A DNA stretch of 36,886 nt from a virus. A model generated the notes under the pieces. The model saw nothing but the letters and a program-made list of their open reading frames with translations, had not been told where the DNA came from and did not search any database. The stretch is from IMG/VR virus record IMGVR_UViG_3300021185_001380, positions 1 through 36,886 of that record; one strand, 5' to 3'. Below are positions 1-36,886 of this stretch, piece after piece (positions within the stretch are counted from its first letter, which is position 1; each line of letters opens with the position of its first letter). A program made the position numbers and the translations under genes.

Positions 1-2883
1 AGCGTCTTGGCGCTCTGAATAACTTAGTTTACCTGAATTTACGTCTTTTTCAATTTTATTAATTTCCTCTTGCAACGCCATCACATCAGATTTTTGAACT
101 TCAGTTTTACCTAATTCTAAAATTTTACCTGTTTCGTATATTTTTTGGTTTAGTTTTTCAACATCTTTACCTTCACTTAAAGCTTTATTTCTTTGTCTAA
201 CAAATTTATTGTTAAGCTTTTGAACAGTTGACTCAGCTACCCAATCCCATGTTTTCATTTTAGTACCACCTAAAAACGAAAATTGCATTAAGTTAATAGA
301 CCATCTAGTCATAGTTTCTGAGTTGTCTCCCCAAAATTCGTCCATAGAAGTTTTAAGAGATTTATCCCCTGTGAATTCTTTATAAAAAGCTTCTGATAAA
401 TGAGAAAGTTCTGAAGAACTAGCACCTCCCACTCCGGTTAGAACAATCTTTTCTAAGAATTTATTAGCAGGATTAGCCCAATCATATTTTGTATTAAATC
501 TAAATGGAACAAGTCTTTGCGTTAGTAGACCGCCTAAGTAAAAAGCGCCACCTGAGCCAAGAGTGTTCTCGCCCCGGGCTACCATTGAAAACTTTATTTC
601 CTCTTCACCAAATTTTAACATGTGAGCAGCAAATTTAGCAGCTCTAGGATTTTTCCCCCAATAGCTAGATTTCCAAGCACCCTGCGCCGCTTTACCTAAA
701 TTTTTACCCCCTGAAAATGCTGTTTTTATAAATCTACCAGTTCCTAATACATTGCCAACCCCTCCTGTTAAAGCGGTAGCAACACTAAATTCCCCTAAAA
801 CAGGCACGAATGCCCCTGCACTCTCGCTAAGTCTCATCATAAATCCTCTTTCAAAAGATTTTTTCATTGACTCTGTTTCTGGCAACCCTATTTTTCCAAG
901 TGTAAATCTTTGAGCATCTTTCTTTTCTCTTATAGTTTCCAATCCATCTCCAAATAAACCCCAAGAATTTTCTAATAGTTCATCAGTAAAAGCTCCAGCC
1001 ATATTTATAGCGGTATCTTCACCTTGTGTACCCGGATCCAGCCCTAGCACGTACATATCAGTAACTATAGGAAGCATCATTTTTGTGTCAGCATAATTCA
1101 TACTAAACCTAGAAAAGTCCCTATCGGTGTTAAAGCCTTCAGGTTTGCCATCTTTAAATTTAATTCTATCTATACTCCAATCTCCTTCATTGATAGCATT
1201 AGATATTTCTCTAAGCGTATAAGCTCTATACTCTCCATCTTTTTTACGCCGTTTTGAAAAACGTTCCCCGGACTTAGTGTAACCCAGGTATTCCAAATTA
1301 GTAGGTGAATCTTCTTCAAGTGTATCTGCAAATCCGGCTAACTGAGGATCTGATAATGGTGATGTAGTTTTAATATAATAAATTTCTTTGCCTTTTGCAG
1401 TGTATTTATTATTATCAATGCTAGTTAAAAGAAAATTGTTTTTTATAGTTTCACGATCATTCCATTGCGAAGCTCTATCTAAATTATATTTATATCTTTC
1501 ATTTTCAATAAGAAGAGTTTGCCCGTTACTTTTAGCAATTTCTACTTCCTGAGGAGTTAATATGTTATAATCAAGATCTGTTATAATAGGAGCCTCTGGA
1601 TCTTTTAATTTAAAGTTACCCTCACTATCATAATCAAAAGGCGTTTGATTACTGTAAGCCTCAATAGCTTTTTGTAATTGTTCTTTATAGTCGTTAATTT
1701 TTCTTACTTGCGTAGTATAATCAATAGCCCTCGCGTTAGGATCAATTGTTTTTAAATTAGTTTTTGCTTCTTCAAGTTTATTTTTCGCAACACCTAATTC
1801 TTTTCCGGCTTTAGGTAAATTATTAAGAGCTTCAGACTCATAAAGATTCATAACTGCTGTATACTTCTTATCTTCTTGCAGAATATTAATAGCTTCTTCA
1901 CTCTCGTCTAGCTCTTTATTTTTTAGCAGTTGCAACTTAGCATTATTATAATTAGAAGCCGCAAGCTCTGCTTGATATAAATTAAGTTGAGGCAGTGCTT
2001 TTTCCAAATATTTAGCCTGCTCTGAAAGATACTCAGGATTAAAAACTTCTTTATTAAAGGTGTTTACATCAGTAATATCATTTGTAGAAAATTCGGTATT
2101 GTTAAGAGCTAATTTTACTGCATAGTCTGTAGCTTCTTTCTGTTCGCGTAAATATTTTTTCTTTTCAGGTGTATCATCCTCATATTCTACATATTTGAAT
2201 CTAGTGGTTACATTACCTTTTCTATCGGTAATTACATTATTAGGTTCAAATACATTTAGCATTTCTCTTTTTGGCTCGGTTTCTGCATAAGCCTCCGCTG
2301 CACTTTCAAAACCGTTTTCTTTTGCTAAGCTATCATAATCTATCGTTACTTGACCGTCTGTAATTTCTCCGAATTCGTTTAGTCCTTCTAATTCAGCAAC
2401 ATAAGATTGAGGTCCTGCGCTGATATAAACGGGATCAAGTTCACCTCCCTCAACAACTGATTCTTCTACCTTTTGAACTTTGCCACCGAATTTTAAAGCG
2501 TAGTCATCAAATGACTTGGGATAATTTTCCGTATCAGCATAGTTTTGTACATAGTCATCCTCGTATATTATTGTACCGCTTTTAAATCTTATGTATCGTG
2601 AACCCGAAGAAGAGTCTTCCGATCGTGAGTCCGTATCTTGTGCTTGAGTCTTCGACACTACATCCGCACTCTCTGCAGCATCTGGTAGAAAAGGAGCTTT
2701 TGGTATAATACTTTTTTCTTCGGCGGCTTTTGTTTGTTCCTCCGTTTTAGGCCCGTCCAAACCTTCTTCATAATCAACATATTCAGCGGTTAATCCATTT
2801 TTTTCTGCTTCATCTAAAGCGGAAGAGACTTCGTCCCAATTTTTAAATGTTACTTTTTTATCGTCTATGATATATGTATACAT
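1..2883 (-). CDS. Very large internal virion-type protein, partial (C-terminus beyond left edge)
   Basis: The frame is open from an ATG at 2883 down to base 1, giving at least 961 residues with no stop. It starts 3 bases after the preceding gene's stop. The first ~250 residues are acidic and low-complexity; the next few hundred are rich in Glu, Lys and Asn and look helical. From about residue 660 there is a Gly/Ala-rich stretch with apolar segments (for example GEFSVATALTGGVGNVLG near residue 690), then more helical sequence. Position as last gene of the structural block, size and composition fit the large internal/ejection proteins of podoviruses (T7 gp15/gp16-like by position, or crAss-like cargo proteins). 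No enzymatic motif was recognised in the visible part; a lytic transglycosylase or protease domain could lie in the missing part. The role is inferred from synteny only. Confidence 0.8.
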   Translation of the reverse strand, partial: MYTYIIDDKKVTFKNWDEVSSALDEAEKNGLTAEYVDYEEGLDGPKTEEQTKAAEEKSIIPKAPFLPDAAESADVVSKTQAQDTDSRSEDSSSGSRYIRFKSGTIIYEDDYVQNYADTENYPKSFDDYALKFGGKVQKVEESVVEGGELDPVYISAGPQSYVAELEGLNEFGEITDGQVTIDYDSLAKENGFESAAEAYAETEPKREMLNVFEPNNVITDRKGNVTTRFKYVEYEDDTPEKKKYLREQKEATDYAVKLALNNTEFSTNDITDVNTFNKEVFNPEYLSEQAKYLEKALPQLNLYQAELAASNYNNAKLQLLKNKELDESEEAINILQEDKKYTAVMNLYESEALNNLPKAGKELGVAKNKLEEAKTNLKTIDPNARAIDYTTQVRKINDYKEQLQKAIEAYSNQTPFDYDSEGNFKLKDPEAPIITDLDYNILTPQEVEIAKSNGQTLLIENERYKYNLDRASQWNDRETIKNNFLLTSIDNNKYTAKGKEIYYIKTTSPLSDPQLAGFADTLEEDSPTNLEYLGYTKSGERFSKRRKKDGEYRAYTLREISNAINEGDWSIDRIKFKDGKPEGFNTDRDFSRFSMNYADTKMMLPIVTDMYVLGLDPGTQGEDTAINMAGAFTDELLENSWGLFGDGLETIREKKDAQRFTLGKIGLPETESMKKSFERGFMMRLSESAGAFVPVLGEFSVATALTGGVGNVLGTGRFIKTAFSGGKNLGKAAQGAWKSSYWGKNPRAAKFAAHMLKFGEEEIKFSMVARGENTLGSGGAFYLGGLLTQRLVPFRFNTKYDWANPANKFLEKIVLTGVGGASSSELSHLSEAFYKEFTGDKSLKTSMDEFWGDNSETMTRWSINLMQFSFLGGTKMKTWDWVAESTVQKLNNKFVRQRNKALSEGKDVEKLNQKIYETGKILELGKTEVQKSDVMALQEEINKIEKDVNSGKLSYSERQDA

Positions 2884-2886
2884 AAG

Positions 2887-4452
2887 TTAATTTTTATTTT
2901 TATTGAGTGCATTATATTTTTGTACAATTTTTTTAGCTTCAGCATTAGCATACCCAAGCTTTTTATATCCAGCCTTTGCTATTAGCTCTCCTATTTTAGC
3001 GGCGTCATTATAGGGTATATCTATTTCAACATAGGTATTATCTGTCACTCCTGCTTGTTTAACTGTATTAGTTTTAATAGTAAGAGAGTTAGGTCCATAT
3101 TGAACATCTTCTATAGTGTGTTTACCATAAGTACTTGCTAGGCTAACAATTTCTTTCACGGCATTTCCAAAAGTTTCTTTTGTAGATTTATCTAATTGAG
3201 TATTTATGTTATTAGAAAATTCATTATAAGCCGCAAGAGTTTGTTCTGCCGCACTTGGAGTATCAGAAGACTCAGGAGATTCAGGAGAATAAGAGCTAGT
3301 GACTCTGTAATACCTTCCTTCTGAATCTTTTTTAATACGTGTGGTTTCCCACGTTTTATTAGTACTTCTTTCAATAGCCTCCTTTTTCATCTCATCAGTC
3401 ATGTCTTCTGCCAACCACTGATCGGCTCCTATAGGCCCCACTGAATCATAAATATTAAGATCAATTAATGCTCTACTTAAAGCTTGTTTATTAGTTGCAG
3501 CTGCATAAGTAACTTTTGAAAAAGTTGTATCTGTTAATCTTTCTCTAGCCTGTTGTATACTTAATTTATTTAAGTATTGCCTATTTTCAATAATTTCTTC
3601 TCCCTTATCATTTACAGCGGAAACTTTTGATTTATCTTGAAAATCTTTTTTATTTTCAAAACCGTTTTCCATTATAGTTTTTTCATCTTGCTCCATGGTA
3701 AGATTATTTAAAAAATTACCTTTTTTATCATACAATGCTTCAGACTGCTCTTCCATAAGTTCCACTTGTACGCTTGGAAATGTTACAACGTAGCCCCCCT
3801 CTCTTAAACTTGCCGTGTAGTCATCCCAAGTTTTTTCGTAGGAATTGCCATCGGAATCTGTGGCTTTAACATATTGTTGAACTTTACCATCAACTATTTT
3901 TTTAGGATATTCAATAGAAAAACCTTCCGCACTTTTAAGGCCAAAATGAAAAGCTCTATTAGCGGCAATACTCCCATTTTCATCCTCTTTTATATACTGT
4001 CCATTTCCTGCTTCTAAAGGATTTTCTATATTAGATGTTCCCGCATATCCTAGTGTTAATTCTATGCCTGAATTTAGTTTATCCATTTCTCCCTGAGCAT
4101 AGGTAATTGTATTCTCATCTTCCGAAGTTGAAGTTCCCTGTACTCCCCTTACTTTAGCCTCACCACTAATGTCTCCATAATATTTAAGCGTATATTTGAG
4201 TCCATCTATATTACCGCTTAGTTTTGCAAGATTTTTATTAGTTGTACTACTATCCGCCGCTTTCTGTCTAGCTATTTTCATGCTATCTTTTCGGAACTGC
4301 TTATCTTCTGCAATTTTTCTTTTTCTTTCAGCTTCCCGTTTAGCTCCTAAAGTTTGTATTCCCTTAGCAATAGAACTTGTTGCTTGACTAATTCCTTTAG
4401 CTAAAATCTCGCCAGACCTGTCTTGTATTATTTGTGGATTTCTATAACTCAT
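2887..4452 (-). CDS. Putative internal virion/structural protein, 521 aa
   Basis: I choose the ATG at 4452 (MSYRNPQIIQ). It follows the upstream stop by one base and has an A-rich leader, whereas the in-frame ATG at 4473 lies inside the upstream gene and adds 7 residues. Residues ~10-75 are a basic helical segment rich in Ala, Lys and Arg (KREAERKRKIAEDKQFRK). The middle is mixed and acidic, including GEIIENRQYLNKLSIQQARE. The C-terminus ends in Lys/Asn-rich helix. No known fold recognised. It lies between a gp14-like protein and a giant internal protein, in one tightly packed operon, so an internal/ejection role is likely. It could instead be a tail accessory protein. Confidence 0.75.
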   Translation of the reverse strand: MSYRNPQIIQDRSGEILAKGISQATSSIAKGIQTLGAKREAERKRKIAEDKQFRKDSMKIARQKAADSSTTNKNLAKLSGNIDGLKYTLKYYGDISGEAKVRGVQGTSTSEDENTITYAQGEMDKLNSGIELTLGYAGTSNIENPLEAGNGQYIKEDENGSIAANRAFHFGLKSAEGFSIEYPKKIVDGKVQQYVKATDSDGNSYEKTWDDYTASLREGGYVVTFPSVQVELMEEQSEALYDKKGNFLNNLTMEQDEKTIMENGFENKKDFQDKSKVSAVNDKGEEIIENRQYLNKLSIQQARERLTDTTFSKVTYAAATNKQALSRALIDLNIYDSVGPIGADQWLAEDMTDEMKKEAIERSTNKTWETTRIKKDSEGRYYRVTSSYSPESPESSDTPSAAEQTLAAYNEFSNNINTQLDKSTKETFGNAVKEIVSLASTYGKHTIEDVQYGPNSLTIKTNTVKQAGVTDNTYVEIDIPYNDAAKIGELIAKAGYKKLGYANAEAKKIVQKYNALNKNKN

Positions 4453-4453
4453 T

Positions 4454-5518
4454 TTATATTTTTTTGAATTCAACGTCTATAATAGAATAGTCTACCCTAT
4501 CAAATCCATCAGCTCCCTTAATTACTGCGTCTTTAGGTATTTCATCGGACATAACCCCCTGGTAAGTGCCTTCTCCGTAAGATTTATCTATATATTCAAA
4601 TGAATATATATTTAATCCGTTAGATGATTTACCTATTTTTTTAATGTTCTTTTTTAATCTTCTGTCACTACCTGTTCCCATGCTTCCCATGTTGCTCACT
4701 CCTGAAGGTTGGGTTGAACTCGTATCCTGTACCACAGTTGTTGCTGCAGGAGGTGTAACTGAAGTTATTGGTGTTTCGTTGCCTCCACCAAATCCTCCAG
4801 CTCCAATCACCGCTCCAGCAATATCACCAACACCGCCTATCATAGCTGCTGTGTTAGCCGCTTGTGCCGCATTAGCATTAGCTATGTTTGCATTAGATTG
4901 CGAAAGCCCAGCCGCCATTCTGTCAAGAGTAGCTTGATCTCTTCCTTCTTGCGCTTGGAATTCAAAAGATTTACCTTGCGCTTGTGCCATTTGTGCTCTA
5001 CCTCCTTCAGATATCTGTATACTTTGTATTCTTGCTTTTTCAGCTAATTGTTTTGATTGTAACTCTGCTTCACCTTGTGCAGATAACTTTTCGTTTTGAG
5101 CTTCCTGTTTTTCAATGTCCGCTGCTACATCTTTTTTACTTCTTGCTGCGGCATTAGCTAAAGCAGTTGCTCCTCCTGCACTTGCTCCCGTTGATTGTAA
5201 AGTGTCTAAAGTTGCAGCTAATGCTAAATCTGTTTGTTCCATTTTTATTTCAGCAGCGCTAGTCGCAACCCCTAGGTTTGCATAAGGATTAGACATTTCC
5301 CCGCTAAGATCAGTTGCTAAACCGGCTAAAGACTTAACATCCGAGTAAGGATTAATAACAGCTTGTCTGTTTTGTTCAAAAGCTTTTATTGCACCATTTA
5401 TTCTATCTCTTTCGGCTTTAGCTTGCCTTGCTGCTTTTTTAGCCTTTCTGCCTCCAATAAATCCGCCGATTAAACTAGTTGCCGCTCCTATTCCGGCGGC
5501 TAATACTACTCCTGCCAT
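4454..5518 (-). CDS. Internal virion protein (gp14-like) with C-terminal S74-type auto-processing domain
   Basis: 354 residues. Residues 3-24 form an apolar Gly-rich segment (glycine-zipper type). Residues 25-220 are a long Ala/Gln-rich coiled-coil region, the layout of T7 gp14-like internal core proteins. Residues ~225-250 are a second Gly/Ala apolar stretch and ~250-283 a Thr/Ser/Pro linker. Residues 284-354 match the start of a Peptidase_S74 intramolecular chaperone domain. The motif SDRRLKKNI gives the Ser284/Lys289 pair (Ser-x4-Lys) that in characterised S74 domains performs self-cleavage. The domain is short (about 71 residues against about 100 in the fibre of this phage), so activity is uncertain. 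The start overlaps the cupin gene's end by 13 bases. S74 domains normally help trimeric fibres fold, so its presence here is unusual. Confidence 0.8.
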   Translation of the reverse strand: MAGVVLAAGIGAATSLIGGFIGGRKAKKAARQAKAERDRINGAIKAFEQNRQAVINPYSDVKSLAGLATDLSGEMSNPYANLGVATSAAEIKMEQTDLALAATLDTLQSTGASAGGATALANAAARSKKDVAADIEKQEAQNEKLSAQGEAELQSKQLAEKARIQSIQISEGGRAQMAQAQGKSFEFQAQEGRDQATLDRMAAGLSQSNANIANANAAQAANTAAMIGGVGDIAGAVIGAGGFGGGNETPITSVTPPAATTVVQDTSSTQPSGVSNMGSMGTGSDRRLKKNIKKIGKSSNGLNIYSFEYIDKSYGEGTYQGVMSDEIPKDAVIKGADGFDRVDYSIIDVEFKKI

Positions 5519-5970
5519 AACTTTTCTTTTTTATTATATTCTTCCATTGTAAAGGAAAAGAAATTATTCTCTACCTCTTCTATATTTCTTGTGTCCGTAG
5601 GATTAGCTATTATATTTATCCAAACGCAATCCTCTACACACTTAATTAATCTTTTAGTTCCTTTTAAGGAGTACGACCAACATGGAGCTATATGCTCTAC
5701 AGTTTCATTGTCAGCTTGCACTATAACTTTACCAGATAATAAAAACCAAAAATGATTTGTATGATGTATAGCACTTATAACCATGGTATCAGCTTTCATT
5801 TTCATTTGGCGCATGTACAGTCCGTTGGTAAAATTATTAGTTATTGGAAATTCTTCATTGTTAACTAAATTTTTACCATCCCCATACACTCCTTCTTCGT
5901 TGCTTTCTATAAGCACATTCTGTAATACTTCTAACTGTTTTATAAAATTAATTGATAATTCATTATTCAT
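5506..5970 (-). CDS. Cupin-fold protein, phage-associated, 154 aa
   Basis: Residues ~52-120 read as a single cupin barrel: MKADTMVISAIHHTNHFWFL, then LSGKVIV, then EHIAPCWSYSLKGTKRLIKC. The HHxxH cluster (His69, His70, His73) and the Gly-rich turn LSGKV are what one expects at cupin motif 1. The strand pattern ending VWINI is motif-2-like, but a clear second His was not found, so metal binding is uncertain. Residues 1-50 and the Lys/Glu-rich C-terminus are extensions. Small cupin-like proteins occur beside virion genes in marine podoviruses, but their function is unknown. Because it sits in the structural operon, a virion or assembly role is more likely than metabolism. Overlaps the next gene by 13 bases. 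Confidence 0.65.
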   Translation of the reverse strand: MNNELSINFIKQLEVLQNVLIESNEEGVYGDGKNLVNNEEFPITNNFTNGLYMRQMKMKADTMVISAIHHTNHFWFLLSGKVIVQADNETVEHIAPCWSYSLKGTKRLIKCVEDCVWINIIANPTDTRNIEEVENNFFSFTMEEYNKKEKLWQE

Positions 5971-5980
5971 TTAATTTGAT

Positions 5981-7561
5981 TTAAGATGATTGCACAAAAG
6001 TTGTGCTTACTGCAAATAATTCTCTTTTACCTGCATTTTTATTATTTATTTCCATTTTAATTTCTCCAAAAAATCCTTTTACCCCAGAAGAAGAAGATCC
6101 AAAAACAACCTCGCCACTTTGAGAAGGAGTACTGTTTACAATATCTGCATAGTATTTATCTTCTTTAGCTTTAAATCTGTTTATTAACAGAGCGTTTTGC
6201 ATTTGTTGTAGGCTAGTAACAAATACCGATTCCGTTACAGGCAAAGCTGTATCAGTATTGGTAGAAAAGCTTTCCATTCGCCAGCCATCAGATCCTTCGT
6301 AATTTATAGTTTGAAAGTTTTTAACTGTTGACGGGGCTCCATTAAACACAAAGGTTACATTGGAATTATATGTAATCCCATAAAACACAGATCTATCTGT
6401 TGTATTAGAAGCTAATGTATAATGTTTGTATAATTTTCCAGAGTTAGCCGTAAAATAATCATTATTTAAACTTATTAATTGATTAGGATTATAATCAAAG
6501 AAACTAGTCCACCCTTTTGCGGTATCATCAAAAGCTAAAGTATTGTTTTCAACTGTTGAACCTCTTGTACCTAAAACTTCCGATGTAATCGAAACTACAT
6601 ATTGCTTATTATGAGCGTCCCAACCTGCTTTAATTCCTCCTGATGTAGCAGTAGATAATTTGTCTCTAAAGTAATCAGTCATTCCATAATTTGATATTAC
6701 AGTAATGCCATCCATAGATAATCTGCAAACTACGTTTTGATCTTTATCTGTAAAGTATTTTCTGTAACCATTAACTGCAAAAGATTCTGGATCTTTACTA
6801 ATGCCATACTCTCCTCCAAACGCTACATTTTGTCCTATAACTAAGTTACGACTAGTAACACTAGCATTTCCTTCAGCTGAATATATAGCGTCTTTATCAA
6901 TTAAAGATTTACTTACTTTATTTTCTTGAAATATAATAAGGTTAGTGTCTTCTGCATATAATTTTTGTATAGACCCGTTAGCTGGATCTATAGTCCTTGT
7001 TATATCTTCACCTACACTAAACTGATTAGTTTGGTTTATACCAGTTCTAGAATTAAATATACCAGAATGTATTAACCCACTAAACTTATGTGATTGTTTA
7101 GGTTCGTCTTCCACTATATAAGCTTTAACGCCAAAATCTACAGATGTATTATTATATCCACCTCGTATTCTTGACTCTTCTATTAGCCAGTCACTTGCAG
7201 GGGTGGGGCTATAAGCTTGCGGTATGTTGTCAAAATTTATTATCTTACCAAAAACTATGGGGGTATTAGCTGTAACCGGAACGGAAGGAACTTCGGCTAC
7301 AGTAAAAGTAGTAACAGTTCCAGCCCCTCTGCTAATAATTGTAGTGGAAAACGTATAGTCGTTTCCGTTAAAAGTCCAGCTCATAGTTATTTCTTGCCCT
7401 ACATTAGCTTCCGTTTCTGTAACACCTGGGGACACTGTAAAAACAACACCAGATCGACTTTGAAATGTTATACCAGTTTTGCCAGGAGCAACATTAGCTA
7501 TAGTCTTGATTTTTTTTAACCAGAATGTATTAAAGTATTTAAGTTCTATATTTGCTGCCAT
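5981..7561 (-). CDS. Tail muzzle/nozzle-type structural protein, C-terminal partner
   Basis: 526 residues, almost all beta-strand in pattern. Residues ~20-105 look like a beta-sandwich insertion (TGITFQSRSGVVFTVSPG and on). From ~125 the protein has segments I associate with the long tail muzzle proteins of crAss-like and marine flavobacterial podoviruses: ESRIRGGYNNTSVDFGVKAY, KLYAEDTNLIIFQENKVS and YGMTDYFRDKL. It follows the 1548-residue beta-propeller protein by 2 bases. In related phages these regions may belong to one longer polypeptide, so the two genes could be a split muzzle. It is alternatively a separate ring or fibre-attachment protein. Expected in the tail, facing the cell surface. 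Confidence 0.65.
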   Translation of the reverse strand: MAANIELKYFNTFWLKKIKTIANVAPGKTGITFQSRSGVVFTVSPGVTETEANVGQEITMSWTFNGNDYTFSTTIISRGAGTVTTFTVAEVPSVPVTANTPIVFGKIINFDNIPQAYSPTPASDWLIEESRIRGGYNNTSVDFGVKAYIVEDEPKQSHKFSGLIHSGIFNSRTGINQTNQFSVGEDITRTIDPANGSIQKLYAEDTNLIIFQENKVSKSLIDKDAIYSAEGNASVTSRNLVIGQNVAFGGEYGISKDPESFAVNGYRKYFTDKDQNVVCRLSMDGITVISNYGMTDYFRDKLSTATSGGIKAGWDAHNKQYVVSITSEVLGTRGSTVENNTLAFDDTAKGWTSFFDYNPNQLISLNNDYFTANSGKLYKHYTLASNTTDRSVFYGITYNSNVTFVFNGAPSTVKNFQTINYEGSDGWRMESFSTNTDTALPVTESVFVTSLQQMQNALLINRFKAKEDKYYADIVNSTPSQSGEVVFGSSSSGVKGFFGEIKMEINNKNAGKRELFAVSTTFVQSS

Positions 7562-7563
7562 TG

Positions 7564-10500
7564 CTAATTATCTGTTTTTATTCGAGATGTACCTGCATAA
7601 TTTACGGGGTTTCCTCCGGTTAATATAGAAGCAGTACAAGAGGCATTAACTCCTGGATCAGTTAAATTTATTATTATTTTACCATCTAAGCTACTAAATC
7701 CTGCTGCAAAAGATAAAAACCCGACATTAGCAGAAAGATTAGACCAAGCTAGCGCTCCTATGTTAGGCGTATTACTTCTGTCAAGCCTAAAGTTTATATA
7801 TTCTGCAGAATCAGAAGCAGGTTTGTATACAGTTGATAAACTTGAATCAGTAAAAAACTGACCCACATACTCACCATAAGGAGTCTCAGCATATAAAACA
7901 TTGCTAGTAGATATAGTATCTGTAGTCAATGTGTTGCTTGATTCCGCAGATCTAAAGTATTTATAAGAACTTTGATTACCTCCGTTTTGCCCTTGCCAGG
8001 GTACACAAGCTGGATTATGTAAATCGTCTAACTGTACCCACCCTACCACAGCATTCTGCCCGTTAGTTCCGCTGATTTTTTCTAAATCTTTTATAATAAT
8101 AGCGTATTCTATAGGTTGCCCGTTAGACTCATTAGCAAAAGCTAAATAATTAATAGCTCTAACGTCAGATAACCATTTATTATTAGAGGCGGTGTTACCT
8201 GCTATGTTAAGAGTAAGTCCATAATTAGGTGTGTTCCATATAGGAGTATCTATTTGACTTGCTCCTATGTTATTGGTGAACCCCGCTTGATTATATTCTT
8301 GCAATCTTAAAACAGGGTTCCAGGTAGAATTTCCTTGAACTCTATAGTAATATTTAGTTGAACCAGAATTAAAGCTAGAACTAGAACTTGAATCAGCAAG
8401 TTGCTTAAAATTAGAACTAAGGGCTACTGTTCCTTGTTTGTGAGGCCCTGTTCCTAATCTATTAATACTTGTTATTCCTGAACCTATACCAGTAAAATCA
8501 CTAGTGTTTAACACACTATTGGCTATGTACCATATCCCGGAAACTTTGCCGCCAGATCCATTAGTAGTAGTTTTTATTGTACCAGCTGTATTTGCGGCGG
8601 GATCAAATATACAGTTAGAATTTTTTAATTCTGTATTAAGCTCTGCATAGCCTATAGTTATAGATGTAGTACGTGTTACACTACGTTGTTTATAATCATT
8701 AGACCCCGTTGACGGGAACGTAACGCCATTCGCATCTGTTACAGTAATGTCTACAGTATATGTTCCATTTGGATTACCTTCAAAATTACCATCACCTGCA
8801 ATCGCTTGTGTAATTTCACCATTATATTTATCCATTTCCCAATTATCTGGGTATGTGCCTCCGGTAATAGTATACTCAAGTTGAGATCTATTTTGTGCCG
8901 TGTAGCCACTACCATTTTTAGGATTTGCTGTTGCCCATTTTCCAGTAGCACCTAAAGCAGGAAGAATTATCCTTGTATCTTTTGTAGTGGGAAAGTTAGA
9001 TATTCGTGTGTATGTAGGAGCTATATTTTTTAAAGCACCAAAACCTTCTATTTGACCAGCTAGAGTCAGATCGCTAACATCACCGTCACTTGTAGTGACT
9101 CGTATAATAAACGAATAAACATCTAATGTACGACTGTCAGAACCGAATACCATTGGATTATCTCCTATATACCTTATTTTGTATTCTCCTGCATTGGAAC
9201 CTGTCCCTGAAAACAATTCAAATAACTCTACGCTATCACCGTTGCCGTTTGTTTGTGAAATTAATTCAGCCGTTGTAGGCGTTGAATAAACATCTCCTTC
9301 CACATTAACTGGTTCAAAAAACGATGTAGTTACAAAAGTTCCAGCAGCAGTAGTTTCATCAAAAACCCAAGTTACATCTTTAAATGAAGTAGCTCCCCCC
9401 GATCCGGAAAGAACATCCGCGTTTAAGTCTACAATTAAACCCTCACTAGCTGTTTCCCAATATATATCTAGCAATGACTCCACTGGTTCTGTTTCATAAA
9501 CCGCTAAATATGGTTCCATGTTTTCGGCTCCCGCCGGTAAATTAAGTGAACCGTTGGCTGCTATGTTTAAAGACGTTGCTCCTATAGGTTTATCAACTGT
9601 GGAAATTCTTGATATTAACGGATTTGTATCTATTTGATAAAAGGCTTTGTTTCCAATTCCTGGGCCTGTATTTATAGCAGCAGGTGGAGCCATAGAATAA
9701 CCATTAGATAAATCGGAGTACCCCATATTTACCTCTTTAGCTCTAGCTATAGCAGTCGATGTATGAGATATTGCAGTTTTACCCTCAGAATTAATTCTAG
9801 CATAATATTGGCTGTTGTAAGGTATTGAAGAATTCGCTCCGCTTGCAACCGTCATTATATTTGTTACTCTACCATACAATGTAACAGAGCTTCTATATTG
9901 TTTTTGATCAGGCCCTACATCCGCTAAATCTCTAGGTATTTTATTAATGTTATCATTAAATAATACTGCAAAAGCAGTAAGATTTGTTTCATCTGTAGGA
10001 AACAACCCATTATCAATTCCTCCCGCAACATTTGGGTTAGTTGGCATATTAGTAGCCCCGCTTTGGCCAGGATAGCCATTAAGTATTCCGGGCAAATATA
10101 CATTGTAATATTCTTGTTGTGTTTGTTTTACTACTATCTTATAACTATACCAACCTAAATCATTTATAGTATAAGCAAATTTTAAATCAGGGGTTCCTGA
10201 AGTTAAGTTATCGGCTCTAAGATAAACATCATTTACTCTACCTGTCGTAGTAATTGTGTAAGTTTGCCCACCTCCTGATGGACCAGTTCTATTCGTTACT
10301 TTAACAAAATCCTCATAAGCCCCCCTCATATAATCGCCTATATTAGGAATATGATTATTGTTAGGGAAAGGAGTACTGTTTAAAGAAAATGTATATGTAG
10401 AATCGTCAACAATTGTTGCGTTACCATTAATAGCAAATCCATCTCCTGTGCCAGTCCCTGCTTTTTGTTTTAAAGCATATAATCCAGGAGTACCTTCTGC

Positions 10501-12210
10501 TAAGTTTCTTGTTGAAGTTATTTCTGAATTTACTAAAACCATTATAGCATCACCGAACCAATTTTTAACACTTGTATCTGTAGCAGCTATATCGTAAGGG
10601 CTATATATTGTTGATCCAAAATAAAACTGGCCCCCACTAGTTATTCCATTATCTACAGAAGATAAAATAACCGGGGACTGCCTACCAAATTTATCTGCTA
10701 AAACAAATCCTACTTGATAATTTCTATTTCTTTTAACCGAATGGTTAGGGTATTCAATCCAGTTATTATATTTGCCTGTACTACTTTTTTGGGATATTCT
10801 ACAGTTATAATTTATATTTGCAGGCGGAGTGTGCTGATCTCTATAATTGCCGTAAATTATTCTGTTTCCTGAAGTTTCTTGAGCAAAAGCTCTTACAGGA
10901 ACTTTATCGTACACCCTAACAGTTTGCGCTTCTGGCAAAGCTTTATAAGGCTTACGTGATTGATAATCGTATGTATAATAATTATTGTTGCCGCTAGCTC
11001 CTGATATTTTACCAGCAGTTATACTTTCTAAAACTTTAACCGCCACAGCATCACTCTCTCTAAATAATATTTCTAATTCACTTATTTTGTAATCACGTAT
11101 TATTCTATTAGCGTTTGTAGGTAATGGAATAACTAAACCTATATTCTGTACTAAGTTTTCCATAAATCTTACAACCGTAGATTGATATGCCGCGTCTTCA
11201 TCTCCGTTTAAAAAATAACCGTACTGTTTAGGTATATACGCTATTTGAGTAAAAGGGGCCATTAAAGAATACTCATTATCGTCATACTTAAACCTATAGC
11301 TAAATCTAACAAATTTATCTTCTAAATAGTCTGGATCACCAGGCCAGGTAGAATCATTTGTTTTATTAGTCATTGTTGACATAATTAAAGATATATAAGT
11401 ACTTGCAGCCGGAGGAGGAGAAAAGGAAGGAGAAACAAGAACCCTAGTAACAGCGCCCACTGAAACAACTCCTGTTACTTTTATATGATCCAAACCTGTT
11501 ATAGCGGTAGATTGCTCCGCTGAAACAACAGTTGCGCCTATAAAAGGAGTTAGAGCCGCAACTTGGTTTCCATCCAATGTAAAATATCCAGTCGTAGAAG
11601 CAACTGAGGCAGAAGTTTCTACATCAATTCTATTATATAATTGTATGGCCTGATAAGGGCTATATTTTGCTACAGAAATTTGGTGTTCTTGAGTGTAATA
11701 TTCTTCTGTTCGACCATCTGATGTAGTGCCTGAAAATAAAGCAAAATTTATTTTTCGGGGCTGGTTTCTATTATCTGTCCAAAATAATAAATTTTCAATT
11801 AAATTAATACCTATTATTCTATTTGTTGTAGAAAAATTTAAAAATTCTCCTTGGACTAAAAGGGTGTAATCTCCTGAAACATTGTTATAAACATAAATGT
11901 AGTGTTTAGATGTAGATGGAGCATCTGTAGGACTACTAGGATTTGGATCAGTATAATCTGTTAGAAAAACAAATATTTGATCCGTAGAGTTGCTGTTTTT
12001 TATACCTATTATAGTAAGACCAGTTCCAATATTTGTTCCTGCAACTAAATCATTACCTATTATATTTTCTAAAGCACCAACATCGTCATCTTCGGATCTA
12101 CCAACAGATATATTCCGAGCATCTCTATATTCACCGTTAGGCAATATTCTATCGTCAAGATCTTTATTCATCTTAGACTTTAGAAATGTGTTTTTTATTT
12201 GTTGAGCCAT
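7564..12210 (-). CDS. Giant tail muzzle/nozzle protein, 1548 aa
   Basis: The N-terminus (KMNKDLDDRILPNGEYRDAR, residues 13-32) is the start I associate with muzzle/nozzle beta-propeller proteins of podovirus tails. It is followed by repeated strands such as KNSNSTDQIFVFLTDYT and LIENLLFWTDNRNQPRKINF, typical of propeller blades. The central part is long and beta-rich. Around residues 1110-1165 is a cadherin/Ig-like module (WEMDKYNGEIT, then GTYTVDITVTDANG), probably surface-exposed. The C-terminal 300 residues are Ser/Asn/Gly-rich. No transmembrane or signal segment. It lies between a connector candidate (403 aa) and the 526-aa partner with near-zero spacing. It is the largest gene in the window and a likely site of host-contact variation. 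The fold assignment is by motif memory. Confidence 0.7.
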   Translation of the reverse strand: MAQQIKNTFLKSKMNKDLDDRILPNGEYRDARNISVGRSEDDDVGALENIIGNDLVAGTNIGTGLTIIGIKNSNSTDQIFVFLTDYTDPNPSSPTDAPSTSKHYIYVYNNVSGDYTLLVQGEFLNFSTTNRIIGINLIENLLFWTDNRNQPRKINFALFSGTTSDGRTEEYYTQEHQISVAKYSPYQAIQLYNRIDVETSASVASTTGYFTLDGNQVAALTPFIGATVVSAEQSTAITGLDHIKVTGVVSVGAVTRVLVSPSFSPPPAASTYISLIMSTMTNKTNDSTWPGDPDYLEDKFVRFSYRFKYDDNEYSLMAPFTQIAYIPKQYGYFLNGDEDAAYQSTVVRFMENLVQNIGLVIPLPTNANRIIRDYKISELEILFRESDAVAVKVLESITAGKISGASGNNNYYTYDYQSRKPYKALPEAQTVRVYDKVPVRAFAQETSGNRIIYGNYRDQHTPPANINYNCRISQKSSTGKYNNWIEYPNHSVKRNRNYQVGFVLADKFGRQSPVILSSVDNGITSGGQFYFGSTIYSPYDIAATDTSVKNWFGDAIMVLVNSEITSTRNLAEGTPGLYALKQKAGTGTGDGFAINGNATIVDDSTYTFSLNSTPFPNNNHIPNIGDYMRGAYEDFVKVTNRTGPSGGGQTYTITTTGRVNDVYLRADNLTSGTPDLKFAYTINDLGWYSYKIVVKQTQQEYYNVYLPGILNGYPGQSGATNMPTNPNVAGGIDNGLFPTDETNLTAFAVLFNDNINKIPRDLADVGPDQKQYRSSVTLYGRVTNIMTVASGANSSIPYNSQYYARINSEGKTAISHTSTAIARAKEVNMGYSDLSNGYSMAPPAAINTGPGIGNKAFYQIDTNPLISRISTVDKPIGATSLNIAANGSLNLPAGAENMEPYLAVYETEPVESLLDIYWETASEGLIVDLNADVLSGSGGATSFKDVTWVFDETTAAGTFVTTSFFEPVNVEGDVYSTPTTAELISQTNGNGDSVELFELFSGTGSNAGEYKIRYIGDNPMVFGSDSRTLDVYSFIIRVTTSDGDVSDLTLAGQIEGFGALKNIAPTYTRISNFPTTKDTRIILPALGATGKWATANPKNGSGYTAQNRSQLEYTITGGTYPDNWEMDKYNGEITQAIAGDGNFEGNPNGTYTVDITVTDANGVTFPSTGSNDYKQRSVTRTTSITIGYAELNTELKNSNCIFDPAANTAGTIKTTTNGSGGKVSGIWYIANSVLNTSDFTGIGSGITSINRLGTGPHKQGTVALSSNFKQLADSSSSSSFNSGSTKYYYRVQGNSTWNPVLRLQEYNQAGFTNNIGASQIDTPIWNTPNYGLTLNIAGNTASNNKWLSDVRAINYLAFANESNGQPIEYAIIIKDLEKISGTNGQNAVVGWVQLDDLHNPACVPWQGQNGGNQSSYKYFRSAESSNTLTTDTISTSNVLYAETPYGEYVGQFFTDSSLSTVYKPASDSAEYINFRLDRSNTPNIGALAWSNLSANVGFLSFAAGFSSLDGKIIINLTDPGVNASCTASILTGGNPVNYAGTSRIKTDN

Positions 12211-12214
12211 TTAA

Positions 12215-13426
12215 TTATGATTTAATCCATTTAGATTTGCCGCGCATTACTTGAACAATTTCCTCAAGTTTAATATTTGATAATCTTATTTTTGCATTTC
12301 TTAGTTTAGCTGATCTGTCTCTTTTTAATCTTTGTACAATGTATTCAGGCTGATTAATTCTAGACGCTAATATAGAATATAATATATGCGCATATAAAGC
12401 GTCTTCTGCCATTTTAGGTATCCTCGAATCTAATTCATAAGCTAAGCCATCTGATATATATTCAAGTATTATTAAGCGATCTTTTAAATTAGAAGAAAAA
12501 GCTATTGTTCCATCTCTTTCATTCATATTAAACCATCCGTTTTTTTGAGCATATTGTGGGTTATTTCCATACCGTTCTCCCATTATAGGGTTTCCTGTAA
12601 GCCAACCTGCGTAAGCAAAATAGTCTCGGGGACTAATATTTCCGTTAAGTAAATTATCATTGGCGTCAGCCCATCGCTGCATTGTGATAGAGCTGCCCTC
12701 TAAATTATCCCCAAAATAGTCTTGAGTAGGGTCGCCTACGCTATCTTGAAGAGGAACTTCATAGGGAGACATAGTTAAATTATTAGCAGGATATATAGGA
12801 TGTTTAATGCCTAAAGAATCTATATATGATATGTTAACATAATTTACATAATCTTGAGGTATTATAACGCTTAAGCTAGCCGGAATAGTTAATTCTTGTG
12901 ACTTTACGCTTTTTAATGTGTCATAGCTAAATTCCTGCAAACCTCTTTTAGCATGAAATATTACGTCTGTTCTTTTTACGTCTGGTATTAATTTATGCTC
13001 TCCTACATAAGTAGCTATAAATCCGTTTATAATATCGTTTAAAGAAGTATATCCGTAGCTTCCGTAATTTTCTTGTACGGTTGTTCCTATAGCTTGTTCA
13101 GTGCCAAAACTACCACCGTCCAAAGCTTTTAATTGTACGGCTATATAAACCCCAGCCGCAGGAGCCGCTGCGAATGTTATTTTATTATTAGCAACTGTGT
13201 ATGTTCCAGTATACTCAGTATAAGACCCTGGGTTATTATTAGCACTAGTGTATATTTGAAAATTATTTAAAGCATATTCAGGCAATGCTGTATTTGAAGT
13301 AGAAAAAACTAAATCTGTATTAAAAGTAGTAGTTATTGTTACCCCTCCAGCAGATAAGAATCGCTGAGCTCCTGCGTAATATTGTTCGTTAGTTTCGGTT
13401 ATTAAACCGCCATTAGGTATAGGCAT
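12215..13426 (-). CDS. Putative connector/ring protein with N-terminal beta insertion, 403 aa
   Basis: Residues ~10-110 form a Thr/Asn/Ala-rich beta module (TYTVANNKITFAAAPAAGVY) resembling the small beta domain found at the N-termini of many phage tail proteins. From ~115 the protein becomes conserved-looking and more helical: LNDIINGFIATYVG, RTDVIFHAKRGLQEFSYDTL, LDSRIPKMAEDALYAHILYS. It ends with a basic helix (RLKRDRSAKLRNAKIRL). The RTDVIFHAKRG/EFSYDT segment is one I have seen in structural proteins of marine podoviruses. Position between the 305-aa connector candidate and the muzzle suggests a head-tail ring or tail-hub protein, analogous by position to a tail tubular protein. Gap of 3 bases to the upstream gene. 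Confidence 0.6.
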   Translation of the reverse strand: MPIPNGGLITETNEQYYAGAQRFLSAGGVTITTTFNTDLVFSTSNTALPEYALNNFQIYTSANNNPGSYTEYTGTYTVANNKITFAAAPAAGVYIAVQLKALDGGSFGTEQAIGTTVQENYGSYGYTSLNDIINGFIATYVGEHKLIPDVKRTDVIFHAKRGLQEFSYDTLKSVKSQELTIPASLSVIIPQDYVNYVNISYIDSLGIKHPIYPANNLTMSPYEVPLQDSVGDPTQDYFGDNLEGSSITMQRWADANDNLLNGNISPRDYFAYAGWLTGNPIMGERYGNNPQYAQKNGWFNMNERDGTIAFSSNLKDRLIILEYISDGLAYELDSRIPKMAEDALYAHILYSILASRINQPEYIVQRLKRDRSAKLRNAKIRLSNIKLEEIVQVMRGKSKWIKS

Positions 13427-13429
13427 ATC

Positions 13430-14347
13430 TTATAATGTTGAGCGTTGTACTTCTTGTTGAACTTGCTGTGCGGCTATTTGAACTACTGACGGATCCCTTA
13501 TTACTATTCCCGAGTAAAGTAATATTTTTAATATAATATTGGTTTGTTCTGTTTTTGATAATTCAAAATCAACAGAATTAGTTGGATCCCATTGGTAATA
13601 GTTTTGTCCCGATGGAATTGTAAAATTCCAAATAACGTCTAAAGGTTTTCTTAAATAGCTTACCGTTATATCCGATGTAATAGTTTGTGGATATAAATAT
13701 AATTTATGGTTTTCATATAAATATATAGGGTATGTGGTAGTAGGGGCAACTAAAGGAGTGGTGTTTATATATAAAAGCTCGTTTCGCTGCACTAGTTGAG
13801 CTTCTGTGGTATCTTTATATATTACTGTACCAAGTCTATAAAAGTCCTCTGGGGTCGCCGTAACAACTATAGCTGCATTATTTGCAGGTACAGTGTTGAA
13901 TATTATATTAGCCCCACTAATGGTAAAAGCAGTTGTAATAGCACCATTAATAGTGACAGATATTACACTACTTGCTAATTGAGAAGATGTTATTGATGTA
14001 AAAGGGAATGATATAGCTGTGCCGTTTCCTGTAAAATTTTGTGTAGCTACACTGGCTCCTGATGTAGTAGGCAATGTAAAACATTTATCTGGCGCAACAT
14101 AAGTGGCTGTTCCATATTCTTTAAAAATAGAAATATCTTGGTCTACATTTTTAATTCGATCACCATATTCAGTGTCATTATCTGGCCTTCTAAGCTGCTG
14201 ATTTACAGTGTCGAAATAACTTTCAAATATTTCTAACTGAACTTGCGTTGCAACTTTGTTAAATTCGTCTGGTGATAAGTTACCTCTCTGTTCTTTATTA
14301 AGAATAAGTAACACCGTTTTATAAACTATGTCTACGTTTACTGCCAT
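13430..14347 (-). CDS. Putative head-tail connector/tail tubular protein, 305 aa
   Basis: I choose the ATG at 14347 (MAVNVDIVYKTVLLILNKEQ). The in-frame ATG at 14383 lies inside a hairpin (14372-14397) and would add 12 poor residues. The N-terminal 70 residues are helical (DEFNKVATQVQLEIFESYFD). Residues ~105-170 (mature numbering) are a beta module starting NFTGNGTAISFPFTSI and ending NTVPANNAAIVVTATPEDF, similar in kind to the module in the next gene. The C-terminal part has short strands (PIYLYENHKLYLYP) and a helix. Position just after the capsid genes fits a gp11-like or ring protein. It is preceded by its own conserved promoter motif and a hairpin, so it probably starts a separately controlled tail transcript. 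Confidence 0.6.
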   Translation of the reverse strand: MAVNVDIVYKTVLLILNKEQRGNLSPDEFNKVATQVQLEIFESYFDTVNQQLRRPDNDTEYGDRIKNVDQDISIFKEYGTATYVAPDKCFTLPTTSGASVATQNFTGNGTAISFPFTSITSSQLASSVISVTINGAITTAFTISGANIIFNTVPANNAAIVVTATPEDFYRLGTVIYKDTTEAQLVQRNELLYINTTPLVAPTTTYPIYLYENHKLYLYPQTITSDITVSYLRKPLDVIWNFTIPSGQNYYQWDPTNSVDFELSKTEQTNIILKILLYSGIVIRDPSVVQIAAQQVQQEVQRSTL

Positions 14348-14371
14348 TTTATTTCTTTTGTTATAAATATT

Positions 14372-14397
14372 AACCGGTCTCACTTAAGAAACCGGCT
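14372..14397 (-). terminator. Strong hairpin in the leader of the connector/tail transcript
   Basis: On the minus strand AGCCGGTTTC pairs with GAGACCGGTT (10 bp with two G-T wobbles), enclosing a 6-base loop TTAAGT. It is followed by AATATTTATAAC, which is AT-rich but not a clean T-run. It lies after the promoter-like motif at 14414-14449 and 25 bases before the chosen ATG. It may be a terminator for read-through from the capsid genes, an attenuator, or a 5' mRNA stabiliser. Confidence 0.6.
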
Positions 14398-14413
14398 AAT
14401 AATAATTCACCAT

Positions 14414-14449
14414 CTATAATATAATTACGTGTTTTTTTAAAAAACTACT
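14414..14449 (-). promoter_or_regulatory. Conserved leftward promoter-like motif, copy C
   Basis: Reading the minus strand, AGTAGTTTTTTAAAAAAA is followed by CACGTAATTATATTATAG. The base before GTAG is 17 bases from the ACACGT box, exactly the spacing in the copies at 30222-30258 and 35010-35045. It overlaps the stop of the 284-aa gene and lies about 70 bases before the connector gene start, longer than in the other two copies. Confidence 0.6.
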
Positions 14450-15302
14450 AATTAAATTTCTTTTCTATAGATCTATATACTTCAACGCCTTCGTCAGTTT
14501 TGAAAAATGCTGCCATAGCAGAATATGGGTTTTCATCAAAAGGTACAGACATTAGTTTTCTGTTATTAGATGCCCAAGAAAAAGTTCGTTGATCCTGAGA
14601 CAATGAAATTATGCCCGCTTCCGTAGCTTTTATTGCTACATTTCTAAGGCCTACATTTTCGTCTTGAGCTAATTCTAAAAATAATTCAGGATTATTACTT
14701 GCAAACAATCTTAAATCTCTTTTTATTTCTTTTGAAGACAATTTATTAACTTCACTTCCTATTTCAACCCTTAGTATAGCTTCAGCATCGTCAACATCCA
14801 TATCTCTAGCAAATACTGCTGCGTCAGTCTGCAGGTCAAGTAATTCTAGATCATCGTAAGCTTCTTCAACGGGATCATACTCTTCGTAAATTCTGCCTTT
14901 TAGCGGATGATATAAAGAAAGAAGCTTTTGTAAATTTTGTTGAGCTTTGGGAACTCGCAAGTCTCCATCTCTAAACATAATATGCCCTAGTGTAGCTTCC
15001 CCTTCTTGTTCACTTTTAAAAGGAGAATCATGATTAGTAGCATATCTAATTTCTTTTTGAATCCCAGTTTCTTCGTCAAAATACAACAATGAATGCTTTC
15101 TAGTATGCTTGCACGGAATAGTTAATGTAAGAGGAGTATGTCTACCTACTAGGTAATACAACCTGTCTTTAATTTCCCATTTAGGTTTTGTTGATTTTTT
15201 TGGTGTTTCTATAACTGGTTTTTCTACAGCTACTTTTGGAGCTGTTTCTATAATTTGTTGTTCTTGTGTAGCTTTTTTAGCTACAGGTTTTTTATTTGCC
15301 AT
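14448..15302 (-). CDS. Hypothetical virion-associated protein downstream of capsid gene, 284 aa
   Basis: The N-terminal 45 residues are Lys/Ala/Pro/Thr-rich and probably disordered (MANKKPVAKKATQEQQ). Residues ~45-100 include KWEIKDRLYYLVGRHTPLTL and HTRKHSLLYFDEETG, a compact beta-rich segment. Residues ~140-200 are acidic helix (DPVEEAYDDLELLDLQTDAA). The C-terminus has FASNNPELFLELAQDENVGL and SWASNNRKLMSVPFDENPYS. No family recognised. It sits between the major capsid gene's terminator and the conserved promoter before the tail genes, so it is isolated as a short unit with the capsid gene. Likely head or neck component; the function is unknown. Confidence 0.65.
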   Translation of the reverse strand: MANKKPVAKKATQEQQIIETAPKVAVEKPVIETPKKSTKPKWEIKDRLYYLVGRHTPLTLTIPCKHTRKHSLLYFDEETGIQKEIRYATNHDSPFKSEQEGEATLGHIMFRDGDLRVPKAQQNLQKLLSLYHPLKGRIYEEYDPVEEAYDDLELLDLQTDAAVFARDMDVDDAEAILRVEIGSEVNKLSSKEIKRDLRLFASNNPELFLELAQDENVGLRNVAIKATEAGIISLSQDQRTFSWASNNRKLMSVPFDENPYSAMAAFFKTDEGVEVYRSIEKKFN

Positions 15303-15330
15303 AATATAATATAATTAAATAATTAAAAAT

Positions 15331-15358
15331 AAAGAGAGGACCCGGAAGCCCCCTCTTT
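15331..15358 (-). terminator. Terminator hairpin after the major capsid gene
   Basis: On the minus strand AAAGAGGGG pairs with CCTCTCTTT (9 bp, one G-T wobble) around a short GC-rich loop. The sequence TTTATTTTTAATT follows. It lies 15 bases past the capsid stop. A partial terminator here would raise capsid message relative to downstream genes, a common phage arrangement. Confidence 0.8.
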
Positions 15359-15372
15359 TAATATTGGAATTA

Positions 15373-16842
15373 TTAGATTCCTCTAAATAACACGAAGTTA
15401 TTAGCTCCTTGAGTAATTAAACATCTTTCTGATAAGAAGTTAATTTCCATTGCATCAAGAGTAGATCCTGTTCCTCCACCTACTGATCCAGTCAACCAAG
15501 ACTTCATTCTACGATCATCAGTTTGAGAAGCTCTGTATCGTACGTGCAAGAATGGACGACGAATGTTAGTTCCTAAAACTTGATCATAAACAGTTGAAGT
15601 TCCAGCAGGTACTAATACACCTTCGATTGAATTAACACCATTGATTGCTCCACGAGTAGACGCATCATTTAAGTATTTCCAATCTGTTTTGTAAAAGTCA
15701 TAAGATCCTCTACGGAATCCACTGAATCCTAAGTTAAGCGCCATGTCTTCTGAATTTTCAAATAATCCAAAAGCAACCCCCCCTGAAACTCCTGAAGAAA
15801 TGCTTGCTAGCATATCATCAAAGTCTAAAGCAGTTTGACGGTTTAAGAATAACATGTTTTCTTCAATTGCCCCTTGAGTATCAAGGTTTTTAAGAATTGC
15901 GTCAAACTCAGTTAATCCTTGAGCTGCAGTAAATCCAGTTTCTACGTTTCCTCGAGCTTGAATAGCAGCAAATAAACCTTGTGTTCCTGGCTGAAGTAAA
16001 TTTTGATTTGCTCCCGCTCCTGCATTTTGGTTTAATTCACCTTCTACCATTGCCATTTCTAAGTAATCTTCAAAACGCAAGCGAGTTTCTGAAGCAGCTT
16101 TCAAATACCAAAGGTATCCGTCAGTTCCATCTTCAGTTGCTACATTCACCCATCCAATCTGTGCAGTATCTGATCCAGATACAACATACTGATCTCTAAT
16201 AATGATTGGAGAATTAGAAAATTGCGTTAATACAGGTTCTACGCTTACTCTAGCTGCCGAGTTTCCAGCACCAGCTCCGATTGTAGTTCCTTTAGAATAA
16301 TCAGATCCATAAACAAATATCTTAAGGCCTGGTGCATTTGCTCCAAAAGTTGCCCCTATGGTTAATCCGCTATAAAGCTGAACTGTTAAAGCCCCGGTTC
16401 CTGCAGCAGCACCTGAAGCTGTAACAATACCTTTTGCTTCTGTTCCCGTTGCAGGGTCAAGAATAACAATAGTATCATTAATAGATATTACATTTACAAT
16501 TCCTGCAGCAACTGGTATTAACAAGCCTGTTCCAGCTCCTCCACCTGTACCAGCTACATTAGCGTAGGATATATGTAAACGATTTTGTTCAGACCAAATA
16601 ACTTGATCAGATGTCATTGGCATTTCAGCGCCAACCATTCTTAAAAATCCAGATAACGTTCTGTTTCCATAACGCTCTACTTCTGATTCGTAGATTTCTG
16701 GTAAATACTGCTGAGCAAAGTCAGCAAAGTTTCCTGGGATTCCACCGCCACCGCCGTTGTTATTCCATTGTAAATAATTTGTCGCAAGTACTGATTGTGT
16801 TTGCGAAGGGACTATTGCCCCAAATTGTGGTAATAAACTCAT
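15373..16842 (-). CDS. Major capsid protein (HK97-type fold expected)
   Basis: 489 residues, immediately after a scaffold-like gene (5-base gap) and followed by a strong terminator, the usual setting of a major capsid gene. The N-terminal arm has PQFGAIVPSQTQSVLATNYL and a Gly run, then DFAQQYLPEIYESEVERYGN and RTLSGFLRMVGAEMPMTSDQ (residues ~60-80). Residues ~105-190 are a Gly/Ala/Val-rich beta insertion (VISINDTIVILDPATG), reminiscent of an inserted Ig-like or barrel domain. The second half carries mixed helices (ETRLRFEDYLEMAMVEGELN) and ends SERCLITQGANNFVLFRGI. Size and several segments recall crAss-like capsid proteins of ~490-500 residues. Base composition is less AT-rich than neighbours, consistent with high expression. 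Forms the icosahedral shell. Confidence 0.85.
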   Translation of the reverse strand: MSLLPQFGAIVPSQTQSVLATNYLQWNNNGGGGGIPGNFADFAQQYLPEIYESEVERYGNRTLSGFLRMVGAEMPMTSDQVIWSEQNRLHISYANVAGTGGGAGTGLLIPVAAGIVNVISINDTIVILDPATGTEAKGIVTASGAAAGTGALTVQLYSGLTIGATFGANAPGLKIFVYGSDYSKGTTIGAGAGNSAARVSVEPVLTQFSNSPIIIRDQYVVSGSDTAQIGWVNVATEDGTDGYLWYLKAASETRLRFEDYLEMAMVEGELNQNAGAGANQNLLQPGTQGLFAAIQARGNVETGFTAAQGLTEFDAILKNLDTQGAIEENMLFLNRQTALDFDDMLASISSGVSGGVAFGLFENSEDMALNLGFSGFRRGSYDFYKTDWKYLNDASTRGAINGVNSIEGVLVPAGTSTVYDQVLGTNIRRPFLHVRYRASQTDDRRMKSWLTGSVGGGTGSTLDAMEINFLSERCLITQGANNFVLFRGI

Positions 16843-16847
16843 TTCTA

Positions 16848-17990
16848 TTAGTTTTTAAACTTTTTAATTTTTAGTTTTGCGGAGTCCGCTCCAGAAATTG
16901 ATTTAACCTTATAGGCACCAAAACGAGCACTTTCAACAGGTGCCGCTTTTCTAGCTTCCGTAGATGTATTATTAGATTTGTTTACAACATCTCTAATAGC
17001 ATCTGCTTTGCCTTGTTCGTAGAAGTGATTTGCTATTTTATCAGCATTCGCTCCTGCGTATAAAGCCTTGTGATACCCTTTAGTATCTTTAATCGTACCA
17101 TCTTCCCCAAGGAACTTCCCTATGAAATTACCAATGTCCGATTGTTTTTCCCCTACTTGAGCAGCATTTTGAACTCCATATCTAAACTTTTTTTCTCCTA
17201 AATCGAAATCGAAACCTTCGAAATCTTTATTAAATAATTGTTCAGTTTGAGTTTTAAACTTCTCATGATTTTGGGAGTTTCTTTCCTGATCCTCCTTATA
17301 TCGATTAAAAAAATCCGATGCTTTCTGCTGATCATCCGAAAGATTAGGTGACTTCAACTTGATGTCATCATAATATTTTTCTTTAGTATCTTGCAAAAAC
17401 TTTCGGGCTTTTGAAACCTCTTCTTTATATGCGAGTTTTTTTCTTTTGATGTCTCGCTCTTCATCAATATCTTCATCAAATGCGAAAGTGTCCTCGATCA
17501 TAAAATCAATTTCTTCTTGCGACAAATGAGGTTTAGTACTTTTATAATATTCTTTTACTAAGACATCTCTATCAACATCTTCATAATTTGTATTGAGCCT
17601 AATGTAATCTTGCATAGTCCCACCTGTTTCTTTCATAAAGTCTACCAGTTTGTTTATATTTTCTGGCAAATTATTTTGAATAGGTTGAGATTCTACTACC
17701 GGTTCTTCAGCTTTTACTTCTACTTTTTCTTCTTCGGTAATTTCTTTAATGACTGGTTCGGGTGTTCCTTCCTCCACTTCCTGTACATCTACGGCTGGTT
17801 TATTCTCATCCACACCATCTGTGCTTGACTTTTGAACGGCATCTTTTTCTTCCTTAGGAATTACTACTCTAGTTACATTACTAGGAACATCTATTAAAGG
17901 TTCCCTATTTTTAGCCGCTAATTGTTCGTCGGTTAGCTTTGGCTTGGATTGGATCTTAAAAGATCCTTCCGTTTTTGTTTGTTCATTCAT
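16848..17990 (-). CDS. Putative scaffolding protein, 380 aa
   Basis: Highly charged and helical. Residues ~45-115 are acidic and Pro/Val/Glu-rich (EVEEGTPEPVIKEITEEEKV). Residues ~115-290 are long charged helices (DEDIDEERDIKRKKLAYKEE). The C-terminus ends in a short basic tail (SAKLKIKKFKN). Acidic coiled body plus a basic C-terminal helix directly before the major capsid gene is the classic pattern of phage scaffolding proteins, which line the procapsid and leave on maturation. No protease motif was seen. The 32-base gap to the portal gene is AT-rich and may include a weak promoter. Confidence 0.75.
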   Translation of the reverse strand: MNEQTKTEGSFKIQSKPKLTDEQLAAKNREPLIDVPSNVTRVVIPKEEKDAVQKSSTDGVDENKPAVDVQEVEEGTPEPVIKEITEEEKVEVKAEEPVVESQPIQNNLPENINKLVDFMKETGGTMQDYIRLNTNYEDVDRDVLVKEYYKSTKPHLSQEEIDFMIEDTFAFDEDIDEERDIKRKKLAYKEEVSKARKFLQDTKEKYYDDIKLKSPNLSDDQQKASDFFNRYKEDQERNSQNHEKFKTQTEQLFNKDFEGFDFDLGEKKFRYGVQNAAQVGEKQSDIGNFIGKFLGEDGTIKDTKGYHKALYAGANADKIANHFYEQGKADAIRDVVNKSNNTSTEARKAAPVESARFGAYKVKSISGADSAKLKIKKFKN

Positions 17991-18022
17991 GATATAATAT
18001 TATATAATTATTAAATACTTAC

Positions 18023-20434
18023 TTAGTTAGGATCAAACGAAGACAGATCAAACCCACCCATAACGTCATTGCCTTGAGATTCAAAATTCTTAGGCATTCC
18101 TTGTGTTTGTCTTTGCTGTATCAATTCGCTTTGCTGAGTTCCCTGTATTTTTACCCTTTTGTCTTTTCTATCTTCTATTTCTGCTTCTTTTTGTTTAGTA
18201 GCACCTAACTGAGCTTGAGCTAATTGCATACTGTATTCAAACTCTGTTGCCATTAATTGTTTCTTTATTTGAGCTTCTCTTTCCATCCTTTGTATTTCGA
18301 ATTGAGACTTAGCTTGTTCTATAGCAACTTTTTCAGAGGTAAGGGCTTGTTGTTTTTGCACTTCTGCCATTGCGGCTTTTTCAGAAGCCTGAGCATTTGC
18401 TTCTGCTTGAGACTGTATGTTTTGTTGTGTTACGGCTTGAGCTTGCTCTTCTTTTTTCTTACGCTTTATTTTTAGCATTTGATTAGCTAACTTAATATTT
18501 TTTATTTCCCGTATATCAATAGCGTCTTCTATATCAATACTTCCTTGTTGTAAAGAAGCATTTATATTAGCAGCTAATTCGGCTTTTTCTTCATCATCAG
18601 GCTCCATTGCTAAGTATATGCCAAAATCATGAAGGTTTAAATTTTGTATTTCATTTAATGTTTCTACATTAAAAGTAGATATACTATTCATTAAAGAATT
18701 TCTAGTAAGAGGAAAATTTAATACATCAGCTATTTTTAAAGAAATGTTTTCGCAAGTACTTAAAGCTAAAAATAAACTAGCCTCTTGAATATGTCTAGTA
18801 GCTACGTTAGAAGCGTTAGCTGCCATTTTTTGCAAACCAACTAATGCATCTGCGGAAGGCAGAGATCCATCTCTGGCTTCATTTAATCCTGTAACGTCTC
18901 TAATCATTTGCATATTATAATTATACGCTGTAATAAGAGATTGTATTTTACTCATACCATTAGAAGAACTTAACTCTTGTATAGGGACTTTACCCCTGTT
19001 CATGTCCCCATCTTGAGTAAGGGATCTACCTACAACCGAACCGGTTTGAAAATACATGTTTAATGCCTCTGCTGGATTGTAGTTTGTTCCATTTCCTAGG
19101 TCTACCTCAGCTAATCCGTCCATGTCTAAAAATATACCATCGGGAACCATTCTAGATAAGACTTGTTGTATTTTTAAGTGAGTTAGCTGTATAACATCCG
19201 CAAAACCTATACATTTACTTATTAATGATTGTATTTTTCCTTTATACATTCTAGGAGCACACAAAGAATAACTCATTTCAACTCTAGTTGTATCAGCTAA
19301 AGGTCTTGTCATGTTTTCTGACATCTCCCACTTAAGCATTATATCGGTTCCTATGATTTTTGCCCCTTCGTACAAAACTTCTATAGACCTTGATACTCTT
19401 TCAAAGTTATCATTTGGAGGAGGATTAAACTCATCGGTTTTTTCAATAGCTTTTTCTAAACCTGAATCTGTTCTTTTTATTTTAAATACTTGGTCAGTAT
19501 AAGTTTTATATTCAAAATATAACACCTGAACAGTATTAGAGTCGTAGTTTTGAAGGCCTCTAATAAAACTTCGGCTACCTGGCATTTTCTGTATATGCTC
19601 TAATTCTTCGTTAAGAATATTTGGAAATTCTTTTTTAAGTTCAGGAATAGTTATAGATTTGACTTCTCCTACATAGTATATATCATTAAAATGCGGGTCT
19701 TCCGTATAAGACCAAACACAATAAGCCGGATCAACGTAGTCAACCACGACACCCTCTGCGGGGTTAAAAGAAGTTTTTGTAATACCTATTCCTATATTAA
19801 CTAAATCTTGATTTACTCTTGACTTAGTTAAATCAAATTCATTTGTAGCTAAAACAGTATTAATTGCTTCCTCTTCAGCTATTTCTATGGCTTGCTTATA
19901 AGTAAGCTGCATGTAAAGATCTCGCTCCTCAATAGATTCAGGTAAGTCTATAACCGGAACATTAGTTCTTTTTATATTTACACTTAATATTTTGTTTGCG
20001 CGCTCTTGCTCAGGCAATGTTACCATATCAAAAAGCAAATTTTGTGCAAAATCTGTTCGTTTTTTTAGTGACTGTGGATCTTGAGCATACGAAGTTAAAT
20101 CATACTGTTTTTGAGTTATGCCATTAGCAACTATATTAGAAAATTTAGACAATATAGGCACTGGTTTCCAATCTAAATTAAGATAAGACAAATCGCCATT
20201 AATAGCTAATTCGTCTTTGTATTTTTGAACGCTTTGCTCTCCTCTCGCATATAAACGTAGGTTATGAAAACTATTCCAATTTGTAGCATAACGATTTGAT
20301 CCACTCCCTCCATAATTAAACCATTCTTGTTCAATAGCTCTACTAACTTGAAGTCCGTATTTTAACGTAGCTTTCTCAGCGTCACTTACAACTTGATCTG
20401 GAAATGAGCTATTAGTATTTGTACTTATATTCAT
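18023..20434 (-). CDS. Portal protein, 803 aa
   Basis: Large protein between TerL and scaffold, the canonical portal position. Recognisable portal-like stretches are NWNSFHNLRLYARGEQSVQK, YLNLDWKPVPILSKFSNIVA, then a wing/stem region with PAYCVWSYTEDPHFNDIYYV. Later come CIGFADVIQLTHLKIQQVLS and the loop/helix region MIRDVTGLNEARDGSLPSAD. From ~650 to 790 the protein is a Gln/Ala/Lys-rich coiled coil (QSQAEANAQASEKAAMAEVQ), an extended crown/barrel helix. The length is close to the ~800-residue portals of crAss-like phages and larger than T7 gp8. It should form the dodecameric DNA channel at the vertex. It starts 3 bases after TerL ends. Confidence 0.85.
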   Translation of the reverse strand: MNISTNTNSSFPDQVVSDAEKATLKYGLQVSRAIEQEWFNYGGSGSNRYATNWNSFHNLRLYARGEQSVQKYKDELAINGDLSYLNLDWKPVPILSKFSNIVANGITQKQYDLTSYAQDPQSLKKRTDFAQNLLFDMVTLPEQERANKILSVNIKRTNVPVIDLPESIEERDLYMQLTYKQAIEIAEEEAINTVLATNEFDLTKSRVNQDLVNIGIGITKTSFNPAEGVVVDYVDPAYCVWSYTEDPHFNDIYYVGEVKSITIPELKKEFPNILNEELEHIQKMPGSRSFIRGLQNYDSNTVQVLYFEYKTYTDQVFKIKRTDSGLEKAIEKTDEFNPPPNDNFERVSRSIEVLYEGAKIIGTDIMLKWEMSENMTRPLADTTRVEMSYSLCAPRMYKGKIQSLISKCIGFADVIQLTHLKIQQVLSRMVPDGIFLDMDGLAEVDLGNGTNYNPAEALNMYFQTGSVVGRSLTQDGDMNRGKVPIQELSSSNGMSKIQSLITAYNYNMQMIRDVTGLNEARDGSLPSADALVGLQKMAANASNVATRHIQEASLFLALSTCENISLKIADVLNFPLTRNSLMNSISTFNVETLNEIQNLNLHDFGIYLAMEPDDEEKAELAANINASLQQGSIDIEDAIDIREIKNIKLANQMLKIKRKKKEEQAQAVTQQNIQSQAEANAQASEKAAMAEVQKQQALTSEKVAIEQAKSQFEIQRMEREAQIKKQLMATEFEYSMQLAQAQLGATKQKEAEIEDRKDKRVKIQGTQQSELIQQRQTQGMPKNFESQGNDVMGGFDLSSFDPN

Positions 20435-20437
20435 TTA

Positions 20438-22648
20438 TTATATTATTTTTGAAGTAGTTCCCTCGTTGTTATATTTTTTAAAACCTAAAGAATACGATTT
20501 AATTTTAGTTATACTTTTAGGATTATACCTATGCTTATTACAAGCCATTAAAGCTAGCCCCGAACTTATAGAAGCATCATGCTTGGTTCTATTATTTATA
20601 TCAAACTTAGCCCAATCCTCTAAAGTCCTCTGCAAATACATATCGCCGTAACCATCTTTTTTTTCTCCTACAAAATCTTCTATATATGTTTCTATAGCAG
20701 AAGCATGCGCTTGTTTTATATCTTCACTTGAATTAGGTATACCACCTACTTCTCTTTCTGCTAATGATAATTTGTTGTATGTTTTATCGGGTCTATTAAT
20801 ACTAAAGCCCCTATATCCTCTGCGCTTTAAATAATAAAGCAATCGAGGTTTATTATTTTCTGCTAATAAAGGCATTCCATAAAATACTAAAGCCATAAGC
20901 ACATCTTCAAAAAACATTTCCGCTGTTGAAGGTCTTGCAATATATTCAAGAAAAAAATGATTAGGCGGTACGTTTTCTATAGAAAATTTTGTTAATCCAT
21001 GAAGCGATCCGTTAGATCCCCCACCACCAACAACACCACTAATGTCATAGCTATCACATCCAAAAGCTCCCAAATGCTCATTGCCAGGATATTTAATACC
21101 ATTTTTTATTATTAAGTTATTTTGTTGTTCTTGATCTGGCACCCAAGTAATAAAAAATCTACCATTTTTGTTTGGATAGAACATTACTTTAGTGTCTTTA
21201 ATTCCGTTTTCCCACTGAAAGTTACCTTGAGTAACCATAGCAGAATTTTTTAGTTCTTCGTTATAATCTATTTGTTGATAAATTTTTGTTAAATTAAAAA
21301 TAGATTGTTTAGCTTCATCTCTAAAAGCATGTTGCTCTGTTCTTGGAAACTGCCGGTAATATTCGTTTAAGGCATCGGCATCATCTTTTAATCCATCAAC
21401 CTCATTTTCCCAGTGTTGTATTACACCCTCTGTAATTAAATTTCCTTGTGGATCTAACGTTTCTTTTTTTGGAGTATCAAACACAGGATAACCGTACTGA
21501 TCAATAAAACCCTCATAATTCCATTCCATAGGAATAAACAGTTTATATAAACCTGTTTTAGTCTGTCCATTTTTATTTCTTAACAAGGTATCTGAACCAT
21601 CGTACAATTTTTTAAAGTTTTTACCTCCCTTGTCTAAGGCGTTTGATGTTGATCCCATCATACATTTGCCAATAATTCTACTACCTAATCTTAAACAAGT
21701 TTTAGTTACTCGCCAATTGTTAAGTATATTTGTAGGTCTTTCCCATTTTCCTGATTCATCATGAACAAGTAACTTTAATTTTTCACCATCATAACTATTA
21801 TCACCTGTATTTTTCCAATCAATAGTTGTGTCTAGCCCGTCAAGCTCAGTAGCCATTTGGTTATCTTCTAGCTTACGTCTTGTAAATTTAGAAGCAGGCA
21901 CTCTGTAAGCTAACTCTGTTTTCGGACGGTCCATCCCGTCTTGTATTGGCTTAAAGAAAAACGGATAGTTTACCGAGATTGGTACAACTTTATCCGTAAA
22001 CATTTTTTTAGCATCAGCCCCTGATTTGGATAGTATGCCGAATCTAGAGTCTGAAGATATCGTAGCTGAATTAACTGTTTCTCCCGACGACATGAATGAA
22101 AATCCAGAGCGTCGATTTTTAAGGTAACAAATACCGTACGATCTTGAATCCGCTTTGCAGGCTTCCCAGAATATATAGAATAATCTATTTGATTCCCTAA
22201 AGTCCGGTAATCCGACATCAATTTTGGACCACTGCAGGTACATGTAGTGAGTGCCAGTAATGTAAGTAGGCTTACCTTTATTAATAAACCAAAACCCTTT
22301 TTCACGTCTTTCAAATTCTTCATCTATATATGGATGCCATTGCTCTTTAAAACTATTTGGATAAGCATTCCAATCCTGGACACTTTTAATTTTTTTTAAC
22401 AACTTAGGATACTCAGTGGCTTTCCACTTATTTTCTCCTAGGTCTTTTGCATTTTCTGTTTTGGGTAATGCAATCATTACATTACCAATTTCGTATATAT
22501 CGCCTATCTTTCCGGTTTTACTAATTACAACAACATCGTGTTCTTTGTTATAACCGTATTCCCATTTGGCATAGCGATTTTTTTTACTAATTACAGAAGG
22601 TTTTATATAATCTTTTGTAATTTTATATAATGTTTGTTCGTAAGCCAT
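20438..22648 (-). CDS. terL: Terminase large subunit (packaging ATPase-nuclease)
   Basis: 736 residues. The P-loop is of the arginine type: KNRRSGFS at 177-184 (no classical GKT). Walker B is LKLLVHDE at 291-298 with Asp297/Glu298 as metal and catalytic acids. A coupling motif GSTSN lies at 332-336. The C-terminal nuclease (RNase H-like) shows FGCDSYDISG at 529-538, with Asp532 or Asp535 as first metal ligand, and KHDASISSGLAL at 689-700, with Asp691 as the last acidic ligand. The middle acid was not fixed. HNYH-type DNA-cutting folds are absent. Powers DNA translocation through the portal and cuts concatemers. Its start shares one base with the preceding stop (TAATG), so it is translationally coupled. 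Confidence 0.93.
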   Translation of the reverse strand: MAYEQTLYKITKDYIKPSVISKKNRYAKWEYGYNKEHDVVVISKTGKIGDIYEIGNVMIALPKTENAKDLGENKWKATEYPKLLKKIKSVQDWNAYPNSFKEQWHPYIDEEFERREKGFWFINKGKPTYITGTHYMYLQWSKIDVGLPDFRESNRLFYIFWEACKADSRSYGICYLKNRRSGFSFMSSGETVNSATISSDSRFGILSKSGADAKKMFTDKVVPISVNYPFFFKPIQDGMDRPKTELAYRVPASKFTRRKLEDNQMATELDGLDTTIDWKNTGDNSYDGEKLKLLVHDESGKWERPTNILNNWRVTKTCLRLGSRIIGKCMMGSTSNALDKGGKNFKKLYDGSDTLLRNKNGQTKTGLYKLFIPMEWNYEGFIDQYGYPVFDTPKKETLDPQGNLITEGVIQHWENEVDGLKDDADALNEYYRQFPRTEQHAFRDEAKQSIFNLTKIYQQIDYNEELKNSAMVTQGNFQWENGIKDTKVMFYPNKNGRFFITWVPDQEQQNNLIIKNGIKYPGNEHLGAFGCDSYDISGVVGGGGSNGSLHGLTKFSIENVPPNHFFLEYIARPSTAEMFFEDVLMALVFYGMPLLAENNKPRLLYYLKRRGYRGFSINRPDKTYNKLSLAEREVGGIPNSSEDIKQAHASAIETYIEDFVGEKKDGYGDMYLQRTLEDWAKFDINNRTKHDASISSGLALMACNKHRYNPKSITKIKSYSLGFKKYNNEGTTSKII

Positions 22649-22920
22649 TACTTAGATCTCCCCTCTGCAAACCCTTTAAATTTAGGCTTACTTTCTTTAT
22701 CATTAGAATCCGCAATCATTTGCTCTTCTTCTTGAATTTTATTTAATATTTCAAAAGCGTCAAATATGCAAAGCTTTTTAGTAGCGGCAGCATTTTTAAG
22801 TCTGTCAGCAGATATATCTTCTTCTGAGTCAACGATCTTTTCTTTTGCTACCTTTACTAATTCTTTAATTGCTTCGCGCCCAGCCGCTATTATATTCTTC
22901 TTCGTTTCTATCGAGCTCAT
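22648..22920 (-). CDS. Small helical protein before TerL; possible small terminase subunit
   Basis: 90 residues, charged and helical: EAIKELVKVAKEKIVDSEED, DRLKNAAATKKLCIFDAFEI and NKIQEEEQMIADSNDK. It overlaps the upstream gene by 56 bases in a different frame and shares a TAATG with TerL. The position directly before TerL and small size suggest a TerS function, but no helix-turn-helix is obvious, so this is only an inference from context. The segment DRLKNAAATKKL/FDAFEI looks conserved and is the best search query. Confidence 0.65.
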   Translation of the reverse strand: MSSIETKKNIIAAGREAIKELVKVAKEKIVDSEEDISADRLKNAAATKKLCIFDAFEILNKIQEEEQMIADSNDKESKPKFKGFAEGRSK

Positions 22921-23470
22921 ACTTTATAACAATATCATTTGATTTCATACAATACATAACTTGATTATCTATAACAAATTCCCATTCGCTATTTGGCGTA
23001 AATCCAATTATGTCTCCTGGATTGATTCCAGCGCGTTCTAAGGACTTATTACCTATTTTTAGTATACCAATAAGGCTAGCTGTTTTTTCGCTGCTAAAAG
23101 GGTCTTTGTTTTTGACCGGAGCAACAAAGCATCTATCGCCAAATGATTTCCAGTTCTTTTTATTCTTGTACAAATATATTTGATCTATTGCACACATAAA
23201 AAGCCCGTCCTTAAGAAACGATCTACTATTTTTTTTAAGTCCTTTCATATCATAAAAAACTCTAAACACGTTATGATGCACCACAATTAGATCACCTTTT
23301 TTTATGGGTGTTGCAAATGCCGCTGGGGTTTCTACAACTTCCGCTATATTATTAACGTGCTTAAAACTTTCTATAGAAGTGTTGGTCACAAGGTTCACTT
23401 CCCCAACCTTTACCGTATTATCATATCTTTGGCCTACCGGCTTTATGATAAAATCGTATATACTTCTCAT
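22865..23470 (-). CDS. Tandem Cpn10/GroES-like domain protein, 201 aa
   Basis: Two successive copies of a Cpn10-like strand order can be read. Copy 1 (residues ~5-103): YDFIIKP, then IAEVVETP (42-49), IKKGDLIVVHHN (56-67) and FMCAIDQIYLY (91-101). These match the GroES pattern of N-terminal strand, GEV.AVG, VKVGD.V and final strand. Copy 2 (~109-186): SFGDRCFVAPV (109-119), LIGILKIG (133-140), GINPGDIIGF (148-157), then MYCMKSNDIVIKYE (172-185). The region of the mobile loop in copy 1 (GEVNLVTNTSIESF) is longer and lacks a clear Gly-Gly-hydrophobic triplet. It lies far from groES and beside packaging genes. It could be a co-chaperonin, like plastid Cpn20 in architecture, or a virion protein that reuses the fold. 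Fold call is moderately firm, function open. Confidence 0.6.
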   Translation of the reverse strand: MRSIYDFIIKPVGQRYDNTVKVGEVNLVTNTSIESFKHVNNIAEVVETPAAFATPIKKGDLIVVHHNVFRVFYDMKGLKKNSRSFLKDGLFMCAIDQIYLYKNKKNWKSFGDRCFVAPVKNKDPFSSEKTASLIGILKIGNKSLERAGINPGDIIGFTPNSEWEFVIDNQVMYCMKSNDIVIKYELDRNEEEYNSGWARSN

Positions 23471-23697
23471 TAGTACTCCAAGTCATACTCAACGGATATT
23501 GCCATGTTAGAATTAAACTTCTTCCATGGCATTACCTCGTCTTCTTTTTTTATAAATATATTATAAGAATTATCAGACTCTTCAAATATTATATGAGAAA
23601 TTTCGTGCCCACCGTAAACTGTCTGCTTAACAGAGTAATGCATTGCTTCGTTCTTGTAGTCAGCACCTATACTTATCTTTCTTATAATATTACCCAT
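23470..23697 (-). CDS. Small conserved-looking hypothetical protein, 75 aa
   Basis: Beta-rich: MGNIIRKISIGADYKNEAMH, YSVKQTVYGGHEISHIIF, NIFIKKEDEVMPWKKF and AISVEYDLEY. No membrane segment and no recognised domain. It shares a TAATG junction with the tandem Cpn10-like gene, which suggests coupled translation and perhaps a linked role. I have the impression of similar short proteins (GNIIR.IS.G.DYK) in marine phages, but no function is known. Confidence 0.65.
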   Translation of the reverse strand: MGNIIRKISIGADYKNEAMHYSVKQTVYGGHEISHIIFEESDNSYNIFIKKEDEVMPWKKFNSNMAISVEYDLEY

Positions 23698-23701
23698 GAT
23701 C

Positions 23702-23971
23702 CTACTTTTCTTTATCCGTAGGTATTACTTCATAAGTACCATCAGTTAAATTAATGTTAATAGGTCCGTACTCATCTTCAATAGATTTTTTAAAGTCCTC
23801 CATTTCCTTTTCAAGCATATTTATTTGATAAATAGCTTTTGCTTTTTGAACTTCTAATCCTCCAATGTGCGCACAAAACTTTTGTAAGTCTGCTTGCAGC
23901 GTTTGTACTTTTTCTAATTGTTCTTTACTAATTGATAAGTTTTCTGATTTCATTTTTTTTACTTTACTCAT
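23702..23971 (-). CDS. Coiled-coil hypothetical protein, 89 aa
   Basis: Residues 10-68 form a continuous amphipathic helix pattern (SKEQLEKVQTLQADLQKF, then AIYQINMLEKEMEDFKKSIE), so a coiled-coil dimer is likely. The C-terminus is a short beta tail (GPININLTDGTYEVIP). The leader is A-rich with AACAATTA repeats just upstream. No family assigned. It is in the row of small genes ahead of TerL, so it may be an assembly or accessory factor. Confidence 0.65.
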   Translation of the reverse strand: MSKVKKMKSENLSISKEQLEKVQTLQADLQKFCAHIGGLEVQKAKAIYQINMLEKEMEDFKKSIEDEYGPININLTDGTYEVIPTDKEK

Positions 23972-24011
23972 GTTGATTTAATTTAATTGTTAATTGTTAA
24001 TAATTGATTGT

Positions 24012-24236
24012 TTAGTCTTTTGTAAGATAATCATATCCCGCGCTAATTGCTCCTCTTACTCCACCTAATAAATCCGTGTTTTGGCCTCCCCTGCTGTATT
24101 TGCCCACCATAGAGCCTTTACTTCCCTTGGCATACCCTTTTTTTACTTCTCCCATAAGGGTTGGTTTAGTTAGAGGTGTTTTTGTTTTTTTTGGTTTGTT
24201 TTTGTCTGGATGTTCAGACGGTTGCATGTAAGCCAT
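24012..24236 (-). CDS. Small basic Gly-rich hypothetical protein, 74 aa
   Basis: MAYMQPSEHPDKNKPKKTKT, then a Gly/Lys/Ser-rich middle (VKKGYAKGSKGSMVGKYSRG), then GGVRGAISAGYDYLTKD. Probably largely unstructured except the C-terminal helix. No recognised domain. The gene is complete with stop and start in a block of same-strand small genes; 30 bases separate it from the preceding stop. Confidence 0.6.
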   Translation of the reverse strand: MAYMQPSEHPDKNKPKKTKTPLTKPTLMGEVKKGYAKGSKGSMVGKYSRGGQNTDLLGGVRGAISAGYDYLTKD

Positions 24237-24266
24237 AATTGTTTTTTTAGTTGTTAATAATTGTTA

Positions 24267-24941
24267 TTACCCTCTTTGTACTGTTACTGTGTTATTTGCT
24301 ATACGCTCTTGTCCCTTTTTTACTTGCTTATTAATAAAATCTTCTGACCTGCCTTCAAACTTTGCTCTTATTCGTTTTTCCCCAAATCTACTTTCTAATT
24401 CTTTATTAATTTTATCACCCGCATTTGTTAAACTCGTTCCTTGCTTTTTATTAAGCACCATTGTATTTTGAGTTTTAAGCTTTCCGATACTAGCATCTCT
24501 ACTATCACCTCTAGAAACTGAATATGCTCCCATACCTTCATTAGGACGTTGGATCGTTTGAGTTTTACCCATTTCATACGATTGCTTTTTGAAATTAATG
24601 CCTGATGCATTTAATGCAGGTAAAGGCTTTAGCATGTGTGGTTTAAACGTAGAAGTTGTAGAAATTTCATTACTCGTACTGCTGTCGCCCTTTTTAGTAT
24701 TATACGACTTGTTTTTAAAAGTAAATGTGTCTTTACCATCTGCTGAAGCGGATGCAAAAGCTGCTTTAAAATCGTCACTACCACCGTTACTGCTTGTTGT
24801 ATCTATAGTAACGGGAGTTGTATTTGTAGTATCTGTATAAGTACCTTTTATTCCTCTTTCGTTTGTTCCTTCTCTGGTTGCAGTCGTGGTTACTGTTTTT
24901 CCTCTTGTAGTCTTTTTTACTGGGTCTGTTGGATCTGGCAT
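24267..24941 (-). CDS. Thr/Ser-rich hypothetical structural protein with FxxAF...FxNKxY motif, 224 aa
   Basis: Residues 1-55 are low-complexity Thr-rich. Residues 58-82 carry FKAAFASASADGKDTF followed by TFKNKSYNTK. This matches a short motif that recurs in many phage proteins (F..AF..A...G...F.W.GK.Y.T), often near structural genes. The rest is basic and Ser/Asn-rich, ending KKGQERIANNTVTVQRG. Mostly disordered by composition. It follows directly after a terminator (24967-24996), so it lies at the start of the packaging/head part of the transcript. The function is unknown. Confidence 0.6.
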   Translation of the reverse strand: MPDPTDPVKKTTRGKTVTTTATREGTNERGIKGTYTDTTNTTPVTIDTTSSNGGSDDFKAAFASASADGKDTFTFKNKSYNTKKGDSSTSNEISTTSTFKPHMLKPLPALNASGINFKKQSYEMGKTQTIQRPNEGMGAYSVSRGDSRDASIGKLKTQNTMVLNKKQGTSLTNAGDKINKELESRFGEKRIRAKFEGRSEDFINKQVKKGQERIANNTVTVQRG

Positions 24942-24960
24942 AATTATTTTTTTTTTAATT

Positions 24961-24996
24961 AATAAAAGCCTTGCGAAACGTTAATCCCGCAAGACT
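24961..24996 (-). terminator. Terminator hairpin after the 127-aa gene
   Basis: On the minus strand AGTCTTGCG pairs with CGCAAGGCT (9 bp, one G-T wobble) around a 12-base loop. TTTTATTAATT follows the stem. It lies 12 bases past the stop of the 127-aa gene. Together with the capsid terminator it is one of the two clearest intrinsic terminators in the window. Confidence 0.85.
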
Positions 24997-25008
24997 ATAT
25001 TTATTTTA

Positions 25009-25430
<422 letters not shown>

Positions 25431-25455
25431 GCTAGGTTTATACAGTCCTATCTGT

Positions 25456-25548
25456 TTATTTTTTTGGAGTATACGTTTGATTTTTTCTAGTTTTAGTTAT
25501 AGCTTTTGTTTTAGCCGTAACTTTTTTCTTAGCGCTTTTATATCCCAT
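25456..25548 (-). CDS. Very small basic protein, 30 aa
   Basis: ATG at 25548 is two bases after the holin stop and the frame ends with TAA at 25456. Sequence runs MGYKSAKKKVTAKTKAITKT then RKNQTYTPKK. About one third is Lys/Arg. It belongs to the run of tiny basic proteins in the lysis module. It is too short for family assignment. Support is the tight spacing and complete frame. Confidence 0.45.
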   Translation of the reverse strand: MGYKSAKKKVTAKTKAITKTRKNQTYTPKK

Positions 25549-25550
25549 AA

Positions 25551-26042
25551 TTATTTTTTTAATTTGTTTGTTATTTTTTCTCCTGATCTCACAACAAAAT
25601 AACCACCAACAGCGGTTATCATAAGTGCTTTAAGAAGATCGATCCATTCTGGGCCTATGTTAAATGGTATTGATGATGTACTATCTAATATAACGAACAG
25701 AAACATGCATACTAATAAAAATGACAATGTTAATGGACGTACGTTTTTTGATAACCAACTATCTGAATGCAAATCTGCTTCCCAACGTTTAGTTATTTCT
25801 TGTTCTCTTACCGCATCTGTTTCCAGCTCAGCGAGTAATATTCTTTTATCTAGTTCAGATAATTCAGGGTCACCTTTAATTGCATCCCCTAATTTGCTTA
25901 ATGCTTCAACACCAGTTAATGATCCCGCCATATCTAGCAGTTCTGGTGCAAACTTTTTTCCTTGAGCAGCTAAGAATCTTAAGGCTTTTCCTACAGCCGT
26001 TCCTTCACCGCCGTTTTTTTTAGCATTCGGATTCTTACTCAT
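25551..26042 (-). CDS. Putative holin (GTA/3TM-holin type), 163 aa
   Basis: Residues 1-85 are soluble and helical (GVEALSKLGDAIKGDPELSE). Residues 86-103 give RWEADLHSDSWLSKNVRP, the signature region I associate with the 3TM holin family seen in gene transfer agents and many marine phages (Pfam GTA_holin_3TM). Two apolar segments follow at ~104-121 (LTLSFLLVCMFLFVILDS) and ~136-152 (LLKALMITAVGGYFVV), then a Lys-rich tail. Only two clear membrane spans are visible. It should sit in the inner membrane and open it for the M15 peptidase encoded about 1 kb upstream in the same operon. Start overlaps the previous gene by 4 bases (ATGA). Confidence 0.8.
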   Translation of the reverse strand: MSKNPNAKKNGGEGTAVGKALRFLAAQGKKFAPELLDMAGSLTGVEALSKLGDAIKGDPELSELDKRILLAELETDAVREQEITKRWEADLHSDSWLSKNVRPLTLSFLLVCMFLFVILDSTSSIPFNIGPEWIDLLKALMITAVGGYFVVRSGEKITNKLKK

Positions 26043-26296
26043 TTCTTTTTTCTTTTTAAAGAAGAAGTTCTTTTGCCCATGCCTGTTCTTTTCTTTTCTG
26101 CCACCGCTTTTTTCTTTTCAGCCGGAGACATTTCCTTCCAGGTTTTTGGGGTTTTTGAACTTACTCTTTTAGAGGGTCTGCACTTTTTAGTTTTTTTGTT
26201 TTTTGTAGATCCGCAAACATTACCTTTTTCGTCTGTCCACTTTTCTTTAAACCATCTTTTTAATGCAGCTCCTTTTTTTGTTTTACGAACAGCCAT
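26039..26296 (-). CDS. Basic protein of the RWFKEKW type (DUF5872-like), 85 aa
   Basis: MAVRKTKKGAALKRWFKEKW, then a Gly/Cys segment with Lys (GNVCGSTKNKKTKKCRPSKR), then TPKTWKEMSPAEKKKAVAEK and a Lys/Arg tail. The elements L.RWF.EKW, RPSKRVS.KTP.TW.E and SP.EKK.A have the pattern I remember for DUF5872-type proteins of marine phages and large algal viruses; a profile search would confirm. Two cysteines bracket the central part. DNA-binding or virion packing is plausible from charge but not shown. Its start shares a TAATG with the preceding 40-aa gene. Confidence 0.7.
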   Translation of the reverse strand: MAVRKTKKGAALKRWFKEKWTDEKGNVCGSTKNKKTKKCRPSKRVSSKTPKTWKEMSPAEKKKAVAEKKRTGMGKRTSSLKRKKK

Positions 26297-26418
26297 TACT
26301 TTTTGCCTCTTTTCTTACGACACTTTGCAATTGCCCCACTAGCATACGCAGAAGGGAATACTTTATAACTTTTTTTTATTTTCCAATAACAAGCATCTTT
26401 GTTTGTTTTCTTTTTCAT
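26296..26418 (-). CDS. Tiny basic protein with ACYxKxKxxYKVFPSAYASGAIxKCR motif, 40 aa
   Basis: ATG at 26418, TAA at 26296. Starts MKKKTNKDACYWKIKKSYKV and continues FPSAYASGAIAKCRKKRGKK. The pattern ACY.K.K..Y.V.PSAYASGA..KCRK is one I recognise as a recurrent short element in marine phage and giant-virus proteins, there usually with Trp for Phe. The spaced cysteines (residues 10 and 33) may bind metal or form a disulphide. ATGA overlap with the upstream gene and TAATG with the downstream gene support expression. Function unknown. Confidence 0.7.
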   Translation of the reverse strand: MKKKTNKDACYWKIKKSYKVFPSAYASGAIAKCRKKRGKK

Positions 26419-26549
26419 CTTCTACCTGGATTAGTTATTCTAAATACTGGCTTTGCATCCCAGCCGTTTCTACCTTTTGATCCTTTTGTACCTTTCATAG
26501 AAGGCTTCATATATTTACTAAGGCACCCGCAATTTTTTTTATTTTTCAT
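26415..26549 (-). CDS. Tiny basic Gly/Lys protein, 44 aa
   Basis: ATG at 26549, one base after the upstream stop; TGA at 26415 overlaps the next ATG (ATGA). Begins MKNKKNCGCLSKYMKPSMKG, then TKGSKGRNGWDAKPVFRITN and PGRR. A CxC pair lies near the start. No family assigned. The junction geometry on both sides makes it very likely real. Confidence 0.6.
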   Translation of the reverse strand: MKNKKNCGCLSKYMKPSMKGTKGSKGRNGWDAKPVFRITNPGRR

Positions 26550-26550
26550 A

Positions 26551-26865
26551 CTAACAGTTCCATTTTCTTCGCGCAGCTAATCCTCTTTCTGATTTCCAGC
26601 CTTTAGATCTTGCACAAAATGATTTACGTCTTTTAGCAGCTTTACTTCCTTTTTTAAGTTTTGAAGGGGGCGTAGTTACGGCTGTTTTTAATTTACTGCC
26701 GGGGTTATCTTTACGATACTTAGCAACTCCCTTAGCCGTCATTCCTCCTCCAGCCTTCTTACCTGTGCCTTTTCCCTTTTTTACTTTTGCGTAGTTTCCT
26801 TTAGATTTTTTACGCGAAGGTGCCTTACCTCTTTTCTTAGGTGCTGCTTTTTTCTTGACTGCCAT
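26551..26865 (-). CDS. Basic protein with GGGMTAKGVAKYRKDNPGSKL motif (DUF6321-like), 104 aa
   Basis: The first 38 residues are Lys/Arg/Ala-rich and unstructured. Residues ~39-104 read GGGMTAKGVAKYRKDNPGS, then KLKTAVTTPPSKLKKGSKAA and RRKSFCARSKGWKSERGLA, ending RKWNC. This C-terminal pattern is one I recall from the DUF6321 family in marine phages and some large viruses. No enzyme motif is known for it. Charge and context among other basic proteins suggest nucleic-acid or envelope binding. Its start shares TAATG with the 43-aa gene. Confidence 0.7.
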   Translation of the reverse strand: MAVKKKAAPKKRGKAPSRKKSKGNYAKVKKGKGTGKKAGGGMTAKGVAKYRKDNPGSKLKTAVTTPPSKLKKGSKAAKRRKSFCARSKGWKSERGLAARRKWNC

Positions 26866-26996
26866 TACTTTTTCTTTTTAGGTTTAGTATGAGTATAACC
26901 CTGCTTTTTTAAAGCATTATGCTGAGCCATAGTTTTAGCTATTTTTGTAACTTTACCTTTGTACATATTATGTACTTTAAATTTTTTTGTAGCCAT
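26865..26996 (-). CDS. Tiny basic protein, 43 aa
   Basis: ATG at 26996, TAA ending at 26865. Begins MATKKFKVHNMYKGKVTKIA, then KTMAQHNALKKQGYTHTKPK and KKK. The element HNMYKGK and AKTMAQHNALKKQGY looks ordered and amphipathic. Both junctions are one-base TAATG overlaps (M15 peptidase upstream, 104-aa gene downstream). No family assigned. Confidence 0.6.
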   Translation of the reverse strand: MATKKFKVHNMYKGKVTKIAKTMAQHNALKKQGYTHTKPKKKK

Positions 26997-27382
26997 TATT
27001 TTAATGTTTTATCCCACCGGGCTCTAGTCTTTCTTATATCGTAGTGTGTGAAGGTATTATATTTGCCAAGACCTCCTTGCAATATGTGTCCGTGCTCAGC
27101 TAAATTATCTATAGTTTTGTAAACTTCCAGCGGGTCTAAGCCATTTACTTGAATATCTGCTGCTTTGCCTAAAATATGTTGAGAATTTGAAACTCCTCCA
27201 ACCTTTTTGTTATGTTTTGGACATCTGTATGCGTTTGTTAGTTTGATAGGTTTTCTTATGAAATCCCTAATGTGCTGTAATTGCCCAGCTAGTTTTTGAA
27301 TTTCCATCAAAACTTCTTCTGGCATATTACATCCACAACTACAATCAAATTCAGATTTACTAAAATTTTTAGTAAGACTCAT
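26996..27382 (-). CDS. M15-family peptidase endolysin (D-Ala-D-Ala carboxypeptidase type), 128 aa
   Basis: I choose the ATG at 27382 (MSLTKNFSKSEFDC). It has a real Shine-Dalgarno-like AAAGGA about 7 bases upstream, whereas the ATG at 27427 would overlap the previous gene by 59 bases. The zinc site of M15A peptidases is complete: SQHILGKAAD at 67-76 gives His69 and Asp76, and FTHYDIR at 111-117 gives His113 and Asp115. LTNAYRCPKHN at 48-58 is the usual substrate-side strand. The N-terminal FDCSCGC (Cys14, 16, 18) is a common feature of this phage branch. It cleaves the peptidoglycan peptide stem; no signal peptide, so the downstream holin is needed for export. Confidence 0.88.
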   Translation of the reverse strand: MSLTKNFSKSEFDCSCGCNMPEEVLMEIQKLAGQLQHIRDFIRKPIKLTNAYRCPKHNKKVGGVSNSQHILGKAADIQVNGLDPLEVYKTIDNLAEHGHILQGGLGKYNTFTHYDIRKTRARWDKTLK

Positions 27383-27593
27383 TGTAGCGTCCTTTCTTAG
27401 CACACTCTGTAATTGGTTTTGACTCATAACTTGATGGATATTTTAATAATTCCATACCTCGTATTCCTGAAGAAGAACCTTTACCATGAGGTCTTCCCAT
27501 TTGACTTAAGGGACCATCCCATAAAGCACTTTCTCCTATTTCTCCTGAAGCTCCGCTTGTTGCGTTAGCTATTGGTTTTTTTGTATATTCCAT
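27369..27593 (-). CDS. Hypothetical protein, 74 aa
   Basis: MEYTKKPIANATSGASGEIG, then ESALWDGPLSQMGRPHGKGS and a tail with MELLKYPSSYESKPITECAK. Gly/Ser-rich with no predicted fold or membrane segment. It ends 14 bases inside the chosen peptidase start, so the two are coupled. No family recognised. The purine-rich SD of the peptidase lies within its last codons. Confidence 0.6.
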   Translation of the reverse strand: MEYTKKPIANATSGASGEIGESALWDGPLSQMGRPHGKGSSSGIRGMELLKYPSSYESKPITECAKKGRYNESY

Positions 27594-27599
27594 ATTTTT

Positions 27600-27965
27600 T
27601 TAAATTAATGCACTATTAAAAGGATTTATTGAACTATTTCTTTGCTCTTGAGTTCCAAAAATTGCTTCTCCCGTAGCTACAGCTTGTGGAGCCATAGATG
27701 AAGGAGCTGAAGGCGTATTAGATCCAGCTGTTTCTAAAGCTGCTATCCTAGCTTCTAGTCCGTCAGTGTCTGCCATAGGTGCTGCTGGTGCTGCTGGTGC
27801 AGGCGCTGCTCCAGCTACTCCGGCTACTCCGGCTACTTGACTTACTGCTTGTTGCTGAGCTTGTTTCTTTTGTTGAGCCTGCTGTATTGCTTTAAGAGCT
27901 GGGTTGTTTGAAAACATAGACCCCAATTCATCAAAGCTTTTCATTGCTGCCATTATTCCTGCCAT
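27600..27965 (-). CDS. Ala/Pro/Gln-rich hypothetical protein, 121 aa
   Basis: Residues 1-45 are helical (FDELGSMFSNNPALKAIQQA, then QQKKQAQQQAVSQVAG). Residues 45-70 are a flexible Ala/Pro linker. Residues ~70-80 hold DTDGLEARIAALETAG, a short heptad-like coiled coil. The C-terminus contains EAIFGTQEQRNSSINPFNSA. Possible small virion or assembly protein; no recognised family. Spacing is 2 bases to the upstream gene. Confidence 0.6.
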   Translation of the reverse strand: MAGIMAAMKSFDELGSMFSNNPALKAIQQAQQKKQAQQQAVSQVAGVAGVAGAAPAPAAPAAPMADTDGLEARIAALETAGSNTPSAPSSMAPQAVATGEAIFGTQEQRNSSINPFNSALI

Positions 27966-27967
27966 AA

Positions 27968-28414
27968 TTATCTTGTTTTATCTTTATTAATCTTTCCTAT
28001 AGCAGTGGCTAAAGTTTTATCACTGTAAGAAATTCGTTTCATTGCTGGGTTTCTTCTTGTAGAAGTTGGTATATCTTCGGTCCCAAGCATTATTCTATAA
28101 ATCTGTTGTATTATATTTTTTGTTTGTAAACTAACCTGATATATACTATAGCTTTTATCTGCTCCATTATAACCTCTCCATTTAACTATCCACCCTTCTT
28201 TTAATAACCTATTCCACCTTCTATTGTCCCAAGAATAAATTAAAATACCGTCTTCAAAATCTTTTCTTGTAAAGTTGCCTAAACAATCAAAGTATATTAA
28301 TAATTCTAAATCAGCATCAGTTAATCCGGTTTTTTTGCAAGCCCATCTTCGTATTACTCGATAGTGTTTTAACAGACCTATTTCTTTTAACTCCTGGCCA
28401 GTTAACTCTCTCAT
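27968..28414 (-). CDS. Winged-helix-like protein, 148 aa
   Basis: Residues ~20-100 follow a winged-helix order: VIRRWACKKTGLTDADLELL, IYFDCLGNFTRKDFEDG, WDNRRWNRLLKEGWIVKWRG and KSYSIYQVSLQTKNIIQQIY. The pattern (helix, helix, recognition helix with Trp/Arg, then a two-strand wing) is MarR-like in outline. The tail is basic (SDKTLATAIGKINKDKTR). It sits between groES and lysis genes, overlapping groES by 4 bases. A transcriptional regulator of late genes is possible; similar proteins in marine phages are unannotated. Fold call is from pattern only. Confidence 0.5.
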   Translation of the reverse strand: MRELTGQELKEIGLLKHYRVIRRWACKKTGLTDADLELLIYFDCLGNFTRKDFEDGILIYSWDNRRWNRLLKEGWIVKWRGYNGADKSYSIYQVSLQTKNIIQQIYRIMLGTEDIPTSTRRNPAMKRISYSDKTLATAIGKINKDKTR

Positions 28415-28671
28415 AAAACAAATACTACATCTTGTGCTTTAATAACGTGATATGTTTCTTTATCAAGTTCAATTTTGTGACCTGCATGACGATCGTAATA
28501 TATTACATCATCTTTATTTATTCCGTCACATTCAGATCCTGTAGACACTACCGTAGCTTCTACATATCTTATATCTTCTCGGTGATTTTCAGCTAAAAGC
28601 AATCCGCCTTTGGTTTTAGTAACACCTTCTTTTAATTTTTTTATTATTATGTTTCTACCTATTGCATTCAT
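28411..28671 (-). CDS. groES: GroES co-chaperonin (Cpn10), 86 aa
   Basis: A compact Cpn10. NIIIKKLKEG (7-16) is the first strand. The mobile loop at ~15-33 carries GGLLLAENH, corresponding to the GGIVL triplet of E. coli GroES that docks on GroEL. YVEATVVSTG (36-45) matches the GEVLAVG strand, INKDDVIYYD (51-60) the VKVGD turn, and HVIKAQDVVFVL the last strand. The roof-loop region is short; length is 86 against ~97 in E. coli. It starts 1 base after groEL ends, so the gene order is groEL-groES, reversed from most bacterial operons. It should cap the phage GroEL or the host one. Confidence 0.9.
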   Translation of the reverse strand: MNAIGRNIIIKKLKEGVTKTKGGLLLAENHREDIRYVEATVVSTGSECDGINKDDVIYYDRHAGHKIELDKETYHVIKAQDVVFVL

Positions 28672-28672
28672 A

Positions 28673-30211
28673 TTATCCTCTTACGTTAGACATAACACAG
28701 TTGGTAGACAATATAGTCGAAGCAACTGAGGCAGCATTTTTTAATGCTGACTTTGTAACTAGTACAGGATCTATAATACCTGCTTTAAACATATTTACTG
28801 TTTTTCCAGTTTCAACATTAACGCCAAAATCTTTTTTATTTATATGCTCATATTCTAATCCTGCATTTTTCATAATCGTTTTGCAAGGATAATACAAAGC
28901 TTCAATAACTAGTTCTTCACTAGATGACTTTGGTTTTATACTTCTGATTGCATTAATTAGTGCAACTCCGCCACCGGCAACCACACCTTCTTTTATAGCA
29001 GCTTTAGTTGCGCATATTGCATCTTCAACTCTATCTTTCTTTTCATTTAATTCAACCTCAGAATTACCTCCAACTTTTACTATTGCAAGTTTTGCAGCTA
29101 GCATAGCTAATCTTTTTTCAAGTTTAACTATTTTGTTGGGATTGCTTTCTATAAGCAATTGTTCTTTTATACTTTCAATAATTAGTTTAATATCTTCTGA
29201 TTGTTCTTCGGCTACTTGAAAAACTGTATCTTTAAACGTTGATACCGCCTTAATACAAGTGCCTAAACAATCTAAATCAATTAAATCTAAATCATCACCT
29301 AAATTTTCGCTTACTACAGTTGCTCCTGTTAATAAAGCTAAATCATCAAATATTTCTTTTCTATTAACACCGTGTGTAGGTGCTGGAACTATATTAACTT
29401 TTATAGAACCTTTGTTTTTATTCATTGCAAGGGCTGCGGCAACTTTAGGATCAACGTCTCCAACTATAAGTAGTGCCAGGTTATTTTTTATAACATGTTC
29501 TAATATAGTTTGTATTTGTCTAATCGTGTCTACCATCGAATCAACTAATAATATTTTTGGATTATTCAGCTCTACTGTATTGCTTGCGTGATTAGTTACG
29601 AAATGATTATTAGTAAAACCTTTTTCATACTGCACCCCCTCAACTACCTCTATACTCGTATTCCCGTCTTGTGATGTTTCCATCATAACAACGCCCGTTA
29701 AATCCACTGCTCTGTATGCATCGGCAATTAGTTTACCCAGTTCAGCATCATTGTTAGTAGATATAGTAGCCACTTCGTCGATCATATCACCATTAACTGG
29801 TTTAGCCTGCTTTTCTAAGTGAGTTAAAGTTTTATCTATAATATTATTTATTGCATCTCTTTTTTGTCTGCTAGTAAATTTCATAGGCGATTTAGCAAAC
29901 TCCTTTAGTATTGCATAAGCCAATACGGTAGAAGTTGTTGTTCCGTCTCCGGCTTCCGCTACTGTTCTTCTAGCTGCTTGTTTAACTAGTGATGCTCCCA
30001 TATTTTCTACAGGATCTAATAGTACAGATAATTCGGCAACTGTTACGCCGTCTTTAGTTATTACAGGTATTCCCTGGGCATCCTCAAAAATTACGCATTC
30101 ACCGCCACCTCCTAATGTTGAGGCTACGGCTTCCGTAAGTGTTTCGATACCTTTAAACACTTTTTCTCTACCTTTGTCGCCAAAGCTAAATTGTTTTACT
30201 ATTTGATTCAT
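28673..30211 (-). CDS. groEL: GroEL chaperonin (Cpn60), 512 aa
   Basis: Clear Cpn60. ATP site: ITKDGVTVA (51-59) and AGDGTTTSTVLA (87-98), with the DGTTT phosphate loop at 89-93. The hydrolytic Asp equivalent to E. coli Asp398 is Asp397 in DRVEDAI. KEGVVAGGGVALI (407-419) and DPVLVTKSALKNAASVAS (481-498) close the equatorial domain. The apical domain (~190-375) is diverged: YEKGFTNNHFV replaces the E. coli GYLSPYF region, and APTHGVNRKE replaces APGFGDRRK. The protein stops at SNVRG with no Gly-Gly-Met tail. All catalytic residues seen are intact, so an active ring is expected. It has its own conserved promoter 11 bases upstream, and probably folds the capsid or tail proteins. Confidence 0.95.
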   Translation of the reverse strand: MNQIVKQFSFGDKGREKVFKGIETLTEAVASTLGGGGECVIFEDAQGIPVITKDGVTVAELSVLLDPVENMGASLVKQAARRTVAEAGDGTTTSTVLAYAILKEFAKSPMKFTSRQKRDAINNIIDKTLTHLEKQAKPVNGDMIDEVATISTNNDAELGKLIADAYRAVDLTGVVMMETSQDGNTSIEVVEGVQYEKGFTNNHFVTNHASNTVELNNPKILLVDSMVDTIRQIQTILEHVIKNNLALLIVGDVDPKVAAALAMNKNKGSIKVNIVPAPTHGVNRKEIFDDLALLTGATVVSENLGDDLDLIDLDCLGTCIKAVSTFKDTVFQVAEEQSEDIKLIIESIKEQLLIESNPNKIVKLEKRLAMLAAKLAIVKVGGNSEVELNEKKDRVEDAICATKAAIKEGVVAGGGVALINAIRSIKPKSSSEELVIEALYYPCKTIMKNAGLEYEHINKKDFGVNVETGKTVNMFKAGIIDPVLVTKSALKNAASVASTILSTNCVMSNVRG

Positions 30212-30221
30212 TTAATTAGAT

Positions 30222-30258
30222 TTTATTATATAATCACACGTAATTTTATAAAGCTACA
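30222..30258 (-). promoter_or_regulatory. Conserved leftward promoter-like motif, copy B (groEL promoter)
   Basis: The minus strand reads TGTAGCTTTATAAAATT, then ACGTGTGATTATATAATA. Spacing between TGTAG and ACGTGT equals that in copies A and C. The ATTATATAA end is about 15-20 bases before the groEL ATG, the same as in copy A relative to its gene, which fits a -10-like element with a short leader. Confidence 0.7.
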
Positions 30259-30263
30259 GATTA

Positions 30264-30605
30264 TCAGCCTCCAACTTGTAAAGTAACAGAAACTGGGTTT
30301 ATAAGTAACTCAATAGCTGACGCGATATCTGCTTCAATATATGTTACTTGTTCATCTCCCATTGTGCTTTTAGTCCACGCTGCTACCTCATCGTTTGTAA
30401 GTTGATCAAAAGGTATAAAGTTTGTAATATCATCAATTTTTAATTCTTGTGTTCCAATGCTAGTTGACGTGTAAGGATCCCCTTGTGGGTTTAATGTATC
30501 TGAAACTCCAGTAACAATCCAATGCACATTATACACTACATCAGATTCTCCCTCTGTTTCAACATAGCAGTCAACTGTTTTGCAATTCCATTCGTAAGTA
30601 ATCAT
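30264..30605 (-). CDS. Small hypothetical phage protein, NVHW-PF-LT type, 113 aa
   Basis: MITYEWNCKTVDCYVE, then VVYNVHWIVTGVSDTL, STSIGTQELKIDDITNFIPF, DQLTNDEVAAWTKSTMGDEQ and a C-terminal AIELLINPVSVTLQ. The order Y.W, V.NVHW...G, GTQ, F.PF..LT...V..W is a pattern I recall from a family of short uncharacterised phage proteins near tail-fibre genes. Often those are fibre-assembly or accessory proteins, but no function is proven. It is the last gene before the groEL promoter. Confidence 0.65.
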   Translation of the reverse strand: MITYEWNCKTVDCYVETEGESDVVYNVHWIVTGVSDTLNPQGDPYTSTSIGTQELKIDDITNFIPFDQLTNDEVAAWTKSTMGDEQVTYIEADIASAIELLINPVSVTLQVGG

Positions 30606-30632
30606 AATTTTAAGTTTTTAATGTTTCTATTA

Positions 30633-30887
30633 TTAATTAGTATAAAAAATTTCTTGATAATTTTCAGGTAGATAACTTTCCATTTCAGTTATTTGCTCAG
30701 CTGTTAATTCATCTTTGTAAAAATCTTCTGCTAAAACGAATAAAAAGTGACCTTGTATATTTTGGTATACTTCGCTCTCTATATCAGCCACTGAAATATC
30801 CTGTAGTTGGGATGGTAATTGGCTTTGTATATTTAATATATCATTTTCGTCATATCCTTTTTCTGCTGTTACTGTGTTACGTCTCAT
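30633..30887 (-). CDS. Acidic hypothetical protein, 84 aa
   Basis: Strongly acidic and helical: GYDENDILNIQSQLPSQLQD, then ISVADIESEVYQNIQGHFLF and ELTAEQITEMESYLPENYQE. No motif recognised. It lies 4 bases past the tail fibre gene. Given its charge and position it may be a fibre chaperone or adaptor, but this is only inference. Confidence 0.6.
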   Translation of the reverse strand: MRRNTVTAEKGYDENDILNIQSQLPSQLQDISVADIESEVYQNIQGHFLFVLAEDFYKDELTAEQITEMESYLPENYQEIFYTN

Positions 30888-30891
30888 ATTT

Positions 30892-33411
30892 TTAAGATTT
30901 TAATATTTCTATTTCTGCTTTTAATTCTTGGATAGCTTTAACTAGCATTGGTATAATGTTAGCTTGAGCTACCGTGTATTGGTTAGGGTCATCCGTGTTA
31001 ACTATTCCTGTATAGTCAATTCCGCTTTCATCAAGAGTTTCTTTTATTTCCTGCGCTATAAACCCTGATGCTTCTGCGCCATCATCTTTATCAGAAGATC
31101 TTAAATTCCATTTAAACTTTCTTGGTTTTAATTTGTCAACGAAATCAAGGCCTAACTCTAAATCTTTTATATCTTTTTTATCTCTTTTGTCAGAAACAAA
31201 TGACCAAGCAACTGCACTACCCTGGAACCTAGCGAATACACTATTATTAAAAATACTAACTTCATTATTTACAGTAGCAGTAGATCCTTGAGCGTTTACA
31301 CCTAAAAGCACATTATAGCTACCTGTAGTAAGTTTGCCCGCTGGATTACCCGAATACCCACCTAAAATTGTATTAAACGATCCAGTTGAAATTCCTCCAC
31401 CAGCATTAATACCTACTGCAGTGTTATACTGAGCGCTTGTAAGGTCCTCCATTGATTTGTAACCTAAAGTGGTGTTGTAACCGCCGTTAGACGATCCAGA
31501 TATACCTTGCCCAGAATATTCTCCTATAAAAGTATTAGAACTCCCCGTGTTGTACTGAGCTGAATAGCCCCCAACACATACTCTACCTTGTGAACTCGTA
31601 TTACTAGCACCTGCTCTTTCACCAATATTTACACCACCTCCTGTGGTTTGAGCGGTTCCTGCGGTCCAACCAATATTAATTTTTCGGTTTCCTGTAGAAG
31701 ATCTACCTGCTTGATAACCTATATGAATAGCTCCCGTGCCGAAATTTGTTACAGCTGTGTCATTCGCCTGACTACCTATGACTACACATTGCCCAGAATT
31801 AGCATTTTCCATGGCCTGATAGCCAATAATAACTGAATCAGATTTATCAATAATAAATTCCCCAGCTTCTGGTCCTATAGCAATAGTTGAGCCAGCTGTT
31901 GTTAATCTTCTTAAAGCATGAAACCCTACTGCTATATTTCTGTCGCCCCCCGTTACAGCTTCTAAAGCGGATTCGCCTATAGCTATAGTAGAATGTGCAT
32001 CGCTTCCAACCGCTCCTCTACCGGCATATCTACCTATCATAACATTACCAAATGACACAGTCGCAGCATTTCTTTCCCCTGCATGAGCTCCTATCATAAC
32101 ATGATTGTCCCCATTATTAGAGTTTCCGGCGTTGTAACCAATAAATGTGTTACTTTGAGCGCCAGTGGTCATTGAATTACCAGCACCAGCCCCCATAGTG
32201 AAACTATAGCTACCTATGCCTCCTGCTGGTATATTTATTAATGCAGAAGTAAAAGCTGTTAGTGCGACATCACTTAAACCATTTAAACTTGATGCGCCCC
32301 CGCCACCACTTGGTGTAGCAATCCAAGATAAGGTTCCCGTTGCATTTGACTCAAGTATTTGATTAGCTACGTTAGGTAATGTGTTTGGTAGTTGTAATGT
32401 ATAACTACTACCTCCAGAATGATTAGGTCCTTTTAGCCCTACGTAGTGGGGAGTTCCTGCTTCACAATAAAGTTTTAATAAACCGTGATTTGTACCATTA
32501 CCTACTATACCAACTGTTGAAACAACAGATAATTTATCGCTAGGACTAGAAGTTCCTATTCCTACATTACCTGTATTGGTTATACGCATATATTCTGATA
32601 AAGCCCCAGCATCTGTTACCGAACCGACTACCGTAAGACCAGAAGCGCCACCGATATAAGACGTAGCGTTTGCAGAGTCTCCGTTACCAATAGTTAAATA
32701 TGCGAAACCTGAAGCCGATTTAATCTGTAAAAGATTGTTAGCTAAATTACCACTTGGTGCATGTGTTGCAGAACCAATTTGCAATTTAGCACCAGGAGCA
32801 GTAGTACCTATCCCTACGTTACCCCCATTAAAATGAGTTACACCTGAAGACCTAATTGCTATAGTAGTTGAACCTGCTGCAGTACTTGCTGCTAATTCAG
32901 CATTAACACCACCAGGTGCGTATGCGTGAATGTTTCCTGCAACTTGTAATTTTTCATTAGGACTAGTTGTTCCTATCCCTACGTTACCTGAAAATATACC
33001 ATTACCAGCAACAGTAATACCCGTGGATGTAGTTGCTAATCTATTAACGCCTGCACAAAAAAGCGTAGTAGCACCCCCATCAATTGCAATAATCATATTT
33101 TGAGTATCACCTGAATTGTTTAATACAAAACTACCAGCATTAAGTTGTAAATTACCAGTACCAGCGTCTTTTATAATACTGTGGGTTCCAGTGTGATAAA
33201 TTTCAAGATCTCCACCAGCTCCATAAATACTTTTTACGTTATCTCCGTGGAGAGTATTACCAGTCATTGTACCACCAGCTAAAGGAAGATAATTCCCCAA
33301 TAGATCGGTAGCTAGTATTCTTTTATTGGTTGATCCATCATATCCTACAACAAAAGCTATGTCTCCTATTGCAGCTGCCTCAGTAAATTCTGAAAATTTT
33401 ATATTTGCCAT
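30892..33411 (-). CDS. Tail fibre/spike with C-terminal S74 intramolecular chaperone, 839 aa
   Basis: Residues 1-60 are an attachment module (KFSEFTEAAAIGDIAFVVGY, then LLGNYLPLAGGTMTG). Residues ~60-370 carry repeated beta-helix units with the tag GNVGIGTTSP/APG, seen at least four times. Residues ~400-730 have YadA-head-like repeats (NTFIGYNAGNS, VMIGAHAGE, IAIGPEAGE, VIIGYQAMEN), expected to form a trimeric beta-roll. Residues 740-839 are a full-length Peptidase_S74 domain. SDKRDKKDI gives Ser740 and Lys745; IDYTGIV and a C-terminal coiled helix (VKAIQELKAEIEIL) complete it. In characterised fibres this domain drives trimer folding, then cuts itself off before the Ser. Binds the host surface. 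Confidence 0.9.
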   Translation of the reverse strand: MANIKFSEFTEAAAIGDIAFVVGYDGSTNKRILATDLLGNYLPLAGGTMTGNTLHGDNVKSIYGAGGDLEIYHTGTHSIIKDAGTGNLQLNAGSFVLNNSGDTQNMIIAIDGGATTLFCAGVNRLATTSTGITVAGNGIFSGNVGIGTTSPNEKLQVAGNIHAYAPGGVNAELAASTAAGSTTIAIRSSGVTHFNGGNVGIGTTAPGAKLQIGSATHAPSGNLANNLLQIKSASGFAYLTIGNGDSANATSYIGGASGLTVVGSVTDAGALSEYMRITNTGNVGIGTSSPSDKLSVVSTVGIVGNGTNHGLLKLYCEAGTPHYVGLKGPNHSGGSSYTLQLPNTLPNVANQILESNATGTLSWIATPSGGGGASSLNGLSDVALTAFTSALINIPAGGIGSYSFTMGAGAGNSMTTGAQSNTFIGYNAGNSNNGDNHVMIGAHAGERNAATVSFGNVMIGRYAGRGAVGSDAHSTIAIGESALEAVTGGDRNIAVGFHALRRLTTAGSTIAIGPEAGEFIIDKSDSVIIGYQAMENANSGQCVVIGSQANDTAVTNFGTGAIHIGYQAGRSSTGNRKINIGWTAGTAQTTGGGVNIGERAGASNTSSQGRVCVGGYSAQYNTGSSNTFIGEYSGQGISGSSNGGYNTTLGYKSMEDLTSAQYNTAVGINAGGGISTGSFNTILGGYSGNPAGKLTTGSYNVLLGVNAQGSTATVNNEVSIFNNSVFARFQGSAVAWSFVSDKRDKKDIKDLELGLDFVDKLKPRKFKWNLRSSDKDDGAEASGFIAQEIKETLDESGIDYTGIVNTDDPNQYTVAQANIIPMLVKAIQELKAEIEILKS

Positions 33412-33430
33412 TGTTTATTATTTTATGTTT

Positions 33431-33571
33431 TTAATTTTCTGGGGTTAAGTTATCTCCTGCTTCAGATAATATGAAGTCACCATTTTCCGCTATAATAAAC
33501 GGACCACCACCACCGCCGCCTCCATAATTAGAAGGCCACCATATACCGTTACCTATAGATTGACCACCCAT
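33431..33571 (-). CDS. Tiny Gly-rich fibre-operon protein, 46 aa
   Basis: ATG at 33571 shares TAATG with the preceding gene; TAA at 33431. MGGQSIGNGIWWPSNY, a run of seven Gly, then PFIIAENGDFILSEAGDNLT. The segment FIIAENGDFILSEAG is a short beta repeat seen in phage collar/tail proteins in my memory. Probable small tail or fibre accessory protein. Confidence 0.55.
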   Translation of the reverse strand: MGGQSIGNGIWWPSNYGGGGGGGPFIIAENGDFILSEAGDNLTPEN

Positions 33572-33861
33572 TACTTAACAGCTATTAAATCAGCAGCAGT
33601 TGTTCCAGTAGCTAGTACATAATCTACTATAACTGGTAAAAAAGATCCTGCTGGTAAACCTTTAAAAACCACAGCTTGCGCTGCCGTAGGTCGCCCTGTG
33701 CCACCAGCACCGTTTACTCCTGATAGTATTACTTTTACATCACCACCTGTTCCTATAAATAAGCATGAGCTATCTAAGTTAGTAGTGTTATTTATTGTGT
33801 TGCTAGCAGTTACTGCTACCGCTATTGTTCCAAAATCTGGTTGATTTGCGTATTGTCCCAT
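33571..33861 (-). CDS. Small beta-sandwich structural protein of the GTGGDV/PAGSFLPV type, 96 aa
   Basis: MGQYANQPDFGTIAVAVT, SSCLFIGTGGDVKVILSG, VVFKGLPAGSFLPVIVDYVL and ATGTTAADLIAVK. The order C..IGTGGDV.V.LSG, F..LPAGSFLPV, V.ATGTTA.D..A is a recurring short phage virion pattern. All beta by pattern and low in charge. It is found with tail-fibre genes here, so it may be a spike tip or decoration component. Function not established. Confidence 0.65.
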   Translation of the reverse strand: MGQYANQPDFGTIAVAVTASNTINNTTNLDSSCLFIGTGGDVKVILSGVNGAGGTGRPTAAQAVVFKGLPAGSFLPVIVDYVLATGTTAADLIAVK

Positions 33862-33892
33862 TGTTTATTTTTTTTATTTTTTTATTTTTTAT

Positions 33893-34699
33893 TTAAAATC
33901 CTAAAAGATACCTAGATACCATTACCGTAACGGGAAGATCCCCAGTAGCCGGAGCAATTCTTTGCCCAAGCACATTACCGGACTGCCCCTGAAAGAAACT
34001 TAAATTAAAAGTAGTTGTGCTGGTTACTTTTGCTATAGCTATTCTAGGTAGAGTCCCCGTACCCGATGAAGGAGTTGTTAGGTTGGGGTCCATTATAGTA
34101 AAATGCGTTAAGTAATTACCGCTACTGGTATTACTAAACACTTGTGCCGATGCGGTAATTGTAAAGCTTCCCACGGTCCCACCGTCTGCTGCAATACTCC
34201 AATTAACATCTCCCGAGCCGGCTGTGGGAGTAAATGTATTTCTACCAACCCTAATAATTGGATTACTCGAGGTAGTTATACTAAAAGAAAAAGCCAATTG
34301 GTCCCTATTATAGTCCGGTACGTTAAGATTAGTTCCTGTAATGGAAGATGGCCCAGTTTTTCCAGTAGCGCTAACAGTACTTATACCGCCACCACCACCG
34401 CCGCTGGCATTAATTGTTACCGCTCCAGTGCCACCAGATGGCGATATGGTTACATTAGTACCCGCTATTATTCTACTTACACCCCCAATATACTGAGGTA
34501 TGTTTAAAACATTGTTTATTAAAGTAGCTGCTCCCGATGTTCCATTCACAGTCAGCGCTAAGGGGGCGGTACTTCCACCCACCAATTGTTGTACCGTAAC
34601 ACTCTTAGTCGGAAACGTAGAAGAACTAACATCGGATATAACTAGCAGGTCATCTTGAGCTACCGTGGATATTATAGGATATGTAGTAATTCTACTCAT
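33893..34699 (-). CDS. Tail fibre/spike component, 268 aa
   Basis: The N-terminus (ITTYPIISTVAQDDLLVISD, then TFPTKSVTVQQLVG) resembles the first 40 residues of the 839-aa fibre (DIAFVVGYDG...TNKRILATDLLG). Both have an aspartate-hydrophobic strand, a Ser/Asp turn, then Thr-Lys and a Leu-rich strand, so both may dock on the same virion site. Residues ~40-130 hold strand repeats with a Gly run. Residues ~130-268 form a C-terminal beta domain (FTPTAGSGDVNWSIAADGGT, ending VMVSRYLLGF). No S74 domain. Likely a short spike or collar fibre. Confidence 0.65.
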   Translation of the reverse strand: MSRITTYPIISTVAQDDLLVISDVSSSTFPTKSVTVQQLVGGSTAPLALTVNGTSGAATLINNVLNIPQYIGGVSRIIAGTNVTISPSGGTGAVTINASGGGGGGISTVSATGKTGPSSITGTNLNVPDYNRDQLAFSFSITTSSNPIIRVGRNTFTPTAGSGDVNWSIAADGGTVGSFTITASAQVFSNTSSGNYLTHFTIMDPNLTTPSSGTGTLPRIAIAKVTSTTTFNLSFFQGQSGNVLGQRIAPATGDLPVTVMVSRYLLGF

Positions 34700-34989
34700 T
34701 TCTTTTTCTTTTTAACCCGGCGCTTGCGCTTCGGTACCTTATATTTCTTTTTACCTTCTTTTTTTGTTCCCTCTCCATCATTAGCTCTATTGCGAGAAAT
34801 CTTTTCCCATCGGCCATCTTTATGATCCCAATCTAACCCATCGACATTTTTACCTCTGCGTTTAGCTCTGCGTCTTTCTCTCTGTGCATGCGCCTTCTTC
34901 TTACGTCTATCAGCCGTCTTAGCATAAGCCAGGTCTCTCTTCGCTTTTGCTTTTCTAGCCGCAGGCGATAATTTTTGTTTTGAAGCCAT
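34696..34989 (-). CDS. Very basic small protein with DxDHxDG...NRxNxGxGT motif, 97 aa
   Basis: First gene of the leftward block. Residues 1-48 are Arg/Lys/Ala helix (SPAARKAKAKRDLAYAKTAD). Residues 50-80 carry GLDWDHKDGRWEKISRNRA, then NDGEGTKKEG. The end is a basic tail (VPKRKRRVKKKKK). The DxDHxDG...NRxNxG spacing is faintly HNH-like, but only one His is present, so nuclease activity is doubtful. I recall similar short proteins in marine phages, with no known function. It overlaps the next gene by 4 bases and starts about 20 bases after promoter copy A. Confidence 0.65.
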   Translation of the reverse strand: MASKQKLSPAARKAKAKRDLAYAKTADRRKKKAHAQRERRRAKRRGKNVDGLDWDHKDGRWEKISRNRANDGEGTKKEGKKKYKVPKRKRRVKKKKK

Positions 34990-35009
34990 CCGTTACATTC
35001 TATTATATG

Positions 35010-35045
35010 GTTATATATAATTACACGTTTTTTCCAAAAGCTACA
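35010..35045 (-). promoter_or_regulatory. Conserved leftward promoter-like motif, copy A (start of the whole leftward block)
   Basis: The minus strand reads TGTAGCTTTTGGAAAAA, then ACGTGTAATTATATATAAC. Spacing matches copies B and C. TATATATAA lies ~22-30 bases before the 34989 ATG. It is the only visible promoter upstream of the morphogenesis genes. Confidence 0.7.
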
Positions 35046-35153
35046 GGTAAAAATTGTTATTGCATAATAAGAGGTATAGGGCTACATGCTTATTTATAAA
35101 AACTTTTTCCTACGGGAAACGCAATTCATTTTACCCAGTCCCCCTTTGATTTC

Positions 35154-35187
35154 AGCTTTTAGCTTTTAGCTTTAGCCTTTTGCTTTG
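35154..35187 (+). repeat. Tandem heptamer repeats AGCTTTT
   Basis: AGCTTTT (35154-35160), AGCTTTT (35161-35167), AGCTTTA (35168-35174), then GCCTTTT and GCTTTGA. Three near-perfect 7-base units followed by decaying ones. They may be protein-binding iterons or a replication slippage product. Confidence 0.6.
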
Positions 35188-35216
35188 AGTTTTGCAGCAA
35201 GCAACAGGCTTTTTCG
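35174..35216 (+). terminator. Rightward hairpin with T-run, candidate terminator
   Basis: AGCCTTTTGCTT (from 35174) pairs with AAGCAACAGGCT (to 35210), 12 bp with one mismatch, followed by TTTTTCGTTTA. It is a good intrinsic terminator on the plus strand, though no rightward gene lies upstream within the window, so it may end a small RNA or insulate the early promoter. Confidence 0.6.
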
Positions 35217-35253
35217 TTTAATATTTTATAAGCAGCTAGCTGCAGCGCTAGCG

Positions 35254-35287
35254 TGTATAGCAATAACGACACTCTATATATAATTAT
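35254..35287 (+). promoter_or_regulatory. Rightward early promoter-like motif, copy 1
   Basis: TGTATAGCAATAACGACAC followed by TCTATATATAATT. Contains one GTATAGCA unit (35255-35262), an AATAACGAC box and the TATATATAAT element. About 100 bases before the first rightward gene. Confidence 0.65.
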
Positions 35288-35303
35288 TATAAAGAAAATA
35301 ATT

Positions 35304-35331
35304 AAATAAATATAAAAATAAATATTAAATT
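35304..35331 (+). repeat. 28-base direct repeat, leader copy 1
   Basis: The same 28 bases (AAATAAATATAAAAATAA and then ATATTAAATT) recur at 36705-36732, each time in the leader following a rightward promoter. This indicates duplicated promoter-leader blocks. Confidence 0.7.
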
Positions 35332-35387
35332 AATTATAAAAATAAATAAAAAAATAAATTAATAAATTAAATTTAAAATTAAAAATT

Positions 35388-35576
35388 ATGCAAATATTAA
35401 AATTAAAAACTAGTCAGCCTAAAAATATATTAAATATTATAATAAATAAAAATATATTAAAGCATCCGATTCAAATTAATAATAAATTAATATTAATTAA
35501 TAAAAAAGATTTAAAAGAAGTTGATAAAATATTTAATAATAATTATTTAAAATATAAAATAATAAATATAAAATAA
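35388..35576 (+). CDS. Small early-type protein, 62 aa
   Basis: First rightward gene. MQILKLKTSQPKNILNIIIN, then KNILKHPIQINNKLILINKK, DLKEVDKIFNNNYLKYKIIN. The composition (Ile, Asn, Lys, Leu) is dictated by extreme AT bias. The ATG is preceded by TAAAATTAAAAATT, the same leader seen before the 46-aa gene and the last gene, which is the main support that it is translated. No family recognised. Confidence 0.55.
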   Translation: MQILKLKTSQPKNILNIIINKNILKHPIQINNKLILINKKDLKEVDKIFNNNYLKYKIINIK

Positions 35577-35629
35577 TAATAAATAAAAATAATAATAAAT
35601 AAATTAATAATAAATAAAAATAATAAATT

Positions 35630-35812
35630 ATGGATTTTACTAATAAAATAATATTTGACGAAATTAATAAATGCTATCACATATATATATATTTAAATAA
35701 TAAATTATTTCATAGCTTTAGTGAAGAAAATAAAAATTATATAAATAATTATATAATAAATTTAAATAAAAATTTAAATGCTAATTTAATAAAATGGTGG
35801 AATAATTATTAA
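35630..35812 (+). CDS. Small early-type protein, 60 aa; paralogue of the 46-aa protein
   Basis: MDFTNKIIFDEINKCYHIYI, then YLNNKLFHSFSEENKNYINN and YIINLNKNLNANLIKWWNNY. Residues ~11-45 align with the 46-aa protein at 35982: K.(C/M)Y, LN, H.F.EE, N(Y/F)I, I..L. It lies ~50 bases after the 62-aa gene, probably on the same transcript, and is followed by a terminator hairpin. Function unknown. Confidence 0.55.
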   Translation: MDFTNKIIFDEINKCYHIYIYLNNKLFHSFSEENKNYINNYIINLNKNLNANLIKWWNNY

Positions 35813-35816
35813 AAGC

Positions 35817-35847
35817 TTGCGCGAGAAATCGCGTATAGCATTTTTTT
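35817..35847 (+). terminator. Rightward terminator with GAAA tetraloop
   Basis: TGCGCGA pairs with TCGCGTA (one G-T wobble) around a GAAA loop, extended at the base by GCT/AGC; then ATTTTTTT follows at 35840-35847. It starts 5 bases past the 60-aa gene stop. The 3' arm includes the GTATAGCA unit that also recurs near promoters. Confidence 0.75.
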
Positions 35848-35873
35848 ATTACGTGCGTATAGCATGTATAGCA
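35833..35873 (+). repeat. GTATAGCA repeats before early promoter 2
   Basis: Exact units at 35833-35840, 35857-35864 and 35866-35873. The same octamer occurs at 35255, 36593 and 36637, with a variant GCATAGCA at 36625. Always just upstream of or at a rightward promoter, so a binding site for a regulator or polymerase is likely. Confidence 0.7.
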
Positions 35874-35898
35874 AAAACGGCACTGTATATATAATAAA
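35865..35898 (+). promoter_or_regulatory. Rightward early promoter-like motif, copy 2
   Basis: TGTATAGCAAAAACGGCACT, then GTATATATAATAA. AAAAACGG box and TATATATAATA element spaced as in copy 3. About 85 bases upstream of the 46-aa gene. Confidence 0.7.
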
Positions 35899-35981
35899 TA
35901 TGAAGTTAATAATAATAATAATATTATTAATAATAATTAAAATAAATTATAAATTAAATTAAAAATTAAAAATTAAAAATT

Positions 35982-36122
35982 ATGTTTGAATTCACAATCA
36001 ATTACTCAAAAGAAGAAAAAATGTATGATGTACTAACAAAATTAAATGGAGAGTATCACAATCATTTTCATGAAGAAGATATAAACTTCATAAGAGATCA
36101 TATAAAGTACTTAGTTAGCTAA
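35982..36122 (+). CDS. Small early-type protein, 46 aa
   Basis: MFEFTINYSKEEKMYDVLTK, then LNGEYHNHFHEEDINFIRDH and IKYLVS. Leader TAAAAATTAAAAATT directly before the ATG. It has less AT-forced composition than the 60-aa paralogue and a His-rich centre (HNHFHEED). Its TAA at 36120-36122 is followed by another promoter-like motif. Unknown function; tiny early phage proteins often bind host polymerase or other host factors, but nothing here shows this. Confidence 0.65.
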   Translation: MFEFTINYSKEEKMYDVLTKLNGEYHNHFHEEDINFIRDHIKYLVS

Positions 36123-36125
36123 GTA

Positions 36126-36155
36126 TTTTAAAAACGACGTATAATATATAATAAT
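36126..36155 (+). promoter_or_regulatory. Rightward early promoter-like motif, copy 4
   Basis: TTTTAAAAACGACGTATAAT, then ATATAATAAT. Has the AAAAACGAC box and TATATAATA element but no GTATAGCA units. Located between the 46-aa and 25-aa genes. Confidence 0.55.
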
Positions 36156-36179
36156 AATGTAACTAATAAAAACTATAAT

Positions 36180-36257
36180 ATGAAAAATGCAATTATCAAA
36201 ATTAAAAAAGTAATGTCTAATCTGGGAGCTGCTGCAGCTTTCGCAATCCGAAACTAA
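36180..36257 (+). CDS. Tiny early-type peptide, 25 aa
   Basis: MKNAIIKIKKVMSNLG, then AAAAFAIRN. Amphipathic and basic at the start, apolar in the middle. It would form a short membrane-active or binding helix. It begins 25-30 bases after promoter copy 4 and ends 1 base before the next ATG, so it is the leading gene of a three-gene unit. Could also be a leader peptide. Confidence 0.5.
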   Translation: MKNAIIKIKKVMSNLGAAAAFAIRN

Positions 36258-36258
36258 T

Positions 36259-36363
36259 ATGAAAAATTACAATGAAGAGTACCTGTACACACAAGCAATG
36301 AACTATGACTACGAACTAGCACTCGCAGTAGAATATCTTAACTCACTAACACAAATTAATTAA
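36259..36363 (+). CDS. Tiny early-type protein, 34 aa
   Basis: MKNYNEEYLYTQAMNYDYEL, then ALAVEYLNSLTQIN. Acidic and Tyr-rich helix. One base gap from the preceding stop and one base to the next ATG. Codon use is much less AT-forced than in the 62- and 60-aa genes. No family. Confidence 0.55.
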   Translation: MKNYNEEYLYTQAMNYDYELALAVEYLNSLTQIN

Positions 36364-36364
36364 T

Positions 36365-36517
36365 ATGTATCAAACTAATTCACAAGCATGGGATGAGGTT
36401 ATGCGAGGCATAGCTGAGTCTGAACGAAGAACCCAGATCTGCCAGGATATGTTCGGCCAGGATAACTTAAAAGGACTAACTCCAGAGCAGCAAGATCTGT
36501 TCTGGGCTTCAGTCTAG
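36365..36517 (+). CDS. Tiny early-type protein, 50 aa
   Basis: MYQTNSQAWDEVMRGIAESE, then RRTQICQDMFGQDNLKGLTP and EQQDLFWASV. Helical and acidic, with no membrane segment. Compositionally balanced, so it is clearly coding. Third gene in the unit from 36180. Followed within 6 bases by the GC-rich RNA element. Confidence 0.65.
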   Translation: MYQTNSQAWDEVMRGIAESERRTQICQDMFGQDNLKGLTPEQQDLFWASV

Positions 36518-36591
36518 CGCATCGGACCTTGGTGTGAGGTGGGATGACCTCAGCTAATTGACCTCGGAGGTAACCAGCCGGGGTCCGGCTG
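36518..36591 (+). ncRNA. GC-rich structured RNA element with alternative pairings
   Basis: In an AT-rich arm this 74-base stretch is GC-rich and dense in inverted repeats. TGAGGT (36535-36540) pairs with ACCTCA (36547-36552); ACCT (36561-36564) with AGGT (36568-36571); CGGACC (36523-36528) with GGTCCG (36582-36587) closes them as a three-way junction. The last stem competes with a perfect 7-bp hairpin CAGCCGG/CCGGCTG (36575-36591). So two exclusive folds exist. The T-run comes 9 bases after the hairpin (36601-36607). May be an attenuator, a stabilising 3' end or a small RNA. Confidence 0.5.
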
Positions 36592-36592
36592 C

Positions 36593-36644
36593 GTATAGCA
36601 TTTTTTTACTCGATCGCAAAATGTGCATAGCATTGTGTATAGCA
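36593..36644 (+). repeat. GTATAGCA repeats before early promoter 3
   Basis: Units at 36593-36600, 36625-36632 (variant GCATAGCA) and 36637-36644, spaced much as in the block at 35833-35873. The first is followed by seven T in both blocks. Confidence 0.7.
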
Positions 36645-36670
36645 AAAACGACACTATATATATAATATAA
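36636..36670 (+). promoter_or_regulatory. Rightward early promoter-like motif, copy 3
   Basis: TGTATAGCAAAAACGACACT, then ATATATATAATATAA. The best match to the shared pattern. It drives the partial gene at the right edge through a ~160-base AT-rich leader. Confidence 0.7.
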
Positions 36671-36704
36671 ATGTAGTTAATAATAAATATAATTATTATA
36701 ATTA

Positions 36705-36732
36705 AAATAAATATAAAAATAAATATTAAATT
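36705..36732 (+). repeat. 28-base direct repeat, leader copy 2
   Basis: Identical to 35304-35331. Together with the promoter and start-codon context it shows that whole promoter-leader cassettes have been copied. Confidence 0.7.
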
Positions 36733-36750
36733 TAATTAATTTATATAAAA

Positions 36751-36780
36751 TAACTAAAACGACTATTAATATATAATATT
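36751..36780 (+). promoter_or_regulatory. Rightward early promoter-like motif, copy 5
   Basis: TAACTAAAACGACTATTAAT, then ATATAATATT. Has the AAAACGAC box and TATAATA element. About 45 bases before the ATG at 36825. Confidence 0.5.
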
Positions 36781-36824
36781 AATATATAAACTAAAAATAA
36801 ATTATAAACTTAAAATTAAAAATT

Positions 36825-36886
36825 ATGAGCACAAATGAAATTATGCAAAAAGCACTAAAAACAATGTCAAACGAAGATAAAGCTAA
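36825..36886 (+). CDS. Early-type protein, partial (runs off right edge)
   Basis: ATG after TTAAAATTAAAAATT, the shared early leader. First 20 codons read MSTNEIMQKALKTMSNEDKA. Helical and probably the start of another small early gene; too short to identify. Confidence 0.55.
   Translation, partial: MSTNEIMQKALKTMSNEDKA

Follow-up and report, generated by a model that had tools for sequence, protein, structure and literature searches.

Promoter-like sites in the rightward arm

The stretch of DNA analysed here (the window) is a 36.9-kb fragment of an uncultured podovirus, taken from an IMG/VR record. Its late arm runs leftward and encodes the terminase, portal, ejection-type proteins, GroEL/GroES and tail spike, and a rightward arm of small, very AT-rich genes starts at about 35.2 kb, with a GC content of 12.6% between 35.5 and 36.0 kb. 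The closest named relatives by terminase are MW202828 (63% identity), the Flavobacterium elemo phages (~44%) and Cellulophaga phages of the phi38:1 kind, and the host is therefore most likely a Bacteroidota bacterium. A megablast search with the right end of the window retrieved no near-identical named phage, and no tRNA genes were found in the window. The 1548-aa virion protein of the window (7564-12210, minus strand) has a 1652-aa relative at locus L218 (13788-18746, minus strand) with a match to the crAss muzzle family (Pfam crAss_MUZ, 7e-13), a hint that this virus group and the crAss-like phages have a tail machine in common.

A base-by-base check of the rightward arm revealed five copies of AWAACGRC followed by TATAAT, with ACG-N10-TATAAT invariant in 5/5. 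We refer to these as class I sites and, from their sequence, predict them to be promoters, one per small early transcription unit. They lie on the plus strand at 35263-35284 (promoter 1; box ATAACGAC, TATAAT at 35279-35284), 35874-35895 (promoter 2; AAAACGGC, 35890-35895), 36131-36152 (promoter 3; AAAACGAC, 36147-36152), 36645-36666 (promoter 4; AAAACGAC, 36661-36666) and 36756-36777 (promoter 5; AAAACGAC, 36772-36777). The original prediction of five box copies, each followed by a downstream TATA element, was borne out: the box is exactly AAAACGRC in the copies at 35874, 36131, 36645 and 36756, and carries one mismatch in the copy at 35263. Downstream of the box, three copies read TATATATAAT and two read AATATATAAT. 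As a null model we used 2000 dinucleotide shuffles of the AT-rich 1.85 kb that holds the five sites and six octamers; AACG-N10-TATAAT, seen five times, had a shuffle mean of 0.018, and none of the shuffles reached five.

The octamer, GTATAGCA, recurs on the same strand as these sites, with six copies in the window against 0.059 expected, a number reached by 0/2000 shuffles. One copy (35255-35262) abuts promoter 1. Three precede promoter 2, at 35833-35840 (after a hairpin, within the 18-mer GCGTATAGCATTTTTTTA), at 35857-35864 (in the block before the promoter) and at 35866-35873 (abutting it). Promoter 4 is preceded by copies at 36593-36600 (right after a structured-RNA candidate, again within GCGTATAGCATTTTTTTA) and 36637-36644 (abutting the promoter), and by the variant GCATAGCA at 36625-36632, which reads GTATAGCA in the sibling contigs G002 and G003 introduced below. 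Promoters 3 and 5 have no octamer before them. Three of the five sites are thus preceded by one, three, and two octamers plus a variant, as had been described; the similar octamer spacing claimed for the blocks at 35833 and 36593 holds for the shared 18-mer, but not for the outer (33 vs 44 nt) and inner (9 vs 12 nt) distances.

The structured-RNA candidate is a GC-rich stretch at 36517-36595 (plus strand), between a 50-aa ORF and promoter 4, and is conserved in G002 and G003. In the predicted fold (dG -37.3, z -2.6 for 36517-36612) a long stem encloses two hairpins; GTATAGCA and a T run come immediately afterwards. An Rfam search with 36517-36595 returned no match. Elsewhere, the early arm of the relative G013 (L124, ~1540-1640) contains a T-arm-like stretch, GTGGGTTCGAAACCCGC, with short flanking complementarity, in which ARAGORN calls no tRNA.

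Class I sites in sibling contigs and the wider clade

A scan with the exact pattern identified the sibling contig G001, which matches the window at 99.96% identity over 2471 bases and continues the early arm absent from the window. One strand of G001 holds 16 copies of AAAACG-N10-TATAAT, at 13 distinct places of which three recur at the contig end, and the opposite strand holds none, in keeping with the expectation that the motif would recur across the remaining early genes. In the further early arm of this contig, 11/11 class I sites are intergenic and in the sense direction, 4-278 nt before an ORF. A second contig, G002, is ~83% identical over 2.3 kb at the right end of the window and ~90% identical to G001 further on; it carries 12 sites on one strand versus 0 on the other. 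In G002 the box of promoter 1 reads AAAACGAC, while G001 and another sibling, G003, keep ATAACGAC. The class I layout in this lineage consists of an upstream element TATAnCA, the box AAAACGAY, and TATAAT 10 nt after the ACG.

Word counts made de novo in the early arms of four relatives whose terminases are 74-77% identical (G010, G013, G015 and G017) retrieved the same geometry, in the form of a box AATACGA, nine bases, and GATAAT. The spacing of 10 stands out in the tested relatives, and their opposite strand has no sites. We then counted clade-wide, in 80 contigs that encode a phage sigma homologue. The early-gene strand has 246 matches to WACG-N10-KATAAT against 6 on the opposite strand, with only 4 and 11 matches at gaps of 9 and 11; this combination of strand bias and fixed gap is the signature of a bipartite promoter. 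The strict pattern was unmatched in 18 of the 80 sigma-bearing loci, some of which are short or begin only beyond the early arm. At L105 (7270-7298, minus strand), the predicted start base of a class I site is the A of the ATG of a 160-aa ORF, from which a leaderless mRNA of this ORF would be possible.

The box sequence varies from lineage to lineage, and its copies change together. Between G001 and G002, the base after ACGA changes from C to T in 7/10 aligned sites, and identity in the flanks reaches 99%. Similarly, the class I box is CATAACAAAAACGA in G041 and G044 versus TTGCAGACnaaTACG in G042 and G043, the sites standing at homologous genes and their flanks being unchanged. From these comparisons class I emerges as a predicted clade-wide promoter class, and the "rightward early promoter family" originally proposed finds strong support in its position and strand, its fixed spacing, and its recurrence and conservation.

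Phi38:1, the elemo phages and MW202828 are the nearest named relatives by terminase, yet no class I sites were found in their early arms, and de novo k-mers there give other repeats. MW202828 has, in place of class I, thirteen perfect 16-bp palindromes GTGTCGTTAACGACAC (L081/L082, ~44.5-60 kb), several of which lie 20-35 nt upstream of early start codons, and their half site, AACGACAC, is similar to the box of the window. In the early arm of phi38:1 (L117), AACACTATCA occurs 10 times against 0.09 expected, always on the early strand.

Our literature search found no description of early promoters in this phage group. The class I family, in altered form, appears to be common to many related marine-type bacterial viruses, and the ACG-N10-KATAAT rule should make early promoters predictable in uncultured relatives and allow early and late genes to be separated by sequence alone.

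Class II sites, the phage sigma factor and the reader of class I

A second class of sites follows the consensus TGTARnTTT-N11-YGTAATTATA, with a sigma70-like geometry of ~17 nt from the TTT-ending element to TATAWW. In the window, class II promoters are predicted at the head of the late arm (35011-35045, minus strand; TGTAGCTTT-N11-TGTAATTATA) and at 30229-30258 (minus strand), just upstream of the phage GroEL gene (28673-30211), where the site would imply separate control of the chaperonin gene. In G001, class II also precedes the Erf/exonuclease genes, immediately downstream of the sigma gene. G001-G003, G010, G013, G015 and G017 all have the class, and in most of them a site stands next to the end of the sigma gene; the strict pattern directly follows sigma in only 8/80 loci. 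A class II-like site in the early arm of G002 (L106, 11367, plus strand) points leftward.

The site at the head of the late arm is the leftward motif that had been likened to the rightward family, with the suggestion that one polymerase or activator may read both directions. The likeness itself is present, since 35031-35011 (minus strand) contains AAAACG...TATATAA. The common reader is not supported: class II copies in G010, G013 and G017 have no ACG box, while the class I box changes independently of the sigma gene, and we therefore treat the leftward site as a class separate from class I and dropped the shared ACG as a sign of one reader for both arms.

The phage sigma gene encodes 254 aa with sigma70 regions 2 and 4. 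The assignment is supported by phrog_351 (E 1.8e-17) and by profile matches to RpoD/SigA structures (E ~1e-10), with the Pfam matches to regions 2 and 4 just below cut-off; its AlphaFold model is poor and of low confidence (pLDDT 55.6). The gene is found alongside the two promoter classes; phi38:1, elemo and MW202828, where class I is lacking, do not have it. Location and covariation, discussed below, suggest that the phage sigma probably reads class II and not class I.

Which factor reads class I can be approached from several sides. Class I opens the early arm of each relative, so that its reader is needed at once, and the host primary sigma factor would be at hand. Bacteroidota sigma-A promoters have TTTG at -33 and TAnnTTTG at -7. 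Under such a reading the ACG would be a host-preferred upstream element, and a degenerate -7 box (TAnnnnTG for TAnnTTTG) would overlie TATAAT. Three of the five window sites and almost every G015 site do have a TG 5 nt after KATAAT, which fits the ends of the flavobacterial -7 box (PMC9723704). However, 0/5 window sites match TAnnTTTG itself, three keeping TAnnnnTG only, and class I differs from the host promoters in its ACG box, in having no TTTG at -33 and in the missing TTTG of the -7 box. Pattern scans found no TTG or TTTG 17-23 nt upstream of a -7 box in the early arm of the window, and no TTG-N17-23-TAnnTTTG at the head of early arms. Moreover, the box differs sharply among close relatives and the TG is missing at many later sites, and we regard a host reader as rather unlikely.

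The phage sigma itself, reading class I in a feed-forward loop of early expression, was the reader that we favoured first. Its co-occurrence with class I speaks for it, as does its divergence: between G001 and G002 the sigma proteins are 61.5% identical, while most neighbouring proteins are 84-100% identical, an outlier exactly where the box changed in concert. The idea was downgraded by G041 (L127) and G043 (L129), whose sigma proteins are 94.5% identical with an identical region 4.2. Their class I boxes are nevertheless different, and class II differs little between them; for this reason the sigma factor is probably not the class I reader. In addition, sigma would be needed before its own promoter could work. 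We now consider this explanation quite unlikely.

A third possibility is an RNA polymerase or factor delivered with the virion, as in N4 or crAss-like phages. For its late arm and ejection module, though not for its sigma, the nearer relative of G041 is G044, which has the same box type; across G041-G044, the box type tracks the virion-ejection genes (the giant protein and its neighbours) and not the early arm, and G041 encodes a homologue of the crAss muzzle protein. This association rests on one evolutionary event, though, and the giant virion proteins have neither the catalytic DxDGD nor conserved single-subunit RNA polymerase motifs, with no Pfam or PDB match, so we rejected a virion RNA polymerase in these proteins and hold virion delivery of this kind to be improbable as a full account. 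A 155-aa late protein looked promising as the box reader in four genomes, and was set aside as it is also present, in diverged form, in the T-box genomes G042 and G015. We identified no gene for the class I reader. The more likely reader is a factor that is not sigma, evolves fast and may be delivered with the virion. The concerted rewriting of boxes between near-identical early arms offers a natural experiment for finding it.

The octamer, a proposed early cascade and known phage systems

Four class I promoters at the start of the G001 arm, three of them in the window, are directly preceded by GTATAGCA, which here coincides with the upstream element TATAnCA of this lineage. The rest of the arm contains the opposite-strand form, TGCTATAC, in 11 copies over 12.8 kb, all kept in G002. 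TGCTATAC is the commonest 8-mer in the early ORFs, with nine copies spread over nine ORFs and at least two codon phases; 2000 synonymous shuffles gave a mean of 0.73 and a maximum of 5, so that the octamer is enriched beyond synonymous codon choice. Late ORFs have almost none, with 1 copy in 26.6 kb. Across the 80 sigma-bearing contigs we counted 291 sense versus 67 antisense copies, about one per early gene, while octamers of the same composition averaged 13.9 and the next commonest reached 99. The sense-strand octamer is a clade-wide signal.

As part of the promoter, the octamer stands only where the abutting copy forms the upstream element. Its place relative to promoters varies among the relatives, in either orientation, and in G013 it lies before promoters in the other orientation and in inverted repeats. 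Since it also lies inside early genes on the opposite strand, we treat it as mainly an independent element. It is most likely a binding site, oriented and distinct from the promoters, through which early transcription is modulated or shut off; by analogy, a stoperator-like oriented operator or an RNA signal fits best, and these are our leading ideas for its function.

Acting at the RNA level, putative small RNAs ending in GUAUAGCA, after a hairpin and U tract, would pair with UGCUAUAC once per early mRNA; they would end after GCGUAUAGCAUUUUUUU. GCGTATAGCATTTTTTTA twice follows an RNA hairpin or structured RNA, and the targets are complementary, sense and one per gene. On the other hand, G013 has ten sense copies of TGCTATAC and no GTATAGCA guide in the early arm examined, and this pairing scheme seems to us a doubtful one. 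That the octamers are replication-origin iterons beside incidental promoter-like boxes is highly improbable: three octamers do lie within 41 nt beside 12.6% GC DNA at the divergent region, but single octamers occur throughout the early arm and inside genes, and class I sites recur without them.

We therefore return to the reading that we consider probable, in which class I sites are early promoters of Bacteroidota-type podoviruses read by a non-sigma factor, the phage sigma drives class II, and the octamer is separate. TATAAT would be held by RNA polymerase and the ACG box, at about -28 to -21, read by a lineage-specific factor, and a common ACG-box reader would address the whole early gene set at once. 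The phage sigma would then drive class II before the recombination, GroEL and late genes, so that class I followed by class II would form an early-to-middle/late cascade, with the octamer GTATAGCA/TGCTATAC as an oriented binding signal that modulates or shuts off early transcription. The sites themselves are observed, with their spacing, strand bias, conservation and joint change, as is the enrichment of the octamer; transcript starts, timing, the identity of the reader and octamer function in this scheme are what we infer from sequence. A bolder version, which we put forward tentatively, would join an 11-bp asymmetric tag, DTGCTATACRY, present as one sense copy within the coding region of nearly every early gene, to a class I code read by a factor that is neither the host's nor the phage sigma and rewritten in concert. 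If true, DTGCTATACRY would represent a new oriented control system for early genes, at the DNA or RNA level, in a Bacteroidota podovirus clade, and the class I code would be fast-evolving, rewritten across all early promoters at lineage splits.

Several known systems resemble parts of this arrangement. In T4 middle promoters, the MotA box TGCTTTA lies 12 +/- 1 from a sigma70 -10 element and sigma is appropriated (PMC2988021). Class I is alike in its short asymmetric box at a fixed distance before an excellent -10, the lack of a canonical -35 and the use in many phage units (PMC2988021), but its box is AWACGA, with 9 nt from ACGA to the -10 and the box at about -28 to -21, and the sites sit at the earliest arm. 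No match to the MotA/AsiA families was found among the early proteins scanned, a search that highly diverged members could escape. Compared with E. coli-type sigma70 promoters, all five window sites have the TATAAT -10, but TATAGC or an unrelated AT-rich hexamer stands where a TTGACA-like -35 with a 17 +/- 1 spacer would be. Promoters of single-subunit phage RNA polymerases form a contiguous block of ~20 bp, unlike the two blocks and variable middle of class I, and the large proteins gave no RNA polymerase motif or family match.

Phage sigma cascades of the SPO1 kind encode a sigma factor in the early arm and use a second promoter class at middle and late genes. The early-arm sigma gene and class II sites follow the same plan, the sigma function here being presumed, but the promoter sequences are unrelated. 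For the octamer, the nearest parallel is found in the stoperators of cluster A mycobacteriophages, 13-bp asymmetric sites that are scattered, mostly in one orientation, with some in or near promoters (PMC6550527). Stoperators work through a cognate repressor that binds them and blocks elongation; no candidate gene for such a repressor of the octamer was identified. The octamer signal differs from stoperators in being an 11-bp RYGTATAGCAW, in the many sites that lie inside genes and in the promoter-proximal window copies that face the other way; it resembles them in that its sites are asymmetric, multiple, clade-wide and biased in orientation within early genes (291 vs 67).
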